In this document: positions 1 to 64,000 of the stretch, in pieces
Layout: every line of letters starts with the position of its first letter
Position numbering within the stretch: the first letter of the stretch is position 1
DNA from: Paracoccaceae bacterium
Lineage (GTDB): Bacteria > Pseudomonadota > Alphaproteobacteria > Rhodobacterales > Rhodobacteraceae
DNA length: 64,000 bases
Direction of reading: 5' to 3'
Assembly (NCBI GenBank): GCA_022843025.1
Contig: JALHOL010000003.1
Location: 1-64,000 of the forward strand
Program-made: the position numbers and the translations under genes
The notes under the pieces: generated by a model
Told to the model about the DNA's origin: nothing
Database searches by the model: none
Seen by the model: the letters and a program-made list of their open reading frames with translations, nothing else

Positions 1-97
1 CGCACCCTCCAGGTGATCCATGAAACGCGCCCCTCGCAGCCGTCAACGCCATGATTTATATGCGAAATATCACGATTACGACAGCGAAATCAGCGAC

Positions 98-235
98 TTA
101 CTTGGAGAATGTGGGGTCATCAAATCCCGCGCGGCGCAGGTGACCTGTCAGATAGGCCACCCAAGCGGGGGGCCAGTTGCCTGCGATTTCGGCCCCGCCA
201 GAGTGATAGTTCGGGTGGATAAAGACGATCCGCAT
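98..235 (-). pseudogene. bchE: 5' remnant of bchE (oxygen-independent Mg-protoporphyrin monomethyl ester cyclase)
   Basis: Reading the minus strand from an ATG at 235 gives 45 codons before TAA at 98-100. The peptide starts [19 protein letters not shown] and continues [21 protein letters not shown], the characteristic N-terminus of BchE, a radical-SAM/B12 cyclase of over 500 residues. Similarity stops after GFDD, followed by four unrelated residues and the stop. Nothing further left on this strand (1-97) resembles BchE, so the rest of the gene is deleted. The position, same strand and downstream of ppsR, is where intact bchE lies in Rhodobacter sphaeroides. The promoter region (236-412) still holds PpsR- and FnrL-type sites. 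The remnant may survive as a short leader ORF for whatever gene lies further left. Confidence 0.85.
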
Positions 236-252
236 CACGGCCCCCTGATCAG

Positions 253-270
253 TGTAAATCAGAGTTGACA
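253..270. promoter_or_regulatory. PpsR (CrtJ) box upstream of bchE remnant
   Basis: TGT at 253-255 and ACA at 268-270 are separated by exactly 12 bases, which fits the PpsR/CrtJ consensus TGT-N12-ACA. The box lies 18 bases upstream of the bchE remnant ATG. In relatives such boxes repress bacteriochlorophyll genes under oxygen or light. Confidence 0.7.
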
Positions 271-289
271 GTTTTTGCGGGTGGCAGCC

Positions 290-303
290 TTGACGTATGT
301 CAA
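290..303. promoter_or_regulatory. FnrL-type box upstream of bchE remnant
   Basis: The sequence TTGACGTATGTCAA has perfect arms TTGAC and GTCAA around a 4-base spacer. It matches the degenerate FnrL consensus TTGA(T/C)-N4-(A/G)TCAA. It lies 55 bases upstream of the remnant ATG. FnrL activates bchE under low oxygen in Rhodobacter, so this looks like retained anaerobic control of a gene that is gone. Confidence 0.55.
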
Positions 304-412
304 ATCCGCCAAATGCCGTGCGGAATTTCAGAAGATCATCCGTAGAAACTTGGGCGGAAAGGCGATCAATTCCGGTGCGCCAGAGATCCTGCGCAAGCTG
401 GAATTGACGGGA

Positions 413-1828
413 TTATTCGCCATCCTTGTTCAGCAAGCCATATTTGCGCAGCTTCACGTAAAGCGACTGGCGGCTGAGGCTGAGCATTTCGGCAGCGGCA
501 ACACGGTTGTTGCGGGTGAGTTCCAGCGCCGTTTCGATACACATCTTTTCGATAACATCGGTCGTTTCCGACACGATATCCTTGAGCGTGCTGGACCCCA
601 CCAGTTCCATCCCATTGCGCACGCCGTCATCGGGTTGGCCAAAGGCCGGGCGGCGCAGAGTTTCCACCCGGCTGGCATCGCGCACGACAAGCACCAGCAC
701 CGGGCTGGGCCGATCGTTGAGCCATGTTGCCGAGATTTCCACGGCGATCTGGCCCATGAAATCGGTGGTCAGTCGCGTGGCATAAAGCCGAAGCTGGCCC
801 GTGCGTTTGACGTTGTCGAGCAGGACGCGCAGGTCCACCGCGCCGCGCGCCAAGAAATCGGTCAGCGACCGGCCCCGCACAGCGGCAATGTTGGCGGTGT
901 CGGTCAGATTGAGGAAGGCTTCGTTGGCGGCGCGGATGTTGCCATCGGAATCGGCGAAAACGATCCCGTCCACGCCTTCATGGTACAGGCGAGCCAGATT
1001 GTCGCCCAGCTCATCGCCGCCCAGCGTGCCGCGTTCGTTCGTATCCAGTTGGCACAGCAGAATGCGTTCACCGGCCGCACGAAACACGGTGGGGGTGACG
1101 AACATGCGTTTCTGCGAGCGGCGCGCCGTCAGTTCGATGGGGACAGAGCTTTCCGCAACCGCAAGATTTGCGAGGCTTTCCAGAAACTCGCCACGACGGC
1201 GGCCTTCGAATTCCTGCGCGACGGCCGTGCCGATCAGATCGGCCCGCACGCCCCCCAGAAGCAGCGCTGCAGCCGGGTTGATATCGGTGATCCGCCCCGA
1301 AGACATGGACACCATCAGCACCGGATCGCGCGACACTTCCATAAGCACGCGATAACGCGTGTCCATCTCGCGTTGGGTTTCGTAATCCCGCTCCAGCGCC
1401 AGTTGCGCCTGCACCAGTTGCTGCTGCACCTCGGCAATCGGGCGCAGGTCGCGCCCCATCATCAGGATCGAGTCATCCGACCCGATTCTGTGCAGCGAGT
1501 AGCGAACCGGGAATTCCCAGTTCGCCTCATCCACATGGTTAAGCTCAACCGCTGTGCCGCCGTGGCGCGCGCCCTGCATTTCGTTCAAGCGGGCATCCAG
1601 CTTGCGCAGGCTTTCGGCTGTCAGCACATCGCGAAGCTGGCTCCCCTCCCAATCGGTGAGTTGGCCAAAGCTGCGGTGTTGCGGGTTCACGATGACGGAA
1701 ATGATGCGCCGCGACGGAGCAATCAACAACGCAAGGTCGGACGCGGTCGCGATGATCTCGCTCAGGAGATCGGGCGCGATCAGCGGCAACTTCCCGCCAT
1801 TGAGCAAATGTCTACCGTCCGTCGTCAC
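413..1828 (-). CDS. ppsR: PpsR/CrtJ redox- and light-responsive repressor of photosynthesis genes
   Basis: The 471-residue product matches PpsR throughout (usual length about 465). It has an N-terminal PAS-like region, a Q-linker segment (LRPIAEVQQQLVQAQLALER), two central PAS domains and a C-terminal Fis-type helix-turn-helix ending in RNNRVAAAEMLSLSRQSLYV. Cysteines occur in the last PAS-proximal segment (ILLCQLD) and just before the HTH (EKMCIETALEL), matching the redox-active pair of the family. PpsR binds TGT-N12-ACA boxes and represses bch, crt and puc genes in oxygen. The start is a GTG preceded by GGAAAGAG. It follows ppaA by about 50 bases and is probably co-transcribed with it. At least four of its boxes are present in this window. 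Confidence 0.95.
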   Translation of the reverse strand: MTTDGRHLLNGGKLPLIAPDLLSEIIATASDLALLIAPSRRIISVIVNPQHRSFGQLTDWEGSQLRDVLTAESLRKLDARLNEMQGARHGGTAVELNHVDEANWEFPVRYSLHRIGSDDSILMMGRDLRPIAEVQQQLVQAQLALERDYETQREMDTRYRVLMEVSRDPVLMVSMSSGRITDINPAAALLLGGVRADLIGTAVAQEFEGRRRGEFLESLANLAVAESSVPIELTARRSQKRMFVTPTVFRAAGERILLCQLDTNERGTLGGDELGDNLARLYHEGVDGIVFADSDGNIRAANEAFLNLTDTANIAAVRGRSLTDFLARGAVDLRVLLDNVKRTGQLRLYATRLTTDFMGQIAVEISATWLNDRPSPVLVLVVRDASRVETLRRPAFGQPDDGVRNGMELVGSSTLKDIVSETTDVIEKMCIETALELTRNNRVAAAEMLSLSRQSLYVKLRKYGLLNKDGE

Positions 1829-1878
1829 ACTCTTTCCGATCCCGAGCCAAGCCCCGAGGGGCGAAGGCCTCGTCAGGG

Positions 1879-2670
1879 TTAACTCAGTTCCAAGACCGGT
1901 GACCGACCGACAGAGATACCCAGTGCCTCGAGAGCATGAGAAATATCGTTTGTCACCACATCGGCACCTGTCAACCGTACTACATCTTCGGCTTCATTAA
2001 GGATGGCACCGCCAATTGCCACCATCAATCTGCCCCTAGTGGCATCTTTAAGCGATTTTATCAGCTTACGGCAAGTTTCAAGCCTGCTTTGGCAGGTTAC
2101 AGAGATCATCGCCCCATCGAATGAGCGATCTGCGACAAATTTCGACAACTGTGAAAGCTCGGGCGCGATCTGAAGGGAAACTGACACCCCCATGCGACGC
2201 AAACGCCCCGCAAGCACCATGGTTCCCAGCGAGTGCTGTTCACCTTGCGGCAACAGAACAAGGACGGTCGGCCCGTCCGTCTGCCCCAGCGCATCTGCCG
2301 ACCAAGCGGCACCCAGTTCACGCAGGATGGCCTGAAGGCGTGCGACGCCCATCGTGACCCCTGCAAAGCTAAGTTGATCGTCTTCCCAGGCGGTGCCCAG
2401 ACGCCGCGCCACTTCGGGGATGTAATGATCCGCCATGGCCGAGGCCGAGATTCGGGCGCGCTTGAATTCAGGCTTGATCACATCCAGCGCGTTGAGGTTT
2501 GCAGTCGTCACCGCATCGAACAGACGCTGGATGAGGATTTCGCGAAGGCCCGCCTCATCCGCGCCATCGCGCGCGACGAGTTTTGCGACGACCTGAGCGG
2601 CGAATTTCGTCACGCCGCATACTGGGCTTGCCGTATCGTGCGCCGACCCGTGATGCGCTTCATGGTACAT
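1879..2670 (-). CDS. ppaA: PpaA/AerR cobalamin-binding photosynthesis regulator
   Basis: This 263-residue protein has a C-terminal SCHIC/B12-binding domain. The motif PQGEQHSLG places a histidine at residue 146, equivalent to the cobalamin ligand described for AerR. It is known in relatives as an antirepressor that modulates PpsR/CrtJ according to light and B12. The start chosen is ATG 2670, preceded by GGAG six bases upstream. A TTG four codons earlier is in frame but lacks a ribosome site. It is divergent from bchF and shares a control region (2671-2985) with PpsR- and FnrL-like boxes. Confidence 0.93.
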   Translation of the reverse strand: MYHEAHHGSAHDTASPVCGVTKFAAQVVAKLVARDGADEAGLREILIQRLFDAVTTANLNALDVIKPEFKRARISASAMADHYIPEVARRLGTAWEDDQLSFAGVTMGVARLQAILRELGAAWSADALGQTDGPTVLVLLPQGEQHSLGTMVLAGRLRRMGVSVSLQIAPELSQLSKFVADRSFDGAMISVTCQSRLETCRKLIKSLKDATRGRLMVAIGGAILNEAEDVVRLTGADVVTNDISHALEALGISVGRSPVLELS

Positions 2671-2765
2671 ATCCGGCTCCAAAGGCCCCCCGCAGGCCGC
2701 CGCGACAAGAGGCTACCCGCCCCTCAAAAACATTGCAAATCCAGTGTCGACCTTTGATTTCGGAT

Positions 2766-2783
2766 TGTCAAAGCAAATTGACA
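2766..2783. promoter_or_regulatory. PpsR box 1 in ppaA-bchF control region
   Basis: TGT (2766-2768), 12 bases, ACA (2781-2783). The box lies 96 bases upstream of the ppaA ATG and 200 bases upstream of bchF. Confidence 0.7.
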
Positions 2784-2810
2784 CATTCGGCGGAAAGAAA
2801 AATCTCACCC

Positions 2811-2824
2811 CTGATCCAGATCAG
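2811..2824. promoter_or_regulatory. FnrL/FixK-like box in ppaA-bchF control region
   Basis: CTGATCCAGATCAG is a 6-2-6 inverted repeat with the core TGAT-CCAG-ATCA of the anaerobox TTGAT-N4-ATCAA. Only the outermost base on each side deviates. It sits between the two PpsR boxes. Confidence 0.4.
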
Positions 2825-2908
2825 TGTTTACGCGAAAATGCCAATAAAATAAGCGGTTTCTCGGCGGCAACCACCACCCTAGCCCAAGATTGACACCCCT
2901 GCAAAATG

Positions 2909-2948
2909 TGTAAGTTTTGGTTGACACTTCGGCCTTCGTCGCTAACCT
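2909..2948 (+). promoter_or_regulatory. bchF promoter with overlapping PpsR box 2
   Basis: A second TGT-N12-ACA box spans 2909-2926. Its last six bases (TTGACA, 2921-2926) form a perfect -35 hexamer, and a weak -10 (TAACCT, 2943-2948) follows after 16 bases. PpsR binding here would block RNA polymerase directly at the superoperon promoter. Confidence 0.6.
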
Positions 2949-2985
2949 TCAAACAGCGAGGAGCCGAAAGGAGAGGCGTCTGCCG

Positions 2986-6335
<3,350 letters not shown>

Positions 6336-6346
<11 letters not shown>

Positions 6347-9300
6347 ACGCTTTGCATCGCCGGAAGAGATGACTGCGCCCGTCAAGGGCGATGGGGTCTA
6401 TCGTTTCGTGATCGTCACGCTTGACGCGCACGCGGCCGGCCCTGCTGCACGTGTTGCCCCTGCCCTTGTGAAGGATTTTCCCGGGATTCAGGTTTCTGTC
6501 CACGCCGCCGCAGAATGGGCCGAAAACCCTGCGGCACTGGCGCGGGCCAAGGCCGATGTCCGGGCCGCGGATTTCGTGGTCGCGAACCTGCTGTTCATCG
6601 AGGAACATATCACCGCCATCATCGACGACCTGCGCTTTGCACGGGAAAATGCCGATGCCTTTGTCGGCGTGATCGCGGATCCAGCGGTGGTGAAGCTGAC
6701 GAAGATGGGCGACTTGGACATGTCCAAGCCTGCCTCGGCCGCGATGCAGCTTTTGAAGAAATTGCGTGGATCGGGGCCGCCGTCGGGCGGTTCGGGCGAA
6801 AAGCAGATGAAGATGCTGCGCCGCCTGCCCAAGATCCTGCGATTCCTGCCCGGCAAGGCGCAGGACTTGCGTGCCTGGTTCCTGTCGATGCAGTACTGGC
6901 TGGGCGGGTCTGACGACAATATCGAACAGATGATCCGTTATCTGGTGTCTCGTTACTCGGCCAACCGCAACTGGAATGCGGTTTCGGCCAAACCCCCGGT
7001 CGACTATCCGGATGTGGGCTTGTACCACCCGGATTTGAAAACGCGCATCACGACGAACCCGGCGGACCTCCCCCGCCCCGAGGGTGCGACGGCGACCGTG
7101 GGGCTTCTAATGTTGCGGTCCTATGTTCTGGCGTCAGATACAGCTCATTATGACACGGTCATCCGGTCGTTCGAGGCGAAGGGCATTGCCGTGCGTGCGG
7201 CCTTTGCCGGTGGTCTGGACGGACGGCCCGCGATTGACGCCTATTTTAAGGGCCAGATCGACACGATGGTATCGCTGACCGGGTTTAGCCTGGTGGGTGG
7301 CCCGGCCTATAATGACAGCCCCGCAGCAGTGGCTGCGCTGGAAGAGTTGGACGTGCCCTATATCGCGGCGCATCCGCTGGAGTTTCAGACGCTGGGGCAA
7401 TGGGGGGCATCCGGTGGCGGGCTTGGCCCGGTGGAAACCACCATGCTGATCGCCCTGCCGGAGATTGACGGCGCGACCAATCCCACGGTCTTTGCCGGGC
7501 GGCATGATCTGAACGGCTGTTCGGGCTGCGCCCGGAAGTGCCAGCCGTCGAGCGCGGAATCGCTGACAACGCGCGCAATGGCCCCCTGCTTTGAACGGAT
7601 CGCGGCGCTGGTCGACAAGACCGCGCGCCTTGCGCATCTGCGCCGGTCGGATGTGGCCAAGCGCAAGGTGGCAGTGATCCTGTACGGCTTTCCGCCCAAT
7701 GCCGGGGCAGCCGGAACGGCGGCCTATCTTGGCGTGTTCGAAAGCCTTTTCAATACGTTGCACGCCATGGCGGATGAGGGTTATGACCTGACTCCCCCCG
7801 CCACGGTGGATGATCTGCGCGAGGCGGTGATGGGCGGGTCGGCGCGCATGTATGGCCAGCCGGCCAATGTGCATTGCATCGTGCCTGCGGCGGAGATCGT
7901 GGCGCGGTCGCGCTGGCTGTCGGATGTGGAAAAGGCCTGGGGGCCTGCGCCGGGTCGCCTGCAATCGGATGGGCGCGGCGTGATGGTGCTGGGCCGGCAG
8001 TTCGGAAATGTCTTCGTCGGCCTGCAACCCGTATTCGGCTATGAGGGCGACCCGATGCGGTTGCTGTTTGAAAAGGGTTTTGCTCCAACCCATGCCTTCA
8101 CCACCTTTTACCGCTGGCTGCGCGAGGATTTCGGGGCGGATGCCTTGCTGCATTTCGGGATGCATGGCGCGCTGGAATTCATGCCGGGCAAGCAGGCAGG
8201 CGCGTCGGAAACCTGCTGGCCTGACCGGCTGATCGGCAATTTGCCGAATATCTATCTTTACGCGTCGAACAACCCGTCCGAGGCGACGCTGGCCAAGCGC
8301 CGGTCGAATGCGGTGACGATCACCCACCTGACCCCGCCCTTGGCGCAATCGGGCCTGTACAAGGGCCTGCTGGATTTGAAGGATACGCTGACGCGCTGGC
8401 GGCAGGCCGATCCGGACAGCCCGGAACAGGATGACCTGCTGCTGCTGATCCGCGAACAGGCGGCGGTGGTTGATCTGGATGCGACCGATCCTGAGACGCT
8501 TTGGGTCAAGCTTCTGGAAACCGAAGGGGCGCTGATCCCGGACGGCCTGCATGTGCTGGGCCGCCCGATGGGGGCCAATGAGCGGCGCGATTACATCAAC
8601 CTCATCGGCGCGACCGGAGCCGAGGCCGAGGCGCTGGATGCCAAACTGCAGGCGATGACCGAAATTCCTGCGCTGCTGCGCGCACTTGGCGGGCATTTCA
8701 TCAGCCCTGTTCCAGGTGGCGATCTGTTGCGCAGCACGGCTGTGCTGCCAACCGGGCGCAATATTCATGCCTTTGATCCGTTCCGGATGCCCACTGCGTT
8801 TGCACTGCGCGATGGTGCGGCGCAGGCCCAGCGTCTGCTAGATACCCACCCCACCCTGCCGCGCACGGTTGCGCTGGTGTTGTGGGGATCGGACAACATC
8901 AAATCCGATGGCGGGCCGCTGGCGCAGGCGCTTGCGCTGATGGGGACGCGCCCGCGCTTTGACCATTACGGCAGGCTGTGTGGCGCGGACCTGATCCCGC
9001 TGGCGGAACTTGGCCGCCCACGCATCGACGTTGTGATGACGCTGTCGGGCATCTTCCGCGACCTGCTGCCGCTGCAAACGCGAATGTTGGCCGAGGCCGC
9101 GTGGAAATGCGCCACAGCCGAGGATGAGCCGCTATCGCAGAACTTCATCCGCGCCCATGCGCTGGCTTATGCCGAAGAGATGGGCGTCGACATGGATACC
9201 GCGGCACTGCGCGTGTTTTCCAATGCCGAAGGGGCCTATGGATCGAACGTCAACATCCTCGTGGGCAGCAGTGCCTTTGGGGAAGAGGACGAATTGGCCG

Positions 9301-9932
9301 ACGCCTATGAGAACCGCAAATCCTTTGCCTATAGCCGCAATGGCAAGCCTGTGCAGAACGCCGCGCTGCTGCAAAAGGCCCTGAAGGATGTCGATCTGGC
9401 CTATCAGAACCTGGAAAGCGTCGAACTGGGTGTGACCACGGTCGACCAGTATTTCGACACGCTGGGTGGCATCGCCCGCGCTGTGAAGCGCGCGCGCGGC
9501 GGGCAGGAAACGCCGGTCTATATCGGCGATCAGACGCGCGGTGGTGGCACTGTGCGGACGCTGAAGGATCAGATCGCGCTGGAAACCCGGTCGCGCAGCC
9601 TGAACCCCAAGTATTTCGAGGGCCTTCTGCGGCATGGCGCGGAAGGTGTGCGTCAGATCGAGGCGCAGGTGACCAACACGCTGGGCTGGTCGGCCACCAC
9701 ATCACAGGTCGACCCATGGGTCTATCAGCGCCTGTCGGAAACCTTTGTGCTGGACGAGGTGATGCGCCGCCGTCTGGCCGCGCTGAACCCCGAAGCATCG
9801 AACCGCATGGCGCAACGCCTGCTGGAAGCATCCGACCGGAACTATTGGCAACCCGATGCCGAAACGCTCGCCGCGTTGCAACGCGCTGCGGATGAGCTTG
9901 AGGATCGTCTCGAAGGGATCGCAGCGGAATGA
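6336..9932 (+). CDS. bchH: Magnesium chelatase subunit H
   Basis: The 1198-residue porphyrin-binding subunit of Mg-chelatase, which with BchI and BchD (not in this window) inserts Mg into protoporphyrin IX. Length and sequence match the BchH/CobN family, including the N-terminal [14 protein letters not shown] and the conserved [19 protein letters not shown] region. The start chosen is ATG 6336 (MRDERF), 11 bases inside bchB; an in-frame ATG at 6318 is possible. Cysteines in [12 protein letters not shown] (about residues 405-416) could bind a metal or cluster, as noted in some BchH proteins. Confidence 0.96.
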
Positions 9933-9957
9933 CCCATGCGCATGCCCGTGGATTTGA

Positions 9958-10902
<945 letters not shown>

Positions 10903-10904
10903 TC

Positions 10905-11573
10905 ATGAGCGACTATTCCGCCACCCGCGACCGGGTCGAAGACTATTTCGACCGCAGCGCCACCACCGTGTGGGAGCGACTGACTTCGGACGCGCCGGTC
11001 AGCCGCATCCGCCAGACGGTGCGCGAAGGGCGTGATCGCATGCGTGCGATCATGCTGTCGCGCCTGCCCGACGATCTGCGCGGCTGCCGGGTGCTTGATG
11101 CGGGGTGCGGCACGGGGCTGATGACGGCGGACCTCGCGGCGCGCGGGGCAGATGTGGTGGCGGTGGATATCTCGCCGCAGTTGATAACCATAGCCGAGGC
11201 GCGGCTGTCCGAGGGGTTGAAACCCCGCGTCACCTTTGCCGCAGGCGATATGACCTGCGCCAGCCATGGCCGGTTCGATTTCGTGGTGGCGATGGACAGC
11301 CTGATCTATTACCGCACCGCCGACATTGCCGCAGCGCTGGCCAAGGTCGGCGCGCGGACGGCGGACCGCGTCGTGTTCACCGTGGCCCCGCGCACGCCTT
11401 TCCTTATGACCTTCTTCACGCTGGGCAAGGCCTTCCCGCGCGCGGACCGGTCCCCCACCATGATCCCGCAAGATTGGCGGCATCTGGCCCGCGAAACGGC
11501 TGGCAAGGTGAGCCGGGTGGAGCGGGTCAGCCGTGGTTTCTATATTTCGGAATGTCTGGAGTATCGGCCGTGA
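10905..11573 (+). CDS. bchM: Mg-protoporphyrin IX O-methyltransferase
   Basis: The 222-residue SAM-dependent methyltransferase methylates the ring C propionate of Mg-protoporphyrin IX, making the substrate of the cyclase. The SAM-binding motif LDAGCGTGLMTADLA lies at about residues 64-78, followed by the acidic strand VVAVDISPQ. Start ATG 10905 is two bases after the bchL stop. A TTG at 10899 is in frame but less likely. It overlaps lhaA by 4 bases (GTGA). Confidence 0.94.
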   Translation: MSDYSATRDRVEDYFDRSATTVWERLTSDAPVSRIRQTVREGRDRMRAIMLSRLPDDLRGCRVLDAGCGTGLMTADLAARGADVVAVDISPQLITIAEARLSEGLKPRVTFAAGDMTCASHGRFDFVVAMDSLIYYRTADIAAALAKVGARTADRVVFTVAPRTPFLMTFFTLGKAFPRADRSPTMIPQDWRHLARETAGKVSRVERVSRGFYISECLEYRP

Positions 11574-13018
11574 TAATCCGGAAGAAAGACCTGCAGAAAT
11601 TTTCGGCCGCCTGGCTGCCCTTTGCGGATGTGGCATCCGACGGGCTGCCGATGGCGCAGATTTTGCGGCTGTCGCTGTTTCAGGTGTCGGTCGGGATGGC
11701 GCAGGTGCTGCTTTTGGGCACGCTGAACCGGGTGATGATCGTGGAACTGTCGGTTCCGGCGATGATCGTGGCGGCGATGATCGCAATTCCCGTGCTGGTT
11801 GCCCCGTTCCGCGCCTTTTTGGGCCATCGGTCTGATACCTATCGTTCTGCGCTTGGCTGGAAGCGGGTTCCCTACCTGTGGTTCGGTTCGCTGTGGCAGA
11901 TGGGCGGTCTGGCCGTGATGCCAACCGCACTGCTGGTGCTGTCAGGTGACGTCACGTTTGAGGTGCCGTTTGCGGGCGAAGTGCTGGCCGCTGTCGCCTT
12001 TTTGATGACCGGTCTTGGGATGCACATGACGCAAACCGCAGGGCTTGCACTTGCGTGTGACAGGGCCAGCGATGCGACACGGCCCCGCGTCGTGGCCTTG
12101 CTTTATGTGGCGAACCTGCTGGGCATGGGGGTTTCGGCGCTGGCCATCGGCTGGCTGTTGCAGAACTTCCAACCGCTGTTGCTGGTTCAGGTCGTGCAGG
12201 GCTGCGCGCTTGCGACGTTGGTTCTGAACCTGATCGCGCTGTGGAAACAGGAACGTGTCCAGCCGATGACCAAGGCCGAGCGTGATGCACCGCGCCCGCG
12301 CTTTGCCGATGCCTGGACCGATCTGATGGCGGGCGGCACGGCAGGGCGGTTGCTGGTGGTGGTGATGCTGGGAACGCTCGGCTTCAACATGCAGGACGTG
12401 CTGCTGGAACCCTATGGCGGCGAAATCCTTGGGCTGAGCGTATCGCAGACCACGATGTTGACCGCGATGTCGGCAGCCGGGGCGCTGTGCGGGTTCGTGC
12501 TGGCGGCGCGCTGGCTGGCCCGTGGGACAGATCCGATCCGCATGGCGGCAGCGGGGATTCTGGCCGGGGTGCTGGCCTTCTCCTGTGTGATCTTTGCGGC
12601 CCCGCTCGGATCGACGGCGCTGTTCTTTGCGGGTGCCGGGCTGATCGGTTTTGGCGGCGGGCTGTTTGCCATCGCCACGCTAACGGTTGCGATGACCATG
12701 CCGGTCGGCGGTCTTGCCGGAGCGGGGATCGCCCTGGGTGCCTGGGGCGCCGCGCAGGCCACGGCTTATGGCGTATCGATCTTCATGGGGGGCACGATCC
12801 GCGATGTGGTCGGCCATCTGGCAAGCTCGGGCCGTCTGGGCCCTGCGCTGAGCGATCCGTCGCTTGGTTACTCTTTCGTTTACCACCTCGAAATCGGGCT
12901 GCTCTTTGCAACCCTTGCCGTGCTCGGACCGATGGTCCGGTTGCGGCCTCTTGCCGACCAGAACCAACCGCAGACTTCCGGCGATGGGCGCCTGCGTATT
13001 GCCGAATTCCCCACCTGA
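11570..13018 (+). CDS. lhaA: LhaA, LH1 assembly factor of the PucC/BCD transporter family
   Basis: The 482-residue membrane protein belongs to the PucC family within the MFS fold, with about 12 hydrophobic segments. Its position between bchM and puhA identifies it as LhaA (ORF F1696), needed for LH1 assembly. The motif [20 protein letters not shown] near residues 38-57 is shared with PucC at 48 kb. The start is GTG 11570, with GGAG eight bases upstream and the GTG overlapping the bchM stop. The puhA promoter usually lies within lhaA in this group. Confidence 0.92.
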
Positions 13019-13034
13019 CCCGGAGGACCATCAC

Positions 13035-13805
13035 ATGGTAGGTGTCAACTTTTTTGGAAACTTCGATCTAGCCAGCCTTTCCATCTGGCTGTTCTGGGGC
13101 TTCTTCGCCCTGCTGATCTTCTATCTGCAAACCGAAAACATGCGTGAAGGCTATCCGCTGGAGATGGAGGACGGCTCGCCCGCCCCGAACCAGGGCCCCT
13201 TCCCCGTGCCCAAGCCGAAGACGTTCCACCTGCCGCATGGCAAGGGTGACGTGACGGTTCCGTCCTCGGCCAATGAGGCCGCGCATCGCCGCGCCGATCT
13301 GGCACTGGCACGCACGGCGGTTTCGGAAGGCTTCCCCCATGCGCCGACCGGCAATGCGCTGGTCGATGGTGTCGGCCCTGCATCCTGGGTGCCGCGGCGC
13401 GACGAGCCGGAACTGGATGGCCACGGCCATGCCAAGATCGTGCCGATGGGCCATGCCAAGGGCTTTGTCGTCAGCGCCGGGCGCGATCCGCGCGGACTGC
13501 CGGTGCAGGCTGCCGATAACGAAGTGGTCGGCCGCGTGTCGGACATGTGGGTGGATGCCCCGGAACAGCTGGTTCGGTATCTGGAGATCGAGCTGAATTC
13601 GGGTGGCAAGCGCCTTGTGCCGATGACGCTTGCCCGCATCTGGGCTGACCGCGTGCGTGTCCGCGCCCTTGCGTCGGACAGCTTTGACGCAATCCCGCAG
13701 ACCAAATCCATGACCACCGTTACCAAGCTCGAGGAAGATAAGATCTCGGGCTATGTCGGCGGCGGTTGGATGTATGACGCCGACAAACGCGTGTTCGGTC
13801 TCTGA
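13035..13805 (+). CDS. puhA: Photosynthetic reaction centre H subunit
   Basis: The 256-residue H subunit has one N-terminal membrane helix (about residues 12-31, [20 protein letters not shown]) and a cytoplasmic PRC-barrel domain, and caps the L/M subunits. Conserved features include MREGYPLE after the helix and the C-terminal [17 protein letters not shown] strong GGAGG lies at 13022-13026. The L and M genes (pufLM) are not in this window. A GC-rich hairpin follows the gene. Confidence 0.97.
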
Positions 13806-13815
13806 ATCAAGAAGG

Positions 13816-13841
13816 GGGGCGGCCTGCGCCCGGGCCGCCCC
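13816..13841 (+). terminator. puhA-puhB intercistronic hairpin
   Basis: Arms GGGGCGGCC (13816-13824) and GGCCGCCCC (13833-13841) pair perfectly around an 8-base loop. No U tract follows, so it more likely stabilises or attenuates mRNA, giving more puhA than downstream message, than acts as a full terminator. Confidence 0.6.
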
Positions 13842-13869
13842 GTCTTACCCCAACACGGAGGGTCTGAAG

Positions 13870-14517
13870 ATGTCAGACCATGATGATTTCGCTTTCGACG
13901 TGGCGCCGGGCATTCCCGCGCCGCTCCCCAAGGGGGAAGAAGTTCTCTGGCAAGGCCGCCCCGATACAGGCGCGCTTGCCCGTGAGGCCTTTAAGATCCG
14001 CTGGATCGCCGGCTACATGGCGCTGATCGTGCTGTGGAAAGCGGGGCTGGGTTTGGCCGAAGGGGGTGTCCTGCTCTCGCTCGCGCGCGGTCTGCCCTAT
14101 CTGGTGCTGGCCTTTGCGGCTGTAGGCGTGGTCTGGCTGCTGGCCTGGGCACAGGCCCGTGCCACGGTTTACACCATCACCTCGTCGCGGGTGCTGATGA
14201 AGATCGGGGCGGCGCTGTCTGTCACTTACAACATCCCGCTGACGCAGGTTGCCACCGCGCGGGCCGAGATCGGCCCCAAGGGCACCGGCACCATCGCGAT
14301 GGAAACGCTTGGCGAAACCCGGCTGGCCTATGTCGCGCTTTGGCCGCATCTGCGGCCCGGCCATGTGAAGAAGACCCAACCCGCCCTGCGTTGTGTGCCA
14401 GATGCCGCCAAGGTGGCGCGCATCCTGGCCGAAGCCGCCGAAAGCCGGTTGGCAATGCCTGTCATCTCGCGCAGCAGCCCTGCCCATCTGGGCGCGGATG
14501 CCGTGGCTGCGGAATGA
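13870..14517 (+). CDS. puhB: PuhB reaction-centre assembly protein
   Basis: The 215-residue protein has two or three hydrophobic segments (about residues 45-100) and a bPH2-like domain with ATVYTITSSRVLMKIGAAL. Its size and position directly after puhA match PuhB, a membrane protein needed for reaction-centre assembly in Rhodobacter capsulatus. It starts at ATG 13870 behind GGAGGGTCTGAAG. Confidence 0.9.
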   Translation: MSDHDDFAFDVAPGIPAPLPKGEEVLWQGRPDTGALAREAFKIRWIAGYMALIVLWKAGLGLAEGGVLLSLARGLPYLVLAFAAVGVVWLLAWAQARATVYTITSSRVLMKIGAALSVTYNIPLTQVATARAEIGPKGTGTIAMETLGETRLAYVALWPHLRPGHVKKTQPALRCVPDAAKVARILAEAAESRLAMPVISRSSPAHLGADAVAAE

Positions 14518-14530
14518 GGGGGAGAACAGC

Positions 14531-14989
14531 ATGAACACCCCTCGTCAACCTGCGCTTCACAACCAGAAGCCCGAAATGATCCCCACGGTTCTGCTGCGCG
14601 GCATGTTTGCGCTGGCCGTGACATCGCTTGTCATCACGGCGGCGGCCGTGGTGTCAGACCGCCCGACCGTGGGACAACCGAAAGTTTCCGAGGTGGTCGC
14701 ATCGCGTGCGATCATCCTGGAAGGGCTAGATGCCCAATCCGTGGTCGTGCGCAATGTCGATGGCACCCTGCTGGCGGACCTGCCGCATGGTGGCTTCATC
14801 ACGGTGATCCAGAACGCCATGGCGCGCGAGCGGCTGGTGCACCGGATCGAAGGCAATCCGCCCATGAACATCGTTCGCTATGCCAATGGTCGCCTTGTCG
14901 CAGAAGACCCCGCCACAGGATGGAGCGCCGAGCTTTATGCCTTTGGTGGAGAAAACAAAGCCGCATTTGAACGGCTGCTAGAGCAATAA
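14531..14989 (+). CDS. puhC: PuhC photosynthetic complex assembly protein
   Basis: This 152-residue protein has one membrane anchor at about residues 20-42 and a periplasmic domain containing EGLDAQSVVVRNVDGTLLAD. Length and order (puhA-puhB-puhC) identify PuhC, which supports assembly or organisation of the RC-LH1 complex. It follows puhB by 13 bases with GGGGGAGAAC as ribosome site. Confidence 0.88.
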   Translation: MNTPRQPALHNQKPEMIPTVLLRGMFALAVTSLVITAAAVVSDRPTVGQPKVSEVVASRAIILEGLDAQSVVVRNVDGTLLADLPHGGFITVIQNAMARERLVHRIEGNPPMNIVRYANGRLVAEDPATGWSAELYAFGGENKAAFERLLEQ

Positions 14990-15001
14990 GGGAATCGAAA
15001 A

Positions 15002-15298
15002 ATGGGAATCTTCACGAAAGCAAAGGAACAGGTGCCCTGCACCGTCGAGGTGAGTCATCGCTTCGAAAGCCTGCATGCACATGTGCGTTTCAACAACGGC
15101 GCCGTGGTCCATCCCGGTGATGAGGTTCTTGTCCATGGCACGCCTGTGATGGCGGCCTATGGCGAGGTCGTCATCGAGGACCGCACCGCCACGATCACCC
15201 GCGCAACCTGGCTTGAACGCCAATGGACCCGCCTGACCGGCGATCTGGAGTTCATGGAGCTGTGCGAATTCTCCTTCTCGGACGAGGTGACGCTATGA
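15002..15298 (+). CDS. Conserved photosynthesis-cluster protein of unknown function
   Basis: This 98-residue protein, beginning MGIFTKAKEQVPCTVEVSH, lies between puhC and acsF and overlaps acsF by 4 bases (ATGA), which argues that it is translated with the cyclase. It has no signal peptide or membrane segment and looks like a small beta-rich soluble protein (alternating VLVHGTPVMAAYGEVVIEDRT). It may be the puhD/orf55-position gene or a cyclase accessory factor; the sequence alone does not decide. Confidence 0.75.
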   Translation: MGIFTKAKEQVPCTVEVSHRFESLHAHVRFNNGAVVHPGDEVLVHGTPVMAAYGEVVIEDRTATITRATWLERQWTRLTGDLEFMELCEFSFSDEVTL

Positions 15299-16404
15299 AC
15301 GCCCATGCACAACCACAGCACGACACCACCCATGGCGAGTTGCACGCCGAAATGTCGGATGCCTTCGACACGACAGCGATGGCCACGGAAACCACGCTGC
15401 TGAACCCACGCTTCTACACCACCGACTTTGACGAGATGGACCGCATCGACGTCACCCCGGTCCGCGCGGAGTGGGACAAGCTGATCAGCCAGATGAAAAG
15501 CGACCCGAACCGCGGGCATTTCAAGAAGAACGCGGAATGGGACGCGATCGACTGGAAGGCGATGGACCCTGCCCTGAGGGCCGAGTTGATCGACTTTCTG
15601 GTATCGTCCTGCACGGCCGAGTTTTCGGGTTGCGTGCTCTACAAGGAAATGAAGCGGCGCGGCAACAACCCCGATATCTGCGAGCTGTTCAACTACATGG
15701 CCCGCGACGAGGCCCGCCATGCCGGCTTCATCAACGATGCCCTGCGCGAAGCGGGTGTTGCAGTGAACCTTGGCTTTCTGACCAAGGCGAAGAAGTACAC
15801 CTATTTCCGCCCGAAGTTCATCTACTACGCGACCTACCTTTCGGAAAAGATCGGCTACGCGCGGTACATCACCATCTATCGCCACCTTGAGGCGCATCCC
15901 GAGCATCGGATCCATCCGATTTTCAAATGGTTCCGGGAATGGTGCAATGACGAGTTCAGCCATGGCGAAGCCTTTGCCCTGCTGATGCGCACCGATCCCA
16001 AGCTGACCCAGTCCTTCGCCAACAAGCTGTGGATCCGGTTCTTCCTGACGGCGGTCTATTCGACCATGTGGGTGCGCGATCACGCGCGGGTGGAGTTCCA
16101 CAACGCGCTGGGGATCGACATCGACTGGTACGACCAAGAGGTCTATCGCAAGACCTCGGCCATCGCGCGGCAGGTCTTTCCGGTAGAGCTGGACATCGAC
16201 CATCCGCGCTGGCTGCCCGGTCTGCGCAAGATGGACAGCGCGATGCGCGACATGGACAAGGCCAAGCGCAAAGGCGGCCTGTCGGGCTGGGTTGCGCATA
16301 AGGCCGCGACGGTGCGGGCCATGACGGCCTTTGCCGGACTTTATCTGATCCCGGTCAAGAACCTGACTCCCCCGGCGCAAGTCCGGATGGAGCCGTCGTA
16401 TTGA
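15295..16404 (+). CDS. acsF: Aerobic Mg-protoporphyrin IX monomethyl ester (oxidative) cyclase
   Basis: The 369-residue ferritin-like diiron enzyme builds the isocyclic ring E of bacteriochlorophyll using O2. Likely iron ligands are in SCTAEFSGC (E109), YMARDEARHAGF (E139, H142) and a second pair in EWCNDEFSHGEAF (about residues 223-235). With bchE reduced to a remnant in this window, AcsF is the only intact cyclase seen here, which would make bacteriochlorophyll synthesis oxygen-dependent. The start is the ATG of the ATGA overlap with the preceding gene. Confidence 0.96.
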   Translation: MNAHAQPQHDTTHGELHAEMSDAFDTTAMATETTLLNPRFYTTDFDEMDRIDVTPVRAEWDKLISQMKSDPNRGHFKKNAEWDAIDWKAMDPALRAELIDFLVSSCTAEFSGCVLYKEMKRRGNNPDICELFNYMARDEARHAGFINDALREAGVAVNLGFLTKAKKYTYFRPKFIYYATYLSEKIGYARYITIYRHLEAHPEHRIHPIFKWFREWCNDEFSHGEAFALLMRTDPKLTQSFANKLWIRFFLTAVYSTMWVRDHARVEFHNALGIDIDWYDQEVYRKTSAIARQVFPVELDIDHPRWLPGLRKMDSAMRDMDKAKRKGGLSGWVAHKAATVRAMTAFAGLYLIPVKNLTPPAQVRMEPSY

Positions 16405-16422
16405 TCGAGGATCAACATATCG

Positions 16423-16501
16423 CCGCGAAAGCGGTGGTTGCGGCAGTGGGATGGGCGCGTCCCACGGCCCGGTGCGGCACCCCTTTTACCGGGGGTGCCG
16501 C
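16423..16501 (+). other. Three tandem hairpins in acsF-puhE spacer
   Basis: Three perfect stem-loops fill the spacer: CCGC-GAAA-GCGG (16423-16434, a GNRA tetraloop), GTGGGA/TCCCAC with an 8-base loop (16446-16465), and GCGGCACCCC/GGGGTGCCGC with an 8-base loop (16474-16501). The last ends two bases before the puhE ATG and buries its purine-rich ribosome site. They could act as an mRNA processing/stability element or as translational control of puhE. Confidence 0.65.
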
Positions 16502-16503
16502 GC

Positions 16504-17340
16504 ATGACTAATCCATGGGTGGCTGCGGTCACGGCGCTGTTTCTTTGGTGGTTTTCGACCGGTATCATCATCTGGCGCGTCAAGCGGGCCGATCTGGAGG
16601 GGCGCGATGCGCATCTTTGGTCGGTCATGCTTGGCCTGCCGCTGTTGTTTTTCGGCTTTGGCGCGCTGCATCACTCGCTTGGGGATGACAGCGCGACCGG
16701 CGCCTTTACCGGCTTTGTCGCGGCGCTGGCGATCTGGGGCTGGATCGAACTGGCCTTTCTGTCCGGCATCATCGCCGGGCCAAACACCCGCCCCTGCCCG
16801 CCCTTTGCGCCGACATGGGAACGCTTTCTGCGCGCCTGCGGCACGATCGCCTGGCATGAACTGGTGTTGATGGGCACGCTGGGCGTGCTGGCGCTGATCA
16901 GCGAAGGGGCTGACAACCGCTTTGGCCTGTGGACCTTTGCGATCCTGTTCTTCGCCCGCATCTCGGCCAAGCTGAACTTGTTCTTCGGCGTGCCGCGCAT
17001 CCATACCGAGTTTCTGCCGCGCCCGCTGGCGCATCTGCCCAGCCATTTCCGGATCGCGCCGATGAATGCCTTTTTTCCGGTGTCGATAACCGCCCTGTCC
17101 TTTGCCGTGGCCTGCTTTCTGGAGCGGCTCTGGGCTGCGACGACTGATGGCCAGATCATCGGCTTTACCCTGCTTTCCGCCCTGACCCTGCTCGCGCTTC
17201 TGGAGCATTGGTTCATGGTTCTGCCGCTCCCCGACCAGAAGCTCTGGCGCTGGATGATGCCATCCAACCGCGCCGCCCTGACACCAGCAAATGCATCGGG
17301 CAAACCGAGACCCGAAAAGCCACTGACAGTGAGGAAGTGA
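16504..17340 (+). CDS. puhE: PuhE photosynthetic complex assembly protein
   Basis: The 278-residue polytopic membrane protein has about seven hydrophobic segments, starting [20 protein letters not shown]. It matches PuhE, encoded between acsF and hemA in this group and implicated in modulating bacteriochlorophyll production or RC-LH1 assembly. The conserved segment [16 protein letters not shown] lies near residue 160. The ATG at 16504 is directly behind a strong hairpin, and its only Shine-Dalgarno-like bases are inside that stem. hemA follows after four bases. Confidence 0.88.
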
Positions 17341-17344
17341 CGAC

Positions 17345-18556
17345 ATGGACTTCGACGCAATCTTCAAGGGCCAGCTTGAAACGCTCAAGACGGAAGGCAA
17401 TTACCGTGTCTTCGCCGATCTCGAGCGCCGCTGCGGTTCCTTCCCGCGCGCCGACAACCACAAGGACGGCGCTGTGCGCGAGGTCACTGTCTGGTGCTCG
17501 AACGACTATCTGGGGATGGGACAGAACCAGACCGTGGTGAACGCCATGGTCGATGCGGTCCTGACCTGCGGCACCGGGGCGGGTGGCACCCGCAACATTT
17601 CGGGCACCAATCACCATCACCTGATCCTGGAGCGCGATCTTGCGCAGCTGCATGGCAAAGAGGCGGCGCTTCTGTTCACCTCTGGCTATGTATCGAACTG
17701 GGCCGCGCTGTCGACGCTGGGGTCGCGCATCCCGAATGCGGTGATCCTGTCGGATGAAAAGAACCATGCCAGCATGATCGAAGGCATCCGCCATTCCCGC
17801 GCCGACAAGGTGTTGTGGAAGCATAATGACTGGCGCGATCTGGACCGCAAACTGCATGCCGTGGGCGACCGGCCCAAGATCGTGGCGTTTGAATCCGTCT
17901 ACAGCATGGATGGCGACATCGCCCCGATCCGCGAGATCGTCGAGGTTTGCGAAGCGCATGGCGCGCTGTCCTATATCGACGAAGTACATGCGGTGGGCAT
18001 GTATGGCCCCCATGGCGGTGGCGTGACGGAAGAACTGGGTCTGGCCCATCGCATCAGCCTGATCGAAGGCACGCTGGGCAAGGCCTTTGGCTGTGTGGGC
18101 GGATATATCACCGGATCGGCCGCGCTATGCGATTTCATCCGCAGTTTTGCGTCGGGCTTCATCTTCACCACCGCCCTGCCCCCGGCGGTTGCGGCGGCGG
18201 CCTCGGCCTCGATCCGCCACCTGCGGCAGTCGGACGCAGAGCGCAACGCCCAGCGGGCCAATGTCGCCAAGCTGCGTACGCGTCTGACGCGGGCGGGCAT
18301 TCCGCATATGCACAATGAAAGCCACATCATTCCGGTGATGATCGGCGATCCGGTCAAATGCCGAATGATTTCCAACATCCTGATGGATGACTGGGGAATC
18401 TATGTGCAGCCAATCAACTATCCCACCGTCCCCAAGGGGACCGAGAGGCTGCGGATCACCCCCGGGCCGCTGCATTCGGATGCCGATATTGACCATCTGG
18501 TGACGGCGCTTGCCTCGCTCTGGCAACGCTGCGCCGTGGCGCATGCGGTGGCTTAG
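17345..18556 (+). CDS. hemA: 5-aminolevulinate synthase
   Basis: This 403-residue PLP enzyme condenses glycine and succinyl-CoA to 5-aminolevulinate, the first committed tetrapyrrole precursor (Shemin pathway). The N-terminus ([20 protein letters not shown]), the [12 protein letters not shown] motif and the PLP lysine K246 in [14 protein letters not shown] are diagnostic. Location at the end of the puh operon couples precursor supply to bacteriochlorophyll demand. A second ALA synthase (hemT-like), common in relatives, could lie elsewhere. Confidence 0.97.
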
Positions 18557-18591
18557 GCAAAAATATTCACTGCCTTGTAACGAAGACTTGC

Positions 18592-18620
18592 CTGACAAAG
18601 CCTTCGGACCACATTAAGGT
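18592..18620 (+). promoter_or_regulatory. Possible cycA promoter
   Basis: CTGACA (18592-18597) is followed 17 bases later by TAAGGT (18615-18620). The -10 is weak, so this is only a candidate in the 92-base hemA-cycA spacer. No PpsR box was found there. Confidence 0.25.
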
Positions 18621-18648
18621 GTGCCAAGAAAACTGGAGGAAACCCTCG

Positions 18649-19128
18649 ATGAAGACCAAACTCACTGCCCTTGCCGTTCTGTCGTCGGTTCTTGCTGCAC
18701 CCGCGTTTGCCGCCGGCGATGCCGAAGCGGGCGCCAAGGTGTTCAACAAGTGCCAGACCTGCCACGTCGTGCAGAACGAAGCTGGCGAAACCCTGGCGGG
18801 CAAGAACGCCAAGACCGGCCCGAACCTTTACGGCATCGTCGGCCGTGCTGCGGGCACCTACCCGGAATTCAAGTACGGCGAGTCGATTGTCGCACTTGGC
18901 GCGTCGGGCTTTACCTGGACCGAAGCGGATCTGGTTACCTATGTCGCCGATCCGGCCAAGTTCCTGAAGGAAAAGTCGGGCGACAGCAAAGCCAAATCGA
19001 AGATGGTCTTCAAGCTGACCAACGAAACCGAAGCGGCGAACGTCGCGGCTTTCCTCGCCACTTTCTCGGCCGCACCGGCCGCTGCCGAGGGTGAAGCGGC
19101 CCCGGCTGAGGGTGAAGCGACCAACTGA
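18649..19128 (+). CDS. cycA: Cytochrome c2 precursor
   Basis: The 159-residue precursor has a Sec signal peptide cleaved after PAFA (residue 21). The haem site is C35-QT-C38-H39, with a likely axial Met in AKSKMVFKL. It carries electrons between the bc1 complex and the reaction centre, and in respiration to oxidase. The C-terminus carries a repetitive Ala/Glu tail (APAAAEGEAAPAEGEA), so the mature protein is slightly longer than the classic cytochrome c2. It starts behind GGAGG with its own spacer after hemA. Confidence 0.95.
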   Translation: MKTKLTALAVLSSVLAAPAFAAGDAEAGAKVFNKCQTCHVVQNEAGETLAGKNAKTGPNLYGIVGRAAGTYPEFKYGESIVALGASGFTWTEADLVTYVADPAKFLKEKSGDSKAKSKMVFKLTNETEAANVAAFLATFSAAPAAAEGEAAPAEGEATN

Positions 19129-19150
19129 TCCGGCATCTGCCGAACCGACG

Positions 19151-19184
19151 AAGGGCCGTCCCATAGGGGCGGCCCTTTCGTTTT
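19151..19184. terminator. Strong bidirectional terminator after cycA
   Basis: A 12-bp stem (19151-19162 with 19166-19177, one G-U pair, 3-base loop ATA) with arms beginning AAGGGCCG and ending CGGCCCTT is followed by TCGTTTT. It separates cycA from the convergent urt operon. Confidence 0.9.
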
Positions 19185-19195
19185 GATCAACGGAT

Positions 19196-19891
19196 TCAGA
19201 CAGATACGGTCGCACGCAAAGTATCCTGCGACAGATCGGTCTTGCTGCCCTGCAAGGCGACGGCCCCGCGTTTGAGCACATAGAACTGATCCGCCAGCCC
19301 ATAGGCGAAATCGAAATACTGCTCGACCAGAATGATGGCCATGTCGCCTTTGCCGCGCAGATAGCTGATCACGCGTCCGATCTGCTGGATGATGTTGGGC
19401 TGGATGCCTTCGGTCGGTTCGTCTAGAAGCAGGACCTTGGGCTTCATGATCATAGCCCGCGCGATGGCGAGTTGCTGCTGCTGCCCGCCCGACAGATCCC
19501 CCCCGCGGCGGTGACCCATATCCTTGAGCACCGGGAAGAGATCATAGATCTCCTCCGGGATGCGGTGTTCCGATTTTGGCAGCAGGGCAAAGGCGGTTTC
19601 CATGTTTTCGGTCACCGTCAGCAGGGGAAAGATCATCCGCCCCTGCGGCACCACGGCCAGCCCGCGCTTGGCCATGCCCTGCGGCGGCACGCGCGGCACA
19701 TCCTCGCCATCCAGAATCACCTTGCCGCCTGACCGGGGATGTGTGCCCGCCAGCGCTTTCAGCAGGCTTGTCTTGCCTACGCCATTGGTGCCCATGATGC
19801 AGGTGACCTCACCCGCCCGCGCCTCCATGTCGATGCCATAGAGGATCTGCGATCCGCCATAATGCAGGGTCAGCCCTTCGGTTTTCAGCAT
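19196..19891 (-). CDS. urtE: Urea ABC transporter ATP-binding protein UrtE
   Basis: The 231-residue LivF-type ATPase has Walker A GTNGVGKTS (about residues 34-42), signature LSGGQQQQLAIARA, and Walker B VLLLDEPTEGIQPN. Synteny with urtA-D and the UrtE-typical N-terminus MLKTEGLTLHYGGSQIL support urea rather than branched-chain amino acid uptake. It is the last gene of the operon, one base after urtD. Confidence 0.93.
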   Translation of the reverse strand: MLKTEGLTLHYGGSQILYGIDMEARAGEVTCIMGTNGVGKTSLLKALAGTHPRSGGKVILDGEDVPRVPPQGMAKRGLAVVPQGRMIFPLLTVTENMETAFALLPKSEHRIPEEIYDLFPVLKDMGHRRGGDLSGGQQQQLAIARAMIMKPKVLLLDEPTEGIQPNIIQQIGRVISYLRGKGDMAIILVEQYFDFAYGLADQFYVLKRGAVALQGSKTDLSQDTLRATVSV

Positions 19892-19892
19892 C

Positions 19893-20636
19893 TCAGCCCC
19901 GCCCCAGATAGACTTCGATGACTTGCTGGTTTTTAGTGACGTGATCCAGCGATCCTTCGGCCAGCACCGAACCTTCGTGCAGCACGGTCACCTTGCAGTT
20001 CAGCCGACGGACAAATTCCATGTCATGCTCCACCACCACCACGGCGCGCGTCTTGGCCATTTCCACCAGCAGTGCGGTTGTGTGTTCGCGTTCGGCCAGT
20101 GTCATGCCTGCGGCAGGTTCATCCACCAGCAGCAGGCGCGGTTCCTGCGCGAGCAGCATCCCGATTTCGAGCCATTGCTTTTGCCCATGGCTCAATTCGC
20201 CAGACTTGCGTTCAAGATGATCGGCGAGGCCCACTTCGGCAGCGAGGTCCTGCACCCTTGCACGGTCGGCAGGCCCTTCTTTCCAGAACAGAACCCGCCA
20301 GGGCGCGCGCGCTGCTTTCAGCGCCATGGTCAGGTTATCGGCCACCGACTGATCCTCGAACACGGTGGGGCGCTGGAACTTGCGGCCAACGCCGGCCCGC
20401 GCAATCTCGGCCTCGGAGAGTGACAGAAGCGAGATGGAGCGTTCGCCGAAGGTCACCGAACCACTGTCGGGACGCGTTTTTCCGGTGACAATATCCATGA
20501 AGGTGGTCTTGCCCGCCCCGTTCGGCCCGATGATTGCGCGCAGTTCTTGCGCGTCGATGGAAAAGGACAGGTTGTTGATGGCGCGGAACCCGTCAAAGGT
20601 GACCGACACGCCCGACACTTCCAGAAGTGCGGTCAT
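19893..20636 (-). CDS. urtD: Urea ABC transporter ATP-binding protein UrtD
   Basis: This 247-residue LivG-type ATPase contains Walker A GPNGAGKTT (about residues 37-45) and Walker B RLLLVDEPAAGMTLAE, with LSHGQKQWLEIGMLLA as the signature. It forms the nucleotide-binding heterodimer with UrtE. The start overlaps the urtC stop (ATGA). Confidence 0.93.
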   Translation of the reverse strand: MTALLEVSGVSVTFDGFRAINNLSFSIDAQELRAIIGPNGAGKTTFMDIVTGKTRPDSGSVTFGERSISLLSLSEAEIARAGVGRKFQRPTVFEDQSVADNLTMALKAARAPWRVLFWKEGPADRARVQDLAAEVGLADHLERKSGELSHGQKQWLEIGMLLAQEPRLLLVDEPAAGMTLAEREHTTALLVEMAKTRAVVVVEHDMEFVRRLNCKVTVLHEGSVLAEGSLDHVTKNQQVIEVYLGRG

Positions 20637-21865
20637 TTCACGGCCTCCTTTTCCTGAAGCGAACTGTCATCAGGGCCCAACGCCGCGCCCTTGCGATCCG
20701 GGCTGCGCAGCCCCTGCCACAGGTCGAACAGACCGCCGATCCCTTTGGGCGCAAAAAGCGTGACGGCCACGAAAGACAGGCCCAGCAGCACCAGCCACCA
20801 ATCCACCCAGTTGATCGTGTAAAAACCCAGCGGGATAGAGGGCGCGCGGCCCCCGGTAAACCAAGACGACAGCAGCGAGACAAATGCCGCGCCGATCACC
20901 GCCCCGTAAAGCCGCCCGCGCCCGCCGATGGCAACCCAGACCGCCAGATAGATGCTGGCGATGGGGGCGAGTTCCGCCGGGTTGATGATGCCCGCCTGAG
21001 GATAGTAAAGCGCCCCAGCAATGGCGGCGATCACCGCCGTCAGGGTGAAGACGAAGAGCTTGTAACCTTCGACCGAATAGCCAAGAAAGCGGACGCGCTG
21101 TTCATCATCGCGGATGGCGCGGATCACGGATCCGAACTTGCCCGACACCACCCATGTCAGCAGCACATAGGTCACCCCCAGCGCGAAGGCCGAGGCCCAG
21201 AAGAACCAGATCGACAGCGCATCCTGCGACGCATCGCCAAGACCGGGGATGTTCTGCAACCCAGATAGGCCGTTATTGCCGCGCAGGCCGGAATCGTTCT
21301 GGAACAGGTAGAGCGCCAGCGCGAGCGTCATGGCCTGTGTCAGGATCGACAGATAGACCCCCGTGACGCGGCTGCGGAAGGCGAGCCAGCCGAAGACCAG
21401 CGCCAGCACACCCGGAACGGCCACCACCAGAAGCAGTTGGCCCCAGAAGGAATGGGCGAGGAACCAGATCGGCGGGAATTCAGACGCGCCGACGACGCCG
21501 AAGATCTGCGTGGCGATGCCTTGTCGCACCTCTTCCGGCGTTGCAGGCAACCCGCCCTGTGCGAGGGCCGCGACGACGATCTCTTCGGTTCGGGCATACA
21601 TCAGCCACATGCCCAGCATGTAGCCGCCAATGGCGAAGAACGCCATGTGGCCAAGCGAGAGGATGCCCGCATAGCCCCAGATCAGATCCATCGCCAGCGC
21701 AACGAGGCAGAGGCAAAGCGTCTTGCCCAGCGTCTTGACGAAGGAGGTGGAGATGAAGGCCACGCCATACGCCTCGGACAGGATCGTCACGCCGAGGGTG
21801 AAGATCGCGAGGATCAGGATGAACCAGAGGACGGAGGGGTTCTTGGCAAGGAAACTGCGGCTCAT
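20633..21865 (-). CDS. urtC: Urea ABC transporter permease UrtC
   Basis: The 410-residue LivM-type permease has about nine hydrophobic helices, for example LVALAMDLIWGYAGILSLGH. It pairs with UrtB to form the membrane channel. A roughly 110-base spacer with an intergenic repeat separates it from urtB. Confidence 0.92.
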   Translation of the reverse strand: MSRSFLAKNPSVLWFILILAIFTLGVTILSEAYGVAFISTSFVKTLGKTLCLCLVALAMDLIWGYAGILSLGHMAFFAIGGYMLGMWLMYARTEEIVVAALAQGGLPATPEEVRQGIATQIFGVVGASEFPPIWFLAHSFWGQLLLVVAVPGVLALVFGWLAFRSRVTGVYLSILTQAMTLALALYLFQNDSGLRGNNGLSGLQNIPGLGDASQDALSIWFFWASAFALGVTYVLLTWVVSGKFGSVIRAIRDDEQRVRFLGYSVEGYKLFVFTLTAVIAAIAGALYYPQAGIINPAELAPIASIYLAVWVAIGGRGRLYGAVIGAAFVSLLSSWFTGGRAPSIPLGFYTINWVDWWLVLLGLSFVAVTLFAPKGIGGLFDLWQGLRSPDRKGAALGPDDSSLQEKEAVK

Positions 21866-21897
21866 GCTGCGGCCTGTCGCTTTAGGAAACGGACGGA

Positions 21898-21944
21898 CCG
21901 GGGGCCAGCCCCCGGACCCCCGGGATATTTTTCCAGAGAAGATG
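21898..21944 (+). repeat. GGATATTT intergenic repeat, copy A, with GC hairpin
   Basis: A perfect 8-bp stem CCGGGGGC/GCCCCCGG (21898-21915) is followed by CCCCCGGGATATTT then TTCCAGAGAAGATG (21917-21944). The element recurs at 56.1, 59.1 and 62.5 kb. Confidence 0.75.
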
Positions 21945-21974
21945 TACAGAGACAGTAGGCATTGCTGCGCATCC

Positions 21975-23921
21975 TCAATCCCCCGCCGCGCGGCCCTTGA
22001 GGGCGATGATCCCCCGCGGGCGGAACTGGATGAAGAGGATGATGAAAAGGATCATGTAGGTCTGCGCCGCCAGCGTGTTGGACGGGTTGAGCCATTCGAT
22101 CCCCTTCTGCAGCGAACCGATGAGGAAGGCCCCGGCCAGTGTGCCCCAGATGTTGCCCACGCCGCCCACAACCACCGTCATGAAGCTTTGCACGATGTAA
22201 TCAGACCCAAGCTCGGACGTGACCTTGGCGAACAGGCCGATGGCCACGCCCGCGATGCCCGCAATGCCCGAGCCGAGGCCGAAAGTGAGCATGTTGATCC
22301 GGTCGGGGTTGATGCCCATGGAGGCTGCCATAGAAGGGTTCTGCGTAACCGCCCGCACCTCTAGCCCCAGCCGCGTGCGTTTCATCAGCCAGAGGAAGAA
22401 CAGCAGAAACACCATGGCAAGCACGAAGATGGCGATGCGGATATAGCTGATCGACACCACATCGTTGAAGGTCAGCGCGCCATCAAGCCAGCCCGGCGCT
22501 GTCAGTGGGCGAGCCTGCGTGCCGAAGATGTTCTTGGCAATCTGTTGGAGAGCGATCGAGATGCCGAAAGTGGCAAGCAGCGTTTCCAGCGGGCGCTTGT
22601 AGAGGTGGCGGATCACCAACCGCTCCATCGCAACACCGGCTGCGAAAGTCACGGCAAAGGCCAAAGGCAGCGCCACGATAATCGACAGGGTGTAATTGGT
22701 GATGAACAGCTGCACCACATACCCCGTATAGGCCCCCATCATGATGAATTCGCCATGGGCCATGTTGATCACCCGCATGACACCGAAGGTGATCGCGAGG
22801 CCAATGGCGGCCAGGAAGTAGATCGAAGCAAGCGAGATGGCATCCAGCGCAAGGTCTGCCGTCTGCATTGCACCGACGGTCCTGCCGATACGGTCCAGCG
22901 CCGCGCGGGCGGCGGAGGTGACTGCCGGGTCGGGTTCGGCGTAAACTTCGGCGAAGCGGTGTTCTGCGATGGCGGCGGCGACCTCGGCATCGGTTGCGGC
23001 GGGAGGCACGGTTCCGGCGGCCTCCAACGCAGTATAGGCTTGGTCGCGGGCGGCTTGCGTGCCCAGGTCGGCCACGGGAATTCCTGCCACTGCACCATCA
23101 ACGATATTGGCCAGAAGCGCGGCACGCGATTCCTCGACCGTCAGGCGGGCGGGTGCCATTTCGGCGGCGACCAGCAGATCGTAAGCCTCCACCGCTGTAA
23201 GATCGCTGCCCGGTTCAAGTTCGCGGGCAAGGTTCATGTCTGCGGGCAGGTCGCCGACAAAGGCAATTTGCCGCGTGGCGACCAAGGGGTTAAGCGCGCC
23301 GCGCAGATCAAGCCCGAGATCGGAGCCGAAGCTTTCGATGGCGGCCACACGGGCGGCGCTGTCGGGATCAAAGCGCAGGGTCAGCAGCCGTTCGAGCCGC
23401 TCTTTCTGGGCCTTCAGCGCAGGGTCGGCCTCTGAAGCCAGCGAAGCGCGCAGCGGTTCAAGATGGGCGGCTTCGGGATCGCGGGCGATGGATTGAAGCG
23501 CGTCGGCACGCTTGGCGGGATCAGGGTCTGACAGGGTAAATTGCACCAGCGCGGTGGAAATCATCCCGCGCACCCCGGCATTGGGACGCAGTTCAGTGAT
23601 ATCGGATTTCGCGGCAGTCCCTGCATCGGCCCCTGCAAGATCGCGCAGCGCCCAACCCTCAGACGTGGTTTCGATCAGGAAGAAGGCGCCGTCAGCCTTG
23701 CGCACACCCAAGCCACGGTTCACCCAGGCCCCCAGCACCGTTGCCGCCAGCGGGTCGCCACTTTCGGCGAGGGCGGCGATCACCGGGGTGATCGTGGCCC
23801 GGGTGGGCTTTTCGATCAGCGCGCGGTTCGCGGTCAGGATGTCGGTGGCCGACTGCTCCTGCGCAAGGCCGGGAAAGGCCAGCAGCAAGACGGCGGCAAG
23901 GGAAAGGAGGATGCGGCGCAT
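21975..23921 (-). CDS. urtB: Urea ABC transporter permease UrtB
   Basis: The 648-residue protein has a signal-like N-terminus (MRRILLSLAAVLLLAFPGLAQ), a long alanine-rich periplasmic helical domain (to about residue 350) and a C-terminal LivH-type permease starting near SIYFLAAIGLAITFGVMRVI. The extended N-terminal domain is typical of UrtB and distinguishes it from LivH. ATG 23921 is preferred because GGA lies just upstream, whereas the ATG 12 bases earlier has no ribosome site. Confidence 0.92.
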   Translation of the reverse strand: MRRILLSLAAVLLLAFPGLAQEQSATDILTANRALIEKPTRATITPVIAALAESGDPLAATVLGAWVNRGLGVRKADGAFFLIETTSEGWALRDLAGADAGTAAKSDITELRPNAGVRGMISTALVQFTLSDPDPAKRADALQSIARDPEAAHLEPLRASLASEADPALKAQKERLERLLTLRFDPDSAARVAAIESFGSDLGLDLRGALNPLVATRQIAFVGDLPADMNLARELEPGSDLTAVEAYDLLVAAEMAPARLTVEESRAALLANIVDGAVAGIPVADLGTQAARDQAYTALEAAGTVPPAATDAEVAAAIAEHRFAEVYAEPDPAVTSAARAALDRIGRTVGAMQTADLALDAISLASIYFLAAIGLAITFGVMRVINMAHGEFIMMGAYTGYVVQLFITNYTLSIIVALPLAFAVTFAAGVAMERLVIRHLYKRPLETLLATFGISIALQQIAKNIFGTQARPLTAPGWLDGALTFNDVVSISYIRIAIFVLAMVFLLFFLWLMKRTRLGLEVRAVTQNPSMAASMGINPDRINMLTFGLGSGIAGIAGVAIGLFAKVTSELGSDYIVQSFMTVVVGGVGNIWGTLAGAFLIGSLQKGIEWLNPSNTLAAQTYMILFIILFIQFRPRGIIALKGRAAGD

Positions 23922-23981
23922 GGGATCCTGCATATAAGAAAGGGGGGCCAGGACATCCGGCCCCCCGATACTTCGGTCAGA

Positions 23982-25262
23982 TCAGTAGTTCGATTTGATC
24001 TGCACGCAGGTCTTGGTTTCGGTGTTGTACATGCCGCAGTCGAGTTCGGCCCAATCGGATTCCAGCACCGCCGATTCCGGCAGGAAGTCGGTCCAGGCAT
24101 CACCGGCAACCGGTTCAGTCTGGCTGATGATGTCGAACTGGCCATCCGCCCGGATTTCGCCGATCAGAACCGGCTTGGTCAGGTGGTGGTTCGGCAGCAT
24201 CTTGGCAACGCCCCCGGTCAGGTTCGGCACTTCAAGGCCATACATCGCCTCACGCACGGCATCGACATCAGTCGTGCCTGCCTTTTCAACGGCCTGCACC
24301 CACATGTTGAAGCCGATGACATGGGCTTCCATCGGGTCATTCGTCACACGCTCGGGGCCAGCGAAGGCCTTCCACTTTTCAATGAACGCGGCGTTTTCGG
24401 GGGTGTCAGCGGTTTGGAAATAGTTCCACGCCGCGAGGTGACCCACGAGGTTCGACGTATCCAGACCCGACAGTTCCTCTTCGCCGACCGAGAAGGCGAC
24501 GACGGGGATTTCATCGGCAGAAACGCCAGCGGCGGCAAGTTCCTTGTAGAAGCCGATATTGGCATCACCGTTGATGGTGGAGATCACGCCAACCTTCTTG
24601 CCGTCAGCACCCAGTGCGACGACATCGGCGACGATCTTGGACCAGTCCGAATGGCCGAAGGGGGTGTAGTTCACGAAGATGTCTTCCTTCGCGATGCCCT
24701 TGGAGACCAGATAGGATTCCAGGATGTTGTTCGTGGTGCGCGGATAGACATAGTCCGTGCCGAGCAGGGCGAATTTCTCGACCCCCAGTTCTTCGAGGAA
24801 GTAATCCGTAGCCGGGATCGCCTGCTGGTTCGGGGCGGCGCCGGTGTAGAAGACGTTCTTGGACGATTCCTCGCCTTCATACTGCACCGGGTAGAACAGC
24901 AAGCCGTTCAGTTCCTCGATCACCGGCAGAACCGATTTGCGCGACACCGACGTCCAGCAGCCGAACATCACGTCGACATTCGACACGGTCAGCAGTTCGC
25001 GGGCCTTTTCGGCAAAGAGCGGCCAGTCAGAGGCCGGATCTACGACCACCGCCTCAAGCTGTTTGCCCAGCAGGCCGCCCTTGGCGTTCTGCTCTTCAAT
25101 CAGCATCAGCATGGTGTCTTTCAGCGTCGTTTCCGAGATCGCCATCGTTCCCGACAGCGAGTGCAGGACGCCGACCTTGATCGTTTCCTCCTGCGCCAGC
25201 GCGGCACCGGCGAAGGCCATGCCCATCGCGCCGCCCAGCATCATCCCCTTGATCTTGTTCAT
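23982..25262 (-). CDS. urtA: Urea ABC transporter substrate-binding protein UrtA
   Basis: This 426-residue periplasmic protein has a signal peptide ending in GAALA (about residue 23) and begins the mature chain QEETIKVGVLHSLSGTMAISE, the UrtA pattern. GCWTSVSRKSVLPV and YPVQYEGEESS are conserved in urea/short-chain amide binding proteins. It is the first gene of urtABCDE. In this group the system scavenges urea for the neighbouring urease. The start is ATG 25262. Confidence 0.95.
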   Translation of the reverse strand: MNKIKGMMLGGAMGMAFAGAALAQEETIKVGVLHSLSGTMAISETTLKDTMLMLIEEQNAKGGLLGKQLEAVVVDPASDWPLFAEKARELLTVSNVDVMFGCWTSVSRKSVLPVIEELNGLLFYPVQYEGEESSKNVFYTGAAPNQQAIPATDYFLEELGVEKFALLGTDYVYPRTTNNILESYLVSKGIAKEDIFVNYTPFGHSDWSKIVADVVALGADGKKVGVISTINGDANIGFYKELAAAGVSADEIPVVAFSVGEEELSGLDTSNLVGHLAAWNYFQTADTPENAAFIEKWKAFAGPERVTNDPMEAHVIGFNMWVQAVEKAGTTDVDAVREAMYGLEVPNLTGGVAKMLPNHHLTKPVLIGEIRADGQFDIISQTEPVAGDAWTDFLPESAVLESDWAELDCGMYNTETKTCVQIKSNY

Positions 25263-25719
25263 TAGGTAATCCTCTTTCGAGACCGCCCGAAGCCTGCCCT
25301 TCCCTTTCCGGGATGGGGTCACTATCTTCGAGAGGCAACTCAGGTTGCACCCCGTGCGGTGGGGGCGGACTTCCACATCGAAACCCCTGCCGCACATCTT
25401 TTCTTTCGCGGCGGCCGCAGCGGCCCCGCCAGAGGCAGAAGACCGCCATCGCCGCAGCGCGGCAACTTTCACCGACGAAAGTCTCAAAGTGGTATGCCAA
25501 ACTCGTGATATACGCTTAAAACTTCCGCAGCGGCGCGGCATACGCTGATTTTTTCATCGCGCGCAAAGCCAGAATCAGGCGACTCAGGGCGATTTCTGGC
25601 AGAGAAACGTCGCAAACTGCCGGGATTGGAAACAGTCCGTTCACCCGGCGGAGAAGGGGGCTGGACGCTGCGCAGAGCGCGCGGATACCGTTGGCAGCAG
25701 CGTAGTGAAAGGTGAACCC
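25263..25719. other. urtA upstream region (divergent promoter region)
   Basis: These 457 bases hold no credible gene. They must contain the urtA promoter (minus strand) and that of the lipoprotein gene (plus strand). A short TGCAC-CCC-GTGCG inverted repeat occurs at about 25345-25357, but its spacer is not that of NtrC sites. No clear sigma-70 or sigma-54 promoter was recognised. Confidence 0.4.
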
Positions 25720-26043
25720 GTGTTGAAAACCGCCCTTGGCCTGAGCGCCGCCCTGTTCCTGACCGCTTGCTATCCAAGCGTTCCCATCAACCCAGACGGC
25801 AGCCGCCAATTTGGCGAAACGCGCTCGTTCAGTCTGCCTACGGGCATGGGCCTGAATGTCACGCGTGAAGGCAACCAGGCCAAGATTCTCTATCCGATGG
25901 AATACCCGCTGACCGATGCCGAGGCGGCGGATTACATCATCCGCGCTACAGGCTGCCGCCCCATCGCGATGGTTTCCAGCCATTCGACGATGTATAACCG
26001 CGGCCTGCACCGCACCTATGATCTGAACTGCAGCGGCGCCTAA
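25720..26043 (+). CDS. Small putative lipoprotein, unknown function
   Basis: The 107-residue product begins with a lipoprotein signal (GLSAALFLTAC), placing the lipidated cysteine at about residue 15. The mature part includes PSVPINPDGSRQFGETRSF and ends in a Cys-containing TYDLNCSGA, so a disulphide with TGCRP is possible. GTG 25720 follows AAAGGTGA; an in-frame GTG at 25705 is less likely. It lies convergent to ureG between the urea uptake and urease loci. The family is not recognised. Confidence 0.7.
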   Translation: MLKTALGLSAALFLTACYPSVPINPDGSRQFGETRSFSLPTGMGLNVTREGNQAKILYPMEYPLTDAEAADYIIRATGCRPIAMVSSHSTMYNRGLHRTYDLNCSGA

Positions 26044-26056
26044 CGGCGGTAAGGGC

Positions 26057-26089
26057 CGGTCTGGCGGTCACCCTGCCAGCGCCAGACCG
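26057..26089. terminator. Inverted repeat between lipoprotein gene and ureG
   Basis: Arms CGGTCTGGCG (26057-26066) and CGCCAGACCG (26080-26089) are perfect and overlap the 3' end of ureG. No U tract follows. It may end the plus-strand transcript or protect the urease mRNA 3' end. Confidence 0.45.
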
Positions 26090-26688
26090 CCCTCGCGTTG
26101 CAGAAACGCCACGATCGCCTCGACCCCCACGCCCTGCCGCAGCCGCGCCATCACATAGGGGCGGCTGCCACGGGCGCGTTGTGTGTCTGATTCAAGCAAG
26201 GCGATATCCACCCCGACATGGGGGGCGAGGTCGGTCTTGTTGACCACCAAAAGATCGGACCGCGTCACCCCTGGCCCGCGTTTGCGCGGAATGTCCTGCC
26301 CGGCGGCGGTGTCGATCACATAAATGGTGATGTCAGCCAGTTCCGGGCTGTAGGTCGCGGCCAGATTGTCGCCCCCGCTTTCGATGAGGATCAGGTCGAG
26401 GTCGGGGAAGGCCCCGCGGAGATCAGCCACCGCCGCCAGATTGATCGATGCATCTTCACGGATCGCGGTATGGGGGCAGCCGCCGGTTTCCACGCCCCGG
26501 ATACGTTCCACCGGCAGAACCTGCGCACGCATCAGGTATTCGGCATCCTCGCGGGTGTAGATGTCATTGGTGATGACCGCCATCGAACAGCGATGCGCAA
26601 GTGCACGGCAGAGCTGTTCTGTCAGCGTCGTCTTGCCCACGCCCACCGGCCCGCCAATCCCGACGCGCAAAGGTCCATGTCCCGTCAT
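26068..26688 (-). CDS. ureG: Urease accessory GTPase UreG
   Basis: The 206-residue SIMIBI GTPase has P-loop [10 protein letters not shown] at residues 12-21, the metal-site region [15 protein letters not shown] and the G4 motif VVNKTDLA. It delivers nickel to urease with UreD, UreE and UreF. It overlaps ureF by 4 bases and is the last gene of the urease operon. Confidence 0.97.
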
Positions 26689-27323
26689 GTCTTGAAAATC
26701 CTTACGTCCATTCCTTCATGCCGCATGGCGGCCAGATCGGCCCCGAAGGCCGCGCTTTCGATGGCGTCCACCCCCTGCCCCGCCGCCGTATCCGCAACGG
26801 ACTGGATCAGCGGGTGCAGCGCGGCCAACGCCGCCTGCCCCTCATTCTGGCCCAGCGGCACAAAGCGGACGGCAACGGAAATGAGGTTGGAGGTAAAGGC
26901 GTGCAGATAAAGGGCAATCACCTGCGATTTCTCGAGCCCCAACCCCTGCGCAGCCGAACCGACGGCCACTGGCAACGGATACGATGCCATCTCTTGCCCG
27001 GTCAGCGCAGAAACGGCGCGGGCAAAGGCAGCGCCCTGATCCGCCGTTTCCCGCAACCGTTCGGCGGAGGGTTGAAGTGCGACGGCAAGTGCGCCCAGCG
27101 CGGCATGATCCGCCCCGTCTTCCAGCGCAGCGGATAACAGGATTGCGTCCTGCTTGCCCGCGCCGAACCGCAGTACATCGGCCAGCCATGCCTCCAGATC
27201 AGCGCCCGAGGCGATGCCGCCGTCGTGGATGACCTGTTCCATCCCGTGCGAATAGGCAAAGCCGCCCGTTGGAAAGGCGGGCGAGAGCCACTGGACTAGG
27301 GTCATCAATCCGGCGGCGGTCAT
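26685..27323 (-). CDS. ureF: Urease accessory protein UreF
   Basis: This 212-residue all-helical protein matches UreF, with the conserved start [20 protein letters not shown] and the [16 protein letters not shown] segment. It links UreD-bound apo-urease to UreG. It is translationally coupled to ureE and ureG through 4-base overlaps. Confidence 0.94.
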
Positions 27324-27895
27324 TCGTCGGGCTGATCCGGTTCATCGGCATCCACCCGGTGCGAGGCATGGTGCTGCACCTGCATCGCGCCATGGGGATG
27401 GGACAGGGTAAAGACATGGGGCACATGGCCCTGTGCGTGGCCGTGATCATGGCCCATCGTGCGGCCATGACCATAGGCCCCGCCTTCGGGTGTGAAGGGT
27501 TCCATCGCGTGGGTCACGGTGCCGCCCAACTGCACCAGCATTGCCTTGAGCACATGGTCATCGCGGATGACCAGCCGGTCATCTTCGATCTGGCAGGGGG
27601 TGTGGCGGTTGCCGATATGCCAGGCAAGACGCGGAAGATCGCCCTTGATGATCAGCACCGGTTCCGCCGCCGCGACCACGGCGATCAGGCGGCCATCCAT
27701 CAGTTCAAAGCAATCTCCCGCTTCGGCGCTGGTGGTTTCGGGCAGGTCGATCATCACGCCGCGATCCGCTGCCGTCATCAGACGTTTGCGGCGCAGGAAC
27801 CGTTCGTCATAGCCCAGCACGACCTGATCAACCGGGTCGCGCCCCCCGACGGCGGCCCGGCGGATCAATGCATGGGCAAGCGGATAGTCAGTCAT
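27320..27895 (-). CDS. ureE: Urease nickel metallochaperone UreE
   Basis: The 191-residue protein has an N-terminal peptide-binding domain, a central metal-binding domain containing WHIGNRHTPCQIEDD, and a histidine-rich tail (GHDHGHAQGHVPH, SHPHGAMQVQHH) that would bind several Ni ions. It starts at ATG 27895, about 480 bases after ureC, a gap occupied by a reverse-strand gene. Confidence 0.94.
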   Translation of the reverse strand: MTDYPLAHALIRRAAVGGRDPVDQVVLGYDERFLRRKRLMTAADRGVMIDLPETTSAEAGDCFELMDGRLIAVVAAAEPVLIIKGDLPRLAWHIGNRHTPCQIEDDRLVIRDDHVLKAMLVQLGGTVTHAMEPFTPEGGAYGHGRTMGHDHGHAQGHVPHVFTLSHPHGAMQVQHHASHRVDADEPDQPDE

Positions 27896-28016
27896 CGGTC
27901 AGCGCCCCTTTGCCGTTTGGTCACCCGGATTGCAGTTTATCATCTCAGCCCCGTCGCGTCGTCATGGCTTGTTAATCCCTCAACCCCATCCTTGGCCTGC
28001 AAAGAGGGAGAAGACC

Positions 28017-28337
28017 ATGCATCACCTGTCCCCCGTCGATGAACTTGCCGAAATCCGGGCGGAAATCGCCCGCCTGAAACTGCGCGAAACGGCGTTGCGC
28101 GACGTGATCCTGACTGCGCCATCCACAAGCCTGACCGGGCGTTGGCACCGGGTCGAGGTGACCGAACATCGCGTCCGCATGTTCGATCCGGCGCTTTTGC
28201 CCGATGTTATCCGCGACAACCCGGCCTATTGGCGGGAACGCGTGCAAACCCGCATCAGCACGCTTGCACTGCAAACCCGCCTTCCGCGCCCGGGTTGGCC
28301 CATCCGGCGGGGCGATGATCATGCGGCCATGCATTGA
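28017..28337 (+). CDS. Small conserved-looking protein encoded antisense within the urease operon
   Basis: The 106-residue product starts MHHLSPVDELAEIRAEI and has a charged N-terminal helix (to about residue 28), then TSLTGRWHRVEVTEHRVRMFD. ATG 28017 follows GGGAG seven bases upstream. It runs opposite to ureE and ureC in the space between them. The minus-strand reading frame here has a shadow-like composition, so the plus-strand gene is preferred. No known domain was recognised; helical residues suggest a small coiled-coil or nucleic-acid-associated protein. Confidence 0.65.
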   Translation: MHHLSPVDELAEIRAEIARLKLRETALRDVILTAPSTSLTGRWHRVEVTEHRVRMFDPALLPDVIRDNPAYWRERVQTRISTLALQTRLPRPGWPIRRGDDHAAMH

Positions 28338-28373
28338 CCAGGACTGACTGTCACGCATGGCAGTTTTGCCCGG

Positions 28374-30116
28374 TCAGAACAGGAAATACCGTTGCGCCAG
28401 CGGCAGTTCGGTCGCCGGCTCGCAGGTCAGCAACACACCATCGGCGCGCACTTCGTAGGTTTCAGGATCAACCTCGATCTGCGGGGTGGCATCGTTCAAG
28501 CGCATGTCGCGCTTGCCGATGCCACGGCATCCTTCCACTGCCAGCGTTTCCTTGGCGAGTCCGTATTGCCCCCGAACATCGGCCTCTTGCCCAGCCTGGC
28601 TGACAAAGACCACCGCGTTGCGCTCCACACTGCGGCCAAAGGCCCCGAACATGGGCCGCGTATGCACCGGCTGCGGCGTGGGAATGGATGCGTTTGGATC
28701 GCCCATCTGCGCCACGACGATACAGCCGCCGATCAGCACCATTTCCGGCTTGGCCCCGAAAAACGCGGGCGACCACAGGACCAGATCGGCGCGCTTGCCT
28801 TCTTCCACGCTGCCGATATGGCGCGACAGGCCATGCGCCACGGCGGGGTTGATCGTGTATTTGGCGATGTAGCGGCGGACGCGCAGATTGTCATTCGCGC
28901 CCATCTCACCCTCTAGTCGGCCGCGTTGCACCTTCATCTTGTGCGCGGTCTGCCATGTGCGGGTGATCACCTCGCCCACCCGGCCCATCGCCTGACTGTC
29001 AGACGATATCACCGAAAATGCCCCCAGATCGTGCAAGATATCTTCGGCCGCGATGGTTTCGCGCCGGATACGGCTTTCGGCAAAGGCCACATCTTCCGGC
29101 ACCTTGCGATCAAGGTGGTGGCACACCATCAGCATGTCGAGGTGTTCCTCGATCGTGTTCACGGTGTAGGGCATCGTGGGGTTGGTAGACGAGGGCAGCA
29201 CATTCTGGCTGCTGACCACCTTGATGATGTCGGGCGCGTGGCCGCCGCCCGCGCCTTCGGTGTGGAAGGCGTGGATCGTGCGGCCCCGGATGGCGGCGAG
29301 GGTGTTTTCCACGAAACCGGATTCGTTGAGCGTATCGGTGTGGATCATCACCTGCACGTCCATCGCATCGGCCACAGTCAGGCAGCAATCAATGGCGGCG
29401 GGGGTCGTTCCCCAATCCTCGTGCAGTTTCAACGCGCAGGCACCGGCGCGGATCTGTTCCTCCAACGCGGCAGGAAGTGAGGCGTTGCCCTTGCCTGCAA
29501 AGGCCAGGTTCATCGGAAAGGCATCCGCCGCCTGCATCATCCGTGCGATATGCCACGGCCCCGGCGTGCAGGTTGTGGCAAGTGTGCCATGTGCGGGGCC
29601 TGTGCCGCCGCCTAGCATTGTGGTGATCCCGGAATGGAGCGCATCGTCGATCTGCTGCGGCGCGATGAAATGGATATGCGCGTCCATCGCGCCCGCCGTC
29701 AGGATGCGGCCTTCGCCTGCGATGATCTCGGTCCCTGGCCCGATGATCACATCCACCCCTGGCTGGGTGTCGGGATTGCCCGCCTTGCCGATCTTGGCGA
29801 TCCGGCCATCCCGCAGGCCGACATCGGCTTTGTAGATGCCCGTCCAATCCACGATCAGAGCATTGGTGATGACGGTATCCATCGCGCCCGCTGCACGGGT
29901 GATCTGGCTTTGTCCCATCCCGTCGCGGATCACCTTGCCGCCGCCGAACTTGACCTCTTCGCCATAGCGCAGCGCGTTGGCCCCTTGCGAGGAGCGCTCG
30001 GCGATCAGGTCACGCTCCACCTCGATGATCAGGTCGGTGTCGCCCAAGCGGACCTTGTCGCCCACAGTGGGACCGTACATGTCGGCATAGGCGGCGCGGG
30101 TCATCGCATAGGGCAT
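28374..30116 (-). CDS. ureC: Urease alpha (catalytic) subunit
   Basis: The 580-residue subunit hydrolyses urea at a di-nickel site. Visible ligands are H147 and H149 (DAHIHF) and the carbamylated lysine K230 (ALKLHEDWG); flap residues are C332 and H333 (MVCHHLD). All are offset by 13 from Klebsiella UreC numbering, so the active site is complete. The start ATG 30116 has GAGGAG seven bases upstream. Two non-urease genes lie between it and ureB. Confidence 0.97.
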
Positions 30117-30137
30117 CGGGTCACTCCTCGGATCGGG

Positions 30138-30563
30138 TCATGCTGGCGCCGCGTCCTGCGTCTGCGTGTCGACCATGAAACGATCATCGACAGGCACTTG
30201 CAGCGCAGTGGCCAGCGCATTGGTCTGGGCGGCCATGGCGATGACGGCCATCAACTCGCCATGCTGGGCATCAGTCATGCCCTTGGCGCGGGCCGCCGCC
30301 GTGTGGGAATGGATGCAATAGCTGCACCCATTGGTGACCGACACGGCCACATAGATCATCTCTTTCACCATCGGGTCGAGATGGCCGGGGCCCATCACGA
30401 CCTGCAACCTTTCCCAGGTTGCACGCAAAAGGGCCGGGTCGGCGGCCAGCGCGCGCCAGAAGTTGTTAACGTAGTCGGTGTTCCGCTTGGCCCGGATGTC
30501 ATCGAACACGGCGAGGGCTTCTGCCCCCGCCGCCTTGTCCGAAAGGATCGGCGCAACGGCCAT
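30138..30563 (-). CDS. Carboxymuconolactone decarboxylase/AhpD-like protein
   Basis: The 141-residue protein has the AhpD/CMD fold signature with redox motif C-SY-C-IHSH (NGCSYCIHSHTAAARAKGM), typical of peroxidase-like members with a CxxC pair. Its ATG shares one base with the stop of the upstream cyclase-family gene (TGATG), showing coupling. Its presence inside the urease operon is unusual. Substrate is unknown; a thiol-dependent peroxidase or a decarboxylase-like role are both possible. Confidence 0.85.
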   Translation of the reverse strand: MAVAPILSDKAAGAEALAVFDDIRAKRNTDYVNNFWRALAADPALLRATWERLQVVMGPGHLDPMVKEMIYVAVSVTNGCSYCIHSHTAAARAKGMTDAQHGELMAVIAMAAQTNALATALQVPVDDRFMVDTQTQDAAPA

Positions 30564-31378
30564 CAGACCACCGCCATCACGCGTGCCGGGCCGCCTGTGC
30601 CCGTCTTGTGTTTGGGCGCACCGATGAAGACTGTCGCCCCGGCGGCGGGAAGCCCGTCCAAGCCGGCGAGGTTTTCGATCCCGAAGCGCCCGCCCGGCAG
30701 CCAGCTGAAATGCACGGCGAAATCGGCGGAATTGCCGGGGTCGAGCGACAGGGTATCCACCCCGATGCAAGCCGCATCAAGGCCAGCCAGCATGTCGGTC
30801 GCTGCTTTGGAGAAGCCGGGGAAAGCGAACTTGCCCTCCGGATCGTTGCGATAGGACGGATCGCCCACCTTGGCCGCCCAGCCCGAATTCATCGCGACGC
30901 AGGCCCCGGCGGGAATGTCGCCATTGGCGCTGACCCAAGCCTCAATATCGGCAGGTTCGACCATGGCGTTGGGGTCTTCCGCCGCCTTGGCCTTAATGTC
31001 GATGATGCAGAGCGGGCACATCAGCCGTTCCGGTGCCAGATCAGCGACCGACGTGCCATCTTCGGTAAAGTGCAGCGGTGCGTCGATATGCGTGCCGGTA
31101 TGTTCAAAGATCGTCAGCTTCCACAGTTGATAGCCGGAATCGGCGAACTTGACGGCAGGTTCGTAAATGATGCCGGGATTGCCATCGAATGTCGGGAAAG
31201 CCCCGTCATAGGCGTGGGTCAGATCGACCACGCGCCCCGCCGCCTGCGCCAATGCCGGGCGGGCCGTCGTCAGGCCAGATGCCATGACCGCTGCCGTCGT
31301 TGCGGCGGCGCCGGTGAAAAGAGCGCGGCGCGACAGCATGGATTGCTTGACCGACTCGATAAGGCAGGTATCACACAT
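30563..31378 (-). CDS. Tat-exported cyclase-family metal hydrolase
   Basis: The 271-residue protein belongs to the cyclase/kynurenine-formamidase-like family (PF04199), with metal-binding HTGTHIDAPLHF at about residues 93-104. The N-terminus has a CxxC (MCDTC) followed by a twin-arginine signal (SRRALFTGAAATTAAVMASG), so it is probably exported folded. GGAGG lies five bases before the ATG. Related enzymes cleave amide or cyclic amide bonds. Located between ureB and ureC, it might release a nitrogen compound in the periplasm, but this is inference. Confidence 0.85.
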   Translation of the reverse strand: MCDTCLIESVKQSMLSRRALFTGAAATTAAVMASGLTTARPALAQAAGRVVDLTHAYDGAFPTFDGNPGIIYEPAVKFADSGYQLWKLTIFEHTGTHIDAPLHFTEDGTSVADLAPERLMCPLCIIDIKAKAAEDPNAMVEPADIEAWVSANGDIPAGACVAMNSGWAAKVGDPSYRNDPEGKFAFPGFSKAATDMLAGLDAACIGVDTLSLDPGNSADFAVHFSWLPGGRFGIENLAGLDGLPAAGATVFIGAPKHKTGTGGPARVMAVV

Positions 31379-31490
31379 GGTAGCCTCCTTGTTTTCCTGG
31401 TCTTTCCCCGCAGCCCCGGCTGAACGGGCAGGCCGGTATCCGGCACAGGGGTTCAGCCTTTCATCCGACTTGCCCCTGCGTCAAGCGCGG

Positions 31491-31796
31491 TCAAAGCGGC
31501 CCCATCACCTTGCCGTTGAAACCATAGACGGTGCGCCCGCCGCTGAGCGGAACAAGAGCCACTTCGCGACTTTGCCCCGGTTCAAACCGCACGGCGGTGC
31601 CCGCGGGAATATCCAGCCGCATCCCGCGCGCGGCTGCGCGGTCAAAGGACAGGCCGGGATTGGTTTCGGCGAAATGGTAATGGCTGCCCACCTGAACCGG
31701 GCGGTCGCCGGTATTGGCGACCATCAGGCTGATCTGGGCCGCTTCGGCGTTGAGGATGATCTCACCCTCTGCCGGGAAGATCTCACCGGGGATCAT
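31491..31796 (-). CDS. ureB: Urease beta subunit
   Basis: The 101-residue UreB begins [16 protein letters not shown] and contains [10 protein letters not shown], both diagnostic. It is a structural subunit of the (UreABC)3 enzyme. It overlaps the preceding small gene by 4 bases. Confidence 0.96.
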
Positions 31797-31957
31797 TTCC
31801 GCCCCCGCAGCCAGGCAAGGGCATAGCCGCCTGCTGCCGCCGCAACAACCGCGATGATCCAGCCATACTGGATACCATGCGGATGGGGATGAAAGCCGTC
31901 ATGCGCCAAGGCGGGCAAGGCGAGGGTCGTCAGAACGGGGGCCAACATGCGAACCAT
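31793..31957 (-). CDS. 54-residue His-rich membrane protein between ureA and ureB
   Basis: The product has a signal-like hydrophobic N-terminus ([15 protein letters not shown]), the histidine cluster [10 protein letters not shown], then a membrane helix (about residues 32-50) ending LAWLRGRK. It overlaps ureB by 4 bases (ATGA) and starts 10 bases after ureA, so it is within the operon. The predicted arrangement puts the histidines in the periplasm. A role in nickel handling is plausible from context only; it is far shorter than HupE/UreJ permeases. Confidence 0.7.
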
Positions 31958-31967
31958 GGGATACCTT

Positions 31968-32270
31968 TCAGCGGATGGGGTGGTGAACGGTAACAAGCTT
32001 GGTGCCGTCGGGGAAGGTCGCCTCAACCTGCACGGAATGGATCATCTCGGGGATGCCATCCATGCATTGCTCGCGCGTGATGACATGGGCGCCCGCCTCC
32101 ATCAGATCGGCAACGGAACGGCCGTCGCGCGCGCCTTCCACCACGAAATCGGTGATCAAGGCGATGGCTTCGGGGTGGTTCAGCTTTACGCCGCGCGCCA
32201 GTCTGCCGCGCGCCACCATGGCGGCGAGGCTGACCAACAGCTTGTCCTTTTCACGCGGGGTCAGGTTCAT
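31968..32270 (-). CDS. ureA: Urease gamma subunit
   Basis: The 100-residue UreA begins [20 protein letters not shown] and contains [21 protein letters not shown] and the C-terminal [18 protein letters not shown], all typical. It overlaps ureD by 4 bases. Confidence 0.96.
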
Positions 32271-33100
32271 GCCGTCTTCTCCTGAAACTGCCAGACGCGC
32301 GGCAGCACCGCCCCGCGCCGCAAAACCGATAGTGCGCGCACGATCTGGCGGCGCAAGGGCCAGCCGTCCTGTGCCATGGCGCGCAGCGTCAGCCGCCCGT
32401 CATAGGCCGAGGCGGCAGCTACGACCCCCGGCTCATCCAGCACGCGGCGCAGGGGGCCGATCGCATCCTCCAGCCCTGGCGCGACCATCACAAGGCTGGC
32501 AAAGGCCCGCGCGCCGGCCAGCACCGCCTGCCCGGCGTCCAGCGCCGCATCGGTCAAGGCCAGTGGTTCAATGTGGATCGGGCGGTCACCGGCCCAGATT
32601 TCGCGGCGGTCTCGGAACCTTAAACTGGCCACGCTTTCCCCCATGGCGGCCCGGCCCAGCACCACGGTTTCCAGCGCCAAACAACCCGCGCCGGGGGCAA
32701 GGTCAATGCGCGTGCGCCGGTCCAGCGCGGCAGCGTCGAAAAGGATGGTTTCCTGTGGCAGCCAGTCCAGCCAGCCGCCTGCCCCGACCCGCAGTTCAAC
32801 CTCTACCCGCGCTACACCGGTGCCCGCGCGATAGGCGCGCTCGGCGGTCTGGGTGGTGGCGGTGGCGCAAAGGGCGCCGTCCAGCGTGACGGCATAGGTT
32901 AGCCGGTCGCCCCCCGTGAGCCCGCCGGAGGTGTTGAGGAAAACGATCTCGGGGACAGCCCCGACTCTTGGCAGGATCGCCTTAGCCGATCCGATCTGGC
33001 GCAGGTTGACCAACCGCGCGCGCCCACCATCAAGGCGCAGACAAACGGAAGCCTCGCCACGGCTGCGCTGATGGATGTGAAGGGGGGTTTGGTCTGTCAT
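32267..33100 (-). CDS. ureD: Urease accessory protein UreD
   Basis: The 277-residue scaffold protein contains [14 protein letters not shown] and [12 protein letters not shown], typical of UreD. It binds apo-urease and forms part of the nickel tunnel with UreF and UreG. It is the first gene of the operon, with AGGAG seven bases before the ATG, and is preceded by a palindrome resembling an NtrC site. Confidence 0.95.
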
Positions 33101-33194
33101 GCGCGCTCCTCGCCCTATCCAATGGGCGCGGCTGGCGCGGCTTCAACGCGGCTTTGTCGTGCCGCGTGGTGGCCCGTGGCGAAGCGCCTAGTGA

Positions 33195-33211
33195 TGCACA
33201 AGATTTGTGCG
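33195..33211. promoter_or_regulatory. NtrC-like palindrome upstream of ureD
   Basis: TGCAC-N7-GTGCG, with the inner 15 bases GCACAAGATTTGTGC a perfect inverted repeat, matches the enteric NtrC consensus TGCAC-N7-GTGCA except for the last base. It lies about 95 bases upstream of the ureD start. No sigma-54 promoter was found nearby, which is not required in Rhodobacter capsulatus, where NtrC acts with the housekeeping polymerase. Confidence 0.5.
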
Positions 33212-33398
33212 GTTCGCCCAAGGAACGGCCGACGCAAGAAACGTCCGCTTATTCATCCGGGCATTGGATATTTGTGGATCACGGAGAGAATGCGGGGGAT
33301 AAATCCGCCGCTCTGGCATCTGGGTTATCGCAGCGACCCGGCATTCACGTACATTAACGAGATTGCAAAGACATTGCTCTGAAATCGGAGACAGTTGG

Positions 33399-33611
33399 AT
33401 GACGGCCCGCTTGAGCATGAAGGAATTTCCCAAGACTGCGATGAACCGCAAGGCGAGCGAGGTTCATGAGGCTGCCGCCACCAAGCCGGTCAGCCTGTCA
33501 GAACATGGAAAATCCCGCTTTGTGATCATGTCGCGCCGGTTCTTTGACGAACATTTCGACACGAGCGTATCGTTGGCCGATCAAGCGGCTGCAAAGGCAG
33601 ATCGCCTTTAG
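33399..33611 (+). CDS. Phd/YefM-like antitoxin, apparently without toxin
   Basis: The 70-residue protein has the Phd/YefM pattern: MTARLSMKEFPKTAMNRKAS is followed by PVSLSEHGKSRFVIMSRR, where small toxin-neutralising proteins bind DNA through their N-terminal half. ATG 33399 follows GGAG with an 8-base spacer. The C-terminal toxin-binding part is short. No RelE- or Doc-like toxin gene lies within 2 kb on either strand. It may be a solitary regulator or the residue of a toxin-antitoxin pair. Confidence 0.65.
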   Translation: MTARLSMKEFPKTAMNRKASEVHEAAATKPVSLSEHGKSRFVIMSRRFFDEHFDTSVSLADQAAAKADRL

Positions 33612-33643
33612 ATCGCTGCCCACGATCAGGGCGGAGCGTGTTG

Positions 33644-35089
33644 TCAGCCCCGCAGATAATCGGCCAGCACAGCACGCGCACCGCGCGCGCCCAGATCGGA
33701 TAGGAACCCGGCAAAGCAGGCGATGACCTGCGGGTCGCGGCCCAGCGCGCCATAGATATCTTCCATCGCCAGCCATGCCGCCGGATCGGTGGCTGCGCTG
33801 CGGGCCGTGGCTTGCAGCCGGTCCCAATTTGGATCGTTGGGTTCGATCACCCGGCCCTGATCCGAAATGCCCATGCAATAGCGGCACCACAGCGCGCTTT
33901 CCAGGATCAGCCCGCGCGGCAGATGCCCCCGCGCCAGATTATCGGCGATCGAGGGGATGATGAATTTCGGCTGGCGGTTTGATCCATCCAGACAGAGGCG
34001 GCGTTCGGTATCGGCCACTTCCGGGTTGGAGAACCGGGCGCGGATCAGGTCGAAATAGGCGTTCAGATCGGTGCCGGGAACTGGCGGAACGATGGGGATG
34101 ATTTCTTCGCGCTCGACCTTGTTCAGAAAGCCCGCGATCAGGGGTTCGGCCATCGCCTCATGCACATATTCGATATCCATCAGCCCGCCAGGATAGGCGA
34201 TGATGGCGTGGCCGCCGTTCAGGATGCGGATCTTCATCGCCTCATAGGCGTGGACATGGGGGGTGAAGGTGACGCCCACCTTTTCCAGCGGCGGGCGTCC
34301 GGCGGGGAAGTGATCCTCCAGCACCCATTGGCGAAAGGGTTCGCAGGTGACGGGGACAGGATCATCAGCCAGACCGAAAGACGCTGCCATCGCGCGTTCG
34401 CGCGGGCCGGTGGCGGGGGTGATGCGATCCACCATGCCATTGGGAAAGGCGACATTGGCGGCAATCCAATCGGCCAGCGCCGGATCGGACAGTTGCGCAA
34501 GGCCGATGACGGCGGCACGGGTCACGTCGCCATTTCCGGGAAGGTTGTCGCAGGACATCACGGTGAAGGGCACCACGCCCGCCGCGCGCCGGGACCGCAG
34601 CGCCGCCACGATGGCCCCGAAGGCGGTGGCGGGGCAGTCGGGGGTGCGGGCGTCTGCCACGATATCGGCATGGTTTGGGTCAAAGCGGCCGGTGGCAGGA
34701 TCGACGTAATACCCCCCCTCGGTCACCGTAAGAGACACGATGCGGATTTCCGGCCGCGACATGGCGGCGATCAGGGAGGCGTTGTCGGGCGAAACGGGCA
34801 GGAAATCCACCATCGCGCCGATGCGGCGGGCGGTCTTTCCAGCGGGGTCAAGTTCGATGACCGATGACAGGCAATCCTGCGCCATCAAGGCGTCGCGCAT
34901 CCGGGCATCCGGTGCCCGCACGCCGGCCCCGATGATGGCCCAATCCATCCCCTCGCCCAGCGCGAACAGGTCATCCAGATAGACGGCCATATGCGCCCGG
35001 TGAAAATTGCCAAGGCCGATATGCACGATGCCGGGGGTCAGGCGGCTGCGATCATAGGCGGGAAGGCTGACACGGGGATGGTGGGTCAT
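33644..35089 (-). CDS. mtlK: Mannitol 2-dehydrogenase (polyol dehydrogenase)
   Basis: The 481-residue long-chain polyol dehydrogenase oxidises D-mannitol (also D-arabitol or sorbitol) to the ketose. It has an N-terminal Rossmann segment GIVHIGLGNFHRAHMAVYLDD and the catalytic-domain lysine region HAYEAMKIRILNGGHAIIAY. ATG 35089 with GAGG six bases upstream is preferred over a TTG four codons earlier. It is the last gene of the smo operon, as in Rhodobacter sphaeroides. Confidence 0.93.
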   Translation of the reverse strand: MTHHPRVSLPAYDRSRLTPGIVHIGLGNFHRAHMAVYLDDLFALGEGMDWAIIGAGVRAPDARMRDALMAQDCLSSVIELDPAGKTARRIGAMVDFLPVSPDNASLIAAMSRPEIRIVSLTVTEGGYYVDPATGRFDPNHADIVADARTPDCPATAFGAIVAALRSRRAAGVVPFTVMSCDNLPGNGDVTRAAVIGLAQLSDPALADWIAANVAFPNGMVDRITPATGPRERAMAASFGLADDPVPVTCEPFRQWVLEDHFPAGRPPLEKVGVTFTPHVHAYEAMKIRILNGGHAIIAYPGGLMDIEYVHEAMAEPLIAGFLNKVEREEIIPIVPPVPGTDLNAYFDLIRARFSNPEVADTERRLCLDGSNRQPKFIIPSIADNLARGHLPRGLILESALWCRYCMGISDQGRVIEPNDPNWDRLQATARSAATDPAAWLAMEDIYGALGRDPQVIACFAGFLSDLGARGARAVLADYLRG

Positions 35090-35159
35090 CTTTGGCCTCA
35101 AAGGGAGAGAGGGAACACAGTATCGGCACGGTCGCAGAATGGGTCAGAGGGCCATGATG

Positions 35160-35930
35160 TCAGGCCATCCAATTGCCGCCATCGACGCCAAGGCACTGGG
35201 CGACGATGTAGCGGGCCTCGGGCGTGGCGAGAAAGATCGCCATACCCGTCAGATCGGCGGCGGTGCCCATGCGGCCAAAGGGGACGGCAGCCCCGACTTC
35301 GCACTTTTTCTGGCCCGGAGCCTTGCCTTCGTATTTGGCGAAGAAGGCATCGACACCATCCCAGTGTTCGCCATCCACCACGCCCGGCGCGATGGCATTG
35401 ACGTTGATGCCGTGCTGGATGAGGTTGAGCCCAGCGGATTGCGTCAGGCTGATCACAGCGGCCTTGGTGGCGCAGTAGACGGCGACAAGCCCCTCGCCCC
35501 GGCGACCCGCTTGCGAGGCCATGTTGATGATCGTGCCCCCCTGCCCCCGTGCGATCATGTGGCGGGCGGCGGCTTGCAGACAAAACAGGGTGCCCGCGAC
35601 ATTGACGGCAAAGAGCTTGTCATAATCGGCGCGGGTGATTTCGGCGATGGGGGCGGCGGTGAAGAGGGCCGCGTTGTTGATCAGTATGTCCAGATGGCCC
35701 ATCTGCGCCACCGCCGCATCAAAGCCCGCGTCGATGCTGTCTTGCCGAGTCACATCCATCTGCACGGCCAACGCCTGCGGGCCAAGGCTCGCTGCGGCCT
35801 TGGCAACCGCATCGGCGTTGATATCGGCCAGTGCCACCCGCGCGCCTTCGGCGATGTAGGCGCGGGCGAATTCAAGCCCGATGCCCCGCGCGGCCCCTGT
35901 GACAAGGGCGGTTTTTCCCTGCAACCTCAT
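35160..35930 (-). CDS. smoS: Sorbitol dehydrogenase (SDR family)
   Basis: The 256-residue short-chain dehydrogenase has TGAARGIG (residues 11-18) and the catalytic Y152-x3-K156. It is very similar to SmoS of R. sphaeroides in length and in stretches such as [20 protein letters not shown]. It oxidises D-glucitol to D-fructose. It overlaps smoK by 4 bases. Confidence 0.93.
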
Positions 35931-36925
35931 GCCATTGCCTTTCCGTCAGCGCCGAAGCGGTGGATCTTTCCTGCCTGCGGAGACAGGGCGATGCGGTCGC
36001 CATGGCGCAGCGCGACCTCGCCGCTGGCGCGGACGGTGATGGTTTCGCCACTGTCTAACACAACCTTGAGGAAGGAGTCCGATCCCAGATGTTCGGTCAG
36101 GCCCACGACCCCGCGCCATTGCCCGCCATCGCCGATATCGAGATGTTCGGGGCGGACGCCGATGGTGGTGGCGCCGTGCTTTTCGGCCTCAGCCCCCGCG
36201 ATCAGGTTCATCTTGGGGCTGCCGATGAAACCTGCGACGAACAGGTTTGCGGGGCGGTGGTACAGTTCCAGCGGGGAGCCCACTTGTTCGATATTGCCCG
36301 CGTTCAGGACGACGATCTTGTCGGCCATGGTCATGGCCTCTACCTGGTCATGGGTGACATAGATCATCGTGGTCTTCAGCGTCTGGTGCAGTTCTGTGAT
36401 TTCCTGCCGCATGGTCACACGCAGCGCGGCATCAAGGTTTGACAGCGGTTCATCGAACAGAAAGGCCGCCGGTTCGCGCACGATGGCACGTCCGATGGCG
36501 ACGCGCTGGCGCTGGCCGCCGGACAATTGGCCCGGGCGGCGATCAAGATAGTTGGTCAGGTTCAAAATGCGCGCGGCGTTCTGAACCTTTTTCTCCTGCT
36601 CATCCTCTGACAATCCCGCCATTTTCAGCGGGAAGGCGATGTTCTTTCGCACGGTCATGTGGGGGTAAAGCGCATAGCTTTGGAACACCATGGCCAGTCC
36701 GCGCTTGGCGGGTGGAAGATAGGTGGCATCCGTCCCGTCAATGTCGATCTGGCCCGAGGTTACATCTTCCAGCCCGGCGATCAGGCGCAACAAAGTGGAT
36801 TTGCCACAGCCCGAGGGGCCGACGAAGACCACGAATTCCCCATCCTCGATGGTGAGGTTGATATCGGGGATGACCGCGACCTCGCCAAAGGATTTGTTGA
36901 CGTGTTTGAGTGTTATCTTGCCCAT
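35927..36925 (-). CDS. smoK: Polyol ABC transporter ATP-binding protein
   Basis: The 332-residue MalK/UgpC-type ATPase has Walker [10 protein letters not shown] (about residues 36-44), signature [14 protein letters not shown], Walker [13 protein letters not shown] and a C-terminal TOBE domain ([13 protein letters not shown] onward). It powers polyol uptake with SmoE/F/G. Confidence 0.93.
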
Positions 36926-36932
36926 GGGGTCC

Positions 36933-37763
36933 TCACTTCACCGCGCCGAAGGTCAGGCCCCGGACGAGTTGTTTCTGGCTGAACCAGCCAAGGATCAGGA
37001 TCGGCGCGATGGCTATGGTGCTGGCGGCGCTGAGTTTTGCGTAGAACAGGCCTTGGGGTGCCGAAAAGCTGGCGATGAAGGCCGACAGGGGTGCTGCTTT
37101 GGTGGTGGTCAGGACGATGGTCCAGAACGCCTCATTCCAGGCGAGGATCACGTTCAGCAGCAGGGTCGAGGCAATGCCGGGCAACGCGATGGGCGTCAGG
37201 ACATAAAGGATTTCCTTCATCAGCCCTGCCCCGTCCATCCTTGCCGCTTCAAGGATTTCGCCGGGGATTTCCTTGAAATAGGTGTAGAGCATCCAGACAA
37301 TGATCGGCAGGTTCATCAGCATCAGCGCAAGGACAAGGCCGATGCGGGTGTCGATCAGGCCCAACTGCAAAAACAGCAGATAAAGCGGGATCATCACGGC
37401 GACGGCGGGCATCATCTTGGTAGACAGCATCCACATCAGCAGATCCTTGGTCCGCCGACCGGGGACAAATGCCATGGCCCAGGCTGCAGGGATGGCAATG
37501 GCAAGGCCAAGAAGCGTGGAGCCGAGCGAGATCACCACCGAATTCCAGAAAAAGCGCGGGTAATCAGACCGCGACCAGACCTCGACGTAATTCTCCATCG
37601 TCCAATCCGCGCCGAGCAATTCGGGCGGGGAGGCGACGGCCGAGGCTTCGGTTTTGAAGCTGGTCAGGATCATCCACAACACGGGGAAAAAGATGATCAG
37701 CGCAACCGACCATGCGGCGATGGTGGTGAGCGTCTCGCGGCGGGGGGAAACGGCGCGGGCCAT
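36933..37763 (-). CDS. smoG: Polyol ABC transporter permease 2
   Basis: The 276-residue MalG-type permease has six hydrophobic helices and the ATPase-coupling EAA loop [20 protein letters not shown]. The start is ATG 37763 ([12 protein letters not shown]), just after smoF. Confidence 0.9.
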
Positions 37764-37771
37764 GGGATACC

Positions 37772-38644
37772 TCAGGCGTCGAGATGGCGGCCAATGCCGC
37801 GCATCAGGAAATAAGCGACGATATTGGCAAGGATCACGGCGATGATCCCCCCGGCGGCGGCGCGGCCTATGTCTTTGGCGGCAATGGCTTGCTTGAAGAT
37901 CATGTAGGGCAGCGTGGTGGAGGCCGATCCCGGCCCGCCCTGCGTGGTGGTGAAAATCTCGCCGAAGATGCCCAAAAGGAAGATGGTCTGGATCAGGATA
38001 ACCACGGTGATCGCGCGGGTCATGTGCGGCAGAATGATGAATCGCAGGCGATTGAGGGCCGAGGCACCGTCCATCTCGGCCGCTTCCAACTGTTCGGAGG
38101 ACAGCGATTGCAGGGATGTCAGCAGGATCAGCGCGGCGAAGGGCAGCCATTCCCAGGACACGATCCCGATGACAGACAGAAGCGGATATTCCTCAAGAAA
38201 CAGAATGGGTTGGGTGCCAAAGCCCCGCGCGACGGCGGCGAACAGGCCGTTTTGCGGGTGCATGAACAGGTTTTCCCAGATGGAAGCTGCGACCGGCGGC
38301 ATCACGAAGAAGGGCGCGATCACAAGGATGCGCAGCATCCCCTGCCCCTTCACCGGCTGGTCGATCAGCAGCGCGATCAGGATGCCCAGCACCACCGTGA
38401 TGATCAGCACGCCCCCCACCAGCGCCAGTGTGTTCCATAGGGCCAGCCAGAAATCGGGGGAGTTGAAGAACCAAAGATAGTTGGTGAAACCAACCCAACC
38501 CGTCCGGTCGGGTGACAGCAGGCGATAGAGGCGGAAGGAATAATACAGCGTCATGGCCAGCGGAACGGCCATCCAGATGAACAAAAGCACCACCGACGGG
38601 GCCACCATCACACGTGCGGCAAGACGGCTGGACTGTGTGGACAT
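37772..38644 (-). CDS. smoF: Polyol ABC transporter permease 1
   Basis: The 290-residue MalF-type permease has six hydrophobic segments and the EAA loop EAAEMDGASALNRLRFIILP. Eight bases separate it from smoG. Confidence 0.9.
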   Translation of the reverse strand: MSTQSSRLAARVMVAPSVVLLFIWMAVPLAMTLYYSFRLYRLLSPDRTGWVGFTNYLWFFNSPDFWLALWNTLALVGGVLIITVVLGILIALLIDQPVKGQGMLRILVIAPFFVMPPVAASIWENLFMHPQNGLFAAVARGFGTQPILFLEEYPLLSVIGIVSWEWLPFAALILLTSLQSLSSEQLEAAEMDGASALNRLRFIILPHMTRAITVVILIQTIFLLGIFGEIFTTTQGGPGSASTTLPYMIFKQAIAAKDIGRAAAGGIIAVILANIVAYFLMRGIGRHLDA

Positions 38645-38709
38645 GGGGGATCGCCTTCGGATCGGGGCCGGGATGCGGCGCGACAGTTCGGAAGAAGGAA
38701 GGAAAGGCC

Positions 38710-38767
38710 GCCTGCGCAGAAAGGTTGCGCAGGCAGGCCGATTGCAGGGCCGGTGGGAGGCCGGCCC
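38710..38767 (-). terminator. Two hairpins between smoE and smoF
   Basis: GCCTGCGCA/TGCGCAGGC (38710-38734, 7-base loop) and GGGCCGG/CCGGCCC (38747-38767, 7-base loop) are perfect stems in the 136-base smoE-smoF spacer. Hairpins after binding-protein genes typically stabilise that message and dampen permease expression. Confidence 0.55.
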
Positions 38768-38780
38768 CGCAAGGGTGTGG

Positions 38781-40091
38781 TTACTGGATGTAGCCTGCGG
38801 CCTTCATCTCGTCGGCGACGGCGGTCTGTGCCTCGGCCAGCGCTTCATCCGCGGTTTTCTGCCCGGCCAGTGCCGCCGAGAAGATTTCGCCCACGGTCGT
38901 ACCCAGCCCCTGGAATTCCGGGATGGCCACGAATTGCACGCCGACATAGGGCACCGGCTTCACAGTAGGGGCGTTCGGATCGGCCGAGTTGATGCTGTCC
39001 AACGTCATCTTGGCGAACGGCACCTTCTGGTATTCCGCGTTTTCATAGAGCGAGGTCCGCGTTCCCGGAGGCACGTTGGCCCAGCCTTCCTTGGAGGCGA
39101 CGAGTTCCAGATATTCCTTGCTGGTCGCCCAGTTCACGAAGGTCTTCGCTGCATCCTGTGCGTCCGAAGACGACGGAATTGCCAGCGACCAAGCCCAGAG
39201 CCAGTTGCCGCGCTTGCCCAGGCCATTGTCGGGTGCGAGTGCAAAACCGACCTTGTCGGCAATGGTGCTGTCCTTGCCGGTCACGAAGGAGGCCGCAACC
39301 GTGGCGTCGATCCACATGCCGCACTTGCCCTGATTGAACAGCGTCAGGTTTTCGTTGAAGCCGTTGTTCGAGGCACCCGGGGGGCCGTACTGGTTCATCA
39401 GGTTGAGGTAGAAGTCGAGCGTCGCCTTCCATTCCGGCTGGTCGAACTGGGGGTTCCAGTTTTCGTCGAACCAGCGCGCGCCGAAGGAGTTGGACATGGC
39501 GGTCAGGAAGGCCATGTTTTCGCCCCAGCCGGCCTTGCCGCGCAGGCAGACGCCGTTGATTTCGGCATCACGGTTGGTCATCGCGGCGGCGGCCTTTTCG
39601 ATATCGGCCCAGGTCGGCGCGTCAGGCATGGTGAGGCCTGCGGCTTCCATCAGGTCCTTGCGATACATGACCATCGAGGACTCGCCGTAGAAGGGCGCGG
39701 CGAAGATGTTGCCGTCAACGGTCAGACCGCCGCGGATGGCGGGGAGCAGGTCGTCCACGTCATATTCGGCGGGCAGGTCGTTGAGCGAAACAAGCCAGCC
39801 CTGCTTGCCCCAGATCGGAACCTCATAGGTGCCGATGGTGAGCACGTCATACTGACCGCCGCCGGTGGCGATGTCGGTGGTGACGTTCTGGCGCAGGACG
39901 TTTTCTTCCAGCGTCACCCATTCGACCTTGATGTCGGGATGCTTGGCATAGAAGTCGTCCATCAGACCCTGCATGCGGATCATGTCGCCATTGTTCACGG
40001 TGGCCACGGTGATGGTGGTTTCGGCCATCGCAGCCCCGGTCAGGGCAAGCGCAGCCGTCGCGCCAAGAAGCGCGCGCAGCGAGATGTTCAT
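38781..40091 (-). CDS. smoE: Polyol ABC transporter substrate-binding protein
   Basis: The 436-residue periplasmic binding protein has a signal peptide cut after GAAMA (about residue 22). Its N-terminus TTITVATVNNGDMIRMQGLM resembles sorbitol/mannitol-binding SmoE. GGGAGGATACC precedes ATG 40091. It is the first transporter gene after the SorC-type regulator. Confidence 0.92.
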   Translation of the reverse strand: MNISLRALLGATAALALTGAAMAETTITVATVNNGDMIRMQGLMDDFYAKHPDIKVEWVTLEENVLRQNVTTDIATGGGQYDVLTIGTYEVPIWGKQGWLVSLNDLPAEYDVDDLLPAIRGGLTVDGNIFAAPFYGESSMVMYRKDLMEAAGLTMPDAPTWADIEKAAAAMTNRDAEINGVCLRGKAGWGENMAFLTAMSNSFGARWFDENWNPQFDQPEWKATLDFYLNLMNQYGPPGASNNGFNENLTLFNQGKCGMWIDATVAASFVTGKDSTIADKVGFALAPDNGLGKRGNWLWAWSLAIPSSSDAQDAAKTFVNWATSKEYLELVASKEGWANVPPGTRTSLYENAEYQKVPFAKMTLDSINSADPNAPTVKPVPYVGVQFVAIPEFQGLGTTVGEIFSAALAGQKTADEALAEAQTAVADEMKAAGYIQ

Positions 40092-40114
40092 TGGTATCCT
40101 CCCATAGAAGCGAC

Positions 40115-40215
40115 TGAGCATTTTATCGCTTAGTGAGCAATTACCCATAAATTGAGCTGATCCGTCAAGCCTGATGTTGCGCAGTTATTCGCCGCATGAG
40201 CAAAAACTCTGCTCA
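40115..40215. promoter_or_regulatory. TGAGCA repeat operator region of the smo operon
   Basis: TGAGC occurs at 40115, 40134 and 40153, exactly 19 bases apart. A further inverted copy TGAGCA-N7-TGCTCA spans 40197-40215. The repeats lie between the regulator stop and the smoE start, on about two helical turns of DNA, as expected for an oligomeric SorC-family regulator. Confidence 0.6.
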
Positions 40216-40314
40216 AACATTCATCTTTCGGTAAACAAAGGAGAACCGCCGCCCGGCGATCCGCCCCATGGGTTTGGGGGCGGGAAAACCCGGCCCCGAT
40301 GCTGCGCCGCGGCA

Positions 40315-41274
40315 TCAGCCGAGGGCGAGAATCGCGCGGGCGGATGATTCGTCGGTGACGATTCCATTCAGGATCCCGGCCTTCAGTGCGGCATGAATGG
40401 CGGGCAATTTCGACGGCCCTGCCGCCACGCCGATGGCCGGGCGGGCGAGGCGCGGCTCCACCCGGACGCCGCCGTGGCGGGTGGTTTCGGGCTTTTCCAG
40501 AAAGCGGCCTTCGGCATCGAAGACCCAACCCGCCACCTCGCCCACCGCGCCGCGCTTTTGCAGGGCGGCCAGTTCGGCGCGGGTGATGAACCCGTCGGCC
40601 AGCAGGGGGGCGTCATCGCCCATCTGGCCCACGCCCACGAAGATGACATCCGCGCGTTCGGCCAGTTCGCGCACCCGGCGCACCGGGCCCAGCGATTTGA
40701 AGGCGGCGAATTCCTCGACCGTGGCGGAAATCACCGGCATGGCCATCGGGTAATGCGGGGCGCGGACCTTGTCGGCGATGCGCATGATGACATCGAAGAA
40801 TGAGGCGGAGCCGTCGGGGGCGATGTTGCCGATCATGGACACGAGGCGATGCTGGGGGGCATCCATCGTGGTCATCGCATCCACCATGCCGCGCAGCGCG
40901 CGGCCAGTGCCGAGGGCGATCACCAGCGGATCGGGCATGGCGAGGAAGCGTTCAAGCTCTTGCGCGGCGGCGGGGGCGATGGCGCGGATGGGGTCTGCCC
41001 CTGCCCCCAATCCCGGCGCGACGCGACAGCGGGTTAGGGAGAAACGGTCGGTAAGTGCTTGTTCCAGTTCAAGACAAGCGGCGATGGGGTGTTCGATGCG
41101 GACATGGACCAAGCCCTCGGTCATGGCGCGGCTGACAAGGCGTTGGGCGCGTTGGCGGCTGACGCCGAGTTCGCGGGCGATCTGGTCCTGCGTCATGCCT
41201 GCCACGTAATAGAGCCACCCCGCCCGCGCGGCATCGTCGCTTTGGCTCGGTTCGGGATCGGGCGGGAGGGACAT
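40315..41274 (-). CDS. SorC/DeoR-type sugar-binding transcriptional regulator
   Basis: The 319-residue protein has an N-terminal HTH (GMTQDQIARELGVSRQRAQR, about residues 26-45) and a C-terminal sugar-phosphate-binding domain with GTGRALRGMVDAM and GVAAGPSKLPAI. Its position ahead of smoE matches SmoC of R. sphaeroides, the activator/repressor of polyol genes. It starts one base after the HAD gene stop. Confidence 0.88.
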   Translation of the reverse strand: MSLPPDPEPSQSDDAARAGWLYYVAGMTQDQIARELGVSRQRAQRLVSRAMTEGLVHVRIEHPIAACLELEQALTDRFSLTRCRVAPGLGAGADPIRAIAPAAAQELERFLAMPDPLVIALGTGRALRGMVDAMTTMDAPQHRLVSMIGNIAPDGSASFFDVIMRIADKVRAPHYPMAMPVISATVEEFAAFKSLGPVRRVRELAERADVIFVGVGQMGDDAPLLADGFITRAELAALQKRGAVGEVAGWVFDAEGRFLEKPETTRHGGVRVEPRLARPAIGVAAGPSKLPAIHAALKAGILNGIVTDESSARAILALG

Positions 41275-41275
41275 G

Positions 41276-41959
41276 TCAGGTTACGCTTTCGGACAGGAAC
41301 AGGGCAGGATGGGCGGCGCGCAGGGCGGGAAAATCGTTATAGGTTGCCTCTGGAATGGCATCGTCAGGCGGGGTCAGGTCAAGCCCTTTCAGATGGCTGC
41401 CCCCAGCAAAGCGCCAGACGCGCATACCTGCGGCAAGGCCTGCGCGGACGCCGTTCAGGCTGTCTTCGATCACCACGCAGGCGGCAGGATCGACGCCCAT
41501 CCTTGCGGCGGCATGAAGGAAGAGATCGGGCGCGGGCTTGCCGCGCGCCACCTCGGATGCGGTGAAGCAACGCTCTGAAAACACGGAGGAAAGCCCGGTG
41601 ATCTGAAGCGAGCGGCGCATCCGTTCCGGGCTGGAGGAGGTGGCCAGGCAATAGGGCAGACGCAGGGCAGCGATGAGAGATTGCACCCCCGGCATCACCT
41701 GAAGATCGCGTTCAAAGGCGGCCAGAAGGCGCGCGCGATAATCGGCTTCGAACCGGTCGGGCAGTTGCACGCCCCAGCGATCGCGCACCTCTTGCAGCAC
41801 AACGGGGTAGGACCGGCCAAGGAAATGGCGGCTGACGAAGGCCATGTCCATGTCGACGCCATAGCCACTGAGTTCATGGATGAGCTGGCGGGCGCTGATC
41901 ACCTCGGAATCGATCAGCACGCCATCGCAATCGAAGATGATGAGTTGAGGGTCGGTCAT
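41276..41959 (-). CDS. HAD-family sugar phosphatase
   Basis: The 227-residue hydrolase has catalytic aspartates D10 and D12 (FDCDGVLIDSE), motif II in CLATSSS and motif IV in CVVIEDSLNGV, as in beta-phosphoglucomutase-like phosphatases. It heads the smo operon in front of the regulator, suggesting removal of a sugar- or polyol-phosphate. Confidence 0.87.
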   Translation of the reverse strand: MTDPQLIIFDCDGVLIDSEVISARQLIHELSGYGVDMDMAFVSRHFLGRSYPVVLQEVRDRWGVQLPDRFEADYRARLLAAFERDLQVMPGVQSLIAALRLPYCLATSSSPERMRRSLQITGLSSVFSERCFTASEVARGKPAPDLFLHAAARMGVDPAACVVIEDSLNGVRAGLAAGMRVWRFAGGSHLKGLDLTPPDDAIPEATYNDFPALRAAHPALFLSESVT

Positions 41960-42075
41960 GGGGGGCGAGAGTGCGGTGGCGGGGGATGGCTGTCAACTGG
42001 GGGGTAGGGTTGGTGAGTTCGGGGCGTAAGTCATTGCGGACGCAAGGTTAATCTTCGAAGGGAAGTGCTTTTGGC

Positions 42076-42123
42076 GGTGCAGCGCCCGGTGCAGATGGCG
42101 GTGCAGACGGCTGTGCATACGCA
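42076..42123 (+). repeat. Four tandem 12-bp repeats (GGTGCAG type)
   Basis: GGTGCAG begins at 42076, 42088 and 42100, with a diverged copy at 42112, giving a strict 12-base period. A 26-codon frame from GTG 42065 to TAA 42145 reads through them as VQ-rich peptide; the frame is simply the repeat's periodicity. The rest of 41960-42240 shows no gene and must include the HAD-gene promoter. Confidence 0.7.
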
Positions 42124-42241
42124 CGGTGGGGTATGGGCGCGTTAACCATGCGGGTGAGCGGTGAGTCGCAAAAGCCGCAAGGCCAAGGCGGCGGGGCGGC
42201 AGGCCGGGATGGGCTGTCGGGGGGCCGGTCTTGGGGGAGGC

Positions 42242-42365
42242 GGAATTTGACGCAAATTCCGCGACGGTTTTTGCATGCAAAAACCGGGGATATAGGGGGG
42301 AACGCGGCGGGACGCCGCGCGGAATTTGCGTCAAGTTCCGGCGCGGTTTTTGTGTCAGAAACCGC
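42242..42365. repeat. Duplicated pair of intergenic hairpins downstream of rbsK
   Basis: Unit 1 has GGAATTTG-ACG-CAAATTCC (42242-42260) followed by a perfect 22-bp palindrome (42265-42286, arms CGGTTTTTGCA and its complement). Unit 2 has GGAATTTG-CGT-CAAGTTCC (42321-42339) followed by GCGGTTT...AAACCGC (42343-42365). GCGGCG-GGA-CGCCGC (42304-42318) lies between. The last stem ends at the rbsK stop codon, so it may act as its terminator. Confidence 0.7.
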
Positions 42366-43288
42366 TACCGCTGCGCGGCGAGAAGGGCATCGATCTCGGC
42401 CCGCGCGGGCATGGCGGGGGCGGTGCCGGGGCGGGTGACAGAGATGCCTGCGGTGGCACAGCCGAACCGCACAGCATCCGTCATCGAGTGGCCTTCGGTC
42501 AGGGCGACGGCGAAACCGCCGTTGAAGGCATCCCCTGCCCCGGTGGTATCCACCACCTTGCCTGCGCTGATCACCGGGACATGCACCGATTGCGTCCGGT
42601 CGCGGTAAAGCGCGCCGCGTTCGCCCAGCGTGATGATGCAGGCCCCGACCCCGCGCGCGAGCAGCGCGTCAGCGGCGACCTCGGCCTCGGCCAGGGTGGT
42701 GACGGGCAGGCCTGTCAGGCTTTCGGTTTCAGATTCGTTGGGGGTGATGAAATCGCACAGCGCGAGAAGGTCATCGTCCAAGGGTGCCGCGGGTGCGGGG
42801 TTGAGGATGGTTTTTACCCCGGCAGCACGGGCGATTTGCAACGCGCGGCGGGCGGCGGGGATCGGCTGTTCCAGTTGGGTGATGAAGACCTTGGCGCCTT
42901 CGATCAAGGCGCGATTGGACTCGACATCCGAAACGTCGATCCGGCCTGCGGCCCCGGCGGCGACGATGATCGCGTTATTGCCGGTGGCGTTTTCGAGGAA
43001 GATATAGGCCGCACCCGTGTAGCTTTCGGCGTCTTCGGTCACATGGGGATGGACGCCTGCCTTGGCCCAAGTGGCGCGTGCGATATCGGCAAAGGCATCC
43101 TTGCCCAGACGGGTGATGATGCTGGTCTTGCCCCCGGCCATCGCGGCGGCGACGGATTGGTTGGACCCCTTCCCCCCCGGCCCCAAGGCGAAAGAGGTGC
43201 CGAGGATGGTTTCGCCCATCTTCGGCTGGCGGTCGGCGCGATAGGCGGTGTCGGCGACGAAAATGCCGAGGATGACGATATCGGACAT
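42365..43288 (-). CDS. rbsK: Ribokinase-like PfkB sugar kinase
   Basis: The 307-residue kinase has the two PfkB signatures: LGPGGKGSNQSVAAA near residue 36 and DTTGAGDAFNGGFAVAL near residue 245. It most resembles ribokinase, but in this locus it may phosphorylate another sugar. It lies at the end of the ATPase-RbsD-kinase operon. Confidence 0.85.
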   Translation of the reverse strand: MSDIVILGIFVADTAYRADRQPKMGETILGTSFALGPGGKGSNQSVAAAMAGGKTSIITRLGKDAFADIARATWAKAGVHPHVTEDAESYTGAAYIFLENATGNNAIIVAAGAAGRIDVSDVESNRALIEGAKVFITQLEQPIPAARRALQIARAAGVKTILNPAPAAPLDDDLLALCDFITPNESETESLTGLPVTTLAEAEVAADALLARGVGACIITLGERGALYRDRTQSVHVPVISAGKVVDTTGAGDAFNGGFAVALTEGHSMTDAVRFGCATAGISVTRPGTAPAMPARAEIDALLAAQR

Positions 43289-43343
43289 GGGATGAACCTT
43301 TGGATCAGGCGTCGGGATCAGGCGTCAGACTCTGGCCGCAGGA

Positions 43344-43796
43344 TCAGGCATCCGGCGGGATGACGCCCTTGCGGAACATGAAGCAGCCGTAGAAGCGACG
43401 CTCGCCCGTCTGGATGACGGCATAGGATTGGCGGGCCATGTCGTAGAAGGCGAAGCGTTCGATGGAGGTCATCGGACGCGGGCGGCCCTCGGCGCGGTCA
43501 ATCTCGGCCTGGACTTCCTGCTGCACGGGCGGGATTTCGGAGGGGTTGCCCACGACCTCCATCCGGCCGGCGAAATCATCGACGAAGGTGTCGAGCGGCA
43601 GGACCGACAGGATGGCGTTCACCGCTTCGGCGCAGGTGAGGTTTTCCATTCGGAGAAGCTCGCCGGTCACCGTGTCGCGGGCGACCGAGTCCGACGGGAA
43701 ATTGGTGTCGGCCACGATCAGCACGTCGCCGTGACCCATGGCACGCAAGACGCGCAGCACATCGGCGTTCAGCCGGTTGTCGATCCCTTTGAGCAT
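43344..43796 (-). CDS. RbsD/FucU-family sugar mutarotase, paralogue 1
   Basis: The 150-residue protein matches the RbsD/FucU family, with MLKGIDNRLNADVLRVLRAM, GHGDVLIVADTNFP and FAFYDMARQSYAVIQTGE. It is closer to FucU (L-fucose mutarotase) in length and C-terminus (FYGCFMFRKGVI) than to RbsD. It interconverts sugar anomers for dehydrogenase or kinase. A paralogue lies at 52.3 kb. Confidence 0.88.
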   Translation of the reverse strand: MLKGIDNRLNADVLRVLRAMGHGDVLIVADTNFPSDSVARDTVTGELLRMENLTCAEAVNAILSVLPLDTFVDDFAGRMEVVGNPSEIPPVQQEVQAEIDRAEGRPRPMTSIERFAFYDMARQSYAVIQTGERRFYGCFMFRKGVIPPDA

Positions 43797-43809
43797 CAGA
43801 TCCTCCCTT

Positions 43810-43860
43810 GCGGGCTGCGCCCGCGATCCTTTGGGCCAAGCTGCCGTGCCGAAGCGGCAG
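43810..43860 (-). other. Two short hairpins between ATPase and RbsD genes
   Basis: GCGGGC-TGC-GCCCGC (43810-43824) and CTGCCG/CGGCAG with an 8-base loop (43841-43860) lie in the 89-base spacer. They may tune expression of the downstream mutarotase and kinase. Confidence 0.4.
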
Positions 43861-43885
43861 GGTCAAGCGGTGGTCAGAAGCGCGA

Positions 43886-44938
43886 TCAGAAACGGGCGCC
43901 GCTGGCTTTGTCGAAGATGTGCACCTCGGATGCTTCCAGCGGGGCCAGCGTGATGGCATCGCCGGGGCGGTGGGTCACGCGGTCGCGGAAGACGGCGACG
44001 AGTTCGCGGCCCGCGATGCGGATGACGACATGGGTTTCCGACCCCGTGGGTTCCACCACGGCGATTGTGCCGGAAATGCCGTTGGGCGTGACAGCCAGAT
44101 TTTCGGGGCGGACGCCGTAGATCACCTCGCGCCCGTCGGCGACTTTCATCCCCGGCGGCAGGGGCAGCGTTGCGCCCCCGGCCAGAACGGCACCGTTCTG
44201 AACCACGCCGTCGATCATGTTCATCGAGGGCGAGCCGATGAAGGAGGCCACGAAGATATTGGCGGGGCGGTCGTAAAGTTCCAGCGGGGCGCCGATCTGT
44301 TCGATGCGGCCGCCCTGCATGACGACGATCTTGTCGGCCATGGTCATGGCTTCGATCTGGTCATGCGTCACGTAGACGGTGGTGGTTTTCAGGCGCTGAT
44401 GCAGTTCGCGGATTTCGGTCCGCATCTGGACGCGGAGTTTGGCGTCGAGGTTCGACAGCGGTTCATCAAAGAGAAACACCTGCGGGTCGCGCACGATGGC
44501 GCGGCCCATGGCGACGCGCTGGCGCTGCCCGCCCGACAGGGCGCGCGGGTAGCGGTCCAGATAGGGGGTGAGACCGAGGACTTCGGCGGCGCGGTTGACG
44601 CGGCTGTCAATCTCGGCCTTGTCCATGCCGCGCATTTTCAGCGCAAAGCCCATGTTGGCGGCCACGGTCTTGTGCGGGTAGAGCGCATAGTTCTGAAACA
44701 CCATCGCGATGTCGCGTTCCGAGGGCGGCAAGTTGTTCACCCGCCGCTCACCGATGCGGATATCGCCGGAGGTCACCTCTTCCAGCCCCGCGATCATGCG
44801 CAGGAGCGTGGACTTGCCGCAGCCCGAGGGGCCGACCAGAACGACGAATTCGCCATCGGCGATGTCGATATCCAGACCGTGGACGACCTGAAGCCCGCCA
44901 TAGTTCTTTTTCAGCGCGCGGATCGTGACTTCGGCCAT
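43886..44938 (-). CDS. Sugar ABC transporter ATP-binding protein (UgpC/MalK type)
   Basis: The 350-residue ATPase has Walker [10 protein letters not shown] (about residues 38-46), [29 protein letters not shown] and a TOBE domain with GVRPENLAVTPNG. It presumably serves the binding protein at 45.2 kb and the permeases at 50.1-52.2 kb, because those lack an ATPase of their own. ATG 44938 follows GGGAGGGGTGGC. Confidence 0.9.
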   Translation of the reverse strand: MAEVTIRALKKNYGGLQVVHGLDIDIADGEFVVLVGPSGCGKSTLLRMIAGLEEVTSGDIRIGERRVNNLPPSERDIAMVFQNYALYPHKTVAANMGFALKMRGMDKAEIDSRVNRAAEVLGLTPYLDRYPRALSGGQRQRVAMGRAIVRDPQVFLFDEPLSNLDAKLRVQMRTEIRELHQRLKTTTVYVTHDQIEAMTMADKIVVMQGGRIEQIGAPLELYDRPANIFVASFIGSPSMNMIDGVVQNGAVLAGGATLPLPPGMKVADGREVIYGVRPENLAVTPNGISGTIAVVEPTGSETHVVIRIAGRELVAVFRDRVTHRPGDAITLAPLEASEVHIFDKASGARF

Positions 44939-44999
44939 GCCACCCCTCCCAAGGATTTCCCTTTTGGTAGCGGGTGAGACCGGGGCTGTCCACGCACTA

Positions 45000-45028
45000 A
45001 TCATACTAACATGTTAGAATCTTGACAG
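45000..45028 (-). promoter_or_regulatory. GntR operator and promoter for the ATPase operon
   Basis: The perfect palindrome CTAACATGTTAG (45006-45017) lies between a minus-strand -35 (CTGTCA, 45028-45023) and -10 (TATGAT, 45005-45000) spaced by 17 bases. The same palindrome precedes the GntR gene at 60.9 kb. It is also 187 bases upstream of the plus-strand binding-protein gene. Confidence 0.65.
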
Positions 45029-45203
45029 GTGGCCTCCCCCGCGCCAAGGTTCCCGTTAGGGAGTGCTGCTGCATGGGGTTGGGAGGCCCCTTCTGCGCGG
45101 GTGAGGGTCGTGTCGCACGGCCTTGGGCATTCCAGACGCCACAGGACATCATAAGGGCCGGGGTCTGCGGGGCCACCGGTCCCATCTCAGGGAGGAGACC
45201 CAA

Positions 45204-46838
45204 GTGAAAGTTGGAACGTACGAAGTGATGCAGGCGCGGATGAGCCGCCGCCGCATGTTGCAGGGTGCAACCGCGCTGGGCGCGATGACGGCGGTGACGG
45301 GCGGGATGGGCTTTCGCCCGGCTATGGCGCAAGAGGGCAATGTCCGCGCCGAGATCCTGAAGATCCCCGGCGTGGGGATGGGCAGCCCGACCGATGCTGA
45401 TTGGCAGAAGGTGGGCGAGCTGTGCCTGGGCGCAACCAAGGCCAATGTGGCCGAGGGCGAGTTTGCGGGCGTGGAACTGACGTTCCTCGGCCTGAACAAC
45501 CAGAACCTGCACAATTTCCTGTTCCGTGGCTTCCTGAAGCCGTGGGAGGCCTATACCGGGGCCAAGATCAACTGGATCGACCTTGCGCAGGCCGATTACA
45601 ACTCGCGTCTGCAGCAGTCCATCGCGACCGGGACGGTCGATTTCGACATCATCGAAATGGGCGCACCGTTCGAGGGCGACACAGCAGGCCGTGGCCTGCT
45701 GGACGAGATGCCCGATTGGGTGAAGACGCAGATTGAGGCGGATGACCTTGTGGGTTACCTTCAGGCACCCGTCGGCACCTGGGATGGCAAGACCTATCGC
45801 ATCACCATTGATGGCGACTGCCACACCTTTGCCTATCGGACCGACTATTTCGGCGAAGGCGCCATTGGCGGCGCGAGCGTGCCGACGACCTGGCAGCAGG
45901 TCAACGAAGTGTCGAAGGCGCTGGTCGGGCAGACCGATCCGCTGACCGGGCAATCGGCGCATGGCTATCTGGACCCGCTGAAGGGCTGGGGCGGGTTCGG
46001 CTTCTATTTCATCGAGAACCGCGCTGCGGCCTATGTGAAGCATCCCGACGATCCGGCATGGCTGTTCGACCCCGACACGATGAAGCCGCGCGTCAACAAT
46101 CCGGGCTGGGTGCAGGCCATTCAGGACGTGATGGATCTGATCGCGGTCGAGGGTGCCTACCCTGCCGACCAGATCAACGCCGATCCGGGCACCACCGGGT
46201 TCAGCCAGTTCCTGGCTGGTACCGGTTCGATGCTGATGTGGTGGGGTGATATCGGGTCTTCGGCCCGCACCTCGGACACGTCGGTTGTGGGCGATGTGGT
46301 GGGCTTTGGCATCAACCCCGGTTCGTCGCGCCGCTACAACGCGGCCGCCGGTGCCTGGGAAGAAACCGCCAACGAGGCGCCTGTCATGGCCTATATCGGC
46401 TGGGGCATCTATGTGACCAGCCGCGTATCGGGCGATGAGAAGAAGCGCAAGGCAGCCTGGTCGGCGGCGGCCCATCTGGGCGGCAAGGACCTGTCGCTGT
46501 GGACGGCGGCCTATCCTTCGGGCTTCCAGCCTTATCGCAACTCGCACTTCCAGTATGAAGAGTGGGAAGCGGCGGGCTATGACCGGGCCTATATCGAAGA
46601 TTACCTCGGGTCGAACCTCGACAGCTACAACCACCCGAACGCCGCCATCGAGCCGCGTATTCCCGGCATCTTCCAGTACTACTCGGTCGCCGAGGATGAA
46701 CTGGCCAAGGGCTTTGCCGGACAATACGCAAGCGCGCAGGAAACGGCAGACGCGATTGCAGCCGCCTGGGAGAAGATCACCGACCAGATCGGCCGCGACA
46801 GCCAGATCGCGCTGTACAAGGCGTCGCTGGGGATGTGA
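45204..46838 (+). CDS. Tat-type sugar ABC transporter substrate-binding protein
   Basis: The 544-residue binding protein (COG1653-like) has a twin-arginine signal (MSRRRMLQGATALGAMTAV) about 12 residues in, and a large mature domain with tryptophan- and tyrosine-rich segments such as YGHPND-like ends and MLMWWGDIGSS. GTG 45204 is chosen because GGGAGGAG lies eight bases upstream. It is larger than typical sugar-binding proteins, which suggests an oligosaccharide or bulky ligand. Its permeases lie 3.3 kb away beyond the puc operon. Confidence 0.85.
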   Translation: MKVGTYEVMQARMSRRRMLQGATALGAMTAVTGGMGFRPAMAQEGNVRAEILKIPGVGMGSPTDADWQKVGELCLGATKANVAEGEFAGVELTFLGLNNQNLHNFLFRGFLKPWEAYTGAKINWIDLAQADYNSRLQQSIATGTVDFDIIEMGAPFEGDTAGRGLLDEMPDWVKTQIEADDLVGYLQAPVGTWDGKTYRITIDGDCHTFAYRTDYFGEGAIGGASVPTTWQQVNEVSKALVGQTDPLTGQSAHGYLDPLKGWGGFGFYFIENRAAAYVKHPDDPAWLFDPDTMKPRVNNPGWVQAIQDVMDLIAVEGAYPADQINADPGTTGFSQFLAGTGSMLMWWGDIGSSARTSDTSVVGDVVGFGINPGSSRRYNAAAGAWEETANEAPVMAYIGWGIYVTSRVSGDEKKRKAAWSAAAHLGGKDLSLWTAAYPSGFQPYRNSHFQYEEWEAAGYDRAYIEDYLGSNLDSYNHPNAAIEPRIPGIFQYYSVAEDELAKGFAGQYASAQETADAIAAAWEKITDQIGRDSQIALYKASLGM

Positions 46839-46887
46839 GGCAAGGGCGGCGCGCGACGGTGTTGCGCGCCGCACCCTCACGAAAAGC

Positions 46888-46917
46888 AAAAGGCGCGCGG
46901 GTGGCCGCGCGCCTTTT
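46888..46917. terminator. Bidirectional terminator
   Basis: A 13-bp perfect stem (AAAAGGCGCGCGG, 46888-46900, with CCGCGCGCCTTTT, 46905-46917) and GTGG loop, with A and T tracts at the two ends, separates the plus-strand binding-protein gene from the minus-strand puc operon. Confidence 0.92.
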
Positions 46918-46935
46918 GGTTTGGGGAAGCGGACC

Positions 46936-47565
46936 TCAGATCTTGGTGAAGAGGTCGCGTGAGGGCCAGTCGCGGATGATTGTGGGCAGGCCGAAGAGGG
47001 ACGAGAGCTGCCAGTCGCCGCGGATTGCCGAGGTCCGTTCCTTGGGGGCCGAGAGCAGTTTGCCGGGCCAGAACTTTGTCGACATATAGGCCCCGCCCCG
47101 GATCGCCGAGGTGCGGGGTTTGCTGGGCAGGACCGGGTTGGAGCCGAACACATGCCCGTGCCCGGTCGCGCGGTAGGGGTTGGACATGAAGAAGGTCTTG
47201 CCCTGCAGGATCTTGCCCGAGATTTCGACCTTCGGATCCTCGCGCAGGTAGACATCTTCCTTGGCCAGTCCGACCGAAATCCCCGGATAGCGGTTGACCA
47301 CCATGATCGCGTGGCGCGCCGTGCCGATCGGGGCGAAGGGCGCGGTGACCACAAGAAGGGAGCAGCCCTCGGCGATGGAGGGTGCATAGGCCATGGCTGA
47401 AGCCGACGGCACACGGGCCGCGCGCATCCGGTCTGTGGCCGGGAGGGGCCCATCGCGCGTGATGACGTCAATGGTGGCGGGCCTGTGCCCGCTGTTGACA
47501 AGTGCCGTGACGACAGCCTGCGCCGCGGTCACGTCCGCGTAAAGTCTGGTGATGATCGTTGTCAT
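46936..47565 (-). CDS. puc-operon-linked protein of unknown function
   Basis: The 209-residue protein starts MTTIITRLYADVTAAQAVV, resembling the small stress-protein (17M/YflT-like) ferredoxin-like fold, and has a C-terminal half containing the repeated heptapeptide RTSAIRG twice, about 30 residues apart, flanking FWPGKLLSAPKE. There is no clear signal or membrane helix. It lies 41 bases downstream of pucC and is probably co-transcribed. It could be an LH2 assembly or regulatory factor in the pucDE position, but I cannot identify it. Confidence 0.75.
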   Translation of the reverse strand: MTTIITRLYADVTAAQAVVTALVNSGHRPATIDVITRDGPLPATDRMRAARVPSASAMAYAPSIAEGCSLLVVTAPFAPIGTARHAIMVVNRYPGISVGLAKEDVYLREDPKVEISGKILQGKTFFMSNPYRATGHGHVFGSNPVLPSKPRTSAIRGGAYMSTKFWPGKLLSAPKERTSAIRGDWQLSSLFGLPTIIRDWPSRDLFTKI

Positions 47566-47606
47566 GTCCTACCCTTTTGCTGAACGGCCCTTGGGCGTTT
47601 TTTACG

Positions 47607-49085
47607 TCATGGTCTGGTTTCGGCAACGCTGTCCTGTCGGGTTGCGATGCCTATCGGAGGGGAAGTAGCAGTGCTTTGCCGCGTGTCGATATCTTGCCGG
47701 CGCAGGGGCCATGCCACGATGAGGGCCAGAAGCAGCAGCCCCGCCTCCAACCCGAAAACGGGCAGATAGGGGGCCGCGGCGGCGGGCCCGGCAAGGGCGG
47801 CTGCGCCTTGCCCGGCATCGGGGGAAAGAAGCAGGATGTCGCGGATCACGCCGCCCGTGGCGACAGCGATGCCCGCCGCCGTGGTCTGGACCGCGCCCCA
47901 TGCGCCGAGGGACAGACCGATATGTTCGCGCGGGGCGGCGCGCATCGTGGCGGTCAGGGTGCCATGGCCGAAGAGGCCCGCGCCAAAGCCAGCGCTGAGC
48001 GTGGCGGCGATCAGCAGCGGCACGGTGAGGAAGGCCGCCGAGATCATGAGGATCAGGAAGGCCGGCACGCCGACAAGGGTGCCGAGGCAGGCCACCGTCA
48101 TCGGCTGCCATCCATCACGGCCCAGCAGGCGCGAGGCAAGCGCGAAGCCCACAAGGCTGCCGCAGGCCAGAACCACCGTGAGCCGGGTGGTTTGCGCCAC
48201 GGTCATCGAAAGCACCTGCGCGCCGAAGGGTTCGAGCAGCACATCGGCCATGCCAAACCCGGCTGTGCCCAGCGCAATGACCGCCAGAAGGCGCAGCATA
48301 CCGGGCTGTGCCGACAGGTGCCGCAGGGCGGTTGTGAAGGCGATCTCAACCCGGGGGGCAAGGGCGCGGCTGCGGTTGCGCGCCTCTTGTTTCCACATCG
48401 CAACGCCATTGAGGAAGATGGTGACGACGGCGGTGCCCTGGATCACCTGGATCAGGCGTCCGGGGGTGTAAGTCGTCAGGAGCGCGCCATAGACGAGAGC
48501 GCTGAGGATCATGCCGAGAAGGAGCATGACATACATCAGGCCCACGACCTTTGGCTGATCCTCGGGCGGGACCAGATCGGTGGCGAGGGCAAGGCCGACG
48601 GTCTGCACGATGTGCATTCCGGCCCCCACAAGGAGGAAGGACAGCGCCGCCGCCGACAGGCCGATCCAACGGGGGGCATCGACCGCCTCGCCATAGCCGG
48701 ACAGCACCAAGAGGGCGAAGGGCATGATGGCGAAGCCGCCGAATTGGTACATCGTGCCTTTGAAGATCCAAGGCAGGCGGCGCAGGCCGAGGGCCGATTT
48801 GAACGTATCCGATTTGAAGCCGATCAGGGCGCGGAAGGGTGCAAAGACCAAAGGCAGGGCCAGCATGAGCGCCACCAGCGTGGCCGGAACATGAAGTTCA
48901 ACGATCATGACGCGGTTCAGCGTGCCCACCATCAGCACGAGCGCCATGCCGACCGTCATCTGAAAGAGCGACAGGCGCAAAAGGCGCGACAGCGGCACCT
49001 CGGCCGAGGCGGCATCGGCAAAGGGCAGGTATTGCGGCGCGATGGCCGCAAGGCGCCCGAGTGCGAAACGTCTGTAGTCGAACAT
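47607..49085 (-). CDS. pucC: PucC, LH2 assembly protein (BCD family)
   Basis: The 492-residue membrane protein has about 12 hydrophobic segments and the family segments LRLSLFQMTVGMALVLMVGT and [19 protein letters not shown]. It is needed for LH2 assembly and acts downstream of pucBA. ATG 49085 (MFDYRRF) aligns with family N-termini; an ATG at 49100 is in frame and neither has a strong ribosome site. It is paralogous to LhaA at 11.6 kb. Confidence 0.92.
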   Translation of the reverse strand: MFDYRRFALGRLAAIAPQYLPFADAASAEVPLSRLLRLSLFQMTVGMALVLMVGTLNRVMIVELHVPATLVALMLALPLVFAPFRALIGFKSDTFKSALGLRRLPWIFKGTMYQFGGFAIMPFALLVLSGYGEAVDAPRWIGLSAAALSFLLVGAGMHIVQTVGLALATDLVPPEDQPKVVGLMYVMLLLGMILSALVYGALLTTYTPGRLIQVIQGTAVVTIFLNGVAMWKQEARNRSRALAPRVEIAFTTALRHLSAQPGMLRLLAVIALGTAGFGMADVLLEPFGAQVLSMTVAQTTRLTVVLACGSLVGFALASRLLGRDGWQPMTVACLGTLVGVPAFLILMISAAFLTVPLLIAATLSAGFGAGLFGHGTLTATMRAAPREHIGLSLGAWGAVQTTAAGIAVATGGVIRDILLLSPDAGQGAAALAGPAAAAPYLPVFGLEAGLLLLALIVAWPLRRQDIDTRQSTATSPPIGIATRQDSVAETRP

Positions 49086-49143
49086 CGTCGACACACCCAT
49101 GTTATGATCCGGCCACCTTCTACAGGCCGGTTGCGGGGGCAGG

Positions 49144-49178
49144 ATGAGGCCCACCTGCCGGAGGACAGGGGGCCTCAT
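49144..49178 (-). terminator. pucA-pucC intercistronic hairpin
   Basis: ATGAGGCCC (49144-49152) and GGGCCTCAT (49170-49178) pair perfectly, with an inner CCTG/CAGG extension. Such stems protect the 3' end of the abundant pucBA message and lower pucC expression. Confidence 0.65.
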
Positions 49179-49228
49179 GCCCGATCATTCGCCGCGCGCA
49201 AGTCACGCCCGACCTGCACGCGCTTAGC

Positions 49229-49540
49229 CTATTCGAGCGCTGCCATCGTTTCGGATGTCTGCAACACGGCGCGGGCCGTGGTGCCATCCGGCATGGTGAT
49301 CAGCACCTCTTGCGCTCCGCCGGGGATATAGGCCGCTTTCGCGACCCCATCTTCCGGCAGCACGAGCGCGGCGGCAGCCGTGCCCGTTCCAAGGGATTTG
49401 CCCGAGAGGAAATCCGCCACCCATGACGTGTTGCTGAGCACGGCGACATGGACGGCGAAAGACCCGACGGCAACGGCCGAAAGGAACAGCGGAACCCCAA
49501 CGGTCGGCTTGACGACAAGCCACATCTTTGCGTTGTTCAT
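49229..49540 (-). CDS. pucA: LH2 antenna alpha polypeptide with extended C-terminus
   Basis: The 103-residue protein begins MNNAKMWLVVKPTVGVPLFL, with the B850-type bacteriochlorophyll ligand H31 and W40. The two residues that hydrogen-bond the pigment in B850 antennas (Tyr44 and Tyr/Trp45 in Rhodobacter) are Phe44 and Leu45 here, in WVADFLSG. That pattern is known from blue-shifted B800-820 type complexes. Residues 48-103 form a non-standard tail (PEDGVAKAAYIPGGAQEVLI and onward), whereas usual LH2 alpha chains have 50-60 residues. Start ATG 49540. Confidence 0.94.
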   Translation of the reverse strand: MNNAKMWLVVKPTVGVPLFLSAVAVGSFAVHVAVLSNTSWVADFLSGKSLGTGTAAAALVLPEDGVAKAAYIPGGAQEVLITMPDGTTARAVLQTSETMAALE

Positions 49541-49550
49541 GCTTTTCCCC

Positions 49551-49706
49551 TCAGCCGAGCCAGGGCGTGGTGACGGCGACAAGAATATGCGCGAGAAGGG
49601 CGATGACCCCGAACACGCGCGTGCCGTCGATGAGGTAACTGTGGACTTCTTCGGCTTCTCTCAAGGTCAGACCAGTCGGCCATACCTTGTCAGGATCGTT
49701 GGACAT
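49551..49706 (-). CDS. pucB: LH2 antenna beta polypeptide
   Basis: The 51-residue protein contains KVWPTGLTLREAEEVHSYL then GTRVFGVIALLAHI, with H22 (B800-side) and H40 (B850 ligand) and the C-terminal TTPWLG. Length and sequence match Rhodobacter PucB. A strong GGAGGAG precedes ATG 49706. pucA follows after ten bases. Confidence 0.96.
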   Translation of the reverse strand: MSNDPDKVWPTGLTLREAEEVHSYLIDGTRVFGVIALLAHILVAVTTPWLG

Positions 49707-49825
49707 TTCTGCTCCTCCGTGCCCTCGTCGTCGTGGGTGCTTGGGTGAGTTGACGACATTCCGCTCACCTTTCCGTGCTTCCAGTGGAAAAAACTTCCAA
49801 CAGACATTGGGTCCCGTGAGGAATT

Positions 49826-49869
49826 TGTCATCTTTTGTTGACATTTTCAACTGTAACAAAAAGTTTACA
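49826..49869. promoter_or_regulatory. Two PpsR boxes upstream of pucB
   Basis: TGT-N12-ACA occurs at 49826-49843 and again at 49852-49869, 26 bases apart centre to centre. Paired boxes allow cooperative PpsR binding. They lie 120-163 bases upstream of pucB. The rest of 49707-50135 is AT-richer, non-coding promoter DNA for puc and for the divergent permease operon. Confidence 0.75.
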
Positions 49870-50055
49870 CCTGGATAGTGAAAGTCCGGGCGGCGGCCAC
49901 AGGCACCGCCAAATAACAAATTCAAATGTTTAATATTTTTGCCATCCGGCGCTGAATGGGCCGGTCGGGCCGACTGGCGGGGTTCGGAAATCGAGCGTGC
50001 AGTTTTCGGTGAGAATTGCGCGCCCGGGCCTTTCGGGTTGACCCATTTCCCCGGT

Positions 50056-50085
50056 GATTCCAGCGCAGATTCGCGCCCTGGAATC
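50056..50085. repeat. Inverted repeat between puc and permease promoters
   Basis: GATTCCAG (50056-50063) and CTGGAATC (50078-50085) are perfect complements around 14 bases. Function unknown; it could separate the divergent units or bind a regulator. Confidence 0.4.
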
Positions 50086-50113
50086 TCGTCCTGTGCTGGG
50101 TGGGGAAAGGCAC

Positions 50114-50149
50114 TTTCCAGACGGGTTGCGGCAAGCTAACATGCTAGCA
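50114..50149 (+). promoter_or_regulatory. GntR operator and apparently leaderless promoter of the permease operon
   Basis: TTTCCA (50114-50119), 17 bases, TAACAT (50137-50142) form a -35/-10 pair. The near-palindrome CTAACATGCTAG (50136-50147) covers the -10, and the permease ATG begins at 50149, six bases after the -10, where transcription should start. No ribosome site exists. Confidence 0.6.
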
Positions 50150-51252
50150 TGAGCAATGGTGATCTCCTTCATGTCGTTACGAACGACAACATCTCGGACC
50201 GGCGCAAGCTGTTCGGGCGGGCGCTGATCTGGGGCACGGCGGGGCTTACGCTTGTCGTCGCCGTGTTGCAGGTGATGCAGGTCACGGGGCGGGGCGATTT
50301 CGGCTTTACCAACTGGCGGCCGACGCTTTACGCCTTTTGTACCTGGGCGGTGGCCCTGTGCTGGGGGCAGGTGCTGATCCGGGGTGAGCATGGCAAGCGG
50401 ACGCTGTTCGTACTGCCGGCGGCGATCTTCGTGGCGGCGCTGACGATCTTTCCGCTGCTGTTCGGCTTGATCATCGCGTTTTCGGACTGGAACCTGTCCA
50501 GCCCCACGGGGCGGCAGTTCAACGGGCTGGATAACCTGCGGCAGATGTGGACCGACCCGTTCTATTGGAACGCGCTATGGAACATGGTGCTGTATTCGCT
50601 GGCGATCCTTGTGGAATATGCCATCGCCTTTGGCCTTGCGCTGTTGCTGAACGCGCAGATCCGGGCGCGGAAGTTCTTTCGTGTGGCGTTCCTGCTGCCG
50701 CTGATGCTGTCGCCTGTGGCCGTGTCCTGGATGATCGGCAAGTCGATGCTGGAGGCGCGCTATGGTCCGCTGTCGCGGCTGGCGAAGTTCTTTGGGGTGG
50801 AGAACCCGTCCTTCTTTGGCTCGCCTGAAATCGCGCGGGCGACGATCATGGTGATGGATGCCTGGACCTATATCCCCTTCATGATGATCATGATTCTGGC
50901 GGGGTTGCAGGCCATCCCCAAGGAGTTGAACGAGGCGGCCAAGGTGGATGGCGCGAACGGGTGGCGCAATTTCTGGGAAGTGACTTTCCCCCTGATGCTG
51001 CCCGTGTCGATCACCGCAATCCTGATCCGGATCATCTTCAAGCTGAAGCTAGCCGATATCGTGATCAACGTCACCTCGGGTGGTCCCGGGGGCGCGACCG
51101 ATACGGTCACGAGTTTCATCTTCCGTGAGTATCGAGAGCGGTCGAATGTGGGCTATGGCACGCTGTTGGCCTTTGTCTATCTGGTGATCATCGTGATCGC
51201 GATGACCTTGCTCATGAAACTCGCTGATCGCTGGACGAGGCCCCGGACATGA
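50149..51252 (+). CDS. Sugar ABC transporter permease (MalF type)
   Basis: The 367-residue permease has two extra N-terminal hydrophobic segments (about residues 25-45 and 55-72) before the usual six-helix core, and the EAA loop EAAKVDGANGWRNFWEVTFP. The N-terminus MSNGDLLHVVTNDN lies directly behind the GntR palindrome with no Shine-Dalgarno, consistent with leaderless translation. It overlaps the next permease by 4 bases. Confidence 0.87.
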   Translation: MSNGDLLHVVTNDNISDRRKLFGRALIWGTAGLTLVVAVLQVMQVTGRGDFGFTNWRPTLYAFCTWAVALCWGQVLIRGEHGKRTLFVLPAAIFVAALTIFPLLFGLIIAFSDWNLSSPTGRQFNGLDNLRQMWTDPFYWNALWNMVLYSLAILVEYAIAFGLALLLNAQIRARKFFRVAFLLPLMLSPVAVSWMIGKSMLEARYGPLSRLAKFFGVENPSFFGSPEIARATIMVMDAWTYIPFMMIMILAGLQAIPKELNEAAKVDGANGWRNFWEVTFPLMLPVSITAILIRIIFKLKLADIVINVTSGGPGGATDTVTSFIFREYRERSNVGYGTLLAFVYLVIIVIAMTLLMKLADRWTRPRT

Positions 51253-52172
51253 CCGCATCTACCCAGATTTTCCGGGATTCCGAGGCGGATCGCCGCCACC
51301 GCGCGAAGTGGTGGACAAGCCGGATCGCGATTTACGGCGTGCTGATCCTGTGGACCATTATCTGCCTGTTTCCGATCTATTGGACCATCACCACCAGCTT
51401 CAAGATGGCACCCAATGTGATGAAGGGGAATATGATCCCTTGGGTGGATTATCAGCCCGCATGGCTGGGCTGGCGGTCGCTGGGCCTGTCGCCGGATACG
51501 ATCGCAGAGGAAAGCACCGTGCGGTCTGAATTCATGAAGCGGTTCATGAATTCGGCGATCATTTCGGTGACGTCTTCGGCGCTGGCGGTGGCTTTGGGCA
51601 GTCTGGCGGCCTATGGCTTGTCGCGGTTCAGCTATCGGTTCGGCTATATGAAGAACTCGGACATCAGCTTTTTCTTCCTGTCGCAGCTGATCCTGCCGCC
51701 GGTGGTTTTGGCCCTGCCCTTTCTGGTGCTGTACCGTGAATTGGCGCTCTTGGACACGCGGGTGGGGTTGATCCTGCTCTATACGCTGTCTGTGCTGCCC
51801 ATCGTGATCTGGATCATGCGCGATCAGTTCGGATCGATCCCGACGGAGCTGGAAGAGGCGGCGCTGGTGGACGGGCTGTCGATCTGGGGCGCGTTTGCGA
51901 CGATCATCCTGCCCATCGCCCTGCCGGGAATGGTGGCGGCGTTCATCCTGTCGTTGGTTCTGACATGGAACGAGTATTTCTTTGCGGCGCTGCTGACATC
52001 CACTTATGCCAATACGCTGCCGGTGATGGTGGCAAGCCAGACGGGTTCGCAGGGGATATCGTGGTGGTCCATGGCGGCGTTGTCCTTTGCGGCGATCCTG
52101 CCTTTGATCGTGATCGGGGTGGTATTGGAGAAATACATCATCAAGGGGATGGCTGCGGGGGCGGTGAAGTGA
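51249..52172 (+). CDS. Sugar ABC transporter permease (MalG type)
   Basis: The 307-residue permease has six hydrophobic segments and the EAA loop EEAALVDGLSIWGAFATIIL. It is the partner of the preceding permease, and both lack a local ATPase. The binding protein and ATPase genes lie across the puc operon at 43.9-46.8 kb. Confidence 0.87.
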   Translation: MTASTQIFRDSEADRRHRAKWWTSRIAIYGVLILWTIICLFPIYWTITTSFKMAPNVMKGNMIPWVDYQPAWLGWRSLGLSPDTIAEESTVRSEFMKRFMNSAIISVTSSALAVALGSLAAYGLSRFSYRFGYMKNSDISFFFLSQLILPPVVLALPFLVLYRELALLDTRVGLILLYTLSVLPIVIWIMRDQFGSIPTELEEAALVDGLSIWGAFATIILPIALPGMVAAFILSLVLTWNEYFFAALLTSTYANTLPVMVASQTGSQGISWWSMAALSFAAILPLIVIGVVLEKYIIKGMAAGAVK

Positions 52173-52188
52173 GCGCCTGCGGGGCAAC

Positions 52189-52241
52189 GATTTTCCTGCG
52201 AAAAATCAGCCCCGCTTGGCCTGAATTTTCGCAGAAAATTC
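52189..52241. repeat. Paired intergenic hairpins
   Basis: GATTTT-N7-AAAATC (52189-52207) and GAATTTTC-GCA-GAAAATTC (52223-52241) are tandem stem-loops in the 91-base permease-FucU spacer. They resemble the pair at 42.2 kb in pattern. They may attenuate the downstream gene. Confidence 0.6.
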
Positions 52242-52263
52242 GTTGGCCATGCGGGGGGCGGCG

Positions 52264-52722
52264 ATGCTGAAGGGGATCGATCCGCGCCTGTCGGCGGAGA
52301 TCGTGCATGTGCTGATGCTCATGGGGCATGGTGATGATCTGGTGATCTGCGATGTGAACCATCCTGCGGCGACCATTGCGGCGGAAACCACCTATGGGCG
52401 GCTGATCGACATGGCGGGATGCGACATTCCCACGGCGGCGCGGGCGATCCTGTCGCTGATGCCGCTGGATACGTTTGTGCCCGCCCCGGTGACGCGGATG
52501 CAGGTGGTGGGGGATGCTGGCGCGCAGATGCCAGTCTTTGGCCGGATGCAGGCGGTGATAGACGCCGCCGAGGGGCGGGCGGTTCAGATGCAGGCCTTGG
52601 AGCGGTTCGCCTTCTACGAGGCCGCCAAGCGGGCCTTTGCCATTATCCGCACGGCCGATAGCGGGCCTTACGGGTGTTTCATCCTGAAAAAGGGTGTGGT
52701 GAACCTGCCGGAACTGGTCTGA
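52264..52722 (+). CDS. RbsD/FucU-family sugar mutarotase, paralogue 2
   Basis: The 152-residue protein has MLKGIDPRLSAEIVHVLMLM, GHGDDLVICDVNHP and FAFYEAAKRAFAIIRTAD. It is clearly a FucU/RbsD protein and a diverged paralogue of that at 43.3 kb. It is the last gene of the permease operon. The two copies may serve different anomers or different sugars. Confidence 0.87.
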   Translation: MLKGIDPRLSAEIVHVLMLMGHGDDLVICDVNHPAATIAAETTYGRLIDMAGCDIPTAARAILSLMPLDTFVPAPVTRMQVVGDAGAQMPVFGRMQAVIDAAEGRAVQMQALERFAFYEAAKRAFAIIRTADSGPYGCFILKKGVVNLPELV

Positions 52723-52724
52723 TC

Positions 52725-53459
52725 CTAGGCCAGCCCGAGCACCCGGCGCAGATGGGTCAGGGCGAGTTGGACGCCCGCCTCTCCCATTTCCACGGTGGCG
52801 CGGGGGGCGGTTTCGGTCCACCAGGGGGCGCCCTCCGCCACCCGGTTCATATCCACCGTATCGGGGGCGAGGGCCAGCATGAGCGAGGTTTCACCCTCGC
52901 CTGCATGATCGAAGGGAAAGACCTCGTTCTTGGGGAACAAGGGATGCAGGCGGATCCAGTTGAAGGGATCGGTGCCCGCGTCATGGCTGGCATAGTAATC
53001 CTGCATGTCGCGGCTGCCCCACCAGCCGGGGCCGCGTTCGGATTCAAGATACCGGAAGATCGCGTTGCGCGCGGCAAGGCGAAAGGCGAGGTCGGTGGGC
53101 ATGCCTTGGGCGATGTTCTCCGACTGGTGGTGAATGATAGCGTGCAGGTTGCGAAAACCCGCGCGCAGGAGAGAGGTGCACAGCGCCTCGAACAGCGGGA
53201 CGAGGGCGGAGGCGTCGATATGCAGCGTGGTGCCGTGTTCCGGGCCCGCCACGGCATGGCTGGCCGCGCCATAGGCAAAGGGGGGCAGCGTGACGATCTG
53301 ATCCCCCAGCCGGTTCAGAATTTCCGTCACCACCAGCAGGTCCACCCCGGCGGGGAGGTGGCCGCCGTGATGTTCCATCACCCCCAATGGCAGCACAACG
53401 GGGGTGTTCGCGGCGATGGCCGCCTGCACCTGATGCGGGCGCATGCGATCATAGCGCAT
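52725..53459 (-). CDS. Creatininase-family hydrolase
   Basis: The 244-residue protein belongs to the creatinine amidohydrolase family. LPLGVMEHHGGHLPAGVDLL supplies the Glu/His metal ligands near residue 30, and AIIHHQSENIAQG is the second metal region. It is the last gene of the BtpA-M42-FGGY operon and shares one base with the kinase stop. Members of this family hydrolyse cyclic amides or act in sugar-related pathways (for example epimerase-like roles), so the substrate is open. Confidence 0.82.
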   Translation of the reverse strand: MRYDRMRPHQVQAAIAANTPVVLPLGVMEHHGGHLPAGVDLLVVTEILNRLGDQIVTLPPFAYGAASHAVAGPEHGTTLHIDASALVPLFEALCTSLLRAGFRNLHAIIHHQSENIAQGMPTDLAFRLAARNAIFRYLESERGPGWWGSRDMQDYYASHDAGTDPFNWIRLHPLFPKNEVFPFDHAGEGETSLMLALAPDTVDMNRVAEGAPWWTETAPRATVEMGEAGVQLALTHLRRVLGLA

Positions 53460-54964
53460 CAGGCGGACCCTGCCTCTTGGCCCAGTTCGTGCGCTATATC
53501 GCGGGTCTGGGTGTAGAGGCGTTTGAACAGCGGGTATTGGCGCGCATAGGCGGGAACAGCCTCGGCCCGCACGGTGCGGGCGACTGGGTTCCATTCGACG
53601 ATTTCGTCGGGCATCGCACAGCCAACGGCAGTGGCGGCAAGGAAGGCATCGCCATAGCTGGCCCCCACCGTTTTCTCGCACACGATCTGGCCCGCGCCAG
53701 AAATATCGGATGTGGCCTGCAGCCAGACGGCATTCTTGGTGCCACCGCCCACGGCGAGGATGCGGTGGGGAAAGGCATCCAGCTCGCGATAGGTGTCAAG
53801 CACATGGGCGGTGCCGCTGGCGATGCCTTCCAGCACGGCGCGGAACAGGTCACCACGCGTATGGGTCAGGTCGAGGCCGAAGAACGCGCCCTTGGCCTGC
53901 GCATCATGGATCGGCGTGCGTTCACCGCTGAAATACGGCAGGCAGAGCAGGCCCTTGGCCCCCTTGGGCGAGGCCGCCGCCTCGGCCGCCAGGTCGCCGA
54001 AACTGGCGTCGCGGGCGAACTGATCACGGAACCAATGCGTCAGCGTGCCGGATGTGGCCAGCCCCGCCATGGAGGCATGCATGCCGGGCCAGAGCCAGGG
54101 CGCATACCACAGGCGCGGGTCGCGGACCGGGTCGGACGTGACCTGAATGATGAAGATGGTGGAGCCATACATCATCATCATCTCGCCCGGGCGCTGCACA
54201 CCGACTGACACGGCTTCGGCGGCTGCGTCGATGGTGCCGCAGGTCACGGGGGTTCCCTCTGCCAGCCCCGTCTCGGCGGCGGCGGCGGCGGTGACATGGC
54301 CGGCGATGTCGGTGGACCACAGCAGTTTGGGCAACTTGTCCAAAGCCAGGATGTCAGGGGAAAGCGCGTCGGTCCAGGCCAGCGCGTTGACATCATAGAG
54401 GGGCGAGAAATTGGCGGCGGTGTAATGGTCGATCACATAGGCGCCGGTCAGTTTCCAGGTGATGTAGCTGGTGGAGTTCAGCACCTTGGCCGTGCGGGCA
54501 TAAAGATCGGGATGGTTGTTTTTCAACCAGAGGATCTTTGGCCCCACCGATTGCGAGGTCAGCGCATTGCCGCAGGTGGCCATGATGCGATCTGCGCCGA
54601 TGCGGGCGGTCAAATCGTCGATCTCAGCCGCCGCGCGGGTGTCGACGCCGTAAAGGACGCCGTTCATCAGGGGTTTGCCATCCGCATCGACGGGCAGCAT
54701 GCAGGGGCCGATGGCCGAAGCGGCGATGGCGGCAATGGCCTTGGGATCGATGCCCGACTCCGCCAGCAGGGCGCGGGTGATATGGACGAAATCGCCCCAC
54801 CAATCCTCATCCGCGCGGTGTTCAGCCCAGCCGGGGCGCGGGACCAGCATCTTGTGCGGGCGGCTGGCCTGCGCCACGATCCGCCCTGCCCCATCGACCA
54901 GAACGCCCTTTGATTCAAAGGTGCCGATGTCGATGCCCAGCGTGTAATGCGGTGTTTGGGTCAT
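53459..54964 (-). CDS. FGGY-family carbohydrate kinase
   Basis: The 501-residue kinase has the ATPase-fold motif LGIDIGTFESKGVLVDGAGR at the N-terminus, the phosphate-binding YGSTIFIIQ region and ILAVGGGTKNAVWLQATSD near residue 400. Its closest-looking relatives are xylulokinase-type enzymes for ketoses. Seven bases separate it from the M42 gene. It probably phosphorylates a keto-sugar produced in this locus. Confidence 0.88.
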   Translation of the reverse strand: MTQTPHYTLGIDIGTFESKGVLVDGAGRIVAQASRPHKMLVPRPGWAEHRADEDWWGDFVHITRALLAESGIDPKAIAAIAASAIGPCMLPVDADGKPLMNGVLYGVDTRAAAEIDDLTARIGADRIMATCGNALTSQSVGPKILWLKNNHPDLYARTAKVLNSTSYITWKLTGAYVIDHYTAANFSPLYDVNALAWTDALSPDILALDKLPKLLWSTDIAGHVTAAAAAETGLAEGTPVTCGTIDAAAEAVSVGVQRPGEMMMMYGSTIFIIQVTSDPVRDPRLWYAPWLWPGMHASMAGLATSGTLTHWFRDQFARDASFGDLAAEAAASPKGAKGLLCLPYFSGERTPIHDAQAKGAFFGLDLTHTRGDLFRAVLEGIASGTAHVLDTYRELDAFPHRILAVGGGTKNAVWLQATSDISGAGQIVCEKTVGASYGDAFLAATAVGCAMPDEIVEWNPVARTVRAEAVPAYARQYPLFKRLYTQTRDIAHELGQEAGSA

Positions 54965-54971
54965 GGCGGCC

Positions 54972-56054
54972 CTAGCGGATCAGGTTGAAGCCGGGGGTGA
55001 TGCGGGCCAGCGCGGCCTGCAAAAGGGTAACCATCTGCGCCACATCTGCAGGATCGACCACTTCCAGCGCGGAATGGGTGTAGCGCATGGGAAAACCCAC
55101 ATCGAGGCAGGCGACACCCTCTTCGCCCATGAACTGGATATAGGACAGATCAGTCAGTGCGCCGGTATGGGCGGAGCGTTGCAGCGGCAGGCCTTCTGCC
55201 TCGGCCACCTCTTCCATCAGCGTCACCAGCGCGGGATGCGGGATGACCCCGTTCAGCGTGCCGCGCCCGTGGAAGGAATACAGGCTGATGCCGGGGCCAC
55301 CGCCCAGCGTCACGTCGCCACGCGCGGTCATGTCGGGTGTGTCGCAGGCCAGAAGCAGGTCGATCTGAAAGGCGATGTCGGGTTTGGCGGCAGTGGCGGC
55401 GGGCAGGACGCCGCGCAGATTGTATTCCTCCTGCACCGACCAGACGAGGTGGACGGTGGGGCCGGTCGTGCGATCCTTCAGCCGCGCGGCAAGATCGATC
55501 AGCGCGGCGCATCCGGCGCGGTCATCGGCGCTGGTCCCGGCCATGCGGCCATTGGCAAGATCCATCACATGCGGGCGGTAAACCACCGGGTCGCCAATGC
55601 GCAGACCCGCGGCATGGGCCTGGTCCTTGGAGGTGAAGCCCGCGTCGACGTAAAGCTCGGCATAGGGGACGACGCGGTACTTCTCCTCGGGCGTGGTGGC
55701 GTGGTGGCTCTTGTTGGCGATCAGCGCGGGGATATCGCCCTTGCGGGTGCAGATCAGCACCGCCTGCGCGGCCAGCGCGCGTTCCGGCACGCCGCCCAGA
55801 CGTTCCAGCCGGATCAGGCCGTTGGGTTCGATCTTGCGCAGGATGAAACCCAGCTGGTCCATATGGGTAAAGACCAGAACCGATGGCGCGGCAGGGTCGC
55901 CTTCCAGCGTGGCCGACAGATTGCCAAGGCGGTCGGTACGATGGGGAATACCAAGCCGGTCCAGATCGGCGGCAATGCGGGCGCGGATGCGGTCTTCATG
56001 GCCCGCAAGGCCGGGGATCAGCATGTAGTCGCGGATCAGATCACGCAGGTTCAT
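54972..56054 (-). CDS. M42-family metallopeptidase-like protein (FrvX/SgcX type)
   Basis: The 360-residue protein has the M42 motifs THMDQLGF (first metal His/Asp), GTSADDRAGCAALIDL (bridging Asp), VWSVQEEYNLRG (catalytic Glu pair) and ALTDLSYIQF, with a late His in MRYTHSALE. Family members are dodecameric aminopeptidases, but FrvX/SgcX relatives occur in sugar operons. Its pairing here with a BtpA/SgcQ protein mirrors the E. coli sgc operon. ATG 56054. Confidence 0.85.
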   Translation of the reverse strand: MNLRDLIRDYMLIPGLAGHEDRIRARIAADLDRLGIPHRTDRLGNLSATLEGDPAAPSVLVFTHMDQLGFILRKIEPNGLIRLERLGGVPERALAAQAVLICTRKGDIPALIANKSHHATTPEEKYRVVPYAELYVDAGFTSKDQAHAAGLRIGDPVVYRPHVMDLANGRMAGTSADDRAGCAALIDLAARLKDRTTGPTVHLVWSVQEEYNLRGVLPAATAAKPDIAFQIDLLLACDTPDMTARGDVTLGGGPGISLYSFHGRGTLNGVIPHPALVTLMEEVAEAEGLPLQRSAHTGALTDLSYIQFMGEEGVACLDVGFPMRYTHSALEVVDPADVAQMVTLLQAALARITPGFNLIR

Positions 56055-56082
56055 GTCCAACTTCCCTTGCACTGCCCTGTCC

Positions 56083-56160
56083 CATTCTTCTCTGCCCAAA
56101 TATCCACAGGGGGTGAATTGGCACGCCGCAGGCGGGACAAGAGGGGGCGCGTGCGCCCCC
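56083..56160 (-). repeat. GGATATTT intergenic repeat, copy B, with GC hairpin
   Basis: On the minus strand, CCCCCTGTGGATATTTGGG then CAGAGAAGAATG spans 56113-56083. A perfect stem GGGGGCGC-GT-GCGCCCCC lies at 56143-56160. It is in the BtpA-M42 spacer. Confidence 0.75.
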
Positions 56161-56235
56161 TGAACGCGGAGCCGGAGCGCGCAGGCGCGGAGGCGACGAA
56201 AGAGGCTTGCGCGTCAGCGCTCCGGTTGGCTGGCA

Positions 56236-57048
56236 TCAATAGCCCCTCGCGGCGCGGGCCTTGTCCATGAAATCCTTGGCGCGGTCGGGGTCGACGGCGG
56301 CCCAGGTGTCGCCGCCCAGCTTGAGCGCGGAGCCGACGATGCAGCCGTCGGCCACGCGCAGCACATCGGCGATGGTGGCGTGTTTCACGCCGGTATTGGC
56401 AAGGACGGGGGTTTTCGGCAGCACGCGCTTGACTGCCTCCAGATCGCGCATCTCCGCCGCCTCGCCGGTGATGGCGCCCGAGACGAGGACCGCGTCAGGG
56501 ATGGAGGAAAACACCGCCGAGCGGGCGCGGTCCGGCAATGAGCGGGGATCGAGGCTGCCCGCAAATTCCGCCGAGACGTTGTAGAGGAGCGCGCAGCCTG
56601 TATTGCCAAGGCGGTGCTGATAGCGCTGTGCCGCGCCTGCGTCGGGGGCCCAGATGCCCATGTCGCTGGCATAGGTGCCTGTGAAAATCTCACGCAGGAA
56701 GGCCGCGCCCGTGGCGGCGGCCAGCGCGATGGAGGCCATGGGATCCCACAGCACGTTCACCCCGAAGGGCACGGTGATGCGGTCGCGCAGGCGGCCGATG
56801 ACATAGGCCATGGTGGCAGTAGAGGCGGTATCGACCTTCAGCTCATAGGGGCGGTCGTTTTCATTGCCGAACATCACCGCGTCAACGCCTGCGGCCTGCA
56901 GCGCGGCAAGGTCTTTTGCGGCACCCGCGATTATGCCCTCTACCCCGCCGGCCGCATCATGCAGCGGCGTGCCGGGCAGCGCGCCCAGATGGACCATGGC
57001 GATGACGGGCTTCTTCCCCGCACCGAAGACCTTTTCGAACCGTGACAT
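56236..57048 (-). CDS. BtpA/SgcQ-family TIM-barrel protein
   Basis: The 270-residue protein matches the BtpA/SgcQ family: VIAMVHLGALPGTPLH, DAVMFGNENDRPY and TPVLANTGVKHATIADVL. BtpA was named for photosystem I biogenesis in cyanobacteria, but SgcQ members sit in sugar operons, which fits here; the photosynthesis link is probably coincidental. It is first in the minus-strand operon opposite the aldo-keto reductase. Confidence 0.85.
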   Translation of the reverse strand: MSRFEKVFGAGKKPVIAMVHLGALPGTPLHDAAGGVEGIIAGAAKDLAALQAAGVDAVMFGNENDRPYELKVDTASTATMAYVIGRLRDRITVPFGVNVLWDPMASIALAAATGAAFLREIFTGTYASDMGIWAPDAGAAQRYQHRLGNTGCALLYNVSAEFAGSLDPRSLPDRARSAVFSSIPDAVLVSGAITGEAAEMRDLEAVKRVLPKTPVLANTGVKHATIADVLRVADGCIVGSALKLGGDTWAAVDPDRAKDFMDKARAARGY

Positions 57049-57101
57049 GCTGTTTTCCCAGACGGGCCTCCCAAGATGGGGGAAGGCTAGACGGAAAGGG
57101 A

Positions 57102-57135
57102 TTGGACCGGAAGGGGGAACATACTAGCATGTCAG
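57102..57135 (+). promoter_or_regulatory. GntR operator-like site between BtpA and aldo-keto reductase genes
   Basis: CTAGCATGTCAG (57124-57135) is an imperfect version of CTAACATGTTAG. A plus-strand promoter is possible as TTGGAC (57102-57107), 17 bases, TAGCAT (57125-57130), again with the -10 inside the operator. The site lies in the 106-base divergent spacer and could control both operons. Confidence 0.5.
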
Positions 57136-57154
57136 TTAAGACGGGGGGACGGAC

Positions 57155-58177
57155 ATGCAGGAAAAGCGGCATTGGGACAGGCTCGGCAACGGGGGGCTAG
57201 ATTTCACCACGCTGGGCTTTGGGTCGGCCCCGATCGGCAACCTGTTCCGCGCGATTTCCGACGATGTCGCGCATGCGGTGCTGGAGGCGGCCTGGGCGGG
57301 AGGTGTCCGCTATTTCGACACCGCGCCGCTTTATGGGCTGGGCCTGTCGGAGACGCGGCTGAACCGGTTTCTGCGGGGCAAGCCGCGCGGCGAATACGTG
57401 ATTTCATCCAAGATCGGGCGGTTGTTCCAAGTGACAACGCCGGACAGGCGGGACGGGTTCGGCAAGTGGTTCGACGTTCCGTCGCGCAATGAGGTTTATG
57501 ATTACGGATATGATGCGGTGTTCCGGTCGGTGGAATTTTCGTTGGAGCGGTTAGGTCTGGACCGGATCGACATTCTGTATGCCCATGATCTGGACATCTT
57601 CAACCACGGCTCGCAGGCGGCGCTGGATGCGCGGCTGGCAGAGTTCATGGCGGGCGGATACCGCGCCTTGGTGCAGTTGCGCGACGAGGGCGTGATCCGG
57701 GCCTTTGGCGCGGGGGTGAATGAATGGGAGCCCTGCGCCTGGATGATGGCGCGGGGGGATTTCGACATTTTTCTGCTGGCGGGGGAATATTCGCTGCTGC
57801 GGACCGAGGCGCTGGAGGGGTTCATGAACCCCGCAGCCGCGCGGGGTGTGGGGGTGGTGGTGGGCGGCCCCTACAATTCCGGCATTCTGGCCACGGGGCC
57901 GCGACCGGGTGCGCAGTATCGCTATGAGGATGCGCCGGATTGGGCGATGGCGAAGGCCGGGCGATTGCAAGAGCTCTGCACCGCGCATGGCGTGCGGCTG
58001 GTGGATGCGGCGTTCCAGTTCTGCGCGCGGCATCCCGCTGTGTTGTCGGTGATCCCTGGTGGGCAGAGCCTGTTCGAGATGGAAAGCAATCTGGCGGCGG
58101 CGCGGGCGGTGATCCCGGCGGCGCTGTGGGCAGAGATGAAGGCCGAGGGGTTGATCCACCCCGATGCGCCCGTTTGA
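57155..58177 (+). CDS. Aldo-keto reductase, L-fucose (D-threo-aldose) dehydrogenase-like
   Basis: The 340-residue AKR has the catalytic tetrad D55 and Y60 (FDTAPLYG), K86 (SSKIG) and a His near 142 (YAHDLD). It resembles D-threo-aldose 1-dehydrogenases that oxidise L-fucose, L-galactose or D-arabinose to the lactone. A lactonase follows 12 bases later, which supports that reaction. A GGGGGGACGG ribosome site precedes ATG 57155. Confidence 0.85.
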   Translation: MQEKRHWDRLGNGGLDFTTLGFGSAPIGNLFRAISDDVAHAVLEAAWAGGVRYFDTAPLYGLGLSETRLNRFLRGKPRGEYVISSKIGRLFQVTTPDRRDGFGKWFDVPSRNEVYDYGYDAVFRSVEFSLERLGLDRIDILYAHDLDIFNHGSQAALDARLAEFMAGGYRALVQLRDEGVIRAFGAGVNEWEPCAWMMARGDFDIFLLAGEYSLLRTEALEGFMNPAAARGVGVVVGGPYNSGILATGPRPGAQYRYEDAPDWAMAKAGRLQELCTAHGVRLVDAAFQFCARHPAVLSVIPGGQSLFEMESNLAAARAVIPAALWAEMKAEGLIHPDAPV

Positions 58178-58189
58178 GCGGAGAACCCT

Positions 58190-59023
58190 ATGCAGATCGA
58201 CGCGCATCAGCATTTCTGGCACCCCGGACGGGGCGATTACGGCTGGATGCCAGCGGATAACCCGGTGCTGTCGCGCCCCTATGGGCCGGCGGACCTTTGG
58301 CCGCAATTGCAGGCGGCCGGGGTGGAGGGGACGATCCTTGTCCAGGCCGCACCCACGGTGGCCGAGACCGAATACATGTTGGGGATCGCGGATGCCGTGC
58401 CTTGGGTGTTGGGTGTGGTGGGCTGGGTGGATTTCGAGACGCCTGCCGATCTGGCACAGATGAAGCGGCTGGCGGGGCATCCGAAGTTCAAGGGCGTGCG
58501 CCCGATGATCCAGGACCTTCCAGATGATGGCTGGATGCTGCGCGATGATGTGCAATGGGCGTTTCGGGCGCTGTGCGACCTTGGCCTGCGCTTTGACGCA
58601 TTGGGATTTCCGCGCCATCTGGGGAATTTCCTGACGATCCTGAAGCGATACCCGACGCTGCCGGTGGTGGTGGACCATTGCATGAAGCCGCAGATACGCG
58701 AGAAATCCGACGCGCATTTCCGGATTTGGGCGGATGGAATGGCGCAGATCGCCGATGAGACGGCGGCGGTGGTGAAATTTTCCGCCCTGATTACTGAGGC
58801 CGATGCGGATTGGACGGTTGAGGACCTGCGGCCCTATGTGGACCATGTGTTCCGGGTGTTCGGGCCGGAGCGGGTGATGTGGGGATCGGATTGGCCGGTC
58901 TGCCGGTTGCGCGGCGAATATGCCGATTGGCGAGCGGCGGCGCTGAGCCTGACCGAAGGGTTGGACGATGTGGACCGGGCGCTGATCTATGGCGGCACGG
59001 CGGCGGGGTTCTACGGCATATGA
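58190..59023 (+). CDS. Amidohydrolase, L-fuconolactone hydrolase-like
   Basis: The 277-residue COG3618-type amidohydrolase has H6 and H8 (DAHQHFW), VVVDHCMKPQI and the metal aspartate in MWGSDWPVCRL. Relatives hydrolyse L-fucono-, L-rhamnono- or L-galactono-lactones. It follows directly from the dehydrogenase, so it should open the lactone that enzyme makes. GGAGAA precedes ATG 58190. Confidence 0.87.
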   Translation: MQIDAHQHFWHPGRGDYGWMPADNPVLSRPYGPADLWPQLQAAGVEGTILVQAAPTVAETEYMLGIADAVPWVLGVVGWVDFETPADLAQMKRLAGHPKFKGVRPMIQDLPDDGWMLRDDVQWAFRALCDLGLRFDALGFPRHLGNFLTILKRYPTLPVVVDHCMKPQIREKSDAHFRIWADGMAQIADETAAVVKFSALITEADADWTVEDLRPYVDHVFRVFGPERVMWGSDWPVCRLRGEYADWRAAALSLTEGLDDVDRALIYGGTAAGFYGI

Positions 59024-59097
59024 AATGGAGCGCCGCCCTGACGGGCGACGCAATCCTTTTGCCTCGCCTGCGCGCCTGCGCGCTTCGGCTCAGAAGT

Positions 59098-59149
59098 GGG
59101 GGCGCTTCGCCCCCCACACCCCCCGAGGATATTTGGGCAGAGAAGAATG
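59098..59149 (+). repeat. GGATATTT intergenic repeat, copy C, with GC hairpin
   Basis: GGGGGCG-CTT-CGCCCCC (59098-59114) is followed by CCCCCCGAGGATATTTGGG and CAGAGAAGAATG (59119-59149). It lies between convergent genes. Confidence 0.8.
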
Positions 59150-59171
59150 AGGGAACCCGTCGCGGAGCGTG

Positions 59172-60137
59172 TCAGGCCCCGTAGAGGGCGCGGGCGATGA
59201 TCCGGGTGGAGGCGGCGGCGTCTTGCCGTGCCATGGCGGCGGTAAGGTGTGAGTCACCGCGCAGGCCGGCCGCGACCGCGCGCAGGCGTTCGGTAAGGGC
59301 GAGGTTGGCGCGGGATTCCTCGACCGGGTCCATGCCGCCATGGTCGGGGAAGGTGTCAAAATAAATCACGCCGTCATAGCCCATCTGATCCAGCACCCAG
59401 AAGAGCTCCACCGTCTGGATCGGGTGGACGGTGCCGGCAATCAGGCCATCGTCGCGCTTGGCGTATCCGTCATTCAGATGCACGCCCATGATACGGCAGT
59501 AGCGGGCGGCAAGCAGGGCGGATTTGGCAGGCATTTCCCCTGCGAAAAGCATGTGACAGAAATCGAGCGTGACGCCGAGATTGGGGCGCGCGACATCGCG
59601 GATGGCGTGCAGGGTTGTGGCCATGTCGGGCAGGACCGACCAGGAGCGCGGTTCGTTGGGTTTGTATTCGATGGAGATGTCGAGGGCGGGGTTGTGATCG
59701 CAAACCTCGGCCAGACCGGCGAGCGTGTCATCCCACATCCGGGCATAGTCGCCCTGAAAGCTGTAATCAAAGCCGTCTTGCCCCAGCCAGACCGTCATTA
59801 CCGTGCCACCCATCCGCGCCAGCGCATCGAGGCCGCGCTTGGTGATGTCAATGGCGGCGCGGCGGACCGCGGCGTCTGGATGGGTAAAGGCCCCCAGACG
59901 GAAGCCGGGGTCGGTGTAATAGCGCATCGCGAGGCCGTTCAGCGCCATACCGCTTTGTTGCAAGATTTTGGTCAGTTCTGCCGGGGTATGATGGTCGAAA
60001 TGGTCGGGAAAGTTCAAATCGGCGGCGTTCAGACCGCCCACAGTTCCGGCGCGGGCGATCATGTCGGCCACGGTGTCGCCCTTGCGTTTGAAGGCATTCA
60101 GGCGCGTGGCATAGCGCGGGCGGTTCGGGATGGTCAT
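59172..60137 (-). CDS. Xylose-isomerase-like TIM-barrel sugar isomerase/epimerase
   Basis: The 321-residue protein has the TIM-barrel metal-site pattern of sugar isomerases: ISIEYKPNEPRS (Glu), VTLDFCHMLFAGE (Asp/His), IMGVHLNDGYAKRDDG and VIYFDTFPDH. Substrate is unknown; in this locus it may isomerise the sugar to a ketose for the FGGY kinase. It lies 14 bases downstream of the GntR gene and is co-oriented. Confidence 0.82.
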   Translation of the reverse strand: MTIPNRPRYATRLNAFKRKGDTVADMIARAGTVGGLNAADLNFPDHFDHHTPAELTKILQQSGMALNGLAMRYYTDPGFRLGAFTHPDAAVRRAAIDITKRGLDALARMGGTVMTVWLGQDGFDYSFQGDYARMWDDTLAGLAEVCDHNPALDISIEYKPNEPRSWSVLPDMATTLHAIRDVARPNLGVTLDFCHMLFAGEMPAKSALLAARYCRIMGVHLNDGYAKRDDGLIAGTVHPIQTVELFWVLDQMGYDGVIYFDTFPDHGGMDPVEESRANLALTERLRAVAAGLRGDSHLTAAMARQDAAASTRIIARALYGA

Positions 60138-60151
60138 GGGGGGTGGGCCTT

Positions 60152-60880
60152 TCAGGCGGGATCAAAGAGATCGGGCCGCTCACGTTCCAGCGGTTCGAGA
60201 TAGGTGAGCAACTGGCGCAGATGATGGCGCGTTGCAAGGCGCGCGGCGGCGGGATCGCGCGCCTCGAGCGCGGCGAGGATGGCGCGATGTTCGTCGAGGG
60301 TGGCGCTGATGCGGCCCGGTACGGGCAGGATCAACTGACGCGCGCGGTTCACATGCAGCCAGGCCGTTTCGCTGACCTGCGCGAGGCGGCGAAAGCCGGT
60401 ATAGGACAGGATAAGCTCATGCATCGCGGCATCCATCTGGTAAAAGCCCGGCACATCGCCATCGGCGATCAATGCGGCCTGTACCGTGAGGTTGCGGCGA
60501 AGTTGGGTAAGTTGTTCTTCGGTGATCGTCTCGGTCACGCGTTCGATGGCGGCGACCTCGATCGCCTCGCGCAGGAAGGCGCCTTCGCGAATCTCTTCCA
60601 TCGAGAAGCGGGCGACGAAGGTACCGGCCTGCGGAACGACATCGACCAGCCCTTCGGTTGCAAGCCGGGCCACGGCATCGGCGACGGGGCTGCGCGAGAC
60701 GCCCAGCGCCTCGCATATCTCGGGCTTGCGCAGAATCTCGCCGGGGCGATAGGCGAGCGACAGGATTGCCTCCCGCAGGGTTTGATAGACGCGCTGACCG
60801 AGCGAGCCGGAAAACCGCTCCAGCGGGGTGAGCCGGGTTTCGGAAGGCTCTTGTGGGGAGGGTTCGGGCGGCTGTAACAT
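60152..60880 (-). CDS. GntR-family (FCD) transcriptional regulator
   Basis: The 242-residue regulator has an N-terminal winged HTH (LREAILSLAYRPGEILRKPE, then LGVSRSPVADAVARLATEG at about residues 60-78) and a C-terminal FCD domain with metal-binding His/Asp residues. The ATG at 60880 sits one base after the palindrome CTAACATGTTAG, which is therefore likely its own operator. Similar palindromes lie at three other promoters in the window. It probably represses until a sugar acid binds. Confidence 0.9.
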   Translation of the reverse strand: MLQPPEPSPQEPSETRLTPLERFSGSLGQRVYQTLREAILSLAYRPGEILRKPEICEALGVSRSPVADAVARLATEGLVDVVPQAGTFVARFSMEEIREGAFLREAIEVAAIERVTETITEEQLTQLRRNLTVQAALIADGDVPGFYQMDAAMHELILSYTGFRRLAQVSETAWLHVNRARQLILPVPGRISATLDEHRAILAALEARDPAAARLATRHHLRQLLTYLEPLERERPDLFDPA

Positions 60881-60914
60881 GCTAACATGTTAGACACGCG
60901 CGGCGGCCTGTCAA
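60881..60914 (-). promoter_or_regulatory. GntR operator and leaderless autoregulated promoter
   Basis: On the minus strand TTGACA (60914-60909), 16 bases, TAACAT (60892-60887), then 6 bases, then ATG at 60880. The perfect palindrome CTAACATGTTAG (60882-60893) covers the -10. A second, overlapping TAACATG half-site runs into the start codon on the plus strand. The divergent dehydratase gene starts at 60946. Confidence 0.7.
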
Positions 60915-60945
60915 GGAATCCGCGCAAGGTGCGGGGAGAGCGGGA

Positions 60946-62463
60946 ATGGCAGGGCAGAACGGCGGGGTGATCCGGCTGCATGGTGCGGATAATGTGGTGA
61001 TCGCGCTGGAGGACCTGCCGAAAGGGGCCGAGGTGGCAGGGCTGGCCCTGCCGCAACCCGTGCCGCGCGGCCACAAGATCGCGGCCGGGGCGATTGTGCA
61101 GGGGCAGAATGTGCTGCGCTATGGCCAGATCATCGGACAGGCGACTGTGGACATCGCGGCAGGCGCGCATGTGCATTCGCACAATCTGGGCATGGCGCCG
61201 CACAGCGATGACTATGCCATCGGCAGCGAAAGCCGCCCCCTGCCCGCGCTGCCGCCGCGCGAGTTCATGGGCTATCACCGCGCCGATGGGCAGGTGGGAA
61301 CGCGGAATTACATCGGCATCCTGACATCGGTGAACTGCTCGGGCTCTGTCGCGCGCTTCATCGCCGAGGCGGCGGAAAAGGATCCGGTGCTGAGTTCCCT
61401 GCCCAATGTCGATGGGTTCGTTCCCATCGTGCATCAGACGGGTTGCGGCATGTCTGGTACGAATGAAGGGTACCAGACCCTGATGCGCACGCTGAAAGGC
61501 TATGCCCGCAATGCCAATTTCGGGGGCATCCTGCTGGTGGGACTGGGATGCGAGGTGATGCAGGTGCCCGATCTGGTGGGTCAGGGGCGGCTGCGGCCGG
61601 ATGGCAATTTCCGCTATATGACGATTCAGGGCACGGGCGGCACGCGGGCGACGATTGCCAAGGCGTTGGAGGTGTTGCGCGGAATGGCCGAGGTGGCGTC
61701 ACAGGTGGAGCGCCGCCCTGCCCCGGTGTCGAAGCTGATCATCGGGCTGCAATGCGGGGGGTCGGACGGGTATTCCGGGATCACCGCCAATCCGGCGCTG
61801 GGCCATGCGAGCGATCTGCTGGTGCGGATGGGGGGGACGACGATCCTGTCGGAAACGCCCGAGATTTACGGCGCCGAACATCTGCTCACCCGCCGCGCGG
61901 TATCGGCCGAGGTGGGCGAGCGGCTGATCGAACGCATCCGCTGGTGGGAGGATTACACCGCGCGGAACGAGGGGGAGATGGACAACAACCCCAGCCCCGG
62001 CAACAAGAAGGGCGGGTTGACCACGATCCTTGAGAAATCGCTGGGCGCGGTGGCCAAGGGCGGCACGGCGCCGCTGGCGGGGGTCTACAAATTCGCCGAA
62101 CCCATCACGACGCCCGGTTTCACCTATATGGACAGCCCCGGCTATGACCCTTGTTCAGTGACAGGGCAGATCGCATCGGGGGCGACGATGATCGTCTTCA
62201 CCACCGGGCGCGGGTCGGTTTCGGGATACAAGCCAAGCCCCTGCATCAAGCTGGCGACCAATTCGGAAATGTATGCCCGCATGGCCGAGGACATGGACAT
62301 CAACTGCGGTGACATCCTGACCGAAGGGGTGAGCATCGAGGCAAAGGGGGAGGAGATTTTGGACAAGATCATCGCCGTCGCCTCGGGCCAACAGACATTG
62401 TCCGAGGAGCTGGGCTTTGGCGGCGCGGAGTTCGTGCCCTGGCAGATCGGCGCTGTGATGTAA
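60946..62463 (+). CDS. UxaA-family sugar-acid dehydratase
   Basis: The 505-residue protein has an N-terminal SAF domain (ALEDLPKGAEVAGLALPQPV, HSHNLGM) and a C-terminal altronate/galactarate dehydratase domain with HQTGCGMSGT and GLQCGGSDGYSGI cysteines that suit an iron or iron-sulphur site. In this locus the substrate may be L-fuconate or a related aldonate released by the lactonase. It is divergent from GntR. GGGGAGAGCGGGA precedes ATG 60946. Confidence 0.88.
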   Translation: MAGQNGGVIRLHGADNVVIALEDLPKGAEVAGLALPQPVPRGHKIAAGAIVQGQNVLRYGQIIGQATVDIAAGAHVHSHNLGMAPHSDDYAIGSESRPLPALPPREFMGYHRADGQVGTRNYIGILTSVNCSGSVARFIAEAAEKDPVLSSLPNVDGFVPIVHQTGCGMSGTNEGYQTLMRTLKGYARNANFGGILLVGLGCEVMQVPDLVGQGRLRPDGNFRYMTIQGTGGTRATIAKALEVLRGMAEVASQVERRPAPVSKLIIGLQCGGSDGYSGITANPALGHASDLLVRMGGTTILSETPEIYGAEHLLTRRAVSAEVGERLIERIRWWEDYTARNEGEMDNNPSPGNKKGGLTTILEKSLGAVAKGGTAPLAGVYKFAEPITTPGFTYMDSPGYDPCSVTGQIASGATMIVFTTGRGSVSGYKPSPCIKLATNSEMYARMAEDMDINCGDILTEGVSIEAKGEEILDKIIAVASGQQTLSEELGFGGAEFVPWQIGAVM

Positions 62464-62483
62464 GGATCCGACTGCCCTGCCCC

Positions 62484-62512
62484 TTTCTTCTCTGTGAAAA
62501 TATCCTCGGGGG
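62484..62512 (-). repeat. GGATATTT intergenic repeat, copy D
   Basis: On the minus strand CCCCCGAGGATATTTTCAC then AGAGAAGAAA spans 62512-62484. It lies just after the dehydratase stop. Confidence 0.75.
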
Positions 62513-62527
62513 TTAGCCATCGCGCCC

Positions 62528-62551
62528 GCCATCGGTTCAAGGGCCGATGGC
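62528..62551. terminator. Hairpin between convergent dehydratase and phosphohexomutase genes
   Basis: GCCATCGG (62528-62535) and CCGATGGC (62544-62551) are perfect arms around an 8-base loop. No U tract is evident, so terminator activity is tentative. Confidence 0.5.
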
Positions 62552-62593
62552 TGACGGGGCAGACAGCCCCCGGGAGCTGTGCAGGGTGTGGCG

Positions 62594-63964
62594 TCAGGAG
62601 AACAGCGCGCTGATCTCGGCTACGGCCTGATCCACCAGATCGGGGCGGGCGCGGGATTCGACGTTCAAGCGCAAAAGCGGTTCGGTGTTTGAACCGCGCA
62701 GATTCATCCGCCAGGTACCGAAATCGAGCGACAGGCCATCGGTATCGTCGCGGCTGGTGGCTTTTGGCGCATAGGCGGCCTCGACCTGCGCAATGGCGGC
62801 TTTCACGTCGGGGACGCGGAAGTTGATCTCGCCCGAGGAGGGGAAGGCGGCGCGGCGGTCGGCCAGAAGGGTGGCGAGGGGTTGGCTGGTACGGCCCATA
62901 AGTTCGGCCACCAGAAGCCAGGGGATCATGCCGCTGTCGCAGGCAAAGAAATCGCGGAAATAGTGATGGGCAGACATTTCGCCGCCATAGACCGCGCCCG
63001 TATCGCGCAGGGCCTGTTTGAGGAAGGCATGTCCCGTGCGGGCCATGACCGCCCTGCCCCCGGCGGCGGCAACCGCGGCCTGGGTGGCAAGGATCACGCG
63101 GGGATCGTGGACGATGGCGGCACCGGGTTCCTTGGCGAGGAAGGTTTCGGCCAGCAGGCCCACGACATATTCGCCGGGAACGAAGGCGCCTTGATTATCG
63201 AAAAAGAAGCAACGGTCGAAATCGCCGTCGAAGGCCACGGCCATATCGGCCCCGGCGGCAACCACGGCCTGCGCGGTGACGGGTTGGTTCTCGGGCAGCA
63301 GCGGGTTCGGGATGCCATTGGGGAAGGTGCCATCGGGATCGTGGTGCAGGCGGGTGAAGCGCAAGGGCGCGCCACGGGCGGCGAGTGCTGCGGCGATGGC
63401 ATCGAAAGTCGGCCCTGCTGCGCCATTGCCCGCATTGATCAGGATATGCAGCGGGCGCAGGGCGGACAGGTCGACAAAGGACAGCACGCGGTCGACATAG
63501 GCGGCGCGGGTGGCCGAGGCATCGGTGACGCGTCCGCCGGGTTTGGGCGCGGCGAAAGCCTGAGATTCCGCCAATGCCTTGATCGCGGCAAGGCCGGTGG
63601 CGGCATCCAGCGGCGCAGAGCCTGCGCGGACCATCTTCATCCCGTTGTAATCCATCGGGTTGTGCGAGGCGGTGACGCAGATACCGCCATCCGCGCCCAG
63701 ATGGCCGGTGGCGAAATAGACTTCCTCAGTCCCGCAAAGGCCCAGATCGAGCACCTCTGCCCCGGCCGCCATCAAACCGTCGGCCACGGCATCGGCCAGT
63801 TCTTGCGATGAGGCGCGAATGTCGCGGCCCAGAACGACGCGGCGGGTGCCCAGCACCTCGGCAAAGGCGCGGCCGACGCGGGTGGCGATGCCTGTATCCA
63901 GATCATGGCCAAGGCGGCCGCGGATATCATAGGCCTTGAAACAGGTGAGGCTGGCGTTGGTCAT
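62594..63964 (-). CDS. Phosphomannomutase/phosphoglucomutase
   Basis: The 456-residue alpha-D-phosphohexomutase has the phosphoserine S100 in VTASHNPMDYNG, the metal loop DGDFDRC, the sugar loop GGEMSAHHYF and the phosphate loop NLRGSNTEP. It interconverts hexose 6- and 1-phosphates, feeding nucleotide-sugar and exopolysaccharide synthesis. Whether it belongs to the GntR regulon is doubtful: no palindrome was seen in the short upstream sequence. Start ATG 63964. Confidence 0.93.
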   Translation of the reverse strand: MTNASLTCFKAYDIRGRLGHDLDTGIATRVGRAFAEVLGTRRVVLGRDIRASSQELADAVADGLMAAGAEVLDLGLCGTEEVYFATGHLGADGGICVTASHNPMDYNGMKMVRAGSAPLDAATGLAAIKALAESQAFAAPKPGGRVTDASATRAAYVDRVLSFVDLSALRPLHILINAGNGAAGPTFDAIAAALAARGAPLRFTRLHHDPDGTFPNGIPNPLLPENQPVTAQAVVAAGADMAVAFDGDFDRCFFFDNQGAFVPGEYVVGLLAETFLAKEPGAAIVHDPRVILATQAAVAAAGGRAVMARTGHAFLKQALRDTGAVYGGEMSAHHYFRDFFACDSGMIPWLLVAELMGRTSQPLATLLADRRAAFPSSGEINFRVPDVKAAIAQVEAAYAPKATSRDDTDGLSLDFGTWRMNLRGSNTEPLLRLNVESRARPDLVDQAVAEISALFS

Positions 63965-64000
63965 GATGTCGTCCCTACTCGCATGATGCTTGGTTAGCAG

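Follow-up and report, generated by a model that had tools for sequence, protein, structure and literature searches.

A mobile element divides bchE in a genome that retains an intact acsF

The analyzed window is a stretch of 64,000 nucleotides (G000:C3:1-64000), the first base of which is also the first base of contig C3. The source genome (G000) consists of 22 contigs, the smallest of 2543 bases; several contig ends share overlaps of exactly 119 bases, a pattern like that of short-read graph assemblies, and the assembly appears to be a metagenome bin. At the left edge of the window, an open reading frame of 45 residues (98-235, minus strand; 46 residues from the GTG at 238) starts with the N terminus of BchE, and a profile search of the genome matched TIGR02026 positions 1-43 at C3:104-232 (60 bits, E 8.9e-16). 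Alignment to the uninterrupted gene of G208, a single-contig genome with the same species label, assigned 116-235 on the minus strand to bchE codons 1-40, the 5' part of the interrupted gene. The last five codons (PTFSK) and the stop (98-115, minus strand) lie past an element boundary after 115 and derive from the insertion sequence ISPme1. Upstream of bchE lies ppsR/crtJ (413-1828, minus strand; TIGR02040, 533.8 bits), adjoined by a gene for a B12-binding protein (1879-2682, minus strand; domain score 35.7 bits, CarH match below cut-off) that stands, we presume, where aerR/ppaA would be. The gene for the oxygen-dependent cyclase, acsF, is intact (15223-16404, plus strand; TIGR02029 positions 4-335 of 337, 508.1 bits against a cut-off of 192.5) and was the only match in the genome. 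The sequence-only reading of this window had described a bchE remnant at 98-235 beside an intact acsF: the BchE N terminus and the complete acsF stood, but only 116-235 is bchE.

The rest of bchE was found at the start of contig C10 (C10:110-1507), matching TIGR02026 positions 35-497 without stops; its 779 bits alone exceeded the cut-off of 481.35, and full-length profile coverage was reached only by combining the C3 and C10 pieces. It is followed on C10 by bchJ, bchG, a PUCC-family transporter gene, and bchP. When the C3 and C10 flanks were joined and the second copy of a duplicated ATGAC was removed, they yielded one in-phase frame of 552 residues from the ATG with a single terminal stop, which differed from the uninterrupted BchE of G208 by 4 mismatches in 552 residues (99.3% identical). 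No portion of bchE is thus missing. In G208, bchE is uninterrupted and collinear with both C3 and C10, at 98.1% identity over window positions 116-15855 and 97.2 to 97.8% over C10:116-6000. bchE in G000 is split into two parts by a mobile element, its other half lying on another contig and not deleted. A whole-genome search for another copy, as proposed by the sequence-only reading, returned two TIGR02026 matches, namely the two halves, and no second, intact bchE. The remnant described by that reading is right insofar as the gene is interrupted and no other copy was found in the genome, but the distal part is intact on C10. bchJ and bchG, which it had expected farther to the left, do follow bchE on C10; what lies directly to the left is ISPme1 at a contig end.

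The left end of ISPme1 occupies window positions 1-115, where it is cut by the contig end, and over those 115 bases shows 100% identity to ISPme1 copies on plasmids. It comprises the terminal 15 bases of the left inverted repeat (101-115, minus strand; comparison of element ends) and the first seven transposase codons (1-21, minus strand; MDHLEGA), the rest of the transposase gene falling outside C3. The transposase starts at the expected distance from the left end, the annotated coding-sequence start in plasmid copy L076 corresponding to window base 21; this explains the ATG at 21 that had earlier been taken for a possible gene start. Window positions 1-119 matched 200 plasmid records, with an identity of 99% or more in 23; among the 20 plasmid matches listed, 15 were annotated as ISPme1-family transposase and 2 as IS1380 transposase, and 3 had no annotation there. 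The element measured 1671 bp in eight of nine plasmid copies and 1670 bp in the remaining one. Its left end abuts bchE codon 40, with the transposase oriented the same way as bchE. Because the window begins at a contig end, the apparent truncation of bchE reflects a repeated element breaking the assembly, which corrects a tempting gene-loss reading: such an element at a contig edge makes a gene seem to end.

The same ISPme1 left end was also found at one end of contigs C8, C1, and C7, and ISPme1 right ends only at the ends of C11, C5, and C7; the first 119 bases of C10 (C10:1-119, here the C10 head) differ from these. A separate copy spanning the ends of C8 and C5 has both true ends and a 5-bp duplication, CTGAT. 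C7 opens with an ISPme1 left end (G000:C7:1-225), and C6 crosses the same site without it (G000:C6:1-130; L004, L028), so that a single assembly seems to hold this site in both states, filled and empty, a hint of recent or ongoing transposition. In G208, the three ISPme1 sites for which a flank pair or a crossing contig allowed mapping (C3/C10, C8/C5, and C6/C7) are all empty. The mixed state of the C7 site would also fit an insertion in bchE carried by just a fraction of the population, many cells retaining a working bchE; the search of the assembly gave no uninterrupted copy of the gene, however, and we regard this alternative as unlikely.

The insertion is bracketed by a 5-bp target duplication, ATGAC, with its left copy at window positions 116-120 (minus strand) and its right copy at C10:120-124. 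On the G208 map, the C3 flank extends to 1996239, and the start of the C10 flank falls at 1996237 or before it; the flanks overlap in (G)ATGAC, with T where G208 has C. Among the nine plasmid ISPme1 copies, an adjacent 5-bp duplication was present in three and absent from six (L204, L205, L207, L208, L209, and L076), as would be expected if many sit in longer modules or have recombined. At the far boundary in bchE, ISPme1's own right inverted repeat was not found, as it would be for a plain insertion sequence. Instead, with the register fixed by the duplication, the last 15 bases of the C10 head showed a weak match to the right repeat (8 of 15 bases, with the final G), a level that random 15-mers of matched composition reached in 0.9% of cases and 15-mers from the window in 2.8%. 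Over the 14 registers tried, the one a single base further on scored 9 and the other twelve 1 to 6. In the related element ISEcp1, of the same family, the available excerpt of PMC12116815 describes right ends that match at 3 to 12 bases and finish in G, along with 5-bp repeats.

The origin of the C10 head was sought at both the DNA and peptide levels. As DNA, it had no plasmid match at E 1e-5 and no phage match at 0.1, and neither genome contigs nor viral contigs contained an exact 24-mer from it; with E allowed up to 10, only 3 plasmid records were returned (best E 4). Against the 19 genus genomes, it matched itself and four scraps of 21 to 26 bases, and within G000 nothing outside C10 except scraps. 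As peptides, two frames were without any Pfam family; against plasmids, one frame gave chance-level matches (best E 5), the second none, and the third one at E 0.9. Against 198 family genomes, the peptides matched themselves and had two weak matches (E 0.0014 and 0.0024), each from one genome, of which the former falls inside the carotenoid hydratase gene crtC. This hints at a possible crtC origin; G000's own crtC lies at C10:14316-15446, and its likeness to the C10 head is just a few residues. Separately, the small contig C11 (L052, G000:C11:1-6425) opens with an ISPme1 right end; it encodes a COX1-family subunit, around which the genes look like norCBQD, by our reading. Both 130-base end pieces of C11 had no match in G208; C11 may be foreign or mobile, and it could also be a passenger, possibly that of the bchE insertion.

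Taken together, bchE was probably interrupted after codon 40 by a single transposition of an ISPme1-led transposable module. ISPme1 is described as mobilizing DNA that adjoins its 3' end through a misrecognized right end (PMC9330008, in excerpt), and its transposable modules (TMos) are also described in PMC3281130 (in excerpt). By such a route, the ISPme1 transposase would have used the element's true left end together with a sequence resembling the right end in the DNA behind the insertion sequence, and this pairing would have brought a passenger segment into bchE. The ISPme1 left end and the C10 head lie on separate contigs, and the middle of the insertion is unassembled. A plain ISPme1 insertion, with the C10 head being an assembly chimera, would account for a head that matches nothing in the genome beyond scraps nor anything in the collections searched, and chimeric ends can arise in short-read assembly. 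Yet the switch from foreign sequence to bchE in C10 coincides exactly with the position expected from a 5-bp duplication of the C3 flank, as it rarely would in a random chimera, and in length the C10 head is close to the insertion sequence pieces on other contig ends (113 to 119 bases); we consider a chimera quite improbable. A clean 3' deletion with the promoter kept, as the sequence-only reading had it, suits the window alone, where 40 codons give way to unrelated sequence, but is barely credible given a distal bchE that survives intact on C10 and reads on in phase; 97 to 98% identity and collinearity with G208 oppose derivation of C10 from another organism. Deletion of bchE was rejected on the strength of the C10 part and its in-phase join.

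What remains of the anaerobic cyclase can be read against the domain structure of the G208 protein, in which the B12-binding domain spans residues 14-132 (profile positions 5-120); a sequence search of solved structures gave no match at 1e-10. The C10 part of bchE, read from its first ATG, retains B12-binding profile positions 38-120, about a quarter being gone. With a remnant peptide of at most 45 residues and a distal part lacking about a quarter of this profile, the anaerobic cyclase should be inactive, and we infer from this domain loss that BchE activity would be lost. Ring E closure should then rest on AcsF and oxygen, and dependence of phototrophy on oxygen, as judged from gene content, is a reasonable inference. 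Most likely, bchE was knocked out recently by insertion and only the oxygen-dependent route of ring closure is left. The intact acsF is no proof of pigment synthesis here, because a Rhodobacter sphaeroides bchE deletion strain with acsF had no detectable bacteriochlorophyll a at the aerations tested; the pigment appeared only once a cbb3 oxidase gene had been deleted as well, a mixed answer on life with AcsF alone (PMC4944227).

Across the genus, an uninterrupted bchE match over profile positions 1-497 was found in 16 of 18 other genomes, the exceptions being G207 (none) and G211 (weak matches only), and acsF was found in 17 of 19, including G000, and was absent from G203 and G207. G211 thus had acsF but no bchE over the cut-off, G203 had bchE but no acsF, and the 1.5-Mb G207 had neither; absence of a gene is uncertain in G203 and G211, both assemblies being fragmented. 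A broader set of 96 loci combined the best 80 from 238 relatives with 16 genus matches, partly on the same contigs, and left aside the two pieces from G000 and four weak matches; this choice of top-ranking relatives keeps the survey from being a census. At 94 of these 96 loci, bchE runs in one frame from no later than residue 8 to at least residue 470. At L143 and L150, both from binned genomes, bchE is broken by a frame change (L143:2617-2721 and L150:2430-2561), near residues 35-62 and residues 43-44, respectively, possibly through sequencing or assembly error. Among the listed titles of papers on bchE loss, acsF, insertion sequences, and pseudogenes, none reported an insertion sequence in bchE.

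The genes beyond the insertion invite a more tentative proposal. ISPme1 contains a strong outward promoter, according to the excerpt available of PMC9330008, and bchJ, bchG, and bchP, intact on C10, might be read from it. The module would then have silenced bchE while its promoter keeps these three genes on, with phototrophy surviving only with oxygen and the population caught midway in a step away from two cyclases, a scenario that we put forward as doubtful. The earlier suggestion that the bchE promoter was itself preserved for the leftward genes found no evidence, and the insertion separates that promoter from them. If the interruption is confirmed, G000 and its uninterrupted conspecific would form a natural experiment on whether a Rhodobacter-like phototroph can live on AcsF alone.

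The locus represents a natural interruption of bchE by an already known mechanism, with an uninterrupted conspecific for comparison, and it resembles known systems in part. As in the R. sphaeroides bchE deletion strain, acsF is present and bchE is lost, but that strain carries a laboratory deletion (PMC4944227, in excerpt), whereas the interruption here is natural. ISEcp1/ISEc9 shares with this insertion its family, a 5-bp duplication, and, putatively, a weak right-end look-alike ending in G (PMC12116815, in excerpt); the element, hosts, and passenger are different. Closest in form are the ISPme1 TMos (IS1380 family), which likewise have an ISPme1 left end, a right end that is not that of ISPme1, a 5-bp duplication, and, as proposed here, adjoining DNA on the 3' side of the transposase; unlike in those modules, the target here is a chromosomal photosynthesis gene, and the putative module is spread over separate contigs.
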